Below, in pieces: positions 1-64,000 of a DNA stretch of 64,000 bases (the stretch's first letter is position 1; every line of letters begins with the position of its first letter). Below the pieces are notes generated by a model. It had not been told where the DNA came from. It did no database searches and worked only from the letters and a program-made list of their open reading frames with translations. The position numbers were made by a program, and so were the translations under genes. Source of the stretch: Rhodospirillaceae bacterium (GTDB lineage Bacteria > Pseudomonadota > Alphaproteobacteria > Rhodospirillales > Rhodospirillaceae); contig SHWP01000005.1 of NCBI GenBank assembly GCA_009693785.1, forward strand, positions 1 to 64,000, read 5' to 3'.

Positions 1-148
1 ACAACTCCTTGATTACGCCAGGAAATATAGCGATTAGGTGGGGTCACGTTTCGCGCGAAAGCTGACCCCTCCAATTTTGCCTATTTCCGAATGAGATCAA
101 TGATCTGCGATACTTCAGGGGTGGGGTCATTGTTGGACGCGATTTCAC
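1..148. mobile_element. probable end of an IS21-family insertion sequence
   Basis: The pantoate ligase reading frame leaves its family sequence abruptly at about position 149. From there to the window edge, the minus strand begins with TGTGAAATCGCG and carries repeated GACCCC motifs near 45, 66 and 124, in direct or inverted form, with no gene. Short GGGGTCA/TGACCCC repeats inside a terminus that begins TGT are typical of IS21-family ends (recalled, not searched). No transposase is visible because the window ends. The alternative is an unrelated rearrangement or a misassembly at the contig edge. Confidence 0.5.
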
Positions 149-599
149 AGTCTGGCTCGGCTTGCAGCAGTAACTTGGCCACCACCGTGGCCACTCCGGC
201 AAAGTGACCGGGCCGAAGCGGCCCGCACAACACATCCGTCAGGCCTGACACCGTTACCGTTGTGGCAAAACCAGAAGGATACATTGCTGCAACCGAGGGC
301 GCGAACACGACATCCACGCCAGCAGCTTCAAGCATTTCGAAATCCTGCGCCTCATGACGCGGGTAAGCATTGAAATCCTCGGTGGGGCCAAACTGCGATG
401 GATTGACGAAGATAGTGGCAATGACACGATCGGCCATGGCGTGAGCACGGTGCATCAGCTCGACATGACCGCGATGGAGCGCGCCCATGGTCGGCACCAA
501 GGCCACCGACAGGCCCGATTTTTTCCACGAGCGAACGCGCTGACGCAGACCGTCGACATCGCGCACAGTCACTAAGGTGTCGTTGGCGGGTAATGACAT
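81..599 (-). pseudogene. panC: pantoate--beta-alanine ligase, 3' half lost
   Basis: PanC condenses pantoate and beta-alanine with ATP to make pantothenate, in the cytoplasm. Residues 1-150 match the N-terminal Rossmann domain: PTMGALHRGH (36-45, ATP-binding), VNPSQF (65-70) and GPLRPGHF (126-133, pantoate binding). After Pro-Asp at 149-150 the family sequence should continue with FGEKD and a second domain to about 280 residues. Instead 22 unrelated residues and a stop follow, read from the putative IS end. The C-terminal lid domain and the KMSKS-like segment are missing, so the product should be inactive. It lies 12 bases after panB, the usual panBC order. Either pantothenate synthesis is lost, another panC exists, or the join is an assembly artefact. 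Confidence 0.88.
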
Positions 600-611
600 C
601 GATTTAAAAGG

Positions 612-1448
612 TCAGGGTTTTGGTTTGGCTGCCACACAATGCTCGGGCGCCGGAAACCGCCGGGCGCGCACATCAGCGGCATAGGTGGCTACCGCTCGGT
701 TTACCGCTTTGCCCAACTCAGCGTAGCGTTTAACAAACTTCGGCGTGAAGGTGCTGAACAATCCCAAGAGATCTTCGGTCACCAGCACCTGGCCATCGCA
801 CGCCGGTGAGGCGCCAATACCAATGGTGGGCACTGGAATTTTCGCCGTGATGGCTCGGGCAAGCGGTTCCACCGTGCCTTCGATGACAATAGCGAACGCT
901 CCAGCATCGGCCACGGCCTCGGCATCGTCTATGATCATGCGAGCTTCAGCCTTTGATTTCCCGCGAGTGCCGTAGCCGCCAAATTGATTGACCGACTGTG
1001 GCGTTAGGCCCACATGGCCCATCACCGGGATGCCACGCGTAGTGAGAAAGCGGATGGTTTCAGACATTTCTTGGCCGCCTTCCAGCTTGACGCCTGCGCA
1101 GCCAGTTTCGGCCAACACGCGCGCGCAGCTTTTGAAGGCCTCGGCAGGCGAGGCCTGATAACTGCCAAAAGGCATATCGACGATCACGCAGGCATGCTTT
1201 GAACCACGCACAACGGCGGCGCCATGTTGGATCATCATGTCGAGGGTCACGGGCAAAGTGCTGTCCATGCCGTAAAGAACCATCCCAAGTGAATCGCCCA
1301 CCAACAGCAGGTCGACCGCATCGTCCATGAACCCTGCCATAGGCGCGGTATAGGCCGTCACGCAGACAATTGGCGTGGTATTTTTTTGCGCTGCCATATC
1401 GCGCACGCTCAACCGGCGGGATCCAATTTTTGCTGTCTTGGTGGTCAT
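612..1448 (-). CDS. panB: 3-methyl-2-oxobutanoate hydroxymethyltransferase
   Basis: Makes ketopantoate from 2-oxoisovalerate and methylene-tetrahydrofolate, the first committed step to pantothenate and CoA. The 278 residues are full length for this TIM-barrel family. Visible signatures are VGDSLG (50-55; Asp51 should bind Mg), the DMPFGSY strand (Asp91), VKLEGG (Lys121), GHVGLTPQ (144-151), the VIEGT strand whose Glu190 is the expected base, IGIGAS (210-215) and DGQVLV. It is the first gene of panBC; the second is truncated. The start fits the family N-terminus. Confidence 0.97.
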
Positions 1449-1535
1449 GGCCAGAGGCCTTCACCTGATTCTAGGGAGTTATTAAGGGACAGACTTTTAG
1501 CCGATTTTTGCGCTGCAACATAGCGCCGAACAGGG

Positions 1536-1613
1536 TTAGTTGCGCGACCGGTAAAGCCAAAAAACAGCTCCTAAAACAGCGAGCAAAACACCAAGCCCGT
1601 AGCAGTCGACCAT
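1536..1613 (-). CDS. possible small membrane peptide
   Basis: An unlisted short frame of 25 codons begins 17 bases downstream of the sensor kinase stop. It encodes MVDCYGLG, then about 13 hydrophobic residues ending in FWLY, then the basic tail RSRN. A hydrophobic stretch followed by positive residues is the pattern of a single-pass small membrane protein. No good ribosome binding site is visible, so it could be chance or the relic of a longer gene. I recognise no family. Confidence 0.22.
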   Translation of the reverse strand: MVDCYGLGVLLAVLGAVFWLYRSRN

Positions 1614-1630
1614 GTCATTGGGGGCATGTC

Positions 1631-3079
1631 CTAGGCTGCAGGTAGGCGGACAGCAAAGGTCGTGCCGGCCTCGGAGGTTGTGCGCAAAATAATGTCACCA
1701 CCCTGAACGCGCAGGGCTTCGCGCGCTATGGGCAAGCCCAGCCCTGTTCCACCCGATTTGGCCGAGCCGGAGAACGGCGCGAACAGGTGATCTTGCGCAC
1801 GCTTGGGCATTCCCGAACCATTATCTGCAACGATAAGCCAGTCATCGGTGCCCTCACGCACATACGACAACGTCACCGTTGTGGCCGATGCTTCGGCCGC
1901 GTTGCGAATGAGGTTTTCAAGCGCGCGATGCAACAACTCCGAATCGCCTGAGAAAAGAAGATCGTTTGGAAGATCAACCATGATGTTTGTCGCAGGCAGA
2001 GCCGACTGCAAGCCATTGCGTACATCATCAAGCATGGCGCGCAAAGACAGCTGCTGTTTGCGCGCTTGGGGCAAACCTTCTTTCGCAAAACGAATCGTGT
2101 TCGCCGATAACCGTATGGCGCGATCAATCGCGCGAACAATGCCACTGGTGATGTGTTTAACCTCGGGGTCGACATTGGGCGAGGCCTCAAGGCGATCTGA
2201 CTCTAATTGCGCCGTGGCGAGGATATTTTTTAAATCATGTGAAATCTTCGTAACCGCGGTGCCAACACCTGCGAGCCGTTCTTGTTCCAGAAGGGCTGCA
2301 CGCAACTGGTGCTGCATCTCTGACAAAGCTTGTTCAGCCGTTCCGAATTCATCGCTACGTGATTCGGGTGTAATCACACGGCGTGGATCTTCCGGGTCAT
2401 TTTGAAACGCCGTGATGCTGGCCGTGAGCCGTTGAAGCGGTCGCACTGCGAGCCATTGCAGACTGGCATAAACCAAGGCGGCGGTTGTGATTGATATGAA
2501 TACACTGAGCGCCAAGATGCGGCGAAAATAGTCCCACAATGCTTCGCATAACGGCTTTTCTTCCAACACCACCTCGACGACGACGCGCGGGTCGGCTTTG
2601 CTTAAACCTGTCACCCCCATGACCACGGGCGTGGGCGTGATCATGGTTTCAATGGCATCCATGACCAGCGACCACACCATCGCTCCGCGTAGATCAAAAA
2701 GTTTGGGGATGCGCGGCGGCATGCGCGGTCCTAGCGTGCGCGGCGGCATGTTTGGGCGAAGAATGGTCAAACCCAGCATGTCAGCTTGATCTAACAATCG
2801 GTCGCGTAGTTTGGGGTCGATCTGGCCAGGAGGAGATCTTTGACCAGGCGCAGCTTCAAGCGCGGACATGATCAGGTGGGCCGCGTCAATTTTGGCCTCC
2901 AAGTAATCCACCCGAAAACGAGCCAACGATGGCACAAGGATGAAAATCTCGGCCAACATGACGAAAATCGCAGTCAGGACAAGCAAGCGCCACGACAGCC
3001 CAAATGAAAATTTCGGACGCGCCGTAGCATTTGTTGGGACGGTCAAGGTGGGTGCATTCTGTTTGGTGGCGATGTCCAT
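1631..3079 (-). CDS. membrane sensor histidine kinase
   Basis: A 482-residue two-component sensor kinase. Membrane helices lie at about 29-50 and 186-208, with a periplasmic sensor of about 135 residues between them that contains two MPPR motifs (111-114, 120-123). A HAMP-like linker follows at about 209-262. Its H-box is SHDLKNILA with His281 as the likely phosphate acceptor. The ATPase domain shows the N-box NLIRNAAE (389-396), DNGSG (419-423) and GGTGLGLP (443-450). ATG at 3079 is chosen because a longer frame from 3232 would run deep into the upstream reductase gene and lacks a sensible N-terminus. No response regulator gene is adjacent, so its partner is elsewhere. It is third in a run with the reductase and the VTT protein. 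The signal it senses is unknown. Confidence 0.93.
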   Translation of the reverse strand: MDIATKQNAPTLTVPTNATARPKFSFGLSWRLLVLTAIFVMLAEIFILVPSLARFRVDYLEAKIDAAHLIMSALEAAPGQRSPPGQIDPKLRDRLLDQADMLGLTILRPNMPPRTLGPRMPPRIPKLFDLRGAMVWSLVMDAIETMITPTPVVMGVTGLSKADPRVVVEVVLEEKPLCEALWDYFRRILALSVFISITTAALVYASLQWLAVRPLQRLTASITAFQNDPEDPRRVITPESRSDEFGTAEQALSEMQHQLRAALLEQERLAGVGTAVTKISHDLKNILATAQLESDRLEASPNVDPEVKHITSGIVRAIDRAIRLSANTIRFAKEGLPQARKQQLSLRAMLDDVRNGLQSALPATNIMVDLPNDLLFSGDSELLHRALENLIRNAAEASATTVTLSYVREGTDDWLIVADNGSGMPKRAQDHLFAPFSGSAKSGGTGLGLPIAREALRVQGGDIILRTTSEAGTTFAVRLPAA

Positions 3080-3092
3080 GGGCAATTCTAGT

Positions 3093-4517
3093 TCAGTCGA
3101 ACAACCGCAGGAAGCGCACCAACGCCTTGGTGCGGGCGCCAAACAAGGTGGGCGTATAGAACGACCCTGCGGCCCGTTTGGTGACTTCGCCCAGCGTTGG
3201 ATAGGGTGCAACCATCGTGGCAAGTGCACCAACCTTAAGGCCTTGCGAAATGGCGAGCACCCAAGGCTGGATTAATTCTCCGGCATGAGACCCGGCGATG
3301 CCTGCCCCCAAGATTTTGCCGCGCGGTGTAACGATGGCCTTGAGCAAGCCCCCAGTATCGCCTTCCGTACGCGCGCGGTCGTTCTCGGCAAACGCGGCCG
3401 TCAGTACGCGCACGTCATCACCAAATTTTGCCCGCGCCTCGGCCTCCGTTAGGCCAACTTGGGCAAGCTCGGGTGAGGTGTAAGTAACCCAAGGAATCGT
3501 TGTGTGGTCGGCTTTGGCAGGCAGCCGGAACAACGCTTGGCGCACAACGATCCCGGCGTGGTAGCCAGCGACATGGGTGAACTGCGGGCCCCCGCAGCAA
3601 TCGCCGATCGCGAATGCCTTAGGATTCGTGGTGCGTAATCGGGCATCGACCGTGACGCCCTTGGCTGTTGCTGCGATATTCGCGGCAGCAAGGTTGAGCC
3701 CCTCAAGACTGGGCCGCCGGCCGACAGCAACAAGCAGTTGACTTCCGCTAACGACGAACTCTTTGTCACCCGCCTTACATGCCACTTCGATAGAGTTGTT
3801 TTTATTGGACACAGCGGTCGCAGCGGCCGCCTCGTGCAACAGAACTCCATCGTCGATCAATCTCCGGCGCAGCACGTCGACCAACTGAGGATCATCTTTT
3901 GGCAAGAGGCGCGCCATTTCGATTAGCGTGACTTGAGATCCAAGCGCGCGGAATGCCTGCGCTAATTCACAGCCAATGGGCCCGCCGCCGAGTACAATGA
4001 GATGCGATGGTAATATGGTGAGATTGAAAATTGTCTCGTTAGTGAGGTATGGCGCAGAAGCCAGCCCTGGCAACGGTGGCACGGCCGGATGAGACCCGGA
4101 TGCAATCACATAGCGGCGGGGGATGATGGTGTGGCTGCCCGCTTGTAGTTTTGTGGCGTCAATGAATTTAGCCTCGGCCTTGATCACCTTAACGCCAAGG
4201 CCTTCGAATCGCTCGACCGAGTCATGCGGCGCTATGTCCTCAATGACCGACTGAACGTGGCGCTGCACCGCGATGAAATCCACGTTGGCAGACAACGCCA
4301 CACCAAGAGTGTGACTTGCGCGTGCCGACGCTGCCCTATGTGCCGCCGCCAGCAGCGACTTCGACGGCACACAGCCCGTGTTCAGGCAATCGCCGCCCAT
4401 CTTGCCCTTTTCGATAAGAACAACACTGGCGCCCATCTGCACGGCACCGGCCGCCACCGACAGTCCGGCAGAGCCTGCACCAATGACACAGAGATCGGGT
4501 TTTAATACTTCACTCAC
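3093..4517 (-). CDS. NAD(P)/FAD-dependent disulfide reductase-like protein
   Basis: A 474-residue flavoprotein of the class I pyridine nucleotide-disulfide oxidoreductase family. GAGSAG (13-18) binds FAD, the redox pair Cys44/Cys49 lies in GGDCLNTGCVPSK, GGGPIG (177-182) binds NAD(P), and IGDCCGG is the second FAD motif. It differs from true lipoamide dehydrogenase: the C-terminal His-Pro-Thr active-site motif reads Tyr-Pro-Thr (Y439) followed by Glu444. That variant occurs in MerA-like proteins of unknown substrate (family knowledge). The start overlaps the preceding VTT membrane gene by 8 bases, so the two are probably translated together. The real TCA-cycle Lpd is encoded at 49985-51403, so this is not a duplicate of that role. 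Confidence 0.9.
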   Translation of the reverse strand: MSEVLKPDLCVIGAGSAGLSVAAGAVQMGASVVLIEKGKMGGDCLNTGCVPSKSLLAAAHRAASARASHTLGVALSANVDFIAVQRHVQSVIEDIAPHDSVERFEGLGVKVIKAEAKFIDATKLQAGSHTIIPRRYVIASGSHPAVPPLPGLASAPYLTNETIFNLTILPSHLIVLGGGPIGCELAQAFRALGSQVTLIEMARLLPKDDPQLVDVLRRRLIDDGVLLHEAAAATAVSNKNNSIEVACKAGDKEFVVSGSQLLVAVGRRPSLEGLNLAAANIAATAKGVTVDARLRTTNPKAFAIGDCCGGPQFTHVAGYHAGIVVRQALFRLPAKADHTTIPWVTYTSPELAQVGLTEAEARAKFGDDVRVLTAAFAENDRARTEGDTGGLLKAIVTPRGKILGAGIAGSHAGELIQPWVLAISQGLKVGALATMVAPYPTLGEVTKRAAGSFYTPTLFGARTKALVRFLRLFD

Positions 4518-5235
4518 CAGTGCGCGCTTTCCAACGGCGGTAAATAACAGGAATCAAAGACAAGGCAGCTAATCCTATCAGCGCACCAATGACTGTGGGT
4601 TGCATAAGGACTTTCGAGGGGTCAGCCCCGCTATTAGCCGCAATCGCATCGCCCAAACCCGCGCCAACACTCGCAAAGACAAATGCGCCAGGAATAATGC
4701 CAATCAGCGTGCCTAAGGCAAAAATTCGCAAGGGCACACCGAGAAATGCGGGCACGAGGTTAACAAGAAAGAATGGAAACAATGGCACCAACCGCAAGAC
4801 CAACATGTAGCTGAGCGCATCGCGCTGAAAGCCTGTCTCCATGCGGGCGATGGCCGAACCCGCCTTCGTTCGCAAAACGTCTCCCAGCACATATCTGGCT
4901 AATAAAAAAACCACGCAAGCTCCAGCGGTGGCGGCCAGAACAATCGTGGCCGTTGCCACGATTGTGCCAAACATCAATCCACCGGCAATGCTCAACCACA
5001 CGGCACCGGGAATCGATAGTGAGGTTGCCACAAAGTACACAGCCATGAATGCCCACACCGCAATGATGTAGTGTTCAGCCACTACGCCTTTCAGCGAATC
5101 ATGGTTTTGCCGTAGACCCTCGAATGTCAGAGATTCCCCAACACCCGAGGCATACACCCCCACAAGGGCCACGACGAAGGCCGCCAAAACCAAAATACGA
5201 TTGCGCATGGTTTGGGGTACTGAGCTTGGTGTCAT
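4510..5235 (-). CDS. TVP38/TMEM64 family membrane protein
   Basis: A 241-residue polytopic inner-membrane protein of the VTT (SNARE-associated/DedA-like) superfamily. It has an N-terminal helix (about 12-30), a helix near 57-75, a reentrant-type segment with SIPGAVWLSIAGGLMFG, and later hydrophobic stretches containing LRLVPLFPFFLVNLVPAFLG and GTLIGIIPGAFVFASVGAGL, all typical of the family. Members are linked to lipid scrambling or membrane homeostasis, but no substrate can be inferred here. It is the first gene of a three-gene run with the disulfide reductase-like protein and the sensor kinase. An internal ATG nine codons in (5208) is an alternative start. Confidence 0.88.
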   Translation of the reverse strand: MTPSSVPQTMRNRILVLAAFVVALVGVYASGVGESLTFEGLRQNHDSLKGVVAEHYIIAVWAFMAVYFVATSLSIPGAVWLSIAGGLMFGTIVATATIVLAATAGACVVFLLARYVLGDVLRTKAGSAIARMETGFQRDALSYMLVLRLVPLFPFFLVNLVPAFLGVPLRIFALGTLIGIIPGAFVFASVGAGLGDAIAANSGADPSKVLMQPTVIGALIGLAALSLIPVIYRRWKARTGE

Positions 5236-5546
5236 GCCGATCTGGTCTCTGCAGGGTGCCTGACCGCGCTTACGACAAGCATTGCGTGGGGCTAATTAGC
5301 CGGGTAGCATCTGGGCCAAATGTCGGCCAGTCAGCAATGCGTGAGAAACTAAACCCAGACGCGATCAGTACACCCTAAACCGCTGATAAAGGACAATAAA
5401 TCGAAGGTTTAACGGAGGCCGGAAAAGCCCCCTTTCATTTGACTCTGGGCTGCGCGCCCCTTATACACCGGCGGCCTTATATCTTTGGGACGCTCCGCTT
5501 TTGTCTGGCGGGGTGTTCTTTTTTTCTGATCTCCGGAGTTTTCCTC
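5236..5546. other. 311-base intergenic region, no gene seen
   Basis: This region separates the divergent VTT-protein and rpmH genes. Its right half holds a strong sigma70-type promoter for rpmH, listed separately, and a pyrimidine-rich leader with a run of seven T just before the rpmH ribosome site. The left 200 bases show no convincing gene, tRNA or repeat. Short frames here have no family character. Confidence 0.7.
5439..5467 (+). promoter_or_regulatory. rpmH promoter (-35/-10)
   Basis: TTGACT at 5439-5444 and TATACA at 5462-5467 are separated by 17 bases, a near-consensus housekeeping promoter. Transcription should start near 5474, giving a leader of about 70 bases before the L34 start. 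It would drive rpmH-rnpA-yidD-yidC and perhaps engB. Confidence 0.72.
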
Positions 5547-5681
5547 GTGAAGCGCACGTATCAACCCAGCAAGCTGGTGCGTAAACGCCGCCACGGCTTC
5601 CGGTCCCGCATGGCAACGGTCGGCGGCCGCAAGGTCCTAGCCTCCCGCCGCTCCAAGGGCCGGAAACGCCTGTCGGCCTAA
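5547..5681 (+). CDS. rpmH: 50S ribosomal protein L34
   Basis: The complete 44-residue L34 begins [20 protein letters not shown] after the initiator and ends [10 protein letters not shown]. It is a very basic peptide that folds against 23S rRNA in the large subunit. The start is GTG at 5547, preceded by CCGGAG; a longer frame upstream has no L34 character. rnpA follows after 28 bases, the near-universal rpmH-rnpA order that links ribosome production to tRNA processing. Confidence 0.98.
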
Positions 5682-5709
5682 TCCACCGGCTGCCGCCGGG
5701 AGCAATGCC

Positions 5710-6096
5710 ATGGGTAGGGCCTGGGGCCGTCTTCAACAGCGACAAGATTTCCTGCGCATCGCCGGGAACGGCGTGAGGCGGGGAACGCCTGCGTTTTTGC
5801 TACAAGCCGCAGGGCAAGCAATAAACGGGCATCTGCGCGTAGGTTTTACTGCCAGCCGCAAGATCGGCAATGCCGTGGCTCGCAATCGTGCAAAACGGCG
5901 CCTGCGTGCTGCCGTCGATATCGCGTTGGCGCCCTTGATGGCAAGGCCGGTCGATTTTGTTCTAGTGGCGCGGCACGATGCACTGACAAGGGATTTTTCC
6001 ATCATGACGGCCGAGCTAACCAAAACCGCCGCGCAATTGATTCGTGACATCGAAAGCCCGCGCCCGGCGCGTACCGCCAAAACAGAATCGCCATGA
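5710..6096 (+). CDS. rnpA: ribonuclease P protein component
   Basis: A 128-residue basic protein that binds the catalytic RNase P RNA and helps it remove 5' leaders from pre-tRNA. The signature RNR-type motif appears as [13 protein letters not shown] near residues 55-67, and the GFTASRKIG strand precedes it. A GGGAG ribosome site lies just upstream of the ATG. The stop overlaps the yidD start in ATGA, indicating coupled translation. The tail after about 115 is Pro/Arg/Ala rich and variable, as in relatives. Confidence 0.96.
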
Positions 6097-6377
6097 TTGC
6101 TCGCACCCTTGGAATAATCCTCCGCACCGCGATTAAAGTATATCAGTGGACGCTCTCGCCATTGATCGGCCCTGTGTGCCGCTACACACCCTCGTGTTCG
6201 CATTACGCCGCTGAAGCGATTTTGCGTCACGGTCCGTTTAAAGGTATTTGGCTTGCTGCGCACCGCATTGTTCGCTGCCATCCCTGGGGCGAATCAGGTT
6301 ATGACCCGGTTCCAGACGCTGCTGTTCACGATCATTCTAACCCTCGCTCATCTGGTCATACACACGCTCATGGATAA
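6093..6377 (+). CDS. yidD: membrane protein insertion efficiency factor YidD
   Basis: A 94-residue peripheral membrane protein of the YidD/UPF0161 family that assists YidC-dependent insertion. It shows the family core: an amphipathic N-terminus, then [27 protein letters not shown] and [19 protein letters not shown], here quoted only to locate them (about residues 18-66), with the three conserved cysteines. Its last bases overlap the yidC start by 8 bases. The order rnpA-yidD-yidC is strongly conserved. Confidence 0.95.
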
Positions 6378-8091
6378 TCAAAAAAATGTTCTGCTGGCCG
6401 TGGTTCTCTCACTGATCATACTGGTCGGCTGGGAGATGTTCTTTGCGCCCAAGCCCGTGCCCAAACCAGCCGCCGATCAGGTCACCGCGGTAGCGCCGGT
6501 CACACCTGGATCGCCTGTGCCCGTAGCTCCTGGCACCCTACCTGCCGTCGGTGCTTCAAGCCCCGAAGCTCAAGCCACCTCTGTTACCGTTGAGGGCCCG
6601 CGCGCGTCCATCAACACGCCACACATCAAGGGCTCGCTGTCGCTTTCCGGATCGCGTTTCGACGACGTTACGCTTCTAAAGTACCGTGAAACAATTGATC
6701 CGGCGAGCCCACCCATTGATCTGTTATCGGGTATGGCGGCAACCAAACCGTATTTTGCCGAGTTAGGCTGGTTGTCTGGCGACGCCACGCTTCGTCTACC
6801 TGGCCCAACAACAGTGTGGACACCGCGCGACGGCGATGCCGCGCTGACCGATACGAGGCCCCTGGTGCTAACCTGGGACAATGGCGCGGGCTTGCGCTTC
6901 ACTAAAACCATCCGTGCCGACAAAGACTATATGTTCACGGTTGAACAAACCGTGGAGAACTATGGCGAGCAAGCCGCTACCATCTATCCTTATGGATTGG
7001 TGGCGCGCGTTGATACGCCGGTCACTCAAGGATTTTTCATCCTGCACGAGGGCCCCTTAGGCGTGTTCGACCGAACACTCAAAGAGGTGAAGTACAAAGA
7101 CCTGCAAAAAGAACCGCGCATGGTGGTTCAGTCGACGGGCGGCTGGATCGGCTTCACCGATAAGTATTGGCTGACGGCCGTTGCCTTCGACCAAAGCCTC
7201 AAAATCGACGCCACATTCAATCATTCCATGGTCGGCGGCCGCGACCGTTACCAAACCGACCTGCGGGGCGAGCCGATTACGTTGGCCGCCAAAGACACCA
7301 AGACCATCACCTCGTATGTTTTTGCCGGCGCCAAGGAATTGGCGCTCCTTGACAGTTACACTGACAATCTGGGCATTGCGCGCCTCGACCTGGCAGTGGA
7401 TTTCGGCTGGTTTTACTTTTTGACCAAGCCGTTCTTCTACATTCTCACATGGCTAAAGGGTGTGTTGGGAAATTTCGGCCTGGCGATCCTAGGGTTCACG
7501 ATTTTCTTGCGCGGGCTGATGTTCCCGCTTGCGAACAAACAGTTCGAGTCGATGAGCAAGCTGAAAAAGCTTCAGCCTGAGATGCAAAAATTGCAAGAAC
7601 GCTTCGCCAACGACCGGGCACGCCTGAATCAGGAGATGATGGAGCTCTACAAAAAGGAAAAAGCCAATCCGTTGGCCGGATGTTTACCAATTGTAATTCA
7701 GATCCCAGTGTTTTTTGCCCTCTACAAGGTGCTGTTCGTTAGCATCGAGATGCGGCATGCGCCGTTTTACGGTTGGATTCACGACCTTTCGGCCATGGAC
7801 CCCACCAACGTGTTCACCCTGTTCGGCTTGATTCCCTTTACGATGCCAAGTTTCCTGCACATTGGTGTGTGGCCCCTGATCATGGGCATCACGATGTGGT
7901 TGCAGCAAAAACTGAACCCTCAACCGGCCGATCCGATTCAAGCCAAGGTGTTCATGGTATTTCCCTTCGTCTTCACCTACATGCTTGCCACCTTCCCCGC
8001 TGGGCTCGTGATTTATTGGGCCTGGAGCAACCTGCTGGGGATTATTCAACAAACGGTCATCATGCGCCGCATGGGCGTATCGAGGAAGTGA
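6370..8091 (+). CDS. yidC: membrane protein insertase YidC
   Basis: A 573-residue insertase that places proteins in the inner membrane, alone or with SecYEG. The ATG at 6370 gives the standard N-terminus: MDNQKN, a first membrane helix (about 6-24), then a Pro/Ala-rich linker. A large periplasmic P1 domain occupies about 75-365. The conserved five-helix core follows, with the cytoplasmic hairpin [15 protein letters not shown] near 395-410, the [20 protein letters not shown] helix near 437-456 and a final helix with [11 protein letters not shown]. An upstream ATG at 6253 lies inside yidD and is rejected. The stop overlaps the engB start (GTGA). Confidence 0.97.
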
Positions 8092-8729
8092 GCGAGCCCG
8101 CCGCGATTGCGGACCTGGAGGGCGGGAGGCGCTTATTCACGCGGCCGGTGGCCTTTGTCACCGGTGCGCTGGCCGAAGAGTATTTGCCCCTGTCCAGGCT
8201 GCCGGAAGTGGCTTTTGCAGGGCGTTCCAATGTTGGCAAATCAAGCTTGATCAATGCGCTGGTTGGTCACCGCCAGCTGGCACGGGCCTCCAACACGCCG
8301 GGACGCACGCAAGAGATCAATTTCTTCGAGCTGGGCCAACGTCTGATGCTGGTGGATCTACCAGGCTATGGCTTCTCAGAAGCCCCCAAGGCCAAGGCAC
8401 AAGTCTGGTCAGTGTTCATCCGCCGTTACCTCAAAGGTCGTACCCAATTGCGCCGGGCCCTGGTGCTGATCGACAGCCGCCATGGCGCTAAACCGCTGGA
8501 TGAAGACATCATGAAATTGATGGACGAATCGGCGGTGAACTATCAAATCGTCCTGACCAAGACCGATAAGATCAAGCCAGCCGAGTTGGCCCGGTGCCAA
8601 GAATCGGTCGCCGAAATCGCTGCCAAACACGTCGCCGCCCACCCCACCATCCTTTGCACAAGCGCGCAGGACGGCGCAGGGTTGCCCGAGTTACGTGCCG
8701 CCTTGTCAGCCCTAGCGTTGCCAGAGTAG
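8088..8729 (+). CDS. engB: ribosome biogenesis GTP-binding protein EngB/YihA
   Basis: A 213-residue GTPase needed for late assembly of the large ribosomal subunit. Motifs are G1 GRSNVGKS (45-52), the switch segment NTPGRTQ, G3 DLPGYGFSEAPK (from 90) and G4 TKTDK (157-161), all diagnostic for the EngB branch. The GTG at 8088 overlaps the yidC stop, and translation from it yields the expected short N-terminal extension. In-frame codons further upstream lie inside yidC. Confidence 0.96.
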   Translation: MSEPAAIADLEGGRRLFTRPVAFVTGALAEEYLPLSRLPEVAFAGRSNVGKSSLINALVGHRQLARASNTPGRTQEINFFELGQRLMLVDLPGYGFSEAPKAKAQVWSVFIRRYLKGRTQLRRALVLIDSRHGAKPLDEDIMKLMDESAVNYQIVLTKTDKIKPAELARCQESVAEIAAKHVAAHPTILCTSAQDGAGLPELRAALSALALPE

Positions 8730-8785
8730 GTGTTAACCTCTGCCCCACGCGGGCGGCAAATATACGTTAAGGACCAGGAGCGGCC

Positions 8786-9694
8786 ATGAACGGCGAGCGC
8801 GTACCCCCCACTGATGATTGGCTGGCCAAAGCCGGTGTGCTCGCCGATGCCTTACCTTTCATGCGTGAGCATGCGGGTGAAACCGTGGTGGTAAAATACG
8901 GCGGGCACGCCATGGGCGATGATTCCGTGGCCCAGAATTTTGCCCGCGATATCGTGCTGCTCAAACAAGTGGGTATTAACCCCATCGTGGTTCATGGCGG
9001 CGGCCCACAAATCGGGGCGATGCTGGAACGGCTCAAGATCAAAAGCTCGTTCATCGATGGCCTGCGCGTCACCGACGGCGACACCGTTGATATCGTCGAA
9101 ATGGTGTTGTGTGGCTCGATCAACAAGCAAATCGTCACGGCCATCAACCGGGCAGGTGGTTTTGCCGTAGGCATGTCGGGCAAGGATGGCAACCTGATCC
9201 GGGCGCAAAAATTGCGACGGACCAAACGTGACCCTGGCTCCAATATCGAGAAGATCCTCGACCTTGGCTTTGTCGGGGAGCCGACCGAGATCAACCCACA
9301 TATTCTCGATACCTTCGAGAAATCAGACATTATTCCGGTGATCGCGCCGATTGGTGTGGGCCCCTCGGGTGAGACCTTCAACATCAATGCCGATACGGTG
9401 GCCGGAGCGGTAGCCGGAGCGGTGGGTGCTGCGCGTTTGTTGATGCTGACCGATGTGACCGGCGTGCTGGACGACACCGGTCGTTTGATCAAAGAAATGA
9501 CGGTCGAGCGTGCCAAAACCTTGATGCTTTCGGGTACCATTTCTGGCGGCATGATTCCCAAGGTCGAGACGTGTTTGGATGCGGTGGCACAGGGCGTGGA
9601 AGCGGCCGTCATTATGGACGGGCGCATCCCTCACGCGGTGTTGTTAGAATTGTTCACACCCTCGGGCGCTGGCACGTTGATCAAGTCGAAATGA
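8786..9694 (+). CDS. argB: acetylglutamate kinase
   Basis: Phosphorylates N-acetylglutamate in arginine synthesis. The 302 residues are the usual length for the arginine-regulated hexameric type with an N-terminal extension. KYGGHAMGD (37-45) forms the ATP phosphate loop, VHGGGPQI (69-76) binds substrate, and [11 protein letters not shown] and the SGGMIPKVE stretch are present. GGACCAGGAGCGG precedes the ATG. Its stop overlaps the next start in ATGA. Its position after engB is common in alphaproteobacteria. Confidence 0.97.
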
Positions 9695-10383
9695 GCGCGC
9701 GACAGGTCGATACTTGGATTTTTGATCTCGACAACACGCTCTATAGCACGAGCACGCGGATTTTCGATCAGATCGACGCGCGCATGAAGGCCTTTATCGC
9801 GCGCGAGCTGGGGTTAGGGCTTGATGACGCCTTCGCCCTCCAAAAAAAATATTTTCATGCTCACGGAACAACCTTGCGCGGGCTGATGCTTAACCACAGC
9901 GTTGACCCTGAGGCCTTCTTGAATTTCGTGCATGACATCGACCACAGCACGCTTCAGCCCGATGCGCGATTAGACAAAGCGATTGAACGCCTGCCTGGCC
10001 GCAAAATCGTGTTTACCAATGCCACGGCCTATCACGCCGAACGTGTGACTGAGCGCCTTGGCATCGCCCGGCACATGTCGGCGATCTTCGATATTCGTGC
10101 GGCGCGCTATATGCCAAAACCCCATCAGCAGCCCTATGGTGATCTCATCGCGGCCCACGGTATTGATCCCGGCCGGGCGGCAATGTTCGAGGATTCAAGC
10201 GCAAACCTAAAGCCAGCGGCTGATTTGGGCATGGCAACGGTATGGGTGCGCAACGGAATATCGGTTCACCGCGAGTCGAGCGACAACAGCCACTGCCATC
10301 ATGTCATTGAGAATTTGGCGCTTTGGTTGGAAACAACGGGTCAGAAAATCGCCGACAAAAGTATTGCGTCAGGCCCGCGCTAA
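9691..10383 (+). CDS. pyrimidine 5'-nucleotidase, HAD family
   Basis: A 230-residue HAD hydrolase of the SDT1/YjjG-like pyrimidine 5'-nucleotidase group. Motif I is FDLDNTLYS (Asp12 nucleophile, Asp14), motif II is FTNAT, the motif III lysine lies in [10 protein letters not shown], and motif IV is FEDSSANL. It probably dephosphorylates UMP/CMP-like nucleotides, although argB-linked homologues have no proven physiological substrate. The start at 9691 overlaps the argB stop by 4 bases. The 3' end overlaps the opposing DUF2336 gene by 15 bases, tail to tail. Confidence 0.9.
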
Positions 10384-11694
10384 TTTGGGCTCTGTTGTTT
10401 CCTTGAACATATTGAGTTGCCACTCAAGCTCGGCCTCTGTGGCATCGAACCAGCCATCGCTACGTGGTTTAATGATCTGGCCAGGCATAACGCGCGCGAT
10501 CTTAAGCTGCAAAACCTCGGCCTGATCGGCCGTAAAGTCCCCTGCCCAAGCAATGGCCAGCATGCCTTTGGCGCTGGCTGAACGCACGACCTCGGCCACA
10601 GCCTCAACCGGCACCGACGCCTTAACCGCCAGCGCCGCCACAGACATCGACGATAACCCATCTTGGGCCAGTTTCATCAAGGCGCCATTCGTCAGCTTGC
10701 CTGCTTTGGCGAGGTCAGATGCACGAGCAGCGGCGGCGGTAAGTGCGGCAGGATCGAGTGCGGCCGATAACGGGTCGGGGGTTAACGTGGGGCCGCCCTC
10801 TTCGCGCTTGAGCTTTTGGCGCACGATGTGGGCAAGGGCTGATGTGGTCGCCGCGTCAAAATCTTCCCGGGCTGCGAGTTGTTTGAGCAGCGTGTCGGCC
10901 ACGAAAGTGGCGATACGCAAGGCCGCGCGCCCAGGTAATTGGCGGCGATGAACTAATGGTTCGTGCCACGACGGAAATACGGGCGCCGTATCAATGATAG
11001 CATCCAGCGTGGCTTCACGGATTTGCGCGCTTTGATTGTTGAGCAACGCGGCAATTGCATCGACATCGGCTGTGCCAACAATCGCATTGGAGACTTCTTC
11101 GCCAACATTCACGCGCCGTGAGATCGCGATTAACGATGCAGTGAGCGGGCCACTTTGGATGATGTCGATCAAATCCTCGTCGGTGAGAACAGGCGAGAGC
11201 TCCAGTACAGGGATGGCGACAGAAATCTCGGGATCGCGCGCAAGTTTATTGATAATGTCGTGCGGTGCGTCAGGCACACACTTCAATGCTTCTGCCAATA
11301 CCCGCCGAACGCGCGGCAATTGATCACGTACCAGCAACGTCAGTACTTGATGAACCGTGCGCCAGGTTTTATCCGCCTCTGTCTTATCCAGGCCGGGGAC
11401 GACACGGCCTAGGCGCTGGGCGAGATCTGCCCGGACATCGGCGTCATCGTCGGCTGCCAGCAACAACGATGTTTTTTCTGGTGTGGCAATGTTCGTAGCA
11501 ACGAGGCGGCGGATTGAGGCGTCGGAATCGCGGGCAAGAAAGAATAATATCTCGGGCTCAAGATCGGCCCGGCTTGCAAGCGCGCGGCGCACTTCAACAT
11601 CGGGGTGATCGAGCAAATCACGTGCCTGCTCATAGGTTACCTTGTGGCCAGGCATCTCCAACAAGTGAATCAACCGTGCCTTTGCCGGGCTCAT
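10369..11694 (-). CDS. DUF2336 domain-containing protein
   Basis: A 441-residue cytoplasmic protein with an alpha-helical HEAT-like N-terminal half, seen as repeated units around LLDHPDVEVRRALASR, DSDASIRRLVATN and DDDADVRADLAQRL (about residues 25-95). DUF2336 then extends to about 390. No catalytic motif is visible. DUF2336 proteins occur mainly in alphaproteobacteria and their role is mostly unknown. The start overlaps the stop of the PAS-GGDEF gene in ATGA, so the two are probably co-translated, suggesting a link with cyclic di-GMP signalling (inference). Confidence 0.88.
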   Translation of the reverse strand: MSPAKARLIHLLEMPGHKVTYEQARDLLDHPDVEVRRALASRADLEPEILFFLARDSDASIRRLVATNIATPEKTSLLLAADDDADVRADLAQRLGRVVPGLDKTEADKTWRTVHQVLTLLVRDQLPRVRRVLAEALKCVPDAPHDIINKLARDPEISVAIPVLELSPVLTDEDLIDIIQSGPLTASLIAISRRVNVGEEVSNAIVGTADVDAIAALLNNQSAQIREATLDAIIDTAPVFPSWHEPLVHRRQLPGRAALRIATFVADTLLKQLAAREDFDAATTSALAHIVRQKLKREEGGPTLTPDPLSAALDPAALTAAAARASDLAKAGKLTNGALMKLAQDGLSSMSVAALAVKASVPVEAVAEVVRSASAKGMLAIAWAGDFTADQAEVLQLKIARVMPGQIIKPRSDGWFDATEAELEWQLNMFKETTEPKLARA

Positions 11695-13395
11695 GGCGAA
11701 GCCCCCGCCGCAGGCGCAAGGGCGAAAGCGCCTTTGCCACTGCGTTTAGCTTGGTACATCGCCAAATCGGCCCGGGCCATGAGCTGATCCATGTTTTCGT
11801 CAGCATTTGGTTGCCACACGGCGATGCCGATGGACATACCTAAGGGCTTGTTCGGTGAGCCCGAGAAGGGAGCCAACGACTTACTGCGCTCTAATATCTG
11901 CCGCCCACGCATTTCACCGGCCGCCCGGTCGGCACCCACCAGCCAAATAGCGAATTCATCGCCGCCAAGGCGAGCAACGACGTCTGTCGGCCGGGTACTT
12001 TGCAGCAGGATATCGCGCACCTTCACCAATGCCTCGTCGCCAGCTTGGTGACCGCGGATATCGTTGACGGCCTTGAAATTATCAAGGTCAGCGCACATCA
12101 GCACCGAAGGGCCCATGTCGGGGCGCAGGCGTGAAAGGTGCCGTGACAGAGCGTCAATAAATGCACCTCGATTGAGCAACCCCGTTAGCGCATCCGTGCG
12201 GGAAATTTTCAAGATATGTTCGTGGTGCGCCAGCTGTTCTATGGTGACGCCGACTTGATTGGCGATGTCAGCAATCAATAATCGATCATCGTCTGCCCAT
12301 GGCCCCCGCCCCATGTTCCGCCACAGCACAACGACACCGTTCGTAGCGCTTTGGAATCGCGCGGGAGCAGCGAGACTTTGCCAAGCATCGCGCAACACCT
12401 CGGCAGCACCTGTGCCACCCGAGAATAGCGCAAGGATATCTGACGCATCTGGTGCGTTCGCTTCACCATATTTGGCAGCGAGCTGGTAATCGGTACGGCC
12501 TTCAATCAGATTTGGACTTGATACTTGCGTGGCCCGGAAAATCTGGCTGTGATCAGCGCCCAACCCCTTGGCCAGCACCTCTGCAGCAACCGCCAACATT
12601 GCTTCGGGGTTCACCTCATCGCGAAAAGCTCGAACAATTCGGGTCAATACTCTCTCACGGTTATTAACCCGCACCAATGCTGCTTCGCGTTCGCGCAGAT
12701 CTGATACATCGCGGCAGACACCACGCACACCACGCCACACCCCAACGGGGTCGATCAGCGGCAATGCACTGACGACCATACACGCCACTTGCCCATCGTG
12801 ACGGTGTAACCAGATTTCTTGATGTTCGAGCCGTTCAGTGGTGAGAAACGGATTGGCCGCCGCCGATTCCGGCCACAACCATGCCAGGGTCCATAGCCAA
12901 AAGTTGGTCCGCCGAGTACCCCAAGGCACCATGGGGTGTGACGTAGGCGAACTTGCGGTCCGCACCCGTCTCCCACGTGAAGTCGCTCGAAATTTCGACA
13001 AAGTCGCGATAACGGCGGCGGCTGTCGACGAGAGCGCGGCGCAGGCTGTAATCAAGCGTCAGGTCGCGAACAAAACAATAGGCCGATGCCCGGTCTTGAA
13101 TCGGGACCAACGTGACTTGCAGGTGCTGAACTGAATCCTCGGCGCCAACATCGACCAGATCAACAATTGCGCGTTCCTGATCGAGCGCGCGTTGAGCAAG
13201 AGCTATGATTTTCTTTTGATCGGCTTCGGCCAAACGGTCTTTGAGAGCGATCGCAAGGGGATTCAGCGCGTTGATTGCGCCATCACGCTTGATTTCAAAA
13301 ACTGCTTCTTCGTGACGTTGCAGCGCGGCACGGGAGATGGCCGTGGCCGCTATATCACTGGTATCGGCTTCTGCCGGCGTCGCTGCGGGGACCAT
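11691..13395 (-). CDS. PAS-GGDEF diguanylate cyclase, frameshifted
   Basis: Read through one frameshift, this encodes about 567 residues: a PAS region starting around SRRRYRDFVEISSDF, a GAF-like segment, and a C-terminal GGDEF domain that makes cyclic di-GMP. The cyclase motif GGDEF is intact near residue 477, and the RPTD inhibitory site lies five residues before it, so the enzyme type should be active and product-inhibited. The frames are 13395 to about 12872, and about 12872 to 11691. Removing one G/C in the GGCC at 12871-12874 restores MVVPESAAANPFLTTE, a normal PAS strand. The second part has no start of its own that keeps the PAS domain. It could be a sequencing error or a recent mutation. 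The gene overlaps DUF2336. Confidence 0.88.
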
Positions 13396-13509
13396 GACGA
13401 TTTCTCATGATGTTCCAAGAGCTTAGGTATGCACTGAGAGTAGTTTTGAGTCAAAAATTATCCGCCCAATCCAGGGTTATATCAGCTCATCAACCTTGCT
13501 GCGGCAACG

Positions 13510-13537
13510 TTGACACCCGACCTGCGGCCGCTATGGT
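13510..13537 (+). promoter_or_regulatory. candidate dapD promoter
   Basis: TTGACA at 13510-13515 and TATGGT at 13532-13537 are separated by 16 bases and lie 42 bases before the dapD start, with AGAAAAAGAAC just before the ATG. The -35 is perfect; the -10 is moderate. Confidence 0.5.
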
Positions 13538-13578
13538 GCCTGGCCCTCACCAAAACTCTGAGAAGTCAGAAAAAGAAC

Positions 13579-14421
13579 ATGGATATCAATAGTTTAGAGA
13601 AGTCCGTTGAAGCCGCATGGGATGCGCGTGACACGATCAGTTCAACTACCCAAGGCCCGCAGCGCGATGCCATTAGTGCCGCCCTAGACATGCTCGACGG
13701 CGGCACCCTGAGGGTTGCTGAAAAGCGTAATGGCGGATGGGTTGTAAATCAGTGGCTAAAGAAGGCCGTGCTTCTCTCTTTCCGGCTGAACGATATGGCG
13801 GCCATTTCCGGCGGGCCAGGTGGAGCAAGCTGGTGGGACAAGGTGCCCTCGAAATTCGCAAAGTGGACTCCCGCCCAATTTAAACAAGCGGGGTTCCGGG
13901 CCGTGCCGGGCAGCATCGTGCGTCATTCAGCGCATATCGCACCGGGAGTGGTGCTGCTGCCGAGCTTTGTCAATGTCGGAGCTTTCGTCGACTCGGGCAC
14001 CATGGTCGACACCTGGGCCACGGTTGGGAGCTGCGCGCAGATTGGCAAGAATGTGCATATATCTGGCGGCGCTGGCATTGGCGGCGTGCTTGAACCTCTG
14101 CAAGCCGGCCCCGTGATCATCGAAGATAACTGCTTCATTGGCGCGCGCTCGGAAGTGGCTGAGGGCGTGGTGGTGGAAGAAGGAGCGGTACTGTCGATGG
14201 GCGTTTTCATTGGCGCATCGACCAAGATTATCGACCGCGCGACGGGTGAAATATTCATGGGCCGGGTGCCATCGCATTCAGTGGTGGTGCCAGGTACACT
14301 GCCGGGCAAGCCCCTGCCCGATGGCTCGCCGGGACCAGGCCTGGCGTGCGCGGTTATTGTCAAACGTGTCGACGCCAAGACCCGCGCCAAGGTGTCCATC
14401 AACGAATTGTTGCGCGATTGA
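13579..14421 (+). CDS. dapD: 2,3,4,5-tetrahydropyridine-2,6-dicarboxylate N-succinyltransferase
   Basis: A 280-residue trimeric enzyme that succinylates tetrahydrodipicolinate on the way to meso-diaminopimelate and lysine. An N-terminal helical part ([17 protein letters not shown] onward) is followed by a left-handed beta-helix of hexapeptide repeats, about 110-220, including [19 protein letters not shown], with [15 protein letters not shown] and [12 protein letters not shown] after it. The start at 13579 gives the classic N-terminus; an upstream in-frame ATG at 13510 falls on the promoter. The stop overlaps the dapE start. Confidence 0.97.
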
Positions 14422-15578
14422 CCAACGTTGCCTCCATACACCCGCTGGACCTTGCCCAAGCGCTCATTCGCCGCCCCAGCATCACGCCTCGAGATGAGGG
14501 CGCACTTGATGTATTGCAAGAAGCGCTGACGAAGCTTGGCTTTACCTGCCACCGCCTGACCTATGCCGATGAGGGAGCTTCGGCGGTCGATAACCTCTAT
14601 GCGAGGCTAGGAACTGCCGCCCCGCATTTCTGTTTTGCCGGACACACGGACGTGGTGCCGGTCGGATCTGGTTGGACGGCTGATCCCTTCAAGGCCGAAG
14701 TGATTGACGGCTATCTTTACGGCCGTGGCGCATCTGACATGAAAAGCGCCATAGCTGCTTTTGCTGCCGCCACATCGCAATTCATCGCCAAGAATGGTCC
14801 ACCAAAAGGCTCCATCAGTTTTCTTATCACCGGCGATGAAGAGGGCGATGCCATCAACGGCACAAAAAAAGTGCTCGATTGGTTGCGCGCACGCGGCGAA
14901 AAAATCGATGTTTGCGTGGTCGGCGAACCCACCAGCCAGACCAAGTTAGGCGACATGGTTAAGATTGGCCGCCGGGGCAGTTTGACTGCGCAGCTTGTGG
15001 TATATGGCACGCAAGGGCATTCGGCCTATCCACATTTAGCCGACAACCCGATCCTGCGGCTGATGAAAATGTTGAGTGCCGTGATGGAAGGGCCGCTCGA
15101 TCAGGGCTCCGCACATTTTCAAGCCTCGACGATCGCGATCACCACAATCGATGTGGGTAACGCAGCATCCAACGTTATTCCGGGCTTGGCCCGCGCGGCC
15201 TTCAACATTCGTTTCAATGACCATCACACTGGTGATGCGTTGAAGGCATGGCTGACGTCGACGTTCGACCGCATTGCCGGTGGCAGTCACTACGACCTCA
15301 CAGCCCGCATTTCGGGTGAATCCTTCATCACGCCACCGGGCGCTTTGAGTGAATTGGTGGTCAATGCCGTCAAGGACGTCACGGGGCTAAGCCCTGAATT
15401 GTCGACCACGGGCGGAACGTCTGACGCGCGCTTTATTAAAAGTATGTGCCCGGTTTGCGAATTGGGCATGGTGGGCCTAACCATGCATAAGGCCGACGAA
15501 CGCTGTGCGTTGAAAGACCTCGACGGCTTGACCGCCATTTACCGGCGTATGCTCGAACGCTATTTCCTCGGCCGATGA
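14418..15578 (+). CDS. dapE: succinyl-diaminopimelate desuccinylase
   Basis: A 386-residue M20-family zinc hydrolase that removes succinate from succinyl-diaminopimelate. Metal and catalytic residues are visible: GHTDVVPVG (His76, Asp78), GRGASDMKS (Asp107), [12 protein letters not shown] (Glu141/Glu142) and the C-terminal GLTMHKADE (metal His). The start is best placed at TTG 14418, overlapping the dapD stop as TTGA, because the family N-terminus ([17 protein letters not shown]) begins right after it. A further upstream ATG lies inside dapD. TTG should lower translation initiation relative to dapD. Confidence 0.95.
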
Positions 15579-16138
15579 TCGACGCCGCACGGATTGCCCA
15601 AGCTATTCATGGGCTGCGGCTATTGGTACGCATGGAGCCGGGCTGTTTGTCGTTCTTCGAACAGAACCACAATGGCTTTGTACGCTCATTCTTACCTGCG
15701 CTAGTGCTCGCCCCACTTCATTTTACGCATATCGCCCTGGCGTATCAGAGTGCGCCCGAAAAGCCTGCCATCGCCGCCTACATCATCATTGAGACTTTAG
15801 CCTATCTGCTGACGTGGGTGCTGTTTCCATTTGTCATGATTTACATCGCAAGCTCGCTTGACCGTGCGCAGCGTTACTTTACATATCTTGTCGCATATAA
15901 TTGGTTTCAGCTTGTTGTCGGTGGAGTGATCTTACCGCTAACGCTCGTTGTCGATCTCAAACTCATCAGCACTGAAGGCGCGAGTGTTTTAAATTTGGCG
16001 GTTGTAGGAACGTTTTTATTCTACGGCACATTTCTGGCTTGCGCCGCCCTGGATGTCGCCTCAACCACAGCCTTTGGCATTGTGCTGCTCGATATAATGC
16101 TGAACCTTTTGAGCAGCGAAATTATCCGCGCTCTTTAA
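15575..16138 (+). CDS. hypothetical polytopic membrane protein
   Basis: A 187-residue protein with a short soluble N-terminus (about 1-35) and five hydrophobic segments, roughly 38-57, 66-92, 105-128, 139-158 and 160-180. The layout resembles small Yip1-like proteins, but I cannot assign a family. Its ATG overlaps the dapE stop (ATGA), so it is likely co-expressed with dapDE. Its end overlaps the opposing truA by 4 bases. No catalytic residues stand out. Confidence 0.8.
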
Positions 16139-16878
16139 GCGGGATACTTCACCGCGACGAGATAAAGCCCCACGGCGGGCGCGGTTGGTCCTGCCTTAGC
16201 GCGGTCGCGCGCTGCAAGGGCAGCCTCCACATCGGATTTGGTCCATTTACCATCGCCAACCAGCGTAAGTGTGCCCACAATGTTGCGTACCTGATGGTGC
16301 AGGAACGATCGGGCACATGCACGCACGATGATATCATCTGCCTGGCGGGCGACGCTTAATTCATCGAGAGTGCGAATCGGCGAATCGGCCTGGCACGCGC
16401 TGGCGCGGAAACTGGTGAAGTCGTGTTTGCCGATCAATGCTTGCGCGGCATCGTGCATCGCGGTGGCATTCAACGGCGCAGGTATAGACCACGCCCGGTC
16501 CCGGTCCAACGCCAAGGGCGCGCGGCGGTTGACGATGCGATACTCGTATTGCCGCTCAATCGCGGAAAAGCGCGCGTGGAAGTCATCCGCTACGCGCGCG
16601 GCCGAAATGACCGCGATCGGATGCGGACGAAGGTGAGCATTGATGGCATTGGCCACCACCTCTGCCGTATCATCGCGCGGAATGTCGGCGTGGGCCACTT
16701 GCCCCAGGGCATGTACGCCCGCGTCAGTACGGCCCGCAACAAATACGGTGATATCGGTTTGGCAATAAGCCTTAAGGGCGGCTTCGACGGCAGCTTGCAC
16801 TGAGGGTCCGTTGTCTTGCCGCTGCCAGCCGACAAACGGTGTGCCATCGTATTCAATGGTTAGTTTGAAGCGCGGCAT
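16135..16878 (-). CDS. truA: tRNA pseudouridine(38-40) synthase
   Basis: A 247-residue enzyme that isomerises uridines 38-40 in the tRNA anticodon arm. The signature AGRTDAGVHALGQVAH contains the nucleophile Asp52. SFRASACQADSPIRT and FLHHQVRNIVGTL are the other conserved blocks. The ATG at 16878 gives MPRFKLTIEYDGT, the family N-terminus, and overlaps the stop of the preceding acetyltransferase by one base (TAATG). It is last in def-fmt-GNAT-truA, a translation-linked operon. Confidence 0.96.
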   Translation of the reverse strand: MPRFKLTIEYDGTPFVGWQRQDNGPSVQAAVEAALKAYCQTDITVFVAGRTDAGVHALGQVAHADIPRDDTAEVVANAINAHLRPHPIAVISAARVADDFHARFSAIERQYEYRIVNRRAPLALDRDRAWSIPAPLNATAMHDAAQALIGKHDFTSFRASACQADSPIRTLDELSVARQADDIIVRACARSFLHHQVRNIVGTLTLVGDGKWTKSDVEAALAARDRAKAGPTAPAVGLYLVAVKYPA

Positions 16879-17471
16879 TAAGCCACGACACCGTATTGGC
16901 GGCGCATCTGGCGTGATGACAAGCCATTCGCGCCCAGCCATTCTTCAGCCAAGATCGCCCAGCGCTCGTGGTCGCGCCACACGCCATCAATTTGCAGATA
17001 GCCAGGCGAGAAGCCTTCTTTGTGAAAACCCAATCGCTGTATTAACCCCAACGATGCAGCATTGCCTGGCTGAACGTTGGCTTCAAGGCGGTGAAGTTTT
17101 AGATCTGTGAAGGCGCGGTCGAGCACCAGGGAAAGCCCCTCGCTCATGTAACCCCGGCGGGCAAAATCTGCGGCGATGTAGTAACCGAGCGAACCCGAGC
17201 GTAAACCGCCAAAGATTACATCGTTGATATTGATCACCCCTAACAGCGCATCGTCCTCGAGGCGGCCAATAAAGAATCCGAAGGCCTGGCCAGCATCAAG
17301 CCGGTCGAGGTAGCCGCGAAAGCGGCGCTGATCGGTCGCCGGGAACACCCAGGGGTGATGAAACATCTGGCTCGCCGAAGTCATGGCCAAAAAATCCTCG
17401 GCGCTGGCACGCGTTGGCTCGAACAAGTAAACGACCTCGCCTTCGGCCAGAATTTTACGACGACCAAACAT
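16878..17471 (-). CDS. GNAT family N-acetyltransferase (RimJ/RimL-like)
   Basis: A 197-residue acetyl-CoA dependent N-acetyltransferase. The central block SLGYYIAADFARRGYMSEGL contains the acetyl-CoA pyrophosphate loop (ARRGYM), and KLHRLEANVQPGNAASLGLIQRLGF is the typical RimJ/RimL strand-helix. RimJ and RimL acetylate ribosomal protein N-termini, and this gene lies between fmt and truA, which fits a role in protein N-terminal modification (inference). Other GNAT substrates cannot be excluded. Confidence 0.87.
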   Translation of the reverse strand: MFGRRKILAEGEVVYLFEPTRASAEDFLAMTSASQMFHHPWVFPATDQRRFRGYLDRLDAGQAFGFFIGRLEDDALLGVININDVIFGGLRSGSLGYYIAADFARRGYMSEGLSLVLDRAFTDLKLHRLEANVQPGNAASLGLIQRLGFHKEGFSPGYLQIDGVWRDHERWAILAEEWLGANGLSSRQMRRQYGVVA

Positions 17472-17512
17472 GATGTGTGTCTAGGGTGTGAGTTTTAAAT
17501 GTGACATTGAAT

Positions 17513-18424
17513 TTACGCGAGCTTCGTGCCCGGAGGCAACGCGAAGCCACGTAGGAAATCCCCTACCGCCATGGCCGCCCGGCCGCTACGTTGAACATCA
17601 ATTGGCTGAATCGCACCCTCGGCACATGCAATCGTCATATTCACAGAGATGACTTCGCCTGGCTGACCCTTGCCCTGTGCAAGGCTAGCACTGAGGATCT
17701 TGATGCGCTCTCCGGCCACCTCGGTCCAAGCGCCAGGAAATGGCGAGAGCCCGTGGACTTGGCGAAGAACCGTCGCCGCTTCATGGCCAAAGTCGATTTT
17801 GGCTTCGGCCTTATCGATCTTGTCGGCATAGGTAACCCCATCAGCAGGCTGGGTTTTTGCCTTCAAGGTTGCGGCCGCTACACCGGCTAAAGCTTCAAGA
17901 ATCATCTTGCCGCCCAAAGCAGCCAACGCGTCATGCAACTCGCCCGCCGTGGTTTGATCGGTGATTGGTACGGCATGTGTTAAAAGCATTGGCCCTGTGT
18001 CGAGGCCCGCTTCCATTTGCATGATCGTAACGCCCGTTTGGGTATCCCCTGCCATGATGGCGCGCTGAATAGGAGCAGCCCCACGCCAACGCGGTAGCAA
18101 CGAGGCATGAATATTGATGCACCCAAATTTGGGCGCATTGAGAATGGCTTGGGGCAAAATCAAGCCATAAGCCGCGACGACGGCGACATCGGCCCTAAGG
18201 GCAGCAAACTCCGATTGTGCGTCGGGCGATTTCAAAGACTTGGGCGAGCGTACAAGAATACCGCGCCTGGTTGCCCATTCTTGCGCAGGGCCGGGGCGCT
18301 CGCTTTGGCCACGTCCAGCAGGACGGGGCGGCTGCGTATAAACGCAGATCACATCGTGTGCGGCGGCAATGCGCTCAAGCGCAGCTACGGCAAACTCAGG
18401 CGTGCCCATAAATACGATGCGCAT
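17513..18424 (-). CDS. fmt: methionyl-tRNA formyltransferase
   Basis: Formylates initiator Met-tRNA with 10-formyltetrahydrofolate. The 303 residues are full length. The catalytic block NIHASLLPRWRGAAPIQ (104-120) carries Asn104 and His106, and MQMEAGLDTGPML carries Asp142; the C-terminal OB-like domain starts near 205. The start codon lies 11 bases after the def stop, the conserved def-fmt pair whose products put on and later remove the formyl group. Confidence 0.97.
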   Translation of the reverse strand: MRIVFMGTPEFAVAALERIAAAHDVICVYTQPPRPAGRGQSERPGPAQEWATRRGILVRSPKSLKSPDAQSEFAALRADVAVVAAYGLILPQAILNAPKFGCINIHASLLPRWRGAAPIQRAIMAGDTQTGVTIMQMEAGLDTGPMLLTHAVPITDQTTAGELHDALAALGGKMILEALAGVAAATLKAKTQPADGVTYADKIDKAEAKIDFGHEAATVLRQVHGLSPFPGAWTEVAGERIKILSASLAQGKGQPGEVISVNMTIACAEGAIQPIDVQRSGRAAMAVGDFLRGFALPPGTKLA

Positions 18425-18435
18425 GGGAGGCCGCC

Positions 18436-18969
18436 TTAGGCTGGCTCCATGGCATGCCGCTTGCCGTGTTTCTTTTGTTTGCTGAGACGGCGTAGGATAA
18501 TCCCGCGTTTGAGACTAGAGATATGATCGACAAACAAAACACCCTCCAGGTGATCCATTTCGTGTTGAATCACGACCGACAATAGCCCGTCGGCTTCGAT
18601 TTCTTGGGTTGCATTGTTTTCATCGACATACCGCACGCGGATTTTGTCGGGCCGTTCCACCATGTCGTACTCTTGGGGTAACGATAAGCAGCCTTCCTCG
18701 TGCCGCTTCTTTTCATCCGACGACCAGATGATTTCAGGGTTGGCCATCTTGAGCGGCGCAGGCGGGCCGTTCTCGCCAGCGGGATCCGCCACGATGATTC
18801 GCTTGGTTACTCCCACCTGAGGTGCCGCCAAACCAATGCCCGGTGCCGCATACATGGTCTCGAGCATATCGGTCATGAGTTGGGCTGTGCCAGCATCCAC
18901 GCGCTCCACGGCACCGCATTTGCGCTTCAGGCGCGGATCTGGGGCGATGATGATGTCGAGTTTAGCCAT
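18436..18969 (-). CDS. def: peptide deformylase
   Basis: A 177-residue metallohydrolase that removes the N-formyl group from nascent proteins. All three motifs are present: GIGLAAPQVG (44-53), EGCLSLP with Cys94 as metal ligand, and QHEMDH with His136, Glu137 and His140. The Met in HEMDH, where Phe or Leu is more common, is tolerated in the family. It is the first gene of def-fmt-GNAT-truA. Confidence 0.97.
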   Translation of the reverse strand: MAKLDIIIAPDPRLKRKCGAVERVDAGTAQLMTDMLETMYAAPGIGLAAPQVGVTKRIIVADPAGENGPPAPLKMANPEIIWSSDEKKRHEEGCLSLPQEYDMVERPDKIRVRYVDENNATQEIEADGLLSVVIQHEMDHLEGVLFVDHISSLKRGIILRRLSKQKKHGKRHAMEPA

Positions 18970-19033
18970 GGTAAAAGAGTCTCACATAATCTTGCGCGTG
19001 AGATAAGGCCGATAGCCGCCAGGGTCAACCAAC

Positions 19034-19432
19034 TTAGAGGGCTAGCAGCGGTGGCAGAAAAACGACCCAAAGCACCCCTGCGACAATGAGAATGCCCGCG
19101 CCAGTAACGACAATTGAGGCGCGCCGCAATTTGGGCTCTGAACGTTGCAAGCTGCGCAGGCTAAGATGAGGTGCCAACAGGCAAAAAGCGCCCTCCGCTA
19201 ACAGCAGCCAGCCAAACGCCGTCAATACCAACGCAGGGCCAGACCATATATTGTGAAAAATGATAACTGCGGCCCCACAGAGGCCGACCATAGCCCCATG
19301 GCCGCGTACTGCTGACGAACCGCGTGCGAGAAGCGCTTCGCAATATTGGAGCCAAAAGCATCCGAAGTAGGTCTGGCTCAATCCCGCAATACTCAATATC
19401 ACTGCAGCAGCCCACTCAATCAGCATGATCAT
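19034..19432 (-). CDS. hypothetical small membrane protein
   Basis: A 132-residue protein with about four hydrophobic segments: roughly 5-25, 45-64, 66-86 and 104-127. A short basic stretch (LRSLQRSEPKLRR) precedes the last. I recognise no domain. It starts 9 bases after the DUF4139 gene stop, on the same strand, so co-transcription is likely. The hydrophobic pattern and tight spacing support a real gene, but the family is unknown. Confidence 0.6.
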   Translation of the reverse strand: MIMLIEWAAAVILSIAGLSQTYFGCFWLQYCEALLARGSSAVRGHGAMVGLCGAAVIIFHNIWSGPALVLTAFGWLLLAEGAFCLLAPHLSLRSLQRSEPKLRRASIVVTGAGILIVAGVLWVVFLPPLLAL

Positions 19433-19441
19433 TTGGCAGGC

Positions 19442-20869
19442 TTAGTTCGTGATCCTGGCAGTATAATCCAGCACGGCTTGCCCTTTCGCAGGAACGTCAA
19501 TCAGCCACTCAGCCACCTGCGCGTTGGCTTTGATATGAGGCAGGGTTTCGCGCGATATCTCCCAGGCGCCAAAAATCGGCTCGATCACGCGCACGGCAAC
19601 GCCTTTTGATTTTGCATTCTTCAACGTCACGCGCCAGGTGACTAAAGTAATTCGGTCCGAGGCGCGCACGAAATTTTGCTGTTCGCGTTCGGCCGTCACG
19701 TCAGCGTCGCGGCCAATGGTGATGCGCATTTCAGCGCCCTCAGCGGTGTGCGAAACGTTGTCTTCGCCCAGAAACTGCGGGGCACCGCTGGCATCTTGCC
19801 CATAAACACGAACGATTCCGGCGGGCAGTGGCAAGCCAAGGCCCGAGGCTTTGTCATTTTTTAGTGCGATGACCGTCTCAGCCTGAATGACAGGCGGGCG
19901 TTGTTGTACTTGCTGTTGGTAGAAATACTGTTCGCCTCGAACCGTGTATTCCTGCGTCGCGGCAATACCTGTTCCGCCGAGTAATGAGAGTTGCTTGGTG
20001 CGGTTGTTCTCGACGCTAACCGGATCGGCGATATCGTAGAGATGATAACCGCCAAGAGATTCTTGCTGAATCCCGTCGGCAGTGGCTGCCATACTTGTCC
20101 TTGCGGCGGTTACAACTATTTCTTCAATATCTCGGCCTGGCCTGCGTCGTTCAGAAACTTTGTTGATTTGCCCCGAAACCAACTTCACCTTCGCATCCTT
20201 GAAATCGATGCCGCTGTTATTGTTCAGCGTCGCCCAAGCCGTCAGGTCGAGGCGCTTTGCATCGGCATCGTAGTCGGCCACGTAATTTGTCCGCCAAGAC
20301 AACCCGCCGGTGAGATAGCTGAGCTCGGATTTGACGTCTTGGTTTGCTTTGCCACGCACCGCGATGAGCAGCGTCGGCGTGGTGCGCAAACCCTCGGGCA
20401 AACCATCAAACACAATGCGGCCGGGCACTTGGGTGTGGATTTTCCCACCGATATCCAACACCAGCCCCTGATCGACCGCCAGCACCTTGGCGCGCTCAAT
20501 CGTGTCGCGGCCGGTAGCGGGGTTGGTCGTCAGGACTGACACTTCATGGCCGAGGGCGCGTTCGAGCAGAACCTCGGGTGTGAGCACGTTGGCGTCAAAC
20601 GCCTGCTCGACAATGCGCAACGGCTCGCCCCCAAGGGTACGGAATAAAACCGTATCCGGCTGCATTTGGCCGCTCACGCCTGCGAAAGCGAGGGTTGCCT
20701 CGGGGCGAGTTAATTTCAGAGTGCGTTGATCCTTAACCAGCGCAAAATCGCTTTCGTAAATTGTCAGTTCCAAGCCGGTGCGGGCCTCGGGCGGGACAAC
20801 GATTTCCTGAGCTTGTACGGCCCACGGCAAAGTGAGGATGGCAAGGATAAATGAGCGTAAAGACAGCAT
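19442..20869 (-). CDS. DUF4139 domain-containing exported protein
   Basis: A 475-residue exported protein of the DUF4139 family, function unknown. ATG at 20869 gives a clean signal peptide (MLSLRSFILAILTLPWAVQA, cut near residue 21). The mature part begins with a DUF4139-type N-terminal strand region (ELTIYESDFALVKDQR) and has the family block YLTGGLSWRTNYVADYD near 185-200. The central linker (about 240-300) contains DIEEIVVTAAR, which looks like a TonB box; it is followed by GGYHLYDIADPVSVENN, where the conserved C-terminal domain resumes. The longer frame from 20956 has no signal-peptide logic. Confidence 0.87.
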   Translation of the reverse strand: MLSLRSFILAILTLPWAVQAQEIVVPPEARTGLELTIYESDFALVKDQRTLKLTRPEATLAFAGVSGQMQPDTVLFRTLGGEPLRIVEQAFDANVLTPEVLLERALGHEVSVLTTNPATGRDTIERAKVLAVDQGLVLDIGGKIHTQVPGRIVFDGLPEGLRTTPTLLIAVRGKANQDVKSELSYLTGGLSWRTNYVADYDADAKRLDLTAWATLNNNSGIDFKDAKVKLVSGQINKVSERRRPGRDIEEIVVTAARTSMAATADGIQQESLGGYHLYDIADPVSVENNRTKQLSLLGGTGIAATQEYTVRGEQYFYQQQVQQRPPVIQAETVIALKNDKASGLGLPLPAGIVRVYGQDASGAPQFLGEDNVSHTAEGAEMRITIGRDADVTAEREQQNFVRASDRITLVTWRVTLKNAKSKGVAVRVIEPIFGAWEISRETLPHIKANAQVAEWLIDVPAKGQAVLDYTARITN

Positions 20870-20983
20870 GAGACGGCTCGCTGAATAGGGGGTGCAAGGT
20901 GCGTTTGAACGGAAAGCGCTTGCCCGCAGACTCCGTTGGAATATTGTCCGCATCATGGCAGCGAACCAGCGGAGCGCAAAGCG

Positions 20984-22159
20984 GTGTTAACAACCTCGTT
21001 GGCTATGACCGTGGTCGCAATTGCATTGGCCGCCGTGGCGATTTGGGCGGCAATCCGGGCCATGGGCAGTTCACGTCAAGACGGCGAACGTCTGACAATG
21101 CTGTCAGAAGCCATGATGCGCCTGGCCGAGAGCCAGGCCGGGCTAACCGGCCGCCTCTCACAAATGGCTGAGGGGCAGGTTGCAGCCCAAGCGAGCGTAG
21201 CCGAGCGCCTGCAGACACAGGAGCGCAACGTCACCAAATTTCTTGACGAACGTCTGGCGGAGGTGACCCGCCGCGTCGGTGAAAATTTGCTAAAGGCGGG
21301 TGAAAAAACCACCGAAACGTTGAGCCATTTGCACGAGCGCTTAGCCATCATCGATTCGGCACAAAAGACCATTACTGATCTTTCGCAAGATGTTGTCAGT
21401 TTGCAAGACTTGCTCTCGAATAAACAAGCTCGTGGCGCGATCGGCCAGGTCCAGATGGAAGACTTGGTGCGCAATATGCTGCCATCGGGCGTATATGAAT
21501 TTCAATTCACGCTCTCGAACGGTAAGCGGGCTGATTGCGTGATCAAGCTGCCCAATCCGCCGGGCTTAATCGCGGTTGATTCCAAGTACCCCCATGACGC
21601 CTATGCCCGCATGATGTCGGCAGCCGATGAACGCGAGCTAGCCGTCGCCACACAGGCGTTTCGCTCTGATGTGCTCAAGCACATCAAAGACATTGCCGAG
21701 AAATATATTATTCCTGGTGAAACCTCGGACTCGGCCATCATGTTCGTGCCGGCAGAGTCGGTGTTCGCGGAGCTGCACGAAAATTTCCCCGATGTGGTCG
21801 AGGCTGGCTTCGCGCGGCGGGTTTATGTGGTTTCGCCCACGACATTGATGGCCACGTTGAACACGGTGCGGGCGATTTTGAAGGATGCACGCATGCGCGA
21901 GCAGGCCCATTTAATTCAGCGCGAAATTGGTGAGCTAACCAAGGATGTTGTGCGGCTTGATAAGCGTGTTGGTGAGTTGGGCAAACATTTCGATTTGGCC
22001 CAGCGCGATATTAAAGACATTCAAACTTCTACCGAGAAAATCGTCAAACGTGGAACTCGGATCGAAACAATTCCGCTCGACTCTGCGGGCGAGGCCCTTG
22101 ATGAGCCAGCCGTGCTGGCCGTCGATCCACCACAACCACGGCGTGAACTATTGCAATAA
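20984..22159 (+). CDS. rmuC: DNA recombination protein RmuC
   Basis: A 391-residue RmuC homologue. It has an N-terminal membrane anchor (MTVVAIALAAVAIWAAI), a long coiled-coil to about 150, then the nuclease-fold domain with LPSGVYEFQFTLSNGKRADCVIKL, VDSKYPHDAYARM and FVPAESVFAEL, followed by a second helical region. RmuC limits inversions at short repeats and is associated with DNA recombination. GTG at 20984 has a GGAG 10 bases ahead; TTG at 20936 and ATG at 21005 are alternatives. It is divergent from the DUF4139 gene and followed by the SPFH gene. Confidence 0.92.
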   Translation: MLTTSLAMTVVAIALAAVAIWAAIRAMGSSRQDGERLTMLSEAMMRLAESQAGLTGRLSQMAEGQVAAQASVAERLQTQERNVTKFLDERLAEVTRRVGENLLKAGEKTTETLSHLHERLAIIDSAQKTITDLSQDVVSLQDLLSNKQARGAIGQVQMEDLVRNMLPSGVYEFQFTLSNGKRADCVIKLPNPPGLIAVDSKYPHDAYARMMSAADERELAVATQAFRSDVLKHIKDIAEKYIIPGETSDSAIMFVPAESVFAELHENFPDVVEAGFARRVYVVSPTTLMATLNTVRAILKDARMREQAHLIQREIGELTKDVVRLDKRVGELGKHFDLAQRDIKDIQTSTEKIVKRGTRIETIPLDSAGEALDEPAVLAVDPPQPRRELLQ

Positions 22160-22245
22160 GGCAGCCCCGCTCTTGATTGCGCCAGGTTTTCGCCTTAAAT
22201 GGCGGTCAGCGTGACCGTATTGTCCGCATAGGGGAGTGCCCGCTC

Positions 22246-23207
22246 ATGACCGAATCGGTTTTCGCCGTTTTTGTTCTCATCCTTGGCATCGTCATTGTTT
22301 TAAAAGCAGTGCTCGTGATTCCTCAAGGGTGGAATTACACGATTGAACGTTTCGGTAAGTACACCCAATCGCTTTCCCCCGGGCTTCATCTCATCACGCC
22401 GTTCATCGAGAATGTCGGACGCAAGACGAACATGATGGAACAAGTGCTCAATGTACCATCACAACAAGCCATCACCAAGGACAATGCCGCCATAACGGTC
22501 GACGGCGTGATGTTCTTTCAAGTGTTGGACGCAGCCAAGGCGGCCTATGAGGTGAGCAACATCGTCGTGGCTATCATGAACCTGACCATGACAAACATCC
22601 GTACTGTTATGGGCAGCATGGATTTGGACGAGTTGTTGTCGCAGCGCGACGCCATCAATGCCCGGCTACTGCGGGTGGTTGACGAGGCCACTTCGCCCTG
22701 GGGCATCAAAGTCACCCGCATCGAGATCAAGGACATTCAGCCCCCGCGCGACCTGGTGGATGCCATGGCCCGGCAAATGAAAGCCGAGCGAGAGAAACGG
22801 GCACAGGTGTTAGAGGCTGAAGGCGCTAAGCAAGCTGCGATCTTGCGGGCGGAAGGGCAAAAGCAAGGCCAAATTCTGGAAGCCGAAGGCGAGCGTGAAG
22901 CGGCGTTCCGCCCCAAGCCGAGGCACGTGAACGCCTAGCCCAAGCCGAAGCGAAAGCCACTGAAATGGTCTCTGAAGCCATTGCCAAGGGTGATGTGCAA
23001 GCAGTGAATTATTTCGTCGCGCAGAAATACATAGAGGCCTTGAAAGAAATTGCGAGCGCGCCCAATGGAAAGCTGGTGTTGATGCCGCTGGAGGCCAGCG
23101 GAGTGATCGGTGCGATCGGGGGTATTGCCGATCTCGCGCGCGAGGCTTTCGGTAAATCAGGTGCGGCAGCAGCGCCAAAAGGTGCCCGCCTTCCCACCGC
23201 CGGTTAG
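22246..23207 (+). CDS. qmcA: SPFH/band-7 membrane protein (QmcA-like), frameshifted
   Basis: Read through one frameshift this gives about 320 residues of a stomatin/QmcA-type protein: an N-terminal membrane helix ([20 protein letters not shown]), the SPFH domain with [30 protein letters not shown] at its end, then an Ala/Glu-rich coiled coil ([20 protein letters not shown]). The first frame ends at 22938 with a non-family tail. The second frame holds [14 protein letters not shown] and the conserved C-terminus to 23207. CCCC at 22911-22914 should be five C to join them. QmcA-type proteins form membrane microdomains with NfeD, which follows. ATG 22246 has an AGGGGAG site. Confidence 0.9.
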
Positions 23208-23231
23208 AGATGCGCCGTGGGGGAGAACGCC

Positions 23232-23678
23232 GTGACCGAATTCCTCGAGAGCTTTAACCACTGGAGTTGGTGGATTTTTGCCCTCGGCCTTTTTGTGATC
23301 GAGCTGCTTGCTCCTGGCGTATTCTTTTTATGGCTAGGCCTGGCCGCAGCCGTGGTTGGGTTCATCGTTCTGGCATTGCCCGATTTGGGCTGGCAGACGA
23401 ATTTTGTAATCTTCGCTGTGCTGGGGGTTATTTCAGCTGCGCTGGGCCGTCGATTTTGGAAAGCCAAGCCCGATGACAGCGCCGACCCCACCCTCAATCA
23501 GCGTGGTGCGCAATATATGGGGCAAGTATTTACGCTCGATACTGCCATCGAGAACGGTCACGGCCGCATGAAAGTAGCCGATGGGTCATGGCTGGTGGCA
23601 GGGCCCGATCTGCCCAGCGGCACGAAAGTGCGCGTGATCGGCGTCGAGGGCGCGCGCCTCAAAGTCGAGAGCGTTTAG
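23232..23678 (+). CDS. NfeD family membrane protein
   Basis: A 148-residue short NfeD (YbbK/YbbL-type partner) with two to three N-terminal membrane helices (about 10-30, 32-53, 56-75) and a C-terminal OB-like beta-barrel, seen as GQVFTLDTAIENGHGRMKVADGSWLV and GTKVRVIGVEGARLKVE. NfeD proteins work with SPFH proteins such as the preceding gene in membrane-domain quality control. GTG at 23232 follows a GGGGGAG site at good spacing; GTG at 23217 would be poorer. Confidence 0.9.
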   Translation: MTEFLESFNHWSWWIFALGLFVIELLAPGVFFLWLGLAAAVVGFIVLALPDLGWQTNFVIFAVLGVISAALGRRFWKAKPDDSADPTLNQRGAQYMGQVFTLDTAIENGHGRMKVADGSWLVAGPDLPSGTKVRVIGVEGARLKVESV

Positions 23679-24343
23679 TAACTCGACCTAGCGCTCGGCG
23701 ATGAGACCGTACCTGCGGCATCGACATCGCGGGGCACTTCAATCCGCACAGTTCTGGTCGTACCTGAGGCGCCCGGGAAATCCTTGAACAGAGCTTCAAG
23801 GATATACGGCATGACAGGCACAATTTGGCCGTTCAGGCCCTCGCTCAAGGCACGGCCCTCGAACACACGTTCAGGTTTGGCCGAATCGTACGTGGCCCCG
23901 TTGTAGATATCGAGATCAACCCGGCGCACATAAACTTGTTGGGTGTTGGCATAATTATCGTTGATCGGATCGTACCAGCCGCCCCAGCGCCAGTGAGGCC
24001 CGCCGAAGCCATACCCTATCCCAACGTTAACATTGCTGCTGCGCACATCGGGGCTAGGGCCCTCGACGCCGTATTTCAGGGTCACCACAAAATCGGCTTT
24101 GCCTGCGCCCGTAAACTGCCGCAGGCCTAAGCCCACAAGTTTGTTGTTCAACATATCTGCGTATTGCTTGTACTCCAGGCTTTGTTCCTGCTCCTTATCA
24201 AGCGCCGTAATCGCAAAGCTTTGGCCCGAGGGCGCGGCAGGTAAGGTATGAAAGCGCGTGACATCTGAGGTGACATAACGTGGGCCCACGCAAGCCGACA
24301 AAGCAAAAGCCCCAACAATCAGACCAATCAAACGAGTTTTCAC
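23675..24343 (-). CDS. DUF4136 domain-containing lipoprotein
   Basis: A 222-residue predicted lipoprotein. The signal peptide ends in a lipobox, ALSAC, with Cys18 as the lipidated residue. The rest matches DUF4136: strands around TRFHTLPAAPSGQSF, ADFVVTLKYGVEG, a Gly/Trp-rich loop (GYGFGGPHWRWGGW), VYVRRVDLDIYNG and FEGRALSEG. Function is unknown. It overlaps the opposing nfeD end by 4 bases. Confidence 0.88.
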   Translation of the reverse strand: MKTRLIGLIVGAFALSACVGPRYVTSDVTRFHTLPAAPSGQSFAITALDKEQEQSLEYKQYADMLNNKLVGLGLRQFTGAGKADFVVTLKYGVEGPSPDVRSSNVNVGIGYGFGGPHWRWGGWYDPINDNYANTQQVYVRRVDLDIYNGATYDSAKPERVFEGRALSEGLNGQIVPVMPYILEALFKDFPGASGTTRTVRIEVPRDVDAAGTVSSPSARSSY

Positions 24344-24461
24344 ATCAACCTCCTAGCGCGAATCGGTGCGCGGTCATAACTGCAATGTGTGGCACGCAGC
24401 CTTCGAAATCAAGGCGCAGACTACGTTAAAAATATGGCTAGTGGGTGGCGTGGCCCTTGGC

Positions 24462-25055
24462 TTACATCGGGCGGCGCGCCTTGAGTGCGGCCGAAATAGT
24501 GCCGTCATCGAGGTAATCAAGCTCACCCCCAACGGGCACGCCATGCGCCAAGCCAGAGATAATGATGCCTGCATCTTTCAGTCGGTCAGTAATGTAGTGC
24601 GCCGTGGTTTGGCCGTCGACAGTCGCGCTAAGCGCCAGCACTACTTCCTTGACGCCCCCAGCCTTCACGCGTGCGAGCAAGTGGTCAATTTTCAAGTCCT
24701 CGGGTCCGATGCCATCGATGGGCGAGAGCAACCCGCCAGTGACATGGTAGCGGCCCTTGAACGCCGTTGTGCGCTCCATCGCCCACAAATCCGATACGCC
24801 CTCGACCACGCAGACGATCGATCCGTCCCGTCTGGGATCTGAGCAAATCGCGCAGGGGTCTTGGCTATCGAAGTTGCCGCAAGTCGAGCAAATCCGCACG
24901 GTTTCGGCAGCCGCGGTCATGGTGCGCACGAGCGGATCGAGCATGGTCTCGCGTTTTTTGAGCAGCGCCAGTGCGATACGCCGCGCCGAGCGGGGCCCCA
25001 AGCCTGGCAACTTCGCCAGATGGCGAATCAGCGCTTCGATTTCCGTGCCGGCCAT
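24462..25055 (-). CDS. recR: recombination mediator protein RecR
   Basis: A 197-residue RecR, which with RecF/RecO loads RecA on gapped DNA. The N-terminal helix-hairpin-helix ([16 protein letters not shown]), the zinc site with Cys56, Cys59, Cys68 and Cys71, the Toprim signature ([12 protein letters not shown]) and the C-terminal [13 protein letters not shown] are all present. It follows ybaB by 18 bases in the conserved dnaX-ybaB-recR operon. Confidence 0.97.
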
Positions 25056-25073
25056 GGGCGTAATTTTGGAGCT

Positions 25074-25397
25074 TTAGAAGGGTAGCTTGAAACCGGGCGG
25101 TAACGGCAATCCGCCCGTGATCTTGCTCATTTCGGCCTGGGCGGCAGCATCGACTTTGCCCTTGGCATCATTGACAGCCGCGACGATGAGGTCTTCCAAC
25201 ATTTCTTTTTCGCTGGCGTTGATCAAGCTGGGGTCGATCTTGACGCGGCGTAGTTCACCCTTGCCATTCAACATCGCCGTGATCATGCCGCCGCCAGAAC
25301 TGCCCACCACTTCCATGTCACCCAAGCGCGCCTGCATTTCAGACATGCGCGATTGCATCTCTTGAACCTTCTGCATCATCTGGCCGAGGTTTTTCAT
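25074..25397 (-). CDS. YbaB/EbfC family nucleoid-associated protein
   Basis: A 107-residue dimeric DNA-binding protein of the YbaB/EbfC family. A Met/Gln-rich helix (NLGQMMQKVQEMQSRMSEMQ) is followed by the conserved strand region GGGMITAMLNGKGELRRVKIDPSLI and a Pro/Gly C-terminus (GGLPLPPGFKLPF). It lies between dnaX and recR as in most bacteria, which fits a role at sites of DNA repair or replication. The ATG has GGAGACCGCC upstream. Confidence 0.96.
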   Translation of the reverse strand: MKNLGQMMQKVQEMQSRMSEMQARLGDMEVVGSSGGGMITAMLNGKGELRRVKIDPSLINASEKEMLEDLIVAAVNDAKGKVDAAAQAEMSKITGGLPLPPGFKLPF

Positions 25398-25426
25398 AAT
25401 GGCGGTCTCCGGGTAAGGCGGTAAAT

Positions 25427-27124
25427 TTATTCTTCGGCGCGGCTGATACGATCGATCTTCGCGCGGGGGAAGGCCTCAAGCAAAGATTTTATCAAGGGGT
25501 CGGCCTTGGCCCGTTCTTCGTCTTGTTCATAAAGGGTTTTCTCGCCAGCAGCATTGACGACACTCACGACCCAGCGCTGACCGGTCCATTGCGTCAGGTG
25601 CTTACCCACAAGGCCAGCGAGATCAGCAGGCGCGCCTTTATCGGGATTGAATTCAATGCGGCCATCCTCGAAGCGAACCAGCCGCACGCTGCGTTTCAGT
25701 AACGCCGCTAGCTTGATCTCACGTTTGCGCTCAAACAGCAGTGCCACATCGGCGAAGGATTTGAGTGCCACTGCTTCGGTCGTTTGCGTCGCTACGGGTT
25801 CAGCAATGGGGCGCGATTGCGGCGTCGGAGAATACCCTGACGAGCCTACAGCCATGGCCCGTGGCGCTGGTGATGGAGTAGTCGCAGGAGTTACTTTTGG
25901 CGCGGCAGGAACGACGCCGCCGCTTTGCAATGTCTTGAGAGCGTCGCCGGGCGTTGGCAAATCCGAGGCATAGGCCAATCTGATCAAAATCATCTCGACA
26001 GCTTGAAGTGGAAGTGGTGCCGAACGAGCCTCGCTTAACCCCTTCAGTAGCATTTGCCAGGACCGCGACAGCACCGCCACCGATAGGGCTTTGGCCATGG
26101 TCACGCCACGCGTGCGTTCGGTTTCCGCCAAGCCCGGATCGCGCGCTGTCTCTGGCGAGATTTTCACCCGCGTGAGCCAATGGACCAGCTCCAACAAATC
26201 TTGCACAACCACGACAGGGTTGGCGCCCGCAGCATATTGATCATGCAACATACCAAGCGCGGACTTGGCATCGCCCGTCATGACCGCGTCGAACAGGTCG
26301 AACACACGGGCCCGGTCGGCCAGACCCAACATGTCCCGCACGGCTTGTTCAGTGACGGTTTGATCGCCTGCGCCAGCAGCCTGAGAGATCGCCTGGTCAA
26401 GAATCGATAGCCCGTCGCGCGCTGAACCATCGGCTGCGCGTGCGATCAATGCCATTGCGCCTGGCTCGACCTTGGCGGCTTCACGCTTAGCAACATCGGA
26501 AAAAAGTCTGATCAAGTCGTCCGATTCAATGCGTCGCAAATCGAAGCGCTGGCAGCGCGACAATACTGTCACGGGAACTTTGCGGATTTCAGTGGTCGCA
26601 AAGATAAACTTTACATGGGCAGGTGGCTCCTCCAGCGTTTTCAACAGCGCATTGAAGGCTTTCTCCGACAGCATGTGCACTTCGTCGACAATGTAGACCT
26701 TGTAGCGCGCCGACGTAGGCCGATAACGAACACCGTCGAGCAACTCGCGGATATCGTCGATGCCTGTGCGGCTCGCCGCGTCCATTTCCAACACATCGAC
26801 GTGGCGGTCTTCCGCAATGCCAGTGCAGTGCACACATACACCGCAAGGGTCAGGCGTAGCTCCCCCGTTGCCGTCAGGCCCAATGCAATTCAACGCGCGC
26901 GCGATCAGGCGGGCAGTTGTGGTTTTTCCCACACCTCGCACACCCGTGAGCATATAACCCTGAGCAATGCGGCCTGAGGTAATGGCGTTGGTCAACGTGC
27001 GCACGACTGCTTCCTGCCCGATCAAGTCGGTGAACCGCGCAGGGCGGTATTTGCGCGCGAGCACCCGGTAGTTGGCAGCGCTTGTGCCGGTCGCGGCCGC
27101 CGGATCGGATGCGGTATCGGTCAT
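25427..27124 (-). CDS. dnaX: DNA polymerase III subunit gamma/tau
   Basis: A 565-residue clamp-loader ATPase. Walker A is GVRGVGKTT (61-69), the zinc module uses Cys80, Cys94, Cys97 and Cys100, Walker B is DEVHM (147-151), and the SRC motif is SRCQRFDLRR. After domain III a Pro/Ala linker (about 400-450) leads to a C-terminal tau-like domain (VALKSFADVALLFERKREIKL). No A-rich slippery site for a gamma frameshift is visible. ATG at 27124 is chosen because the longer frame would overlap the SRP RNA. Confidence 0.96.
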   Translation of the reverse strand: MTDTASDPAAATGTSAANYRVLARKYRPARFTDLIGQEAVVRTLTNAITSGRIAQGYMLTGVRGVGKTTTARLIARALNCIGPDGNGGATPDPCGVCVHCTGIAEDRHVDVLEMDAASRTGIDDIRELLDGVRYRPTSARYKVYIVDEVHMLSEKAFNALLKTLEEPPAHVKFIFATTEIRKVPVTVLSRCQRFDLRRIESDDLIRLFSDVAKREAAKVEPGAMALIARAADGSARDGLSILDQAISQAAGAGDQTVTEQAVRDMLGLADRARVFDLFDAVMTGDAKSALGMLHDQYAAGANPVVVVQDLLELVHWLTRVKISPETARDPGLAETERTRGVTMAKALSVAVLSRSWQMLLKGLSEARSAPLPLQAVEMILIRLAYASDLPTPGDALKTLQSGGVVPAAPKVTPATTPSPAPRAMAVGSSGYSPTPQSRPIAEPVATQTTEAVALKSFADVALLFERKREIKLAALLKRSVRLVRFEDGRIEFNPDKGAPADLAGLVGKHLTQWTGQRWVVSVVNAAGEKTLYEQDEERAKADPLIKSLLEAFPRAKIDRISRAEE

Positions 27125-27155
27125 GGGGCGAGATGCGGCCTGATAGATTTGAAGG

Positions 27156-27251
27156 CGAGAGACTGGACAGCGACCCAGGCGTGATTCGTTACGGCTGCTT
27201 CCTTCCGGACCTGACCGGGTTGGCGAGACGTCCGTCCACTGCCAGCCTCTC
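27156..27251 (-). ncRNA. ffs: signal recognition particle 4.5S RNA
   Basis: The minus strand carries the universal SRP RNA core, GGTCAGGTCCGGAAGGAAGC, followed by AGCC at 27190-27213, containing the GGAA tetraloop and the asymmetric loop that binds Ffh. The flanks GAGAGGCTGGCAG and CGCTGTCCAGTCTCTC pair to close the rod-shaped hairpin, giving a small RNA of about 96 nt, the size usual in Gram-negative bacteria. A -10 like TATATG lies at 27257-27262, five bases upstream of the proposed 5' end. It sits just upstream of dnaX, a common alphaproteobacterial order. End positions are estimated from the pairing. Confidence 0.94.
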
Positions 27252-27256
27252 AGGGG

Positions 27257-27262
27257 CATATA
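27257..27262 (-). promoter_or_regulatory. candidate -10 box of the SRP RNA gene
   Basis: TATATG on the minus strand lies five bases before the predicted RNA 5' end. The best upstream match, TTGCGC, is spaced 19 bases away, so the -35 is weak. Confidence 0.4.
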
Positions 27263-27436
27263 TCGACTATCGGTCCGCTCTGCGCAAGGCCGCCAGCAGC
27301 ATTTTCAAATTTCCCAAAAGCCCCTCAACAAATTGATATGTAAAGTCTTTTTGATATTGCTTTGGCCTTGGGTTGCGCGCAAAAGAGCCCCGACCAATAG
27401 CCCAACCACATTGTGGTAATTATAGTCACCGGCGTC

Positions 27437-29023
27437 ATGACAACGACCACCACTACCCAGCGTCCGACTCCGTTAATTTTGTGCATCCTTGATGGCTGGG
27501 GTCATCGGGTCGAGCGGACGGACAACGCCATCGCCTTGGCCCGCACACCGAATTGGGACCGCTATATGACCTCCGGGCTTTATGCCCTGGTTGAGACCAG
27601 CGGGCTCGATGTGGGCTTGCCCCATGGTCAAATGGGCAACTCGGAAGTGGGCCACATGAATATCGGTGCGGGCCGGGTGATGATGCAGGAGTTGCCGCGC
27701 ATCGACACTGCCGTGGCCGATGGCAGCTTGGCGAAAAATCACCGTTTGGTCGGTTTTATCGCCGCCCTGAAAAAAAGCGGTGGAGCTTGCCACCTGCTAG
27801 CTCTGATTTCACCTGGAGGAGTGCACTCTCACCAAGATCACATCGTCGCTTTAGCAAAAGCCGTTAGCCATGCGGGCGTACCCGTGCGCATCCACGCATT
27901 TCTCGATGGCCGCGATTGCCCACCGCAATCGGCTGCCGGGTACATGGAAAAGTTTGCTGCCGATCTTGCGCCACAAACCCTAACTATAATCGCTACTGTG
28001 GGCGGGCGCTATCATGGCATGGACCGAGATAAGCGATGGGAACGAATTGAGAAAGCGTATGTTGCGATCACATCGGCAGAGGGGCCTGCCGCATCAGATC
28101 CGGTAGCGGCCATTCGCAGTTCATATGCAGGCAAAGTGACCGACGAGTTTATGATCCCTGTCATTATACCTGGATATACTGGCATGAAAGACGGCGATGG
28201 AGTGTTGGTCGGCAATTTCCGCGCTGACCGTGTGCGACAAATATTGACCGCGTTGCTCGACCCCGCGTTCGACGGCTTTACGCGCCCGCGCGTGATTCAA
28301 TTCGCTGCTGCCACGGGCTTGACGGAATATTCCGAGGCCCTCAAACCTTTCATGACCGCCCTTTATACAAGTGAGCCTCCTGCTAATGTCTTGGGTGAGG
28401 TGCTCAGTAAGGCCGGACTGAAGCAACTCCACATTGCCGAAACCGAGAAATACGCCCACGTCACGTTCTTCTTGAACGGCGGCGTGGAGGCAGAATTCCC
28501 CGGTGAAACACGCATTTTGGTGCCAAGCCCCAAGGTGGCGACATACGACCTTAAGCCCGAGATGTCGGCCTATGAGGTCACTGCACATATTGTTGAGGCT
28601 GTAGCCGGAAAAAAATTCGACGTCATCATCGTCAACTATGCCAACGGCGATATGGTGGGCCATACTGGTATTCTGCCCGCCGCCATCAAGGCCGCAGAGA
28701 CCATTGATGAATGTTTAGGTAAGCTAGAGACGGCAGTAAAAGCCGCAGGCGGGACACTGTTGATTTCGGCCGATCACGGCAACCTTGAACAAATGCGCGA
28801 TGCTGCCACGGGCGAGCCCCATACCCAGCACACGGTTGGCAAAGTTCCGGTGGTGCTGGTTAATCCACCCGCCGGAATAAACTCTTTAAAGGATGGCCGG
28901 CTGGCCGATTTGGCGCCGACGGTTTTGAGTCTGTTAGGCGTGCCGCAACCCCGCGAGATGACAGGACATTCATTGGCATCGGCCGCCGCCAGCGCGGATA
29001 ATCAACGCCGTGCCACGGCCTAA
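27437..29023 (+). CDS. gpmI: 2,3-bisphosphoglycerate-independent phosphoglycerate mutase
   Basis: Interconverts 3- and 2-phosphoglycerate in glycolysis. The 528 residues are full length for the two-manganese alkaline-phosphatase-fold enzyme. DGWG (19-22) supplies a metal Asp, GNSEVGH holds catalytic Ser69, SPGGVHSHQDH and the FLDGRDCPP loop bind substrate, and SADHGN near the C-terminus supplies metal ligands. ATG at 27437 is preferred over 27413, which adds eight unlikely residues. The 3' end overlaps the next gene by 14 bases. Confidence 0.97.
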   Translation: MTTTTTTQRPTPLILCILDGWGHRVERTDNAIALARTPNWDRYMTSGLYALVETSGLDVGLPHGQMGNSEVGHMNIGAGRVMMQELPRIDTAVADGSLAKNHRLVGFIAALKKSGGACHLLALISPGGVHSHQDHIVALAKAVSHAGVPVRIHAFLDGRDCPPQSAAGYMEKFAADLAPQTLTIIATVGGRYHGMDRDKRWERIEKAYVAITSAEGPAASDPVAAIRSSYAGKVTDEFMIPVIIPGYTGMKDGDGVLVGNFRADRVRQILTALLDPAFDGFTRPRVIQFAAATGLTEYSEALKPFMTALYTSEPPANVLGEVLSKAGLKQLHIAETEKYAHVTFFLNGGVEAEFPGETRILVPSPKVATYDLKPEMSAYEVTAHIVEAVAGKKFDVIIVNYANGDMVGHTGILPAAIKAAETIDECLGKLETAVKAAGGTLLISADHGNLEQMRDAATGEPHTQHTVGKVPVVLVNPPAGINSLKDGRLADLAPTVLSLLGVPQPREMTGHSLASAAASADNQRRATA

Positions 29024-30368
29024 TTATCTCGCCTTTAAACTGATTCTTGCTGCTACGTTGAACGCAACGACGTTCACGTCATTCACGGGCGCGCAAGAGC
29101 CCCCTGCTGCCAATGAAGTCCAGCGCCTACGGGCTGTCGAACTGGAACTGCAGAAAAGCGAGGCAGAACGTAATCGGCTGCAGCGTCGCCAAGAGGCCGC
29201 CACACGCGAACTCGAGTCATTGCGTTCTTCCGCGGTGAACCTGGCTAAAGAAATTCAAGACCAGGAGTATTCGCTCACAGTGTTGGAAAGCCGCTTAGGT
29301 GACTTGGAAAAACAAGAACAAACCTTGCGCTCAACACTCGGCCTACGCGATGAGCAAATGCAACGTGTAGCCATGGCGCTGCAACGCATGGCTTTGCGGC
29401 CCACAGATGCCGTCACATTGTCTCCGCTCAGTCCTGGCGATTCGGTGCGTACTGCGATTTTGTTGCGATCGGCTATTCCAGCTGTGCGAGACTCAGCGCT
29501 CGCGCTTGAGGGCGAGCTTGGCGAACTTTACCGGGTCCGTAGCGATCTGCAGGAGCAGCAAGGCCGTGTCGCCGTGGCTGCGGCCAGCTTGATCGATAAA
29601 CGCAATGCTCTGGAAGTATTGGAACAAGACAAAACCAGACTTCATTTGGAACTATCGACGGCGAATGCCCAGGCAACCGAACGGGTGCAAAAACTCGCCA
29701 GTGAAGCCGCCGATTTGAAGGAATTAGTGACTAAGCTTGCGGTCGACCGGGCACGGCGCGAGGAAGAGCGGCGCCTGGCGGAAGCACAACAACAAAAGGC
29801 GACAGAGCTAGTTGAGGAACAGCCAGCTAAATCAGACCGTATTGTCCTGAAACCGCCGCCAGGCGTGGCACCCGAGCCACAACCCGCACAAAACCAAGCC
29901 CAAGTCGCGGCCTTGGCCCCAAATCCAAATAAGGCAAGCTCGAAACCTAGTGATTTGCGGGCTTTCAGCGAGGCTAAGGGCACCATGCCCTATCCGGTCG
30001 TGGGGTCGTTAACGCGCCGCTACGGAGAGGGCAGCGAGGACCCCGGCGCGCTGAGTAAAGGGGTTGTGATATCCGCGCGCAGCGCAGGCCAAGTGATTGC
30101 GCCCTTTGATGGCGTGGTCGCCTTTGCCGGGCCGTTCCGTGGATACGGGCTTCTCTTGATCATCGAACATAGTGAGGGATATCATACACTTCTTGCGGGT
30201 TTGGGCCGCATCGACTGCGTCCTTGATCAACGCGTATTCGCTGGCGAGCCCGTCGGCGTGATGACAAACGATACCGGGAACGAGCTTTACGTTGAACTGC
30301 GTCAAAACGGACAGCCCGTAAACCCCCTTCCTTGGTTGGCAAGTCGTACAGGTAAGAGCAACGGATGA
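29010..30368 (+). CDS. EnvC-like murein hydrolase activator
   Basis: A 452-residue exported protein: signal peptide (about 1-28), a long coiled coil (about 32-270, rich in Glu/Arg/Gln), a Pro/Ala linker, and a C-terminal M23/LytM domain (about 325-445). The LytM domain lacks catalytic residues: the usual HxxxD position reads S(K)GVV, and the HxH position reads LLAGL. This is the EnvC pattern, an inactive domain that switches on amidases during septum splitting. GTG at 29010 overlaps gpmI, and the next gene, ctpA, starts in its stop (ATGA). The gpmI-envC-ctpA order is common in proteobacteria. Confidence 0.92.
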   Translation: MPRPNYLAFKLILAATLNATTFTSFTGAQEPPAANEVQRLRAVELELQKSEAERNRLQRRQEAATRELESLRSSAVNLAKEIQDQEYSLTVLESRLGDLEKQEQTLRSTLGLRDEQMQRVAMALQRMALRPTDAVTLSPLSPGDSVRTAILLRSAIPAVRDSALALEGELGELYRVRSDLQEQQGRVAVAAASLIDKRNALEVLEQDKTRLHLELSTANAQATERVQKLASEAADLKELVTKLAVDRARREEERRLAEAQQQKATELVEEQPAKSDRIVLKPPPGVAPEPQPAQNQAQVAALAPNPNKASSKPSDLRAFSEAKGTMPYPVVGSLTRRYGEGSEDPGALSKGVVISARSAGQVIAPFDGVVAFAGPFRGYGLLLIIEHSEGYHTLLAGLGRIDCVLDQRVFAGEPVGVMTNDTGNELYVELRQNGQPVNPLPWLASRTGKSNG

Positions 30369-31750
30369 CACACTTTTTTAAAATAAAACTACCGGCCGCC
30401 CTCGTGTTGTCGGTGGCCAGCTACGCGCTGGCAATGCCCACACAGGCCGCCGAAACGAAATTCTCCAACGATACATATAAGTATCTGGAGCTTTTCGGTG
30501 ATGTCTTCGAGCGCGTGCGGCGGGATTACGTCGAGGAAGTAACCGACCAGGAACTTTTGGAATCGGCCATCAACGGCATGCTGGTGTCGCTTGATCCCCA
30601 CTCTGGTTACATGCCCGCCAAAAGCTTCCAGGATATGCAGGAGCAAACCAAGGGCGAGTTCGGCGGCCTTGGCATCGAAGTAAACATGGAAAACGGTTTG
30701 GTGAAGGTCGTCTCGCCCATAGACGAAACGCCTGCCGCTAAGGCCGGTGTGCAACCGGGCGATTATATTGTCGCCATTGACGGAAAACCGGCGATCGGCT
30801 TGACCTTGAATGACGCGGTCGAAAAGATGCGCGGGGCGCCAGACACCGATATTACCGTGACGATTCGCCGCCAAGGCGTTGATCCATTCGACTTGAAGAT
30901 GAAACGCGCGGTTATCAAAGTAAGGTCGGTGCGCTCGCGCGTCGAGGGAGATATCGGTTATATCCGAATCACATCCTTCACCGAGCAATCGCAGGCAGGT
31001 TTGGAAACCGCCATCAAAGACATCAATGTAAAGGTCGGCACCAAGTTACGCGGCTATGTACTCGACTTGCGCAACAACCCGGGTGGGTTGCTGGACCAGG
31101 CAGTTTCGATTTCTGACTCATTCTTAGAACGCGGTGAGATCGTCTCGACGCGGACCCGCCGCTTGGAGGAAACCCAACGCTACAACGCCAAGCCTGGCGA
31201 TTTGGCGGCAGGCAAACCTATTGTGGTGTTGATCAACGATGGCTCTGCTTCGGCTTCGGAAATCGTTGCCGGAGCATTGCAAGATCATGGCCGGGCGGTG
31301 TTGCTGGGGATCAAATCCTTCGGCAAGGGCTCGGTGCAAACCATCGTGCCGCTGGCACGCGGTGAGAGCGCCATGCGCCTGACCACGGCGCGCTACTACA
31401 CCCCCAGCGGCCGGTCGATCCAGGCCAAGGGTATCGAGCCTGATATCGAGGTCCGCCAAGCCAGCGTGCAGCGGCCCAACACACCTGGGTTCCGGCGGTC
31501 AGAAGCCGACCTGCCAGGCGCTTTACGCAATGCCACAGGCGAAGAACCCCCAGCCCCAGCAGCAACGCCGCCGGTGGCAGCCCCCGCACCCGCCGCAGCC
31601 CCCGCACCCGCCGCAGCGCCTGGCGCCAACAATACAGCCGCGCCTGCCGCTGACCAACGCGTCACCCAAGATACCGACGATTACCAATTGTCGCGGGCAT
31701 TGGATTTATTGCGGGGTATTTCGATCTACCAGCGATCGAGCCTGAACTAG
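30365..31750 (+). CDS. ctpA: carboxy-terminal processing protease (S41)
   Basis: A 461-residue periplasmic serine protease. A signal peptide (about 1-29) is followed by an S41 N-terminal domain, a PDZ domain (about 100-185, with GGLGIEV and PGDYIVAIDG), and the catalytic domain with NDGSASASE (Ser296 as the likely nucleophile) and SFGKGSVQT (Lys321 as the base). The C-terminus has an Ala/Pro low-complexity stretch (about 400-430), a repeat of APAAAPAPAA type. CtpA trims C-terminal tails of periplasmic proteins, often peptidoglycan hydrolases, fitting its coupling to the EnvC-like gene. Confidence 0.96.
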   Translation: MTHFFKIKLPAALVLSVASYALAMPTQAAETKFSNDTYKYLELFGDVFERVRRDYVEEVTDQELLESAINGMLVSLDPHSGYMPAKSFQDMQEQTKGEFGGLGIEVNMENGLVKVVSPIDETPAAKAGVQPGDYIVAIDGKPAIGLTLNDAVEKMRGAPDTDITVTIRRQGVDPFDLKMKRAVIKVRSVRSRVEGDIGYIRITSFTEQSQAGLETAIKDINVKVGTKLRGYVLDLRNNPGGLLDQAVSISDSFLERGEIVSTRTRRLEETQRYNAKPGDLAAGKPIVVLINDGSASASEIVAGALQDHGRAVLLGIKSFGKGSVQTIVPLARGESAMRLTTARYYTPSGRSIQAKGIEPDIEVRQASVQRPNTPGFRRSEADLPGALRNATGEEPPAPAATPPVAAPAPAAAPAPAAAPGANNTAAPAADQRVTQDTDDYQLSRALDLLRGISIYQRSSLN

Positions 31751-31885
31751 GATTTATCTAGGTTTTTAGCGGCTTTAGCGCCCTGTTAAGGTTTGCTCGG
31801 GTAGAACAAAGTCGGGGTAAACTTATGCCCGCCTTCTGCATGATGTGGCGGGATTAACAAAGCTTAGGCATTGGACCGTTACGCG

Positions 31886-33610
31886 ATGGCTCTTCCGGAA
31901 TCCGTGACCAACGCAATGGAAAAAGTCCGCGGTTTGTTTAACCGCGAGCCAAAAGCAATGGACGCTTTCGGCGGTGATGACCTGTTCGATGGCGATGGAG
32001 AAGCCAAAGCTGCGAACTTGGGCCCGAAGATCGCCTTGGCCGTGAGTGGCGTATTTCTGCTGGCTTTGGCCAGCCTCATCGCTGTGATCGTGATGACCGG
32101 CGACCCAGAGGTGGCAAACACTGGCGGCTCCTTGGACGGGCTGACACTCGAAGATGACGAAGCCACCGTGGCCGGTACGGAGCGCTCGGTCGAACGCCGC
32201 CCATGGTTAACACCAACAGACAATGGTGGCACACGCCGCCTCGGCGTGAGCGATACGGCCAAGACCGATGATAAAAAGGCTGAAGCAAAAACAGCCCCCG
32301 ACACCCAAACCAAGATGGCAGGCAACCTGCCGACGCGCGAAGTCGGTAAGGTCGAAACCATGAAACCGCCACCGGCGGGCCAGGATACACAAGCAGGTAA
32401 GCAGCCCGAAGCGGCGAAGACACCCGTAGCGAATGTCGAGGTCGCTAAAACAGAGGAACCCAAGGCCGAGCCTGTGAAGACAGAACCCGCTAAAGCGGAT
32501 GCGCCCAAATCGCCCGAAGAACTGTTGGCGCAGATCAAATCTTCAAGCCCAGAAACGGCTCCGGCAAAAAATCAGCCTGGCGTTGCCGCACCAGAAGCCA
32601 AGACTGCTGAGGCTCCAGCCAAAGCCACGGCGCCAGAAACAGCTGTTGCTATGGCTCCGTCAAAGCCCGGCCCTACTAAGGCCGCGCCAATGCCCGCGGT
32701 AGATAAATCTGCAGAGCCCGTGGAAGAACAACAGCAGGCTGCCATGCCTTCATTGCTGGCCCCCGCCCTCACCGCTCCTGGCGCGCCGCGCCGCTTTGAG
32801 TCGGACGATGGCAATGCCGTGCCCAGCGGTGGACGCCCGCGTCTGAACGGCCCACGCCTACCCCCAACCGACCGTACCAGCGTTGGAACTCCGCCTCCGC
32901 GGTTTACCGCTTTAGCTGCGATCAAGGGACCCGAACCCTCGGCCACATCAGCCGCGAAAGTGGCAATTGTTGTTGAAGGTTTGGGTCTGAACCGCGCCGC
33001 TACCGAGGCGGCCTTGGCCAAGTTGCCAGCCTCGGTGACGTTTGCCTTCAGCCCCTATGCCCGCGATTTGAAAAAATGGCTGGCCCGCGCCAAGGAAAAA
33101 GGCCACGAAGTGCTGATTGAAGTTCCGATGGAAAGTAAAGCTTTCCCGGCTGAAGACCCCGGACCTCTCGGACTGCTCACCAGCCTGGAGAGCGCGGACA
33201 ATCAAGAGCGCTTGGATACCATCCTCAAAGAAGCCACCGGCGCCACCGGCGCCACCGGCGTGTTTGATGGAATGGGCAGTAAATTCCGCGAGTCGCAGCG
33301 CCATATTGGCGAAGTACTTGCGAAGCTAAAGCAACAGAATTTGTTTTACGTCCAGGGCCGCCCGGGGATTCGGGTCGGTGACACGGAAGTGCCCTCAGCC
33401 ACGACCGACGTTGTGATCGACGAACGCCCGTTTCGTGCCGCTGTGGATGCCCGGCCTGACTACGCCGAGCGGCTTGCCAAGTACCAAGGCAGCGCCGTGG
33501 CCGTGATGTCAGCGCGGCCGATTAGTTTTGAGCGGTTGGCGTTGTGGTCGGATCAGCTTGCCAAAAAGGGCGTCACCCTCGCCGCCGTGTCGCAAGTTCT
33601 CGTTCAATAA
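31886..33610 (+). CDS. divergent polysaccharide deacetylase family protein
   Basis: A 574-residue protein with an N-terminal cytoplasmic stub, one membrane helix (about 52-75), a long Ala/Pro/Glu/Lys-rich linker (about 90-340) and a C-terminal divergent polysaccharide deacetylase domain (PF04748-like) beginning KVAIVVEGLGLNRAAT and containing PASVTFAFSPYA and HEVLIEVPME. Where the family usually has a GVNNHMGSRF-type motif, this protein reads GVFDGMGSKF, so the His is lost. A 9-base repeat (gccaccggc, three copies at 33233-33259) encodes Ala-Thr-Gly three times just before it. TTG at 31871 is an alternative start. It follows ctpA, as in other alphaproteobacteria. Confidence 0.88.
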   Translation: MALPESVTNAMEKVRGLFNREPKAMDAFGGDDLFDGDGEAKAANLGPKIALAVSGVFLLALASLIAVIVMTGDPEVANTGGSLDGLTLEDDEATVAGTERSVERRPWLTPTDNGGTRRLGVSDTAKTDDKKAEAKTAPDTQTKMAGNLPTREVGKVETMKPPPAGQDTQAGKQPEAAKTPVANVEVAKTEEPKAEPVKTEPAKADAPKSPEELLAQIKSSSPETAPAKNQPGVAAPEAKTAEAPAKATAPETAVAMAPSKPGPTKAAPMPAVDKSAEPVEEQQQAAMPSLLAPALTAPGAPRRFESDDGNAVPSGGRPRLNGPRLPPTDRTSVGTPPPRFTALAAIKGPEPSATSAAKVAIVVEGLGLNRAATEAALAKLPASVTFAFSPYARDLKKWLARAKEKGHEVLIEVPMESKAFPAEDPGPLGLLTSLESADNQERLDTILKEATGATGATGVFDGMGSKFRESQRHIGEVLAKLKQQNLFYVQGRPGIRVGDTEVPSATTDVVIDERPFRAAVDARPDYAERLAKYQGSAVAVMSARPISFERLALWSDQLAKKGVTLAAVSQVLVQ

Positions 33611-33614
33611 TCCC

Positions 33615-34112
33615 ATGCCAGAGACCCCGCCGATTGATTCGCGCCCCTATCGGCGCGGGGGTGGTATCGCCTTGATCAATAAAAAAGGCCTGGTGTTCGT
33701 CGGCCAACGCCTCGACAGCGCCGAACCAGCTTGGCAAATGCCCCAAGGCGGCATCGACAAGGGTGAAGAACCGCGCGCGGCCGCATTACGCGAGTTACAC
33801 GAAGAAATTGGAACCGATAAAGCCGAGATCGTAGCCGAGACCCAAGGTTGGCTGCGTTACGATCTACCGCCTGACATCGCCGCAACAATGTGGAAAGGCA
33901 AATACCGCGGGCAGGAGCAGAAGTGGTATTTGATGGCATTTACCGGGACTGATCGCGATATCAACATCAAGACCAAGCACCCGGAATTCTCGACATGGAA
34001 ATGGCTGCCCTTTCACGAGTTGCCCCAAGTCATCGTCGGGTTTAAGCGCGAGATCTATGTGAAAGTCGTCGCGGCGTTTCAGGCCAAGGTCGATCAACTG
34101 GCCAAGCGTTAA
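33615..34112 (+). CDS. rppH: RNA pyrophosphohydrolase
   Basis: A 165-residue Nudix hydrolase that removes pyrophosphate from 5'-triphosphorylated RNA and so starts 5'-end-dependent decay. The Nudix box is complete, from Gly45 (GGIDKGEEPRAAALRELHEE, then IG). MPETPPIDSRPYRRGGGIAL is the family N-terminus and fixes the ATG at 33615, five bases after the deacetylase stop. QEQKWYLMAFTG and EFSTWKWLPFHELP are conserved RppH/NudH blocks. It is convergent with atpC. Confidence 0.96.
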   Translation: MPETPPIDSRPYRRGGGIALINKKGLVFVGQRLDSAEPAWQMPQGGIDKGEEPRAAALRELHEEIGTDKAEIVAETQGWLRYDLPPDIAATMWKGKYRGQEQKWYLMAFTGTDRDINIKTKHPEFSTWKWLPFHELPQVIVGFKREIYVKVVAAFQAKVDQLAKR

Positions 34113-34137
34113 GCCGCGAGGCCAATCGCAACAGCTA

Positions 34138-34548
34138 TTAGGCCGCACGCCCGGCCACGGCGGCCATTTCCTCGGCGACCCGTAAAGCGAGGGTTGCCCG
34201 GCGCTTGTCGTCGTCGTTCGTGGCTTTGTCGAGCCGGTCTTGGGCTGCAATGCGGCGCTCGTCGGCCTTGGCCTTCGTGATCTCGGTCACGGGAAGTGCC
34301 TCGTCCACCAGAATTGTCACTCCAGTGGCATTAACTTCTGCAAAGCCGCCATCGACGAAATACTGCTGGGCGATGGCCCCATTGCGGTAAACGTCGATCA
34401 CGCCGGGGCCAAGCGTAGATATGACCGGGGCATGCTTTGGCAACACGCCAAAGTAACCATCGGTGCCTGGCACGACCACCATGTCCACCGGCTCGGAGAG
34501 GAGCAGGCGTTCGGGGGAAACAAGTTCCAATTGAACGGTGTCGGTCAT
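34138..34548 (-). CDS. atpC: F1 ATP synthase subunit epsilon
   Basis: A 136-residue epsilon subunit. The N-terminal beta-sandwich shows LELVSPERLLLSEPVDMVVVPG, GYFGVLPKHAPVISTL and YFVDGGFAEV; a helical C-terminal part follows (AKADERRIAAQDRL). It is part of the central stalk linking catalysis to rotation and can inhibit ATP hydrolysis. It is last in atpHAGDC, 21 bases after atpD. Confidence 0.96.
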   Translation of the reverse strand: MTDTVQLELVSPERLLLSEPVDMVVVPGTDGYFGVLPKHAPVISTLGPGVIDVYRNGAIAQQYFVDGGFAEVNATGVTILVDEALPVTEITKAKADERRIAAQDRLDKATNDDDKRRATLALRVAEEMAAVAGRAA

Positions 34549-34569
34549 GGGCGTGTCCGGGGTTATGTC

Positions 34570-36003
<1,434 letters not shown>

Positions 36004-36036
36004 CTATCGTGCTCGCATTCGTGTGCGGAAACGGCC

Positions 36037-36906
36037 CTAAACGGCCTCGGCTCCGGAGATAATTTCGATCAATTCCTTGGTGATCATGGCCTGACGTGTG
36101 CGGTTGTATTTCAGCGTCAGCCCGCTGATCATTTCACCAGCATTGCGCGTCGCGTTATCCATCGCGGTCATGCGGGCACCCTGTTCGGAGGCCGCATTTT
36201 CCAGCATCGAGCGGAAAATCTGGATCGCGAGATTGCGTGGCAACAGGTCTTCCAGAATTTCCTTGTCCGAGGGCTCATATTCGTAGGGTACGGCGGCGGC
36301 TGTGGTCTCGGGCACCGGAAACGGTACGATTTGCTGGCGGCTGACAACTTGGGTCAGCGCCGACTTGAAGCGCGCGTAAATCATCGTGCATACGTCGAAT
36401 TGACCGGCGTTGAACATTTCGGTGACTTTGGCCGAGACCTCGGCAGCCTCGGTGAAGGCCACGCGCTTGCGGGCGAATTCGGTAAAGCTGTCGACGATCA
36501 AATCGCGGTAGTCGCGGCGCAAAGAATCGCGGCCCTTACGCCCCACGCACAGTACTTTTACCTTCTTACCCTTGTCTTTCAGTTCGCGAATCAAAGCGCG
36601 CGCATTGCGAATGATATTGGAGTTAAAACCGCCGCACAGACCGCGATTGGCGGTCATCACCAAGACCAGATGAACGCTGTCCTTGCCGGTTCCCGCCATC
36701 ATCTTGGGTGCACCGGCCTGGCCCTTGAAGCTGCCAGCAAGGTTACCCAACATTTTCTCCATGCGCTCGGAATAGGGCCGCGCGGCCTCGGCGGCCTCTT
36801 GCGCACGGCGCAGCTTCGACGCCGCCACCATTTTCATGGCAGAGGTGATTTTTTTCGTCGACTGCACCGAAGCGATGCGGACGCGGAAGTCTTTAAGGCT
36901 TGGCAT
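36037..36906 (-). CDS. atpG: F1 ATP synthase subunit gamma
   Basis: The 289-residue rotor subunit. It has the N-terminal helix [20 protein letters not shown], the Rossmann-like middle ([16 protein letters not shown]) and the C-terminal helix with [16 protein letters not shown], which turns inside the alpha-beta hexamer. The order atpA-atpG-atpD is standard. Confidence 0.98.
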
Positions 36907-36941
36907 GGGTGTGCGTTATGCCGGGATTAAATAAAGTATGT

Positions 36942-38471
36942 TTAGGCGAAAGCTTTCGAAAAATCGTCCAAGAAGGCCTTCAGGCGCGACCTAATCGCAT
37001 CGGACAACTGCTTCTCGGTTCGAATGGATTGCAGAATATCTCCGGCCTTGTCGCGCATAGCCGCCAGCATAGTCTTTTCAAAGCGGCCGACGTCGCGGAC
37101 ACCAACTTTATCGAGATACCCATTGGTACCAGCAAAGATCGACACGACCTGTTCTTCGACCGGCACGGGCTGATATTGTGGCTGTTTCAACAATTCCGTC
37201 AGGCGTTCGCCGCGCGAGAGCAACTTCTGCGTGGAGGCGTCGAGGTCCGAGGCGAACTGCGCGAATGCCTTCATTTCGCGGTACTGGGCAAGCTCCAGTT
37301 TGATGGAGCCCGCAACCTGCTTCATCGCCTTGATTTGAGCTGATGAACCAACGCGCGACACAGAGATACCGACGTTCAGCGCGGGCCTAATACCCTGATA
37401 GAATAACGTGGTTTCCAGAAAGATCTGGCCATCAGTGATCGAGATCACGTTGGTGGGAATATAGGCCGAGACGTCACCGGCTTGGGTTTCGATGACAGGC
37501 AAAGCGGTCAACGAGCCTGAGCCATTGGCATCGTTCATCTTGGCGGCGCGCTCCAACAAGCGTGAGTGGAGATAAAACACGTCGCCTGGATAGGCCTCGC
37601 GGCCTGGTGGGCGGCGCAGCAGCAGCGACATCTGGCGATACGCAACCGCCTGCTTGGACAAATCGTCATAGAAAATAACGGCATGCATGCCTTTATCGCG
37701 GAACCATTCGCCCATGGCAGCGCCGGTGTAGGGCGCCAAGAACTGCATCGGTGCGGGGTCAGATGCCGTGGCGGCAACGATGATGGTGTAATCGAGCGCG
37801 CCGTGGTCGGCGAGCGTCTTCATCACCTGCGCCACGGTTGAGCGCTTTTGGCCGACAGCCACATAGATGCAATAGAGTTTTTCTTTCTCACTGCCCGAGG
37901 CGTTGATTTTTTTCTGGTTAATGATGGTGTCGATAATAACGGCGGTCTTGCCGGTTTGGCGGTCGCCGATGATCAACTCGCGCTGGCCGCGGCCAATGGG
38001 AATCAAAGAGTCGATAGCCTTGATACCGGTTTGCACCGGTTCATGCACAGAGCGGCGCGGAATAATGCCGGGCGCCTTTGTTTCGGCGAGGCGGCGTTCC
38101 TTAGAATTGATCGCGCCCTTGCCATCAATTGGGTTGCCAAGGCCGTCAACGACACGCCCCAACAGTTCTTTACCAACCGGCACATCGACGATGGTGCCGG
38201 TGCGCTTGACTGTGTCACCTTCTTTGATGCCGCTGTCGTCACCGAAGATCACCGCGCCGACGTTGTCGGATTCGAGGTTCAGCGCCATGCCCTTGAGGCC
38301 GCCGGGGAACTCGATCATCTCGCCGGCTTGGACGTTATCCAACCCGTGAATGCGTGCGATACCGTCACCGACCGAGAGCACTTGGCCCACCTCGGCTGAT
38401 TCGGCTTCGGTGCCGAAGTTGGCGATTTGCTGCTTGAGAATTGCGGAAATTTCCGCGGCACGGATATCCAT
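36942..38471 (-). CDS. atpA: F1 ATP synthase subunit alpha
   Basis: The 509-residue non-catalytic nucleotide-binding subunit. The N-terminus is [25 protein letters not shown] (Walker A) lies near 169-177, and a conserved Arg finger lies in the region near [17 protein letters not shown]. Its start ATG overlaps the last base of the atpH stop (TAATG). Confidence 0.98.
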
Positions 38472-39031
38472 TATCCGACCCCTTTCATGGCAAGCTTCAG
38501 ACGCTGAAGTTTGGATTTAAGTGAACTATCGACCATCCGTGACCCAACCCGGACGATCAGCCCGCCCAAGATGGACGGATCAATTTTCGACGTGAGCGAA
38601 ATGGTACGCCCCGCAGTTTGTTTTAATGCGGCTGCAATGGCCGAGGATTGCGCATCGCTCAATGCCACTGCCGAAGTAACCTCGGCGGTTACTTCGCCAC
38701 GGCGATTGGCCAATATTGCGAGGTAGCCCGCAATCATGCCCGGCAGTGCAAACAGGCGGCGGTTGGCCGCAACAAGACCAAGAAATTTTTGTGTTAGCGC
38801 CGATAGACCGGCTTTTTCAGCCAGCGCCTTGATGGCCGCGCCCTGATGGCGGCGTGAGAGCACGGGGCTTTTAATGAAGCGGCGGAAGTCGGCACTTTCG
38901 TTGATCATCGAGCGCAAGGATTCCAGGTCGGCAGCGGCTGCATCCAAAGCATTTTGTTCGTCAGCCAAGTCGTAGAGCGCGGCTGCGTAACGCGCCGCTA
39001 AACCTCCCGAACTTTTTGCTTGCCCCGCCAC
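38471..39031 (-). CDS. atpH: F1 ATP synthase subunit delta
   Basis: A 186-residue peripheral stalk subunit (OSCP type) that ties F1 to the b subunits. The N-terminal helical bundle shows [16 protein letters not shown], and the C-terminus has [25 protein letters not shown]. It starts with GTG at 39031, after a GAGGGACGAG stretch. It heads the five-gene F1 operon; F0 genes are not in the window, as in most alphaproteobacteria. A TATAAG on the minus strand at 39128-39133 may be the operon -10, but no clear -35 is seen. Confidence 0.96.
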
Positions 39032-39227
39032 TGAAAACTCGTCCCTCAGACCGCCGCATCGACTGCTTAAACCGTGCGCTTCGCAGCGGTCTCGATGGAC
39101 CCGGAAGGCGGCATTAAGCTATTGATTCTTATAGCTATTTTTGCGCCGATTTGACCGCCTCGGCCATCGCCGGCGGGTTGGTAGCATACCGCCTACCGCG
39201 TTGCAACTGAGTGCGGCGGCCCTGACC

Positions 39228-40340
39228 TCAGGTGATGGGCTGGCCGGAGAGTTTAAGACTGTGGGCTTTGCGGCCCCCTGCGACCAGTTCCAGTGGGGGG
39301 TGCTGGCCTGACAGGAACAGTTTGGCCATATCGACACTGCGCCGGGCAAGCCCCCGGGCACCGTCCTTCAATTCAGCGCTTTCCTCGACAAAACGGATGT
39401 TGTTTTCCATGTCCTCCGCCGACCAGCCCCGCGAGTGGGCAATGAAAGGGTGCTGTGGAAACTGACAGCCGATTTCGGCAAAAAACGTCAGCATTTGGCC
39501 CGCGACGCCCTGAACATTGTCCTGGCCGCCCGTAATGATAAAGGCTGCGACCTTGTTCTTGAGCAAAACGCGTGAGGCGATGGTTTCTTGGTTTTGGATG
39601 CAATTGCAGCGCTCAACCATCTTGTAATACAGCGAACTGGCACACCCCCATCGGATCGGTGTGGCAACCAAAATAACATCGGCCCAATGCACGAAAGCCT
39701 CGTAGACCAGATCCATTTGGTCGGTGCGGTCCATTTGCGTGATCGAACAAGGCCACGTGCAGGGCCCGCGCGCTTTTCGAGTAGAACCCTTCGCAGTGGC
39801 GGAACCTCAGCTCATCAAGACGGATCATCTTGATCTCGCAGCCAAGCGCTGTGTGCGCCTCCTCCAACGAAATTTCCAAAAGACGTTCCGAAGTGCTGCG
39901 GCGGGGATAGGCCCGGCTCATCACGGTGGTCGATATGCCAACAACACGCACCGGTCCTGGTGCACGGTCGACCGGCCGTGACAAGGGATGCGGAGCATGC
40001 TTCTTTCGTGTGCGTGCAGTGCCCGAATTGAGATCTACAAAGGCATGCCATTTTCGATTTTGGTAGCGAAAGCTGGGACGGCATCTTCCTCATAGCCGGG
40101 CTCGCCTTTGCCTGTGGATCGATGAAACCGCCATTAGTGCCACAGGCAGACCACGTAATCGCCTTCCAAGGTACCTTGGCCCAGAGGACCGCTGACGTGA
40201 TTGCATGCGCCAGAGATGACCGCGAGCTTGCCCTCAAGCCATGAGACTGCGAGGCGCGTCTTACCAATCACAATCTCTTGGAGCGGCTTTTGGCGAAGGG
40301 CTTCTATCTCGCCTAGATCATGCCAGTCTTGAGATTCCAT
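39228..40340 (-). pseudogene. Rieske / NAD(P)H flavoprotein fusion gene, broken
   Basis: Joined across its lesions the gene encodes about 370 residues. The N-terminal Rieske [2Fe-2S] domain has CNH near residues 45-47 and CLWH near 65-68 as cluster ligands, then WRFHRSTGKGEPGYEEDAVP. After a linker, a flavodoxin-fold NAD(P)H-dependent oxidoreductase follows (VVGISTTVMSRAYPRRSTSERLLE, HCEGFYSKSARACTWPCS, VATPIRWG). Lesions: TAA at 40134-40136 just after CLWH, one missing base at the TTT near 40039-40041, and one extra base in GGGCCC at 39762-39767. The two indels cancel, and sequence outside them keeps family character. ATG 40340 has GAGAGAGGG upstream. The motif probably read Cys-Pro/Leu-Trp-His-(Tyr/Asn)-Trp originally. 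Confidence 0.8.
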
Positions 40341-40427
40341 CGATTCACCCTCTCTCTTCATTATATCAACTCGATATTGGGCTCGCGCATACGAAGTATG
40401 CCGCCCCAGCCAAATATTGAGCAAGTG

Positions 40428-42647
40428 TTAGAAAAAGCTATAGGGGTCCACGTCGATTTGGATTCGCACAGCGTTGGGCACCCGTACGCGGGCAAGCCAA
40501 TCGAGAATCAGCGGTTGGGGTTTGATGTCGCGCCGGGTCTTGAGCAAAAGCCGGTGACGGTGCCTGCCCCGCAACAGCGACATAAACGCGGGCGCCGGGC
40601 CCAACACTTCGATACCCGGCCCCTGTGGCGACGCGCGGGCCAAGAGATCACCCACAGCCCTCACTTGAATCTCATCGGGTCCCGAGAGAATCAGCGCCGT
40701 GAGGCGGCCAAAGGGCGGCATGGCCAATTCGCGGCGGCCCTCGGATTCTTTGGCATAGAACTCCGCGTCATTGCCCGATAGCAACGCCTGCATGACTGGG
40801 TGGGCGGGATCGTGGGTTTGCAGCAAAACACGGCCCCGCCGCTCGGCCCGGCCTGCACGCCCCGAGACTTGATGCAGTAATTGATAGGTGCGCTCGGCTG
40901 CGCGCAGATCCCAACTCGATAAACCGAGGTCGGCATCAACTACACCGACCAAGGTCAAATTTGGAAAGTGATGCCCCTTAGCCAGCACTTGGGTGCCCAC
41001 CAGCACATCAACACGGTGCTGCAAAATATCATCGATCAACTCGGCCACGGCGGAGGGCCGGTCAAGTGTATCACTGGCCACCATGCGCACGTTTGCGTCT
41101 GGCCACCGGGCTTGAGCTTCCTCGGCGACACGTTCAATGCCTGGACCGCACGCGACAAAAGAGTCCGTCGCACTACAATGAACGCAGGTTGTGGGTCTCG
41201 CCGCATTGTAGCCGCAATGGTGACACTGCAGCCGTTTGGTCAGACGGTGCTCAACCAGCCAGGCCGTGCATTGTGGGCAATGCAGTCGATGACCACAGGC
41301 GCTGCACAACGTGAGCGGCGCATAGCCGCGCCGATTGAGGAATAACAAAACCTGTTCGCCGCTGCGCAACGTTTCATCAATGGCCAAAACAATCGGCGGC
41401 GCCAACCACGCCCGGCCCCAGTGCCCCTTCTCGGGTTTGTGCACGCGCAAATCAACCGAGGTAATGGTGGGCAATACAGCAATGCCAAAACGATTGGGCA
41501 GGCGCACCTCGTGGTAACGGCCGGCCTCGACATTGACCATGGTTTCCAGCGATGGCGTGGCGCTCGATAGAATAATGGGAATAGCCCCTTCCCGCGCACG
41601 TACCACCGCCATGTCGCGGGCGTGATAGATCACACCATCTTCTTGCTTGAAGGCACTGTCGTGTTCTTCATCGACCACAATCAGCCCGAGGCTTTGGAAC
41701 GGCAGAAACAGTGCCGAGCGGGCGCCGACAATCACCGTTGCCTCACCCGTGGCCGCATTGAGCCAATTCTCGCGGCGCTGCTTGCCCGTCAGGTCGGAAT
41801 GCCACTCGGCGGGCGCGAAGCCAAAGCGGGCTTGAAAACGCGATATCCATTGCGATGTCAGTGCGATTTCCGGCAGTAGCACCAGGGCTTGGCGCCCGGC
41901 GGCAACAGTGGTGGCAATGGCTTCGAAATAAACCTCGGTCTTACCCGAGCCGGTGACACCATCCAGCACGGTGACCGAAAAGCCTTGGCCAAGCTTTTCA
42001 GAGACACTTCGCACCGCTTCTTGCTGCGCCGGTTCCAGCTGTGGCGCGATGGCATTGGCGGATGTGCTGGCGGCCAGACGCGTCAACATTTTAAAAGTTA
42101 GAACACCGCCTTCTATCAGGTCGCGAATGGTGCCACTGCTGACGCCTGCCGCTTTCGCCAAGGCCGACATGGTGTCATAGGTTTGGCCGCGCGCCACGGC
42201 AGACATTATTTTTTGCCGCGACGGCGTGACTTTGAGCCCAGCTGTTTCCAAGCTTGGCCCGGCAGCGGCAATGACCGTTGGCGGTGTGGGCGGTTGCCAG
42301 CGCCGCGCAGGATTGAGCGTCATGCGCAAAACCGCGCCAGAGACTTGCAACGTGTAAGCCGCGACCCAATCGATGAATTTGCGTGAGACCTCGGGGATTG
42401 GCGGCACACCAACGCGTTGGGCGACGGGCTTGATTTTGTGGGCAGCGACATCGCCTTTGCCCGGCCCCCACACCACCCCGACCTCGAACCAGCGGCCCAA
42501 GGGCACCTCGACCACATCCCCCAATACCAAAGTTTCATGCTCGGGGACGCTATAGTCATAGGCTGCCTCAATCGGCAACGGCAGTAGCACGCTGACAATA
42601 TCGCCCGGCTCAAACTTGGTTTTGTCGGCAGAGTTATTCACAGGCAA
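40428..42647 (-). CDS. priA: primosomal protein N' (replication restart helicase)
   Basis: A 739-residue 3'-to-5' helicase that recognises stalled forks and reloads the replisome. An N-terminal DNA-binding domain ([18 protein letters not shown]) is followed by Walker [13 protein letters not shown] near 235, the DEEH box ([12 protein letters not shown]), and the zinc region CSACGH...CPQC...CHHC...CVHC near 440-485, eight cysteines for two zinc ions. The C-terminal helicase motifs [12 protein letters not shown] and [12 protein letters not shown] are intact. It lies between the broken Rieske gene and the divergent fsa. Confidence 0.97.
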
Positions 42648-42757
42648 TTAGACCGTGTGGCGGGGAAACAGACCATGGACTACACTGTTGCCCCGACAAC
42701 GCTTCGGGCGCAACAGCCCGAAGCCCGCCGCAACCGAGATCAACACAGAAAGCCGCC

Positions 42758-43411
42758 ATGAAGTTTTTTATCGACACCGCTGACGTGAAAGAGATCAAGG
42801 AATTGGCCGCCACCGGCATGGTGGATGGCGTGACCACCAACCCATCGCTAGCGGCGAAGTCGGGTAAGAAGTTCCTCGACCTGGTACGCGAAATTTGCGC
42901 AGTGGTCCCCGGTCCGGTCAGCGCCGAGGTAACCGCAACCGATTTTGACACCATGATGAAAGAGGCCGCGGTATTGCGCAAAATCGCCGCCAACGTGACC
43001 ATTAAAGTGCCGCTGACCCCCGATGGGCTAAAAGCCTGCAAAACGCTTTCGGGCGAAGGGGTGATGGTCAATGTCACCCTATGTTTCTCGCCCGCCCAGG
43101 CCCTGCTGGCTGCCAAGGCCGGGGCCAGCTTCATTTCGCCCTTTGTGGGCCGTTTGGACGATGTGGGTACGGATGGCATGGCCCTGATTAGGGATATCTG
43201 CACCATTTATAAGAATTACGCCTTCAAAACCGAGGTGTTGGTGGCGTCGATCCGCCACCCCATGCATGTAGTAGAGGCCGCCAAGATCGGCGCCCATGTT
43301 TCGACCATGCCCCCGTCCACTTTACGGCAATTGTTCAACCATCCGTTAACCGACAAGGGGTTAAAAGCGTTCCTGGACGATTGGGCCAAAACCGGCCAAT
43401 CGATCCTGTAA
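42758..43411 (+). CDS. fsa: fructose-6-phosphate aldolase / transaldolase (TalC-type)
   Basis: A 217-residue small transaldolase-family enzyme. The N-terminus [16 protein letters not shown] and the TTNPSL loop are typical. The Schiff-base lysine is Lys83 in VTIKVPLT, and the family motif [13 protein letters not shown]-like stretch is seen as [19 protein letters not shown]. Short members act as either transaldolase or fructose-6-phosphate aldolase, and sequence alone does not decide which. A DUF484 gene follows at 5 bases. Confidence 0.92.
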
Positions 43412-43416
43412 AGCCG

Positions 43417-44241
43417 ATGCGGCGCGACAAAGAAAAGCCCGGACAACAGACCCCAGGGTCTGATCAAGTGACGGGGGGCGCGCCAACCGGCCGGGGAACG
43501 AGCGGGGGACGTAAGGCCATGATCGATCAATTAAAGGCGGGCGCGAAGACAAGCACCGAGCCGCGCGTTGAGTTGCGCGAACAAGACGTGATCGCATACC
43601 TGCGCCGCAACCCGCGGCTACTCCTCAACAACTCCGACCTTTTGGCCGCGATCTCGCCCGAACGCAAGTTCGAGACCGAGTCCGTTGTCGTCGATATGCA
43701 ACGTTTTGTGGTCGACCGCTTGCGCCGGCAGATCGACGACCTCAGAAATTCCAGCGACAGCTTGGTATCGACGACCCGGGCCAACATGTCATTGGTGGAA
43801 CGCTCGATGGAATGCACGCTCGCATTATTGTATGCGCGCGATTACGCCGAGCTTGCGCAAATCTTGCACGATGAATTGCCGTTGCATTTGGGCGTCGACG
43901 CCGTGTCGATTGCGTTCGAAACTGAAAACTTGCCGGGTGACTGCGGTGGTTCGATTCGCGGGCTTCCGGCAGGCGCCGTTGAGACTTTGATGGGTGGCAA
44001 ACCCAGCCGCATCCGCACCGATATCGAAGGTGAAGCGGCCGTGTACGGCGCTTCGGCTGGGCTGGTACGTTCGGATGCGATGATTCACCTCGAGGCTGGT
44101 GACGGCTTACCGCCTGGCATATTCGCCGTGGGTTGCCGCACGCCTGGCTACTTCGACCCCGATCAAGGCACCGAGCTGATCGCCTTCCTCGGCCATGTCA
44201 CCCGCTACGCGGTGGGCCGCTGGTGGACGCTGCAACTTTAG
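43417..44241 (+). CDS. DUF484 family protein
   Basis: A 274-residue protein of the DUF484 family, GAF-like in fold. A basic, disordered N-terminus (about 1-40) is followed by VIAYLRRNPRLLLNNSDLLAAI, then an alpha-helical stretch and the GAF-like part (ARDYAELAQILHDELPLHLGVDAVSIAFE). DUF484 genes lie next to xerC even in Enterobacteria (yigA-xerC), suggesting a conserved but unproven link to recombination at the dif site. ATG 43417 is used; ATG 43519 would remove the disordered head. Confidence 0.88.
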   Translation: MRRDKEKPGQQTPGSDQVTGGAPTGRGTSGGRKAMIDQLKAGAKTSTEPRVELREQDVIAYLRRNPRLLLNNSDLLAAISPERKFETESVVVDMQRFVVDRLRRQIDDLRNSSDSLVSTTRANMSLVERSMECTLALLYARDYAELAQILHDELPLHLGVDAVSIAFETENLPGDCGGSIRGLPAGAVETLMGGKPSRIRTDIEGEAAVYGASAGLVRSDAMIHLEAGDGLPPGIFAVGCRTPGYFDPDQGTELIAFLGHVTRYAVGRWWTLQL

Positions 44242-45173
44242 ACGCAAAAGTTATTCATTTCGCAGCCGCGATTTCGGCTTGGCGCGAATGGCTCGTGGCT
44301 GAGCGGCGCGCCTCGGCCCATACCATCGATGCCTACGCTCGCGACCTCGCAGCATTTCTAAGCTTCCTCAGCGATCATATTGGCGATGAGCCCAGCGTTG
44401 CAGCCCTAAGCGCACTGACCCCCGCCGATTTTCGCGCTTACCTGGCCCATCGCCACGCCTTGGGCATTTCGCGAAGCTCTGTGGCACGCGGCCTATCGAC
44501 CTTGCGCAATGTCTTTCGGTTCTTTGAGCGGCAAGGGTACCTGAGCAACCCTGCAATCAACACCATTCGCACGCCGCGCCTACCCAATAGCGTGCCCAAG
44601 GCATTGCGTGAAGATGATGCGATGGAGGCCATTCGCACCATCGGCGAAACCCACGACACACCCTGGCTTTCGGCACGCGACACGGCGTTGATGCTGCTGC
44701 TGTATGGCTGCGGTTTGCGCATTGGTGAAGCGCTTAGCCTGACCTGCGCTGACATTCCAAAAAGCGATACAATGCGCGTGACGGGCAAGGGCCGTAAGGA
44801 ACGCATCGTGCCGGTGCTAGCTGTGGTGCGCGAAGCTTTGACGGCCTATCGCAAACTATGCCCCTACCCGCCGAGTAAAGATGCGCCATTGTTTGTTGGC
44901 GCCCGCGGCCAGGCGTTGAACCCCGGCGTCGTGCAACGCCAGTTGCGCCAAGTGCGCGCGCTTCTAGGCCTTGATGAGACCGCCACGCCCCATGCCCTAC
45001 GCCATAGCTTTGCCACCCACCTTCTGGCTAAGGGCGGCGACCTGCGCACAATTCAAGAACTGCTGGGTCATAGCTCGCTGTCAACAACCCAGCGCTACAC
45101 GGCTGTTGATGAGGTTCAATTGACGAAAGTTTATCGTCAATCTCATCCGCGCGCAAAGATGAAGGCGGCGTAG
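44223..45173 (+). CDS. xerC: tyrosine recombinase XerC
   Basis: A 316-residue site-specific recombinase that resolves chromosome dimers at dif with XerD. All catalytic residues are in place: Arg166, Lys189 (GKGRKER), His257 and Arg260 (HALRHS), His283 (LGHSS) and the nucleophile Tyr292 (TTQRYTAVD). The N-terminal SAM-like domain includes SAHTIDAYARDLAAF. GTG at 44223 overlaps the end of DUF484 by 19 bases. Genomic context next to DUF484 supports XerC rather than XerD. Confidence 0.94.
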   Translation: MDAATLDAKVIHFAAAISAWREWLVAERRASAHTIDAYARDLAAFLSFLSDHIGDEPSVAALSALTPADFRAYLAHRHALGISRSSVARGLSTLRNVFRFFERQGYLSNPAINTIRTPRLPNSVPKALREDDAMEAIRTIGETHDTPWLSARDTALMLLLYGCGLRIGEALSLTCADIPKSDTMRVTGKGRKERIVPVLAVVREALTAYRKLCPYPPSKDAPLFVGARGQALNPGVVQRQLRQVRALLGLDETATPHALRHSFATHLLAKGGDLRTIQELLGHSSLSTTQRYTAVDEVQLTKVYRQSHPRAKMKAA

Positions 45174-45174
45174 C

Positions 45175-45951
45175 CTAATTCTTCAGTCGATAGCCGGTTT
45201 TGAAAATCCAACCGACCCCGGCAAGGCAGATCAACAAAAACACCATAATCATGGCCAAGCTGGTTCCAACCGCCACGTCGGCCGTGCCGTAGAAACTCCA
45301 CCGAAAACCGCTGATGAGATAAACGATGGGGTTGAATAACGTCACCGTTCGCCACGCCGGTGGCAGCATGTCGATGGAATAGAAGGCCCCGCCCAGGAAT
45401 GTCAGCGGCGTGACGATGAGGAACGGAATCAACGACAATTGTTCCCAGCCCTTGGCCCACACCCCCAGGATAAACCCAAACAAGCAAAAGGTGATTGCAG
45501 TCAACGTCAGAATAGCCGCCATCCAGCCTGGATGAAGGATTTGCAGCGGCACAAAAAGCGCTGCAGTCGCGAGAATCAGCGCCCCCAAAACAAGCGATTT
45601 GGTCACTGCAGCGCCGACAAACGCCAAGACCATTTCCCAGGCCGATATAGGTGCCGACAAAAGTTCGTAAATCGTGCCCGTGAACTTCTGCACATAAATG
45701 CCGAACGAGGCGTTCGATAGCCCTTCGGTGAACAGCGACAGCATGATGAGGCCGGGCACGATGAACGCACCATAACTAACGCCATCAATAGAGTTCATGC
45801 GTGAACCGATGGCCGAGCCAAACACCACGAAATAGAGCGAGGTCGTTATGACCGGCGTCAGCACGCTTTGTACGGCTGTGCGCATGAAACGCGCCATCTC
45901 GAAGCGGTAGATCGCCCAGACAGCATGGCGGTTAAAGATGGGCACGCTCAT
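45175..45951 (-). CDS. ABC-2 type transporter permease
   Basis: A 258-residue ABC-2 permease with six hydrophobic segments, roughly 33-50, 58-80, 105-130, 138-165, 172-190 and 228-250. The family signature is the [16 protein letters not shown] stretch, with [17 protein letters not shown] before it. It pairs with the ATPase that overlaps its start by 4 bases, forming a YadG/YadH-type exporter. The substrate is unknown. It ends one base after xerC, tail to tail. Confidence 0.92.
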
Positions 45952-46886
45952 AGGCGCATCTCCGGTTTGTCGCTCACCAAGCTAACAAAGATATCCTCAA
46001 GAGAGCTTTGCTGCGTGTGCAGGTCGGTGAAGGCGATGCCAAGATCGGCCAAACGCCGCAACAATGAGGCGATGCCGGTATGGTCTGCCTTGGCGTCAAA
46101 CGTATATTCCAGCTCATGGCCATGAGCTTTAATCGCAAGTGGCCATTCGGCAAGTTCGGGTGGAATTGCCGCCAGGGGCACTTGAAGTTGGAGCGTCAGG
46201 AGCTTCTTGCCCAGTTTTTTCATCAGGACGGACTTGTCCTCGACCAAAATCAGCTCGCCCTTATGGATGACGCCAATACGGTCGGCCATGTCCTCGGCTT
46301 CTTCGATGTAGTGAGTGGTGAGAATGATGGTGACGCCCTTCTCGCGTAGGCCGCGCACCAGGGCCCACATGTCGCGGCGCAGCTCGACATCCACACCGGC
46401 TGTCGGTTCGTCGAGGAAAAGGATTTCTGGCTCATGCGACAAAGCCTTTGCGATCATCACCCGGCGTTTCATGCCGCCTGAAAGAGTCATGATTTTGTCG
46501 TGGCGCTTGTCCCACAGCGATAAGTCGTGCAGCACTTTTTCAAGATGATCCGGGTTGGGGGCGCAGCCGAATAAGCCGCGGCTAAGGTTCACGGTCGCCC
46601 AGACTGTCTCGAAGGCGTCCGTAGTCAATTCCTGGGGCACCAAACCAATCTTGCTGCGGGCCGCGCGGTACTCACGCACCACGTCATGGCCATCTGCCAG
46701 AACCTTTCCGGTCGTGGCGTTAACGATGCCACAGACAATATTGATCAACGTGGTCTTGCCTGCGCCATTGGGCCCCAACAAGGCAAAAATCTCCCCCCGA
46801 TTGATATCGAGATCCACAGCCTTGAGGGCTATGAGACCAGAGGCGTAAGTTTTGGTGAGTTGAGAGATCGAGATAATCGGCGGCAT
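45948..46886 (-). CDS. ABC transporter ATP-binding protein (YadG-like)
   Basis: A 312-residue ATPase. Walker A is GPNGAGKTT (38-46), the Q-loop region is VPQELTTD, the signature is LSGGMKRR, Walker B is LFLDEP, and the switch His lies in [13 protein letters not shown]-terminal extension of about 90 residues includes [19 protein letters not shown]. Extended YadG-type ATPases pair with an ABC-2 permease, as here. The start is 103 bases from the divergent PhyH gene. Confidence 0.94.
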
Positions 46887-46989
46887 TTTTACACCGGGCA
46901 GCTATGGGCCGCGACCCTACAATTTAAATGGTCCTGGGCGTCAAGCGGAGTTTCACTAGCATTTGTGGCATATGGGCTCATCGTGCTAC

Positions 46990-48210
46990 ATGGCAACAGG
47001 AATTGATCGTACCGGACCCTTCCAAAACGTGCGTTACCAGGCCCCCCTTTCAGCACCGGATCAAATAAAGGAGACGCTGGAAAAATTCGGCGTCTGCTTG
47101 GTCAAGGGCGTGTTCACGCCAACCGAGATCGACTCGTTACGCAAGTCCATGGCCACAACCCAGGCCGGGTTTAATCAACAACCTGCCGACCTGATGAGCT
47201 GCCCGGAGTTGCGCTGGGTCTTGTTCGATCTACGTGTCCTGTCGCTCGCCAAAACCCTGCTGGGGCCAACGCTGTCGTATTACGCCGAGACCCATTTCGA
47301 CTATGAGGAAGACATCGGCCCGTTGACGCAAAAGCCCTACAACACACTGCATATCGATGCGGTTGGAACGCCCGAAAAGCTCACCCGCATTTGGCGGGGG
47401 CAGGATGATCAAATTTATCGAGGTTACCGGTTCGCCGTGTACTTTCAGGACTATGCCCAATTCAGCGGCGGGCTCAAGGTGGTCATAGGTAGCCATTTAG
47501 GTAACCCCGACCGCTTCCAGTTCGACCGGCGCGATCTCAAGCTTAAATCGCAACTCAAACTGCCTTCCGCCACGTTGAGCATTCCGGCCCCAGACTACGA
47601 ATTGTTCAACGTGCCGGCGCAGCCCGGGGATTTAGTGATTTGGAACCTACGCACCGTGCATGCCGCTGGAGCGCAGTTACTTACAGAAGCGCCCGAGCTT
47701 GCCCTGCACCCCGATGTCGAGACGTCAATCAAAGCCTCGGCAGCGCAGCTGATCCGGCCGATTCCGGGTCCGCGCGTTGCTTTGTTTTTTGATTACGGCG
47801 CGCCCTCGCTCGAGATCGACCTCTACATCAAGTGGCGGGCTTTACGCATGAACGTGGCGCGGGGCATTGCCCCCGAGCATTACTCCTATGATTCGCCTGA
47901 TGTGGCAGCCCTTGCCGATCGCCACGGCATCAAGCTGCGCTTCGACCGGCTAATTGGCGTGGCAGCATGCGCAATTCTTGATCGTATCGTGGCCCTCGAT
48001 AAAGAAGGCAAGCTCGAAGACCCGGGGAAGATACCTCCGCATCTTGTCGGTCTTGGTCAACGGCTAGAACGACTCGCCAGCTCTCATGCTGAGTACTGCG
48101 AGCACCATCAGCTTTTCGATATGGCGAAATTCGCTACTCTGAAAAACGCTTCGCTTGATGAAAAAGTTTTGTTTCTCGTGAGCGATATGTTCGGCCGCAA
48201 CCGCGGCTGA
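46990..48210 (+). CDS. phytanoyl-CoA dioxygenase (PhyH)-like protein
   Basis: A 406-residue protein with a PhyH-type 2-oxoglutarate/Fe(II) oxygenase core. The likely iron ligands are His121 and Asp123 (NTLHIDAVG) and His224 (LRTVHAAG). FAVYFQDY and GGLKVVIGSHLG form core strands. The C-terminal 130 residues (after about 275) do not resemble the core and include a helical tail. The natural substrate is unknown; bacterial PhyH proteins act on diverse small molecules. ATG 46990 is used; the frame opens at 46963. It ends 14 bases from the opposing rhomboid gene. Confidence 0.82.
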   Translation: MATGIDRTGPFQNVRYQAPLSAPDQIKETLEKFGVCLVKGVFTPTEIDSLRKSMATTQAGFNQQPADLMSCPELRWVLFDLRVLSLAKTLLGPTLSYYAETHFDYEEDIGPLTQKPYNTLHIDAVGTPEKLTRIWRGQDDQIYRGYRFAVYFQDYAQFSGGLKVVIGSHLGNPDRFQFDRRDLKLKSQLKLPSATLSIPAPDYELFNVPAQPGDLVIWNLRTVHAAGAQLLTEAPELALHPDVETSIKASAAQLIRPIPGPRVALFFDYGAPSLEIDLYIKWRALRMNVARGIAPEHYSYDSPDVAALADRHGIKLRFDRLIGVAACAILDRIVALDKEGKLEDPGKIPPHLVGLGQRLERLASSHAEYCEHHQLFDMAKFATLKNASLDEKVLFLVSDMFGRNRG

Positions 48211-48224
48211 CGCTGAGCGAAGCC

Positions 48225-49055
48225 TCAACCCCAAGGGCCGCGGCGCTGCCCTGCCCCGCCCGAACGCGGCACCGAGCCTCCACGACGCAGACGGATTGGG
48301 CGACTTTCTAGTGCGAAGGGCCTGGTATGAGCTGGCTCGAAGACCCGCACATCGCGCTTTTTGAAGAAAAACACCAATACCGCGCCCGCCACGAAGCCGC
48401 CGATATGGGCCATGAACGCTACACCCGGTTCACCCGGATTGACGTTCATATTGCTCAGAAGTTGCATGCCGAACCAACCACCGAGCACAATGAGTGCTGG
48501 CAAGTTCCAGATTGAAAAATAAATGAACAGCCATACAAACACACGAATATTGGCCCGGGGATGGAGCATCATATAGGCGCCCAGCACACCCGAGATGGCC
48601 CCCGAAGCGCCGATCATGGGGATGTCTGAACTCGGCGCCGATAAGACTTGTGCTGCTGCCGCAGCAACGCCGCAAACCAGATAAAAAATCAGGTATCGGC
48701 GGTGGCCCAGGGAAGCTTCGATGTTGTCACCGAAAATCCACAGATAACCCATGTTGCCGAGCAAGTGCATCCAACCGCCGTGGAGAAACATGGAAGTAAA
48801 AATGGTTACCACAGCAGGTGGGCGTTCGATTTGAAGTCGCGCCGGGGTCAAATACTCGCGCGGAATAAGCCCGAGATCGCCCGGAGCAAGCCCGAGATCG
48901 GCTGGGATAAGACCGAACATCAGAATTGCTGCTTCAGCTTCAAAGTCCGATAGCGAGAACTGCCACAGGAACACCGCCACACAGATGGCGATCAACGTGT
49001 AATTCACGAATGGCGTAGTGCCGTGCGGGTTATCGTCGCCAATGGGCAGAAACAT
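48225..49055 (-). CDS. rhomboid family intramembrane serine protease
   Basis: A 276-residue, six-helix intramembrane protease. Catalytic Ser151 lies in GASGAISG and catalytic His217 in AHIGG; the WMHLLGNM block (95-102) is the conserved L1/oxyanion region. Loop 1 has a short Leu-Gly-Leu repeat (DLGLAPGDLGLIP, about 53-65). The C-terminal tail (from about 237) is rich in Arg, Gly and Pro and probably cytoplasmic. It starts 6 bases after the preceding glycosyltransferase. Confidence 0.93.
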   Translation of the reverse strand: MFLPIGDDNPHGTTPFVNYTLIAICVAVFLWQFSLSDFEAEAAILMFGLIPADLGLAPGDLGLIPREYLTPARLQIERPPAVVTIFTSMFLHGGWMHLLGNMGYLWIFGDNIEASLGHRRYLIFYLVCGVAAAAAQVLSAPSSDIPMIGASGAISGVLGAYMMLHPRANIRVFVWLFIYFSIWNLPALIVLGGWFGMQLLSNMNVNPGEPGVAFMAHIGGFVAGAVLVFFFKKRDVRVFEPAHTRPFALESRPIRLRRGGSVPRSGGAGQRRGPWG

Positions 49056-49061
49056 TGGATC

Positions 49062-49843
49062 TTACCTTGTACTGCCGATAAGCCGCTCAACATGCATCAG
49101 CCGGTCAAGGCTAACAGCCTTCATTTGCTCGGTCATGATAAAGCCATCGTCGATTCCACTTTTCGCCCACTCAACTTTTGACATCGATAGTTTGCGCCGC
49201 TGCCGATCGAGCGCGTTGCCGGGCGAGACAAACTGCTCGCAGGTTTTCACATTGATCTTCTGGTGTTTAACGAGCTTGCGCAAACACATTCGGTAGAGCG
49301 TGTCCTCGGTGCGATAAATACGGAAATCTGGCTCTTCGGCGAAGCCCTTGATCCAATCGTGCCAGATGCGCCGCACACAAAAATTGATCGGGCAGCTTTC
49401 ATCGAGCGAGGGTGGCCAATCGGGGTGCATGGGCATGTCGATGCGCATGCGTGTGAAAACATAACCCAACGTGTCGTCGGCCAGCAACGCCGAGAGACAA
49501 AGGTGAACGTGGTTCTCATAGAACACATCATCGGCATCGAGAAAAAAAGATGCTGGGCTGATGACTGCCGCACGCCTTCATTGCGTGAGAAGCCTGGCCC
49601 CCGATTGTCGGCATTGGTGATGAGCTTGATGAAGGGGTCTTTGACGGACCATTGCCGGGCGATGGCGGGGGTATCGTCGGTGGAGCGGTCATCGACCACA
49701 ATGATCTCGGGTTCGATGGCCAGGCCTTGGTCTTGGCAAAACCGAACCGAGCGCACGGCGCTGTCCAAGGTACGGGGCAGGGTTCGGGCGGCATTGTAAG
49801 CCGGGATGATGATGGCCGCCGTGGGGGTCAGGCGGCTGGGCAT
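49062..49843 (-). CDS. glycosyltransferase family 2 protein, frameshifted
   Basis: Joined, the product is about 260 residues of a GT2 enzyme. The N-terminal GT-A domain has AAIIIPAYNAARTLPRTLDS and IIVVDDRSTDDTPAI. Its DxD motif is restored as LDADD only when one T is added to the seven-T run at 49542-49548 (written as A on the plus strand), giving HLFFLDADDVFYEN and continuing in the second frame (FYENHVHLCLSALLADD onward). The first frame alone ends in 49247 without family sequence; the second alone lacks a start. The sugar substrate is unknown. It is followed by the rhomboid gene. Confidence 0.86.
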
Positions 49844-49984
49844 GGCGCCCCTTCAACCACGAGGCGGCCGCACACCCCTGTTATAACAGGAAAAATACAG
49901 GCCCGCTTGGTGAACGCGCGGCTGAGGCTGCGGTGGATTTTGAGAGTCACGGGAGTTGTGAGGATCGCCACACTCTCAAGCGCA

Positions 49985-51403
49985 TCAAATGTGAATCGCG
50001 CGCTTATCGACATTGAGCGCGGCTTCTTTGACCGCTTCGCCCAATTGTGGATGTGCGTGGCAGGTGCGCGCGATGTCTTCCGACGACGCGCCAAATTCCA
50101 TGCCCAGCGCGACCTCCATGATCAAATCGCCGCCCGATGGGCCGATGATATGACAGCCCAGTACGCGGTCGGTTTTGGCATCGGCGAGAATTTTCACGAA
50201 CCCGTCCATGTCGCCGTTACTGCGCGCGCGGCTGTTGGCGGTGAACGGGAACTTGCCCGCCTTGTAGGCCACGCCGGCCTCTTTGAGCTGCTCTTCGGTT
50301 TTGCCCACGCCGGCCACTTCGGGCCATGTGTAAACCACCGAGGCTATGGCATCGTAGTTGATGTGCGCGGTATGCCCGGCGCATAGCTCGGCCACGGCCA
50401 CGCCTTCGTCCTCGGCCTTGTGGGCCAGCATCATGCCGCCGATGACATCACCGATAGCAAAGATACCCTCGATGTTTGTTTGATAATGGCTGTCGGCTTC
50501 GACAAAGCCGCGGTTGGTCATTTTCACGCCCGCCTCGGCTAGGCCTAAGCCTGCCGTAAATGGCCTGCGGCCTACGGCCACCAGCACCACGTCGGCTTTC
50601 ATCTCGGTGGCCGCGCCACCTTTGGCGGGCTCAATAGACAGCGTCACGCCATCCTTGCCCGGCGTTGCTTTGGTCACCTTCTGGCCCAGTATGAACTTCA
50701 AACCCTGCTTTTCCAGAATGCGCTGCATCTGCTTGCGCACTTCGCCGTCCATGGGCGGCAGGATGAAATCGAGGAACTCGACCACCGTCACCTCGGCGCC
50801 CAAGCGGCGCCATACCGAGCCAATTTCCAGGCCAATCACGCCCGCACCGATGATCACCATGCTCTTGGGCACTTTGGCCAGCGACAGTGCACCGGTGGAG
50901 GACACGATTTGTTTTTCGTCGATGGTGATGCCGGGCAAGGGTGTGACCTCGGAGCCCGTGGCGATGACAACATACTTGGCGGTGTAGGTGGCGTCTTTGC
51001 CATCGAGGCCCTTCACGGCGACCTGGTGTGCACCTTGGGCAGCCTTGGCGATACGGCCCGTGCCCTTCAAGTACGTCACCTTGTTTTTCTTGAAGAGGAA
51101 TTCAATGCCGGTGGTGTTTTGCTTCACCACGTCGTCCTTGCGCGCGAGCATGGTGGGCAGATCCAACTCCACCTTCGAGACCTTGATGCCGTGCGTGGCG
51201 AAAGAGTGGTTGGCTTCCTCGAACAGGTGCGAGGACTGCAACATGGCCTTGGAGGGAATGCAGCCGACATTGAGGCAGGTGCCGCCCAGCGTGCCGCGAT
51301 TTTCGACGCATGCGGTTTTCAAGCCCAGCTGCGCGGCACGAATGGCACACACATATCCGCCAGGCCCACCACCGATAACGATAACGTCGAACGTGTCGGA
51401 CAT
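49985..51403 (-). CDS. lpd: dihydrolipoyl dehydrogenase (E3)
   Basis: The 472-residue E3 flavoprotein of 2-oxoacid dehydrogenase complexes. GGGPGG (11-16) binds FAD, Cys43/Cys48 in [13 protein letters not shown] are the redox pair, GAGVIGLE binds NAD, and HAHPQLGE (449-456) gives the catalytic His451 and Glu456. It is last in the sucAB-lpd run, with a palindromic repeat region before it. Contrast the reductase-like gene at 3093-4517, which lacks the His. Confidence 0.97.
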
Positions 51404-51430
51404 TGATTACTCCTGAACGTCTATTTTTCT

Positions 51431-51583
51431 TGTCATCCTGGGATTTATTCCCAGGACCCAGAGCAGCAACACTGTGAGGACTTTTTTGCCCTGGGTCCTG
51501 GGGACAAGCCCCAGGACGACGGGATTCTTATTTATGAACTTCACCCACTACTCTGGACCACCGGGTCAAGCCCGAGGGTGACA
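51431..51583. repeat. three copies of a palindromic intergenic repeat
   Basis: Between sucB and lpd lie three related palindromic units of about 33 bases: 51431-51463 (TCATCCTGGG...CCCAGGACCCA), 51489-51521 (the same unit inverted) and 51551-51583 (inverted, a more divergent CGGGCTTGACCCGG type). Units 1 and 2 face each other across about 25 bases and could form a large hairpin in the transcript. Similar TCATCC-CGGGCTTGACCCGGG elements are scattered through many alphaproteobacterial genomes (recalled, not searched). Confidence 0.82.
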
Positions 51584-51591
51584 ACGCTTAT

Positions 51592-52851
51592 TTACATATC
51601 CAAAACCAAGCGGGCGGGATCTTCCAGGCCTTCTTTCACGCGCACCAGGAAGGTCACGGCCTCGCGACCATCGATGATGCGGTGATCATAACTCAGCGCC
51701 AAGTACATCATGGGCCGGGCGACGATGGAGCCATCGTCCAGCACCACGGCGCGCTGCTTGATGTTATGCATACCCAGAATAGCCGACTGCGGCGTGTTCA
51801 AAATGGGCGTGGAGAGCATCGAGCCATAAATGCCGCCGTTGGAAATGGTGAAGGTGCCCCCGGTCATTTCCTCGATGGTCAACTTGCCGTCGCGCGCCTT
51901 GCGCCCGAAGCCGGAAATTTCCGCTTCGATCTCGGCGAAGGATTTGGTTTCGCAGTCGCGAATCACCGGCACCACCAAACCTTGCGGTGTGCCAACAGCA
52001 ACACCAATGTCGTAATAGTTTTTGTAAACCAGCTCATCGCCGCTGATCTCGCCATTGACGGCGGGCAGTTCATTCAGTGCGGCGACACACGCTTTGACGA
52101 AAAACGACATGAAGCCCATCTTCACGCCGTGCTTTTTCTCGAAGCCGTCTTTGTAGCGGTTGCGCATGGACATGACGGCAGACATATCGACCTCGTTGAA
52201 GGTCGTGAGCATGGCCGCGGTGTTTTGCGCTTCCTTCAAACGCTCGGCGATGCGCTTGCGCAGGCGCGTCATTTTCACCCGCTCTTCGCGGGGGCCACGG
52301 TTGGGCACGCTGTGCTTCACGGCCTTTTCGCCGCCAGCCGCGATGTAGCCAATCACATCGGCCTTGGTGAGGCGGCCATCTTTGCCGGTGGCGGGAATTT
52401 TGCGCGGGTCGAGGCCGTGTTCGTCGACCAAATGGCGCACCGAGGGGGCCAACGGAAAATCGCCAGCCACAGATAACTTGGGTGCTGTAGCAGCAACCGG
52501 AGCGGCTGGTTTGGGCGCCGGGGCTGGGGCAGCCGCCTTGGGTGCCGGAGCGGGAGCAGCAGCGGCTGGAGCGGCGGCTTTGGGGGCCTCAGCTTTTTTG
52601 GCCGGGGCAGCGCCTGCCGCACCGAGCGTGCCCAGCACAGCGCCCATGCCCACTTCCGCGCCTTCGGCGGCAAGAATTTCACTCAAAGTTCCTGCGGCAG
52701 GTGCATTGACCTCAAGCGTGACCTTATCGGTTTCCAATTCCAGCACCGGCTCGTCGGCTGCAACCGCATCGCCGACCTTCTTGAGCCATTTGGCAACGGT
52801 GGCTTCCGTCACCGATTCCCCCAACGTCGGAACTTTGATTTCGATTGTCAT
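51592..52851 (-). CDS. sucB: dihydrolipoyllysine succinyltransferase (E2)
   Basis: The 419-residue E2 of the 2-oxoglutarate dehydrogenase complex. The lipoyl domain carries Lys43 in [11 protein letters not shown]. An Ala/Pro linker (about 83-125) follows, then the subunit-binding domain ([19 protein letters not shown]), a second linker, and the catalytic domain ending [13 protein letters not shown] with His390 and Asp394. It starts 60 bases after sucA and precedes lpd by 188 bases. Confidence 0.97.
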
Positions 52852-52911
52852 GTGCGAACCTATAAGACGGTGTTTGTCATTATTCGTTGTGGCAAGGAGA
52901 CGGAGCGCGAT

Positions 52912-55893
52912 TTACTCCGCCGCCATTTTTCCGATTTTAGCGATGCGGCGGAACGGCTGTGGAATTTGCGCGGGCGGTGTGATCAACGCCCACTCCACCA
53001 CTTGATTTTGTTCTTTCACGTGAGTGCGCATCAGGCCCGTGGCTGGTGATGCGACAGGCGAACGGCCTGCGAAAATCGGCCGCTTGGATTTCACATCTAA
53101 ACCTTCCAGCGCGTATTCGATGCGCCGGTCGACGAAAGTCCAATAGCCCATGTTGGCGGGCTCTTCCTGGCACCACACCACTTCGGCGTTTTTGTACTTG
53201 GCCAGTTCCTTGGCGATAGTTTCCTTGGGCCAGGGATAGAGCTGCTCGACGCGGATGATGGCCACATCGTCAATTGCTTTGTCTTCACGCGCTTGGAGCA
53301 GGTCGTAATAGACCTTGCCCGTGCACAACACGACGCGGCGGACCTTTGCGGGGGCAGCGATGGTGCCGGTTTCACCGATCACGCGCAGGAAGCGGCTGTT
53401 AGGGCCTAAGTCGTCAAGCGTCGAGACGCAGCGCTTGTGGCGCAGCAACGATTTGGGTTCAAAGATGATCAGCGGTTTGCGGAAATTACGGCGGATTTGA
53501 CGGCGCAGGCCATGAAACAAATTTGCGGGTGTGGTAAAATTACAAACTTGCCAATTATCCTGCGCTGAGAGCTGCAAAAAACGCTCGGGCCGCGCCGAGG
53601 AGTGCTCGGGGCCTTGGCCCTCATAACCGTGCGGCAGCAGCATGACCAAGCCCGACAGACGCAGCCATTTGCTTTCGGCTGAGTTGATGAATTGATCGAT
53701 GATCATTTGGGCAGCGTTGGAGAAATCGCCGAACTGGGCTTCCCACAAGGTCAGGCTATTGGGTTCGGCCAGCGAGTAGCCGTACTCGAAGCCCAGCAAT
53801 GACAACTCCGACAGGGGGCTATCCAGCACCTCGAAGCGGGCTTGTTTGCCTGGGCGGATATTATTGAGCGGCACATAGCGGTCGTCGGTTTTTTGGTCGA
53901 CCAGCACTGAATGACGTTGCGAGAACGTGCCGCGGCCGCAGTCTTGGCCCGAGAGGCGCACATTGGTGCCTTCGACCAGCAGCGTGCCATAGGCCAAGGC
54001 TTCGGCCGTGGCCCAGTCGATATCTTTACCGGTGTCGATGGCCTCGCGCTTGGCTTTCAGTTGGCGCACGATCTTGCTGTTGACGGTCACGCCATCGGGG
54101 TTGGCTGAGATCGCGTGGCCAACCTCGCGCAACGCGTCTAACGCGCTGCCGGTTGCCTCGTCGCGGAATTCTTCTTCCTCACCCATGGAGGCCATGCCTT
54201 TCCAGGCACCTTCCAGCCAATCGGCCTTGTTGGGCTTGTAGCCAGATGCGGCCTCGAAATCGGCCTCCATCATGTGCATGAAGTTGCTCATCGTGCGGTC
54301 GGCTTCGGCTTGGGTATAAAGACCTTCCTTTACAAGGCGCTGGGCATAAAGCGAGCGAGCGGTGGGGTGATCCTCGATTTTTTGATACATCAAGGGTTGG
54401 GTGAACTTTGGCTCGTCGCCCTCGTTGTGGCCAAAGCGGCGATAGCAAATCATGTCGAGCACAACGTCGCCGCCGAACTCTTGCCGGTATTCAGTGGCCA
54501 TACGCGCGCAATGCACCACGGCCTCGGGGTCGTCGGCGTTGGCATGGAAAATCGGCGCCTCGACCATTTTGGCGATATCGGTGCAATACAGCCCCGAACG
54601 TGAGTAGCGCGGCGTTGTGGTGAAGCCGATTTGATTGTTGACGACGACGTGAATGGTGCCGCCGGTGGTGTACCCATCAATCTGCGAAAAACCGAAACAC
54701 TCGGCGATGATGCCTTGGCCCGCGAAGGCCGCATCACCGTGCATGAGCAGTGCCAGCACTTGTTTGCGCGCCGTATCGCCGATTTGGTCTTGCTTGGCGC
54801 GCACTTTGCCCAGCACGACGGGGTCGACCACTTCAAGGTGCGAGGGGTTGGCCGTGAGCGACAAGTGAACCGTATTGCCATCGAAGGCGCGGTCCGAGGA
54901 CGTGCCCAAGTGATACTTCACGTCGCCCGACCCTTCGACGCTGTCGGGGTTGGGTGAGTTGCCTTGGAATTCCGAGAACAAGGCGCTGAAGGGTTTGTGC
55001 ATGACGTTGACCAGCACATTGAGCCGCCCACGGTGAGGCATGCCGATCACGACTTGCTTTACGCCCAACGCACTGCCGCGCTTGAGGATTTGTTCCAACG
55101 CCGGAATCAAGGCCTCGCCGCCATCGACACCGAAACGTTTCGTACCGGTGTATTTGATACCCAAGAATTTTTCGAAACCCTCGGCATCGGTCATGCGCTC
55201 AAGGATGGCTTTTTTACCCTCGGGCGAGAACGTAGGCTGATTGCGGTTGGGCTCGATGCGCTTTTGCAGCCATTCGCGCTGCTTGATGTCTTGCACATGC
55301 ATGTACTCGATGCCGATTGTGCCGCAGTAGGTTTGCTTCAGGGCATCGAGCAGTTGGCGCAGTGTGGCCTTCTCGAAGCCCATGACGCCGCCCAACACGA
55401 TTTCGCGATCAAGATCGGCATCAGTAAAGCCGTGGTAGCCAATGTCGAGTTCGGGGTGCGATTTATTGCGGTTGAGTTTCAACGGGTCGAGGTCGGCCAA
55501 TTGGTGGCCGGTGGTGCGGTATGCCCGTACCAGGGCCAAAGCCTTGATCGAATCTTGAGCCTGACGCATGACGGCGGCTTGATCAGCGGCGGGGGCAGCA
55601 CCAGCCGCAGCCGGAGCCTTCGCGCCCTTATCCTTGCCCTTGGCCGGAGCCGCGTCGGGATCGGGCACGCCAATGATGCCAGTTTGGCTTTGTGTCCAAC
55701 TGGCGCCTTGAAGTTCGCGCACCAGCTCGGCGCGGTCATCTCCCATCTCGCGGAAGAAGGCGGCCCAACTCGGGTCAATCGCACCCGGGTTTTTCAAGTA
55801 TTGGTCGTATAGTTCGGCAAGAAAAACGGCGTTAGCGCCGGATAAAAACGTTGTATCCACGGTTGGCTTCCCTCGTGTCGCGGTCTTGACCAT
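52912..55893 (-). CDS. sucA: 2-oxoglutarate dehydrogenase E1 component
   Basis: A 993-residue thiamine-diphosphate enzyme, full length for OdhA/SucA. The N-terminal segment (FLSGANAVFLAELYDQY and SWAAFF) binds E2. An Ala/Lys/Gly linker lies near 75-95. The TPP domain shows HGDAAFAGQGIIAECFGFS and HVVVNNQIGFTT, and the C-terminal domain includes LLPHGYEGQGPEHSSARPERFLQL, here cited only to locate it. It catalyses the first step from 2-oxoglutarate to succinyl-CoA. Upstream lie a palindrome and a candidate promoter. Confidence 0.98.
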   Translation of the reverse strand: MVKTATRGKPTVDTTFLSGANAVFLAELYDQYLKNPGAIDPSWAAFFREMGDDRAELVRELQGASWTQSQTGIIGVPDPDAAPAKGKDKGAKAPAAAGAAPAADQAAVMRQAQDSIKALALVRAYRTTGHQLADLDPLKLNRNKSHPELDIGYHGFTDADLDREIVLGGVMGFEKATLRQLLDALKQTYCGTIGIEYMHVQDIKQREWLQKRIEPNRNQPTFSPEGKKAILERMTDAEGFEKFLGIKYTGTKRFGVDGGEALIPALEQILKRGSALGVKQVVIGMPHRGRLNVLVNVMHKPFSALFSEFQGNSPNPDSVEGSGDVKYHLGTSSDRAFDGNTVHLSLTANPSHLEVVDPVVLGKVRAKQDQIGDTARKQVLALLMHGDAAFAGQGIIAECFGFSQIDGYTTGGTIHVVVNNQIGFTTTPRYSRSGLYCTDIAKMVEAPIFHANADDPEAVVHCARMATEYRQEFGGDVVLDMICYRRFGHNEGDEPKFTQPLMYQKIEDHPTARSLYAQRLVKEGLYTQAEADRTMSNFMHMMEADFEAASGYKPNKADWLEGAWKGMASMGEEEEFRDEATGSALDALREVGHAISANPDGVTVNSKIVRQLKAKREAIDTGKDIDWATAEALAYGTLLVEGTNVRLSGQDCGRGTFSQRHSVLVDQKTDDRYVPLNNIRPGKQARFEVLDSPLSELSLLGFEYGYSLAEPNSLTLWEAQFGDFSNAAQMIIDQFINSAESKWLRLSGLVMLLPHGYEGQGPEHSSARPERFLQLSAQDNWQVCNFTTPANLFHGLRRQIRRNFRKPLIIFEPKSLLRHKRCVSTLDDLGPNSRFLRVIGETGTIAAPAKVRRVVLCTGKVYYDLLQAREDKAIDDVAIIRVEQLYPWPKETIAKELAKYKNAEVVWCQEEPANMGYWTFVDRRIEYALEGLDVKSKRPIFAGRSPVASPATGLMRTHVKEQNQVVEWALITPPAQIPQPFRRIAKIGKMAAE

Positions 55894-55928
55894 CCATCCC
55901 CACCGACGGGGCGGCCGCGTGAGGCTTA

Positions 55929-55957
55929 GCCATAGCCCAATCTTGTCCCGGCGACAA
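55929..55957 (-). promoter_or_regulatory. candidate sucA promoter
   Basis: On the minus strand, TTGTCG (55952-55957) and TATGGC (55929-55934) are 17 bases apart, 36 bases before the sucA start. Both boxes are imperfect. Confidence 0.38.
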
Positions 55958-55983
55958 CGCGCTTAGACCCCCTAAATGGGGTT

Positions 55984-55998
55984 AAATCACAGTGATTT
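55984..55998. promoter_or_regulatory. 15-base palindrome upstream of sucA
   Basis: AAATCAC-A-GTGATTT is a perfect 7-base inverted repeat with one central base. It lies between the isochorismatase-family gene and sucA, just upstream of the candidate sucA promoter. Its symmetry and A/T-rich arms suggest a dimeric regulator site, but no regulator can be named. Confidence 0.4.
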
Positions 55999-56024
55999 CA
56001 GGGTGATAGCCTGGGGATAAAGGG

Positions 56025-56684
56025 CTAATTGGCAGCTTTGGACCCGGCTGCGATTTTCTCGATCATCCGCTCGACTGTGATGACCTGGCCAAAGGCAAAT
56101 TCCATGGTGGCCAGGACGGCCGCCTTGACCTGATCGGCGGTGAGGTTGGCCATGCCCCGGTTGCCGGTGCCATCGCTGAGAAAGAAGACTTTGTAATCGC
56201 GCATGTTGGCCTCGCGCGCGGTGGTATCGCAGCACACATTGGTCGCAATGCCGCCGATGATAACCGTGTCGATACCCTTCGAGCGCAAGATGAGATCAAG
56301 GTCGGTGCCGGTGAAGGCACCGTAACGCGGCTTGATGAGAATTATGTCGGTAGGTTCGACATTCAGGCGCGGAGATAATTTTACCGCGTCCGAACCCGCC
56401 TTGATTCCATCAACCTTGTTAAAAGGGGGCTCCATGTTGTGGCTTTTCATGTAACTCAGCACCACATCCGAAGCGATGCCGCGATTGGATTGATCGGCAC
56501 GCGTCTCCTGCGCAGTGTGAATCACCAGGATGCCAGCCTTGCGGCAGGCAGCCGCCAAGCGGTTGGCTTGGGCGACCACTTCGACACCATTGGGTGAAGA
56601 GATGGAATAACCTTCCACAAAAACATTTTGCAGATCGATGTTGAGATAAGCCGTCTTTTTCGGATCTACGGTCCAGTCGATCAT
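56025..56684 (-). CDS. isochorismatase-family cysteine hydrolase
   Basis: A 219-residue cysteine hydrolase of the isochorismatase/nicotinamidase-like superfamily. The catalytic triad is Asp17 (YLNIDLQN), Lys118 (ILIKPRYG) and Cys151 (ATNVCCD), with the usual cis-peptide at GGIATN. The superfamily includes nicotinamidases, N-carbamoyl hydrolases and biuret hydrolases; no substrate can be fixed. It lies in the TCA cluster but has no apparent role in that pathway. Confidence 0.9.
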   Translation of the reverse strand: MIDWTVDPKKTAYLNIDLQNVFVEGYSISSPNGVEVVAQANRLAAACRKAGILVIHTAQETRADQSNRGIASDVVLSYMKSHNMEPPFNKVDGIKAGSDAVKLSPRLNVEPTDIILIKPRYGAFTGTDLDLILRSKGIDTVIIGGIATNVCCDTTAREANMRDYKVFFLSDGTGNRGMANLTADQVKAAVLATMEFAFGQVITVERMIEKIAAGSKAAN

Positions 56685-56726
56685 GGTTGTGCAATCCTAA
56701 AATGTATGGGGGGCGAACATTGCCCG

Positions 56727-56776
56727 CCCTCCTCATCCCTCTCCCCCCAAGAACGGGGGGAGAGGGATGAGGAGGG
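56727..56776. repeat. perfect 22-base inverted repeat
   Basis: Left arm 56727-56748 (CCCTCCTCATCCCTCTCCCC then CC) and right arm 56755-56776 are exact complements with a 6-base loop. On either strand this would form a very stable hairpin with no T run after it, so it is more like a repeated element or RNA-stability structure than a simple terminator. A second imperfect palindrome, CGCGGC...GCCGCG, follows at about 56781-56798. Confidence 0.85.
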
Positions 56777-56841
56777 TTGGCGCGGCCATCGAGCCGCGCC
56801 CTACCCGGAGCTGGGTGAGGGGTGGATGATCCACGCATGGG

Positions 56842-57258
56842 TTACGTTTCCACGTCATCGACATCGACTTGGCCTGAGATGCGCCGGCGGAACAGCGAGA
56901 ATGACATGCCGATGGCGAGAATAAGCGACAGCACCACGAGAATGATCCAGGTGAAAATGCTGCCCTGACCTAACACCAGTAGACCAAAATCCACCAGCAC
57001 CCAAATCAACGCGCCAAAAAAGGCTGCCGCCAGAACCAGCCCGATGGGCCCAATCGAGAACCATGTGGCGCGTAGGTAAATGATGATGACTATCAACAGC
57101 ACAACGCCAACAAGGGCTTTGAGCGGCAGCATGCCTTCGGCGCCGGTGACCCAACTGTAATAAGAGTAATCGGTGGGGTTAAATGTGCCGAGCACGACCA
57201 CCAGCGCCAAAATCCAGCGCCACAGAAACCCTTCCCACGTGATCGCAGCTTTTGCCAT
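56842..57258 (-). CDS. small polytopic membrane protein, DUF6524-like
   Basis: A 138-residue protein with four hydrophobic segments, about 13-25, 44-62, 70-94 and 100-122, and the motif FNPTDYSYYSWV near 26-37. That motif and layout resemble DUF6524 proteins (tentative). Function is unknown. It sits between the methyltransferase and isochorismatase genes. Confidence 0.75.
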   Translation of the reverse strand: MAKAAITWEGFLWRWILALVVVLGTFNPTDYSYYSWVTGAEGMLPLKALVGVVLLIVIIIYLRATWFSIGPIGLVLAAAFFGALIWVLVDFGLLVLGQGSIFTWIILVVLSLILAIGMSFSLFRRRISGQVDVDDVET

Positions 57259-57347
57259 GACGTCCCCCAGTTCTATAGGCCCCGAATTGAATGGCCCCGC
57301 ACCGCCGCGAGATTAGCAACTCAGTGAACCAAACCAAAGGGCTGGGT

Positions 57348-58904
57348 TCAGGCGATTCCGACTAAATCGATCCGCGCGCCCTTACGGTCGTGGACCACCC
57401 GCAGCGTCACCTGCTGACCTTTGGTGACCTTTTGGGGAGCGACAAAAGGATATAACAGCGGCGTCCAATGCGGCGTGCGGGTGGCCTTGGCGCCTGCGGG
57501 CGGGTTTTCATATACCGAGGTCTCATCAAGATCGAGGCGCAGCCACTGCACGACTCCCTGACATAGTCCGCTTTGCGTCACCTCCACCGCGAAGGTACTG
57601 TCGCCCGGAGGAAAGAACCCTTCGTTTTGAAAATCGAATTGGAACAGGTCGGCGGGTTCCGACAGCCAATTGAGTTGCGTGTTAGGCACATCGAGATTCA
57701 TCAGGGGCGGCGTATAGCCGTTAAACACCGAGAGGTCGAAGCCCTCGACCGTCGCGACACGGGTAAGCTGCGCCAGCGGCGTGCTCTCCACCAGGGCGCC
57801 GACCATGGTGGCTTGAGCGGGAATGACGATGCCATTGGGTTTGAGCAGCCGGGCCTTAGCATCCTCGATAGAGGGAATGACATCTTCCGACAAAACTTGG
57901 GCCGAGAAAATCTCCGCGATCAGAACATCCGCGGCCCTCGGCAGATCAACGCCGACTTTTACATCCCACGAATATTTTTCGATGACGGTGATTTTATTCG
58001 ACAATCCATTTGCTGCGATAGTCTTGCGCGCCACCGCAGCGATGGCCGGATTAAACTCACAGGTGATGACGCGCGCGCCAGTGCGCGCGGCCATCATGGC
58101 GAGCAACCCCGCGCCAGTGCCGATTTCCAGGACCAAATGATTCGGTTTGACTTGCCGTTCGATCACCGCGCGAAAAGCGGTGTTGCGCGGCGCATCGTTC
58201 ATCATGTTGAAGTGCCAGGCGGGGGTCATTTCGCTGCGAATCACGCGCGCCATGTAGCGCACATCAGGATCTTCAGGCGCCAGTTTGGCGGCCTGTTCGA
58301 TGCAGCGCCATGCGCCCGCCAAATCTCCGAGTTTGCGCCGCGTGCTTGACGCCCCTTCCCAAGCGACAATATCCGATGGCTCGGCAGCGCAGGCCCGGTC
58401 GAAATAATCGCGCGCATCACCGGTGCGATCTAGCGAACCCAATGCAGTGGCAGCCGCCCGCAAGGCATAAACATTGTTCGGCTGCGATTGCAGGAGATGC
58501 TGCGATGCGGCAAGCGATTCATCCCACGCCCCGCGCCTGGCTTCGCACAACGCCAGATCAAGATGCGCCGAGGTTTGATCGGTCGCGCCATCGGCGATGG
58601 CCCGGCGCAGGTTTTCGACGGCTGTATCCAGCTCGCCCAAATCCAGTTGAATACGGCCCAACAGATGGCGGTAGTCGCCATTGGCGGGCATCAAATCAAC
58701 GGAGGCTGTGGCGTAGTTCAACGCTGCGTCAAAATCTCCGCGCGCCACCATAAGCAATGCCAACAGCCTCATTGCCTCGGTGTTTTTGTGCTCGGCGGCG
58801 AGCACGCCAAGGTAGCATTCCTCGGCCTCGGCGGTGCGGCCTGCTTGATGGTGCGACACGCCGACATTTAATAGCTCGGCGGTGGTCATGATGATCTCGG
58901 TCAT
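57348..58904 (-). CDS. TPR protein with PRMT-like methyltransferase domain
   Basis: A 518-residue protein with two parts. Residues about 8-215 are tandem TPR-like helices (repeated LLGR/LDLA/W...A patterns). Residues about 225-518 form a SAM-dependent methyltransferase. The SAM loop is LEIGTGAGLL (259-268), with CEFNP (Glu283) for ribose binding. Two Glu, E331 and E340, sit 9 apart in AEIFSAQVLSED, matching the double-E loop of protein arginine methyltransferases, and HW at 479-480 (TPHWTPLLY) matches their THW loop. The C-terminal beta-barrel also fits PRMTs. Animal PRMT9 has TPRs too. The target is unknown. ATG 58904 is used because the longer frame overlaps the MBL gene. Confidence 0.85.
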   Translation of the reverse strand: MTEIIMTTAELLNVGVSHHQAGRTAEAEECYLGVLAAEHKNTEAMRLLALLMVARGDFDAALNYATASVDLMPANGDYRHLLGRIQLDLGELDTAVENLRRAIADGATDQTSAHLDLALCEARRGAWDESLAASQHLLQSQPNNVYALRAAATALGSLDRTGDARDYFDRACAAEPSDIVAWEGASSTRRKLGDLAGAWRCIEQAAKLAPEDPDVRYMARVIRSEMTPAWHFNMMNDAPRNTAFRAVIERQVKPNHLVLEIGTGAGLLAMMAARTGARVITCEFNPAIAAVARKTIAANGLSNKITVIEKYSWDVKVGVDLPRAADVLIAEIFSAQVLSEDVIPSIEDAKARLLKPNGIVIPAQATMVGALVESTPLAQLTRVATVEGFDLSVFNGYTPPLMNLDVPNTQLNWLSEPADLFQFDFQNEGFFPPGDSTFAVEVTQSGLCQGVVQWLRLDLDETSVYENPPAGAKATRTPHWTPLLYPFVAPQKVTKGQQVTLRVVHDRKGARIDLVGIA

Positions 58905-58920
58905 GGCCCGATTTAGCCTA

Positions 58921-59796
58921 TTACGATGCGGTATTAAACCAAAACCCGTTGGTTTGGCTGGTGACGCGCACAGCGCATGGCGGGGCGAAATGCGCGGGGA
59001 TGATCCAAGCCCCCGTGTCGGCCACTTCGCCCAGAAACTTGGCACGCGTCAGGCGCGATTGATTGGCGTCCCAGCAAAAGCGGCTCGACCAATTGGGCCG
59101 CTCGATTTGCACGGGATGGTGAATGGTATCGCCCACCAAATAGGCGCGCTGTTTGCCATCATCGAGCACCAGCACGATATTGCCGGGCGTATGCCCGGGC
59201 GCGGGCTGAAGGCGCACACCCGGCTCGATCTCGAAATCTCCCGCAACGATTAGGGCTTGTTTGGCATCTAAAATCGGCTGCACCGAATCATCCCAAAACC
59301 TGTGCCGGGTATTGGCATCGGCGGTGCGCTGGGCGTGATCGGCATGCTCGAATTCCTTGGCGTGCATTACGTACTTGGCGTTGGGGAACGTCGGCACCCA
59401 GCGGCCATTGAGCAGCTTCGTATTCCAGCCCACATGATCGGCATGCAAGTGCGTGCACAGCACATGGGTGATGGCTTCTGGGGTTAGACCCACGGCGGCG
59501 AGATTTTTAAGATATTGGCCGTCGGTGCGTTGGTGCCAATCGGGCAGCGTTGGGCGCTCCTTGTGATTGCCAACGCAAGTGTCCACCAGAATGACATTGC
59601 GCTCGGTGCGCACGATCAGGCTGTGGAACGACATGATCAGCTGCTTGCCCGCCACATCGACAAAGCGCGCATCACGCGACACTTTGGTTTCGGCGAAAGC
59701 CTCGGGCGTGGCGTCGGGAAACAGGAAATCGGGCGCGCGGAAGGGCCCCTCCATGTCGACGATGCGGGTGATGGCGAACGGACCGGGCAGCTTCAT
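58921..59796 (-). CDS. MBL-fold metallo-hydrolase
   Basis: A 291-residue metallo-beta-lactamase-fold hydrolase. The metal site THLHADHVG gives His116, His118, Asp120 and His121, and GHTPGNIVLVL supplies a further His. The N-terminus (RIVDMEGPFRAPDFLF) and the HSLIVRTERNVILVDTC strand resemble quorum-quenching and alkylsulfatase-type MBL proteins, but the substrate cannot be assigned. It starts 13 bases after the PagL-like gene. Confidence 0.9.
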   Translation of the reverse strand: MKLPGPFAITRIVDMEGPFRAPDFLFPDATPEAFAETKVSRDARFVDVAGKQLIMSFHSLIVRTERNVILVDTCVGNHKERPTLPDWHQRTDGQYLKNLAAVGLTPEAITHVLCTHLHADHVGWNTKLLNGRWVPTFPNAKYVMHAKEFEHADHAQRTADANTRHRFWDDSVQPILDAKQALIVAGDFEIEPGVRLQPAPGHTPGNIVLVLDDGKQRAYLVGDTIHHPVQIERPNWSSRFCWDANQSRLTRAKFLGEVADTGAWIIPAHFAPPCAVRVTSQTNGFWFNTAS

Positions 59797-59809
59797 GCGA
59801 ACCTCAGAG

Positions 59810-60331
59810 TTAAAATTCCCAACCGACGGTGCCCATCAAAATATTAGTGCCGCGATTTTTTTTGTGCAGCACCTGAGCATTTGACACGTGCGTCAAGCCA
59901 AGCCCGGCGCGCACGCCCCTGATCACGCGCACGGAGCCTTGAAGGCCCAAATGAAACTGCGCGGTGCCGCCTAGGAATGTGCTGTCGCCCTGACGATAGG
60001 CAGCGATGCCTGCCGAGGGTTCAAATTCAAACAGCCCATTGCCCCATTGCAGCGGCAAGGCGAACCCCGCAAAGACCAAGCCGCCTTTATCAGCATTGAT
60101 AAAACCGCCAATCAGCGGCTTGAGGCCTAAGAATTTTCCACCCAGCGCCTTGCCGCCGCCAAAGCCATCGGCGAAGCGGTACTGCACATGCGCGGCTGCG
60201 GATTTTTTATCGTTGGGGATAATATCGTACTGGCCAATACCAACCGTTAGCACCGCCTTGTCGGCGGCCATCACCGATGTTGCGCCGAGCCAAGCCGCAA
60301 GGCCAAGAACAAACCCCGCGACGAGCCGCAC
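59810..60331 (-). CDS. PagL-like lipid A deacylase (acyloxyacyl hydrolase)
   Basis: A 173-residue outer-membrane beta-barrel with a signal peptide (about 1-22, cut at AA). The C-terminus ends in Phe, as in many barrels. The PagL signature appears as LTHVSNAQV, with His148 and Ser150 as the likely catalytic pair. The Glu expected 12 residues after the Ser is not at that place (GTN at 161-163), so activity is uncertain. PagL removes a fatty acid from lipid A and can tune endotoxicity and envelope strength. It is translated just after sucD. Confidence 0.85.
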   Translation of the reverse strand: MRLVAGFVLGLAAWLGATSVMAADKAVLTVGIGQYDIIPNDKKSAAAHVQYRFADGFGGGKALGGKFLGLKPLIGGFINADKGGLVFAGFALPLQWGNGLFEFEPSAGIAAYRQGDSTFLGGTAQFHLGLQGSVRVIRGVRAGLGLTHVSNAQVLHKKNRGTNILMGTVGWEF

Positions 60332-60336
60332 GATGC

Positions 60337-61211
60337 TTAGCCCTTCATCGCCTTCAGCATGGTTTGGCCCAGCGATGCGGGCGAGTCGGCAATATGGAAC
60401 CCGGCCGCGCGCATCGCCTCGAATTTCGCCGCCGCCGTGCCCTTGCCGCCCGAGATGATAGCACCCGCGTGGCCCATGCGACGTCCGGGGGGCGCGGTCA
60501 CGCCCGCCACGAACCCGACGATGGGCTTTTTCTTCTTCGCGCGCATATAAAACTCAGCCGCATCTTCTTCCGCCGTGCCGCCGATTTCACCGATCATGAT
60601 GATGCCTTGGGTAGCGTCATCGCCCAAGAACAAGTCGAGGCAATCGATAAAGTTGGTGCCATTCACCGGATCTCCACCAATGCCGATACACGTGGTTTGG
60701 CCCAAGCCCGTGGCGGTGGTTTGCGCCACGGCTTCGTACGTCAGCGTGCCAGAGCGTGAGACAATGCCGATTTTGCCTTTTTGGTGAATGTGACCGGGCA
60801 TGATGCCGATTTTGCATTCACCCGGTGTGATGATGCCCGGGCAATTGGGTCCGATAAGACGCGTTTTGGAACCAGCCAGCGCGCGCTTGACGCGCACCAT
60901 GTCGAGCACCGGAATGCCCTCGGTGATGCACACCACTAATGGAATTTCGGCGTCAATGGCCTCTAAAATCGCGTCCGCCGCGAACGGTGGCGGCACATAA
61001 ATCGCCGAGGCATCGCAGCCCGTGGCTTTGCGAGCGTCCGCCACGGTGTCGAACACCGGCAGATCGAGGTGCGTGGTGCCGCCTTTGCCAGGCGTCACAC
61101 CGCCAACCATTTTGGTGCCGTAAGCAATGGCTTGTTCGGAATGGAACGTGCCTTGGCTGCCGGTGAAGCCCTGGCAGATGACCTTGGTATTCTTACCAAC
61201 GAGAACAGACA

Positions 61212-61212
<1 letters not shown>
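60337..61212 (-). CDS. sucD: succinyl-CoA ligase subunit alpha
   Basis: The 291-residue alpha subunit. The N-terminus [21 protein letters not shown] binds CoA, and the phosphorylated His lies in [10 protein letters not shown] (His248). It overlaps the sucC stop in TAATG, so subunits are made in step. It forms GTP/ATP from succinyl-CoA in the TCA cycle. Confidence 0.98.
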
Positions 61213-62411
<1,199 letters not shown>

Positions 62412-62569
62412 GCGAGTCCCCCTTGTCCGGGCCTTGAGCCATCCCCTGGCCTGGGCCGGATGATCCATGCCCGGATGAGATCGGGGCCAGATCGTTTAAG
62501 CGTGAGCATTTATAGCATCGCTTGAGGGGGGTGCAACCGCACCGGCTCGGACCAAATGCAAAAAAAGTA

Positions 62570-62683
62570 AAGGCCCGGAAGGGGTTAGCCGCATTTTCCA
62601 GCGAAGCCCCCTATGCTTCGCCAAGGAAAATGCAAAATTAAGAGAAATCTGGAACGCGGAAGCGTTCCAGAGGGCCGGGCCTT
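62570..62683 (-). terminator. cloverleaf palindrome with T run between mdh and sucC
   Basis: On the minus strand (mRNA sense) the outer stem AAGGCCCGG (62675-62683) pairs with CCGGGCCTT (62570-62578). It encloses two hairpins: CTGGAACGC/GCGTTCCAG (62649-62670) and GCATTTTCC/GGAAAATGC (62591-62633) capped by an inner GCGAAGC/GCTTCGC stem. Just after the outer stem come TTTAC and seven T. A GC-rich stem followed by a T run is the form of a Rho-independent terminator or attenuator. It could end the mdh transcript, reduce flow into sucCD, or be a repeated mobile palindrome. All pairings are read from the sequence; function is inferred. Confidence 0.72.
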
Positions 62684-62708
62684 GGATTCATGAGGAATTG
62701 CGATGCGA

Positions 62709-64000
<1,292 letters not shown>

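Follow-up and report, generated by a model that had tools for sequence, protein, structure and literature searches.

Positions 57348-58904 of the window, the whole stretch of 64,000 nucleotides analysed here, coincide exactly with a single minus-strand open frame, which runs from an ATG at 58904 to a stop at 57348-57350 and encodes 518 amino acids (coding sequence 57351-58904), as evident from the ORF list and the translation. The plus-strand frame across the same interval is interrupted by stops, and the longest other plus-strand ORF listed within it comprises 258 amino acids. The true start may be the Met at codon 6 (first base 58889), the second in the frame, since it gives, by eye, a better fit to the N-termini of the relatives L004 and L005. 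The product carries tetratricopeptide repeats (TPRs) followed by a catalytic module of the protein arginine methyltransferase (PRMT) type, and is referred to as TPR-PRMT.

The gene is part of a same-direction run that reads mdh - sucC - sucD - PagL-like - metallo-β-lactamase fold - TPR-PRMT - DUF6524 - isochorismatase fold - sucA - sucB, in which the suc and mdh names come from reading the sequences and the four other neighbours were named by Pfam. A metallo-β-lactamase-fold hydrolase (58921-59796, minus strand; PF00753) ends 16 bases before the PRMT start and is preceded by a PagL-like protein of the lipid A 3-O-deacylase family (59810-60331, minus strand; PF09411), and both occupy the same place in L001-L004 and L007. 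The downstream DUF6524 protein (56842-57258, minus strand; PF20134) is at the same place in L001-L003, and no DUF6524 match was obtained at the L004 locus. Together with the TPR-PRMT and isochorismatase-fold genes, they make up a five-gene block (56025-60331) between sucCD and sucAB. The TPR-PRMT gene stays between sucD and sucA in L001-L004, with four or all five block members kept; L007, which ends at a contig end, has the upstream half of the block, and none of the window's neighbours was matched at the L005 locus. The TPR-PRMTs of L001-L004 are 54-59% identical to that of the window as compared to 69-97% for the neighbours (60% for the PagL-like protein of L003), which indicates that the TPR-PRMT evolves faster than its surroundings.

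The gaps from sucD through the PagL-like and metallo-β-lactamase-fold genes to the TPR-PRMT are only 5, 13 and 16 bases, and sucD to TPR-PRMT are therefore likely to lie on one transcript. A consensus scan of 55800-62600 revealed no promoter-like site on the strand of the gene. Terminator-like sites in this region number nine as compared to 8.0 in shuffles, and the one on the strand of the gene (60333-60316, where the PagL-like gene begins) would, if real, count against a single transcript.

The N-terminal part (residues 1-219; 58248-58904, minus strand) was delimited by Pfam and the structural model. Pfam detects TPRs in it (TPR_2, 5.1e-14), in about six units, and the model displays six helix pairs at residues 8-208 and a last helix at 213-226. 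This part is modelled at high confidence, with pLDDT blocks of 92-97 over residues 11-190, and matches the TPR domain of OGT with a VIA Z of 24.4 (223 residues aligned, rmsd 1.7).

Residues 220-518 (57351-58247, minus strand) form the PRMT catalytic module as judged from Pfam, profile and models, in which a predicted SAM-binding Rossmann part is followed by a predicted PRMT β-barrel (PRMT_C) part. The class I methyltransferase recognized by Pfam begins near residue 247, and the PRMT_C profile of Pfam is below the cut-off for the protein alone (24.8 versus 27) and right at the cut-off in the genome search (27.0). A phmmer search with the whole protein gave mouse PRMT7 (3.1e-32), bovine PRMT9 (1.1e-28), T. 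brucei PRMT7 (5.9e-28) and PRMT3 (1.5e-13). A profile built from 11 catalytic modules of relatives gave mouse PRMT7 at 2.6e-80, PRMT9 at 9.4e-79 and 2.5e-76 and T. brucei PRMT7 at 1.5e-57, the values of mouse PRMT7 and both PRMT9 being sums over two modules and that of T. brucei PRMT7 coming from one; C. elegans PRMT7 (3e-52), PRMT3 (2.4e-46) and PRMT1 (about 8e-43) followed. The best single-module scores are 198 bits for T. brucei PRMT7, 190 and 188.5 for PRMT9, 181 for C. elegans PRMT7 and 173 for mouse PRMT7, as compared to 161.5 for PRMT3 and 150 for PRMT1, which suggests that, module versus module, the lead of PRMT7/9 over the type I enzymes is modest.

The module was also modelled alone (299 amino acids, pTM 0.77), and the first 17 Foldseek rows of this model are all PRMT7 or PRMT9 entries. 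Its VIA matches include T. brucei PRMT7 (4m36; Z 26.9, 278 aligned, rmsd 2.9), human PRMT9 (9ay9_D; 26.6, 279 aligned, rmsd 2.7), mouse PRMT7 (26.0, 290 aligned, rmsd 3.3), bovine PRMT9 (25.2) and C. elegans PRMT7 (24.7). Among the VIA matches listed, PRMT7/9 span 24.6-26.9 and other PRMTs 24.6-25.3; since Z differences under 1 are ties, the fold is that of a PRMT, and the structural lead of PRMT7/9 is modest. The module model is of low confidence in its own residues 1-15, 116-118, 162-180 and 182-189, and the full-length model (pTM 0.52) has pLDDT below 50 at residues 229-233, 334-352 and 369-409, both models having their weak spots at the WHF motif, in the double-E loop after its first Glu and in the presumed dimerisation arm. 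A preliminary description of this DNA had named a PRMT-type methyltransferase and proposed structure prediction against PRMT9 and PRMT7 as a check for some other fold. The phmmer and profile matches to PRMT7/9 agree with that assignment, as does the module model, which is best against PRMT7 and PRMT9 and for which 50 of the 50 VIA matches listed are PRMTs.

The residues expected of a PRMT pocket are conserved. The N-terminal PRMT motif WHFNMMNDAPRN (residues 230-241; 58182-58217, minus strand) contains M234, D237 and R240, which we take to correspond to M48, D51 and R54 of PRMT1, and the SAM-binding motif I, VLEIGTGAGLL, spans residues 258-268 (58101-58133, minus strand). The double-E loop (residues 331-340; 57885-57914, minus strand) holds E331 and E340 within AEIFSAQVLSED, the two Glu nine residues apart that had been described earlier, and the likewise described His-Trp is found as H479-W480 (57465-57470, minus strand) within TPHWTP, so that the THW-type loop reads PHW, with Pro in place of Thr. 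By their presumed roles in PRMT1 and PRMT7, the Glu pair holds the guanidinium, and the Arg and the post-I Glu bind SAM. H231, D237, R240, G262, G264, E283, E331 and W480 are invariant in the 59 family rows, and W230 and M234 nearly so (57 rows each). The position of E340 is Glu in 51 rows and Pro in 8, and that of H479 is His in 50, Gly in 6, Cys in 2 and Ser in 1. At every scored pocket or SAM position the window protein carries the commonest residue.

Pro at the second Glu is confined to L058, L064, L071, L072, L075 (for instance SELINIGMLAPRM), L077, L080 and L081, which form one subclade (support 100/100) and, judging from this replacement, may have a different substrate or be inactive. 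The residue before Trp is Gly in L046, L057, L060, L069, L088 and L103, Cys in L090 and L102 and Ser in L093; the first module of PRMT9 also has Cys at this His position of the THW-type loop.

The arrangement of TPRs before the enzyme, which the preliminary description had likened to animal PRMT9, was followed across the junction of the two parts. With the full-length model, Foldseek ranks bovine PRMT9 first (480 columns, E 1.5e-14, rmsd 10.7), the rmsd meaning that the two domains are not superposable as one body, and no PRMT is among the VIA matches listed for this model, because the TPR part fills that list. The phmmer alignment to bovine PRMT9 starts at residue 146, takes in the last TPRs and continues into the catalytic module. 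No gap is needed to align the last 84 residues before WHF, which show 19 identities and a score of 40, as compared to a mean of −83 (sd 18, best −15) in 5000 shuffles, a contrast that is generous because the alignment was the best pick of phmmer and TPRs are generally alike. Sliding the register by 1-6 residues lowers the score to −53 or less, and sliding it by one TPR unit (34 residues) gives 5 and −4, over 50 residues. Bacterial members display, by eye, a similar spacing of last TPR, linker and WHF and a TPR-to-WHF linker of near-constant length. The junction match to PRMT9 fits a single origin of the fusion between TPRs and enzyme, without amounting to proof. The likeness to PRMT9 thus holds for the TPRs, the junction and the full-length match; it does not extend to the number of modules, since the 518 residues contain a single catalytic module and no tandem second module of the PRMT9 kind, as against the two matched stretches in mouse PRMT7 and in PRMT9.

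As compared to the known systems, the protein shares with animal PRMT9 the TPR solenoid before the PRMT module, the WHFxMxNDxxRN motif, both Glu and the gapless junction register, whereas PRMT9 has a second module-like stretch and a Cys in place of the His in the THW-type loop. T. brucei PRMT7, the best structural match, also has one catalytic module and both Glu, but its solved chain gives no TPR match (query 225-467 only) and has Gln, not His, before Trp. The short bacterial PRMT homologues (L051, L099 and others) are PRMT-like, with the double-E in 14 of 14 rows including mouse PRMT2, but their N-terminal part is mostly short. L104, on a Pantoea dispersa plasmid, is bacterial and related to PRMTs by the tree, but has no room for TPRs ahead of its module and sits in an apparent biosynthetic cluster. 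Its locus (NZ_CP082345.1, 14072-26926) encodes a PF14518 protein with a weak cupin match, a Rieske protein, the PRMT-like methyltransferase, an MFS transporter and an ATP-grasp enzyme, and, on this gene content, is possibly an N-N bond natural-product cluster. The neighbours of L104 point to a kinship with SznE/StzE, also bacterial, which supplies SznF with N-omega-methyl-L-arginine in the streptozotocin pathway. Part of the text of PMC11705231 describes SznE/StzE as an arginine-guanidino methyltransferase working with, and ahead of, SznF/StzF. MidA/NDUFAF7 represents another arginine methylation with proteobacterial roots, and was set apart here by its description as unrelated to other PRMTs in part of the text of PMC9006661.

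By sequence, the window protein belongs to a broad family of bacterial TPR-PRMTs. At E ≤ 1e-30 the module profile matches in 20 of 248 genomes of the order, 50 of 385 of the class and 19 of 398 of the phylum; these samples overlap and take in the genome of the window, and some short homologues are among the matches counted. TPR profiles match at least 52 of the 58 members (TPR_14, 52/58) and PRMT_C matches 44 of 58. One relative (L006) comes from a Myxococcota MAG, and L104 from a plasmid. A Rhizobium has a member named after its TPRs, and the relative in Tistrella mobilis has a short N-terminal part. Ten plasmid matches were inspected by name: four are called '50S ribosomal protein L11 methyltransferase', one a tetratricopeptide repeat protein and three some other kind of methyltransferase; the remaining two lack a listed feature. 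Pfam PRMT_C occurs once in the window's own genome (86% complete) and in none of 14 well-known control genomes, and the phage search gave no match.

We propose that the protein works in the cytosol as a SAM-dependent arginine N-methyltransferase of the PRMT7/PRMT9 class, with a protein substrate chosen via the TPRs, and assign to this reading a probability of about 0.7. The Rossmann part would bind SAM, the guanidinium of an arginine side chain would be held by E331 and E340 in a pocket closed by H479-W480, and one of the terminal guanidino nitrogens would receive the methyl group. The TPR solenoid, set on its conserved linker, most likely selects a protein partner, and hence the substrate would be a protein. 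Monomethyl- or symmetric dimethylarginine, the products of PRMT7 and PRMT9, would most likely be formed.

The presence of TPRs suggests a macromolecular partner. A small-molecule substrate, with the enzyme acting as a guanidino N-methyltransferase on free L-arginine or a natural-product precursor in the manner of SznE/StzE, is improbable. It draws on L104, which belongs to the same clade and adjoins the PF14518 protein with the weak cupin match (24.3 bits, below the cut-off of 27.2) and the Rieske protein, a set called SznF-like here on what we take to be the domain make-up of SznF. However, a tblastn search with the Pantoea PF14518 protein at E ≤ 0.01 came up empty for the 64-kb window and for 49 other loci, as had an earlier ORF search, and the genome of the window has a single PF14518 match, on another contig, in a frame of 280 amino acids versus 465 for the Pantoea protein. 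In L104 the module also begins only about 16 residues after the first Met, in contrast to the TPR profile matches of most members. Because of the TPRs, and since the search revealed no SznF-like neighbour in the window, a protein substrate is the better bet; since the TPR-less Pantoea relative adjoins a SznF-type enzyme, small-molecule substrates may exist within the TPR-PRMT clade.

Neighbouring genes were compared in 49 loci (the window, L001-L005, L102-L104 and 40 others of about 7-17 kb). No conserved gene partner emerged across the 40 diverse loci, given a crude ORF picking that could miss a shared neighbour, and the neighbours therefore give no clue to the substrate. The widest shared cluster other than the TPR-PRMT gene, of 12 loci, was rejected as most likely wrong-frame ORFs: the ORF picker missed the TPR-PRMT gene in 13 loci, and in the 12 inspected (all but L102) it had picked a long opposite-strand ORF that overlies the gene. 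The next shared clusters comprise 6 loci (SDR-like by eye) and then the mdh-suc block of the close relatives. At two distant loci, L117 and L123, a gene 4 bases upstream of the TPR-PRMT appears, by eye, to encode a SpoU-type RNA 2'-O-methyltransferase.

A PRMT fold put to another job, either methylating a residue of proteins other than arginine or serving as an inactive TPR scaffold, is about as improbable. Some relatives do lack the second Glu (8/59) or the His (9/59), and the Pro in place of that Glu means that some members need not be arginine methyltransferases; however, both Glu and the His, Trp, Asp and Arg are intact in the window protein and in L001-L006. Scarcely credible is a ribosomal protein L11 methyltransferase (PrmA), the public name of some relatives, including the four plasmid matches: Pfam PrmA reaches 36 bits against a cut-off of 22 and all 58 members match it at E ≤ 0.001, but the profile is matched in part only (154-257 of 296), and PrmA identity was rejected on the NCBIfam prmA score (27.5 bits versus a cut-off of 183) and on the structure matches listed, which are PRMTs.

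The relation to the eukaryotic enzymes was analysed in a tree of 72 bacterial and 4 eukaryotic rows (mouse PRMT7, bovine PRMT9, T. brucei PRMT7 and mouse PRMT2, the last being the only eukaryotic type I PRMT in it). Incomplete genes (L007, L021, L022, L025, L049, L056, L096), L027, which has no module, and rows with a module score identical to that of an included one (L016-L020, L035-L040) were left out. The TPR-PRMTs together with mouse PRMT7, bovine PRMT9 and T. brucei PRMT7 form one clade of 63 rows (support 100/99), and mouse PRMT2 with 12 of the 13 short bacterial rows falls on the other side; the short group was defined by low profile score, and its member L094 lies in the TPR-PRMT clade, outside the 59 family rows. 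The split persists in a quick tree without eight long rows (SH-aLRT 98).

Within this clade the eukaryotic PRMT7/9 are drawn among the bacterial TPR-PRMTs, but a tree that keeps the 59 bacterial rows separate also survives the AU test (p 0.219). A tree that unites the four eukaryotic rows is narrowly rejected (p 0.046), the branches being long and the group chosen post hoc. It is conceivable, and we put it forward only tentatively, at less than even odds, that eukaryotic PRMT7 and PRMT9 derive from a proteobacterial TPR-PRMT, PRMT9 keeping the ancestral fusion and PRMT7 having lost the TPRs, with PRMT1-type enzymes going with other, TPR-less bacterial relatives. If true, the protein arginine methylation system of eukaryotes would in part come from a working one that bacteria possess.

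Most known PRMTs are eukaryotic, and predicted PRMTs have already been reported in Legionella, according to part of the text of PMC10117894. The preliminary description had regarded arginine methylation in bacteria as little studied. Among the papers listed by the literature searches (titles and abstract starts, with few subscription journals covered), none deals with a bacterial TPR-PRMT. The protein itself, coming from a broad family, is not an oddity. Its fold is a known one, and the bacterial form, as far as those papers go, seems unstudied. The family shares the architecture of PRMT9 and keeps the pocket residues intact, and its members are sometimes named PrmA. As a simple single-module enzyme, it lends itself to asking about the substrates of bacterial PRMTs, the role of the TPRs in PRMT9 and the origin of PRMT7/9, and could make bacterial arginine methylation testable.

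The short bacterial PRMT homologues L051, L052, L053, L054 and L099, on the PRMT2 side of the tree, make up a second bacterial PRMT type, of which L051 is nearest to PRMT2 (phmmer 4.3e-25), PRMT6 and PRMT10.
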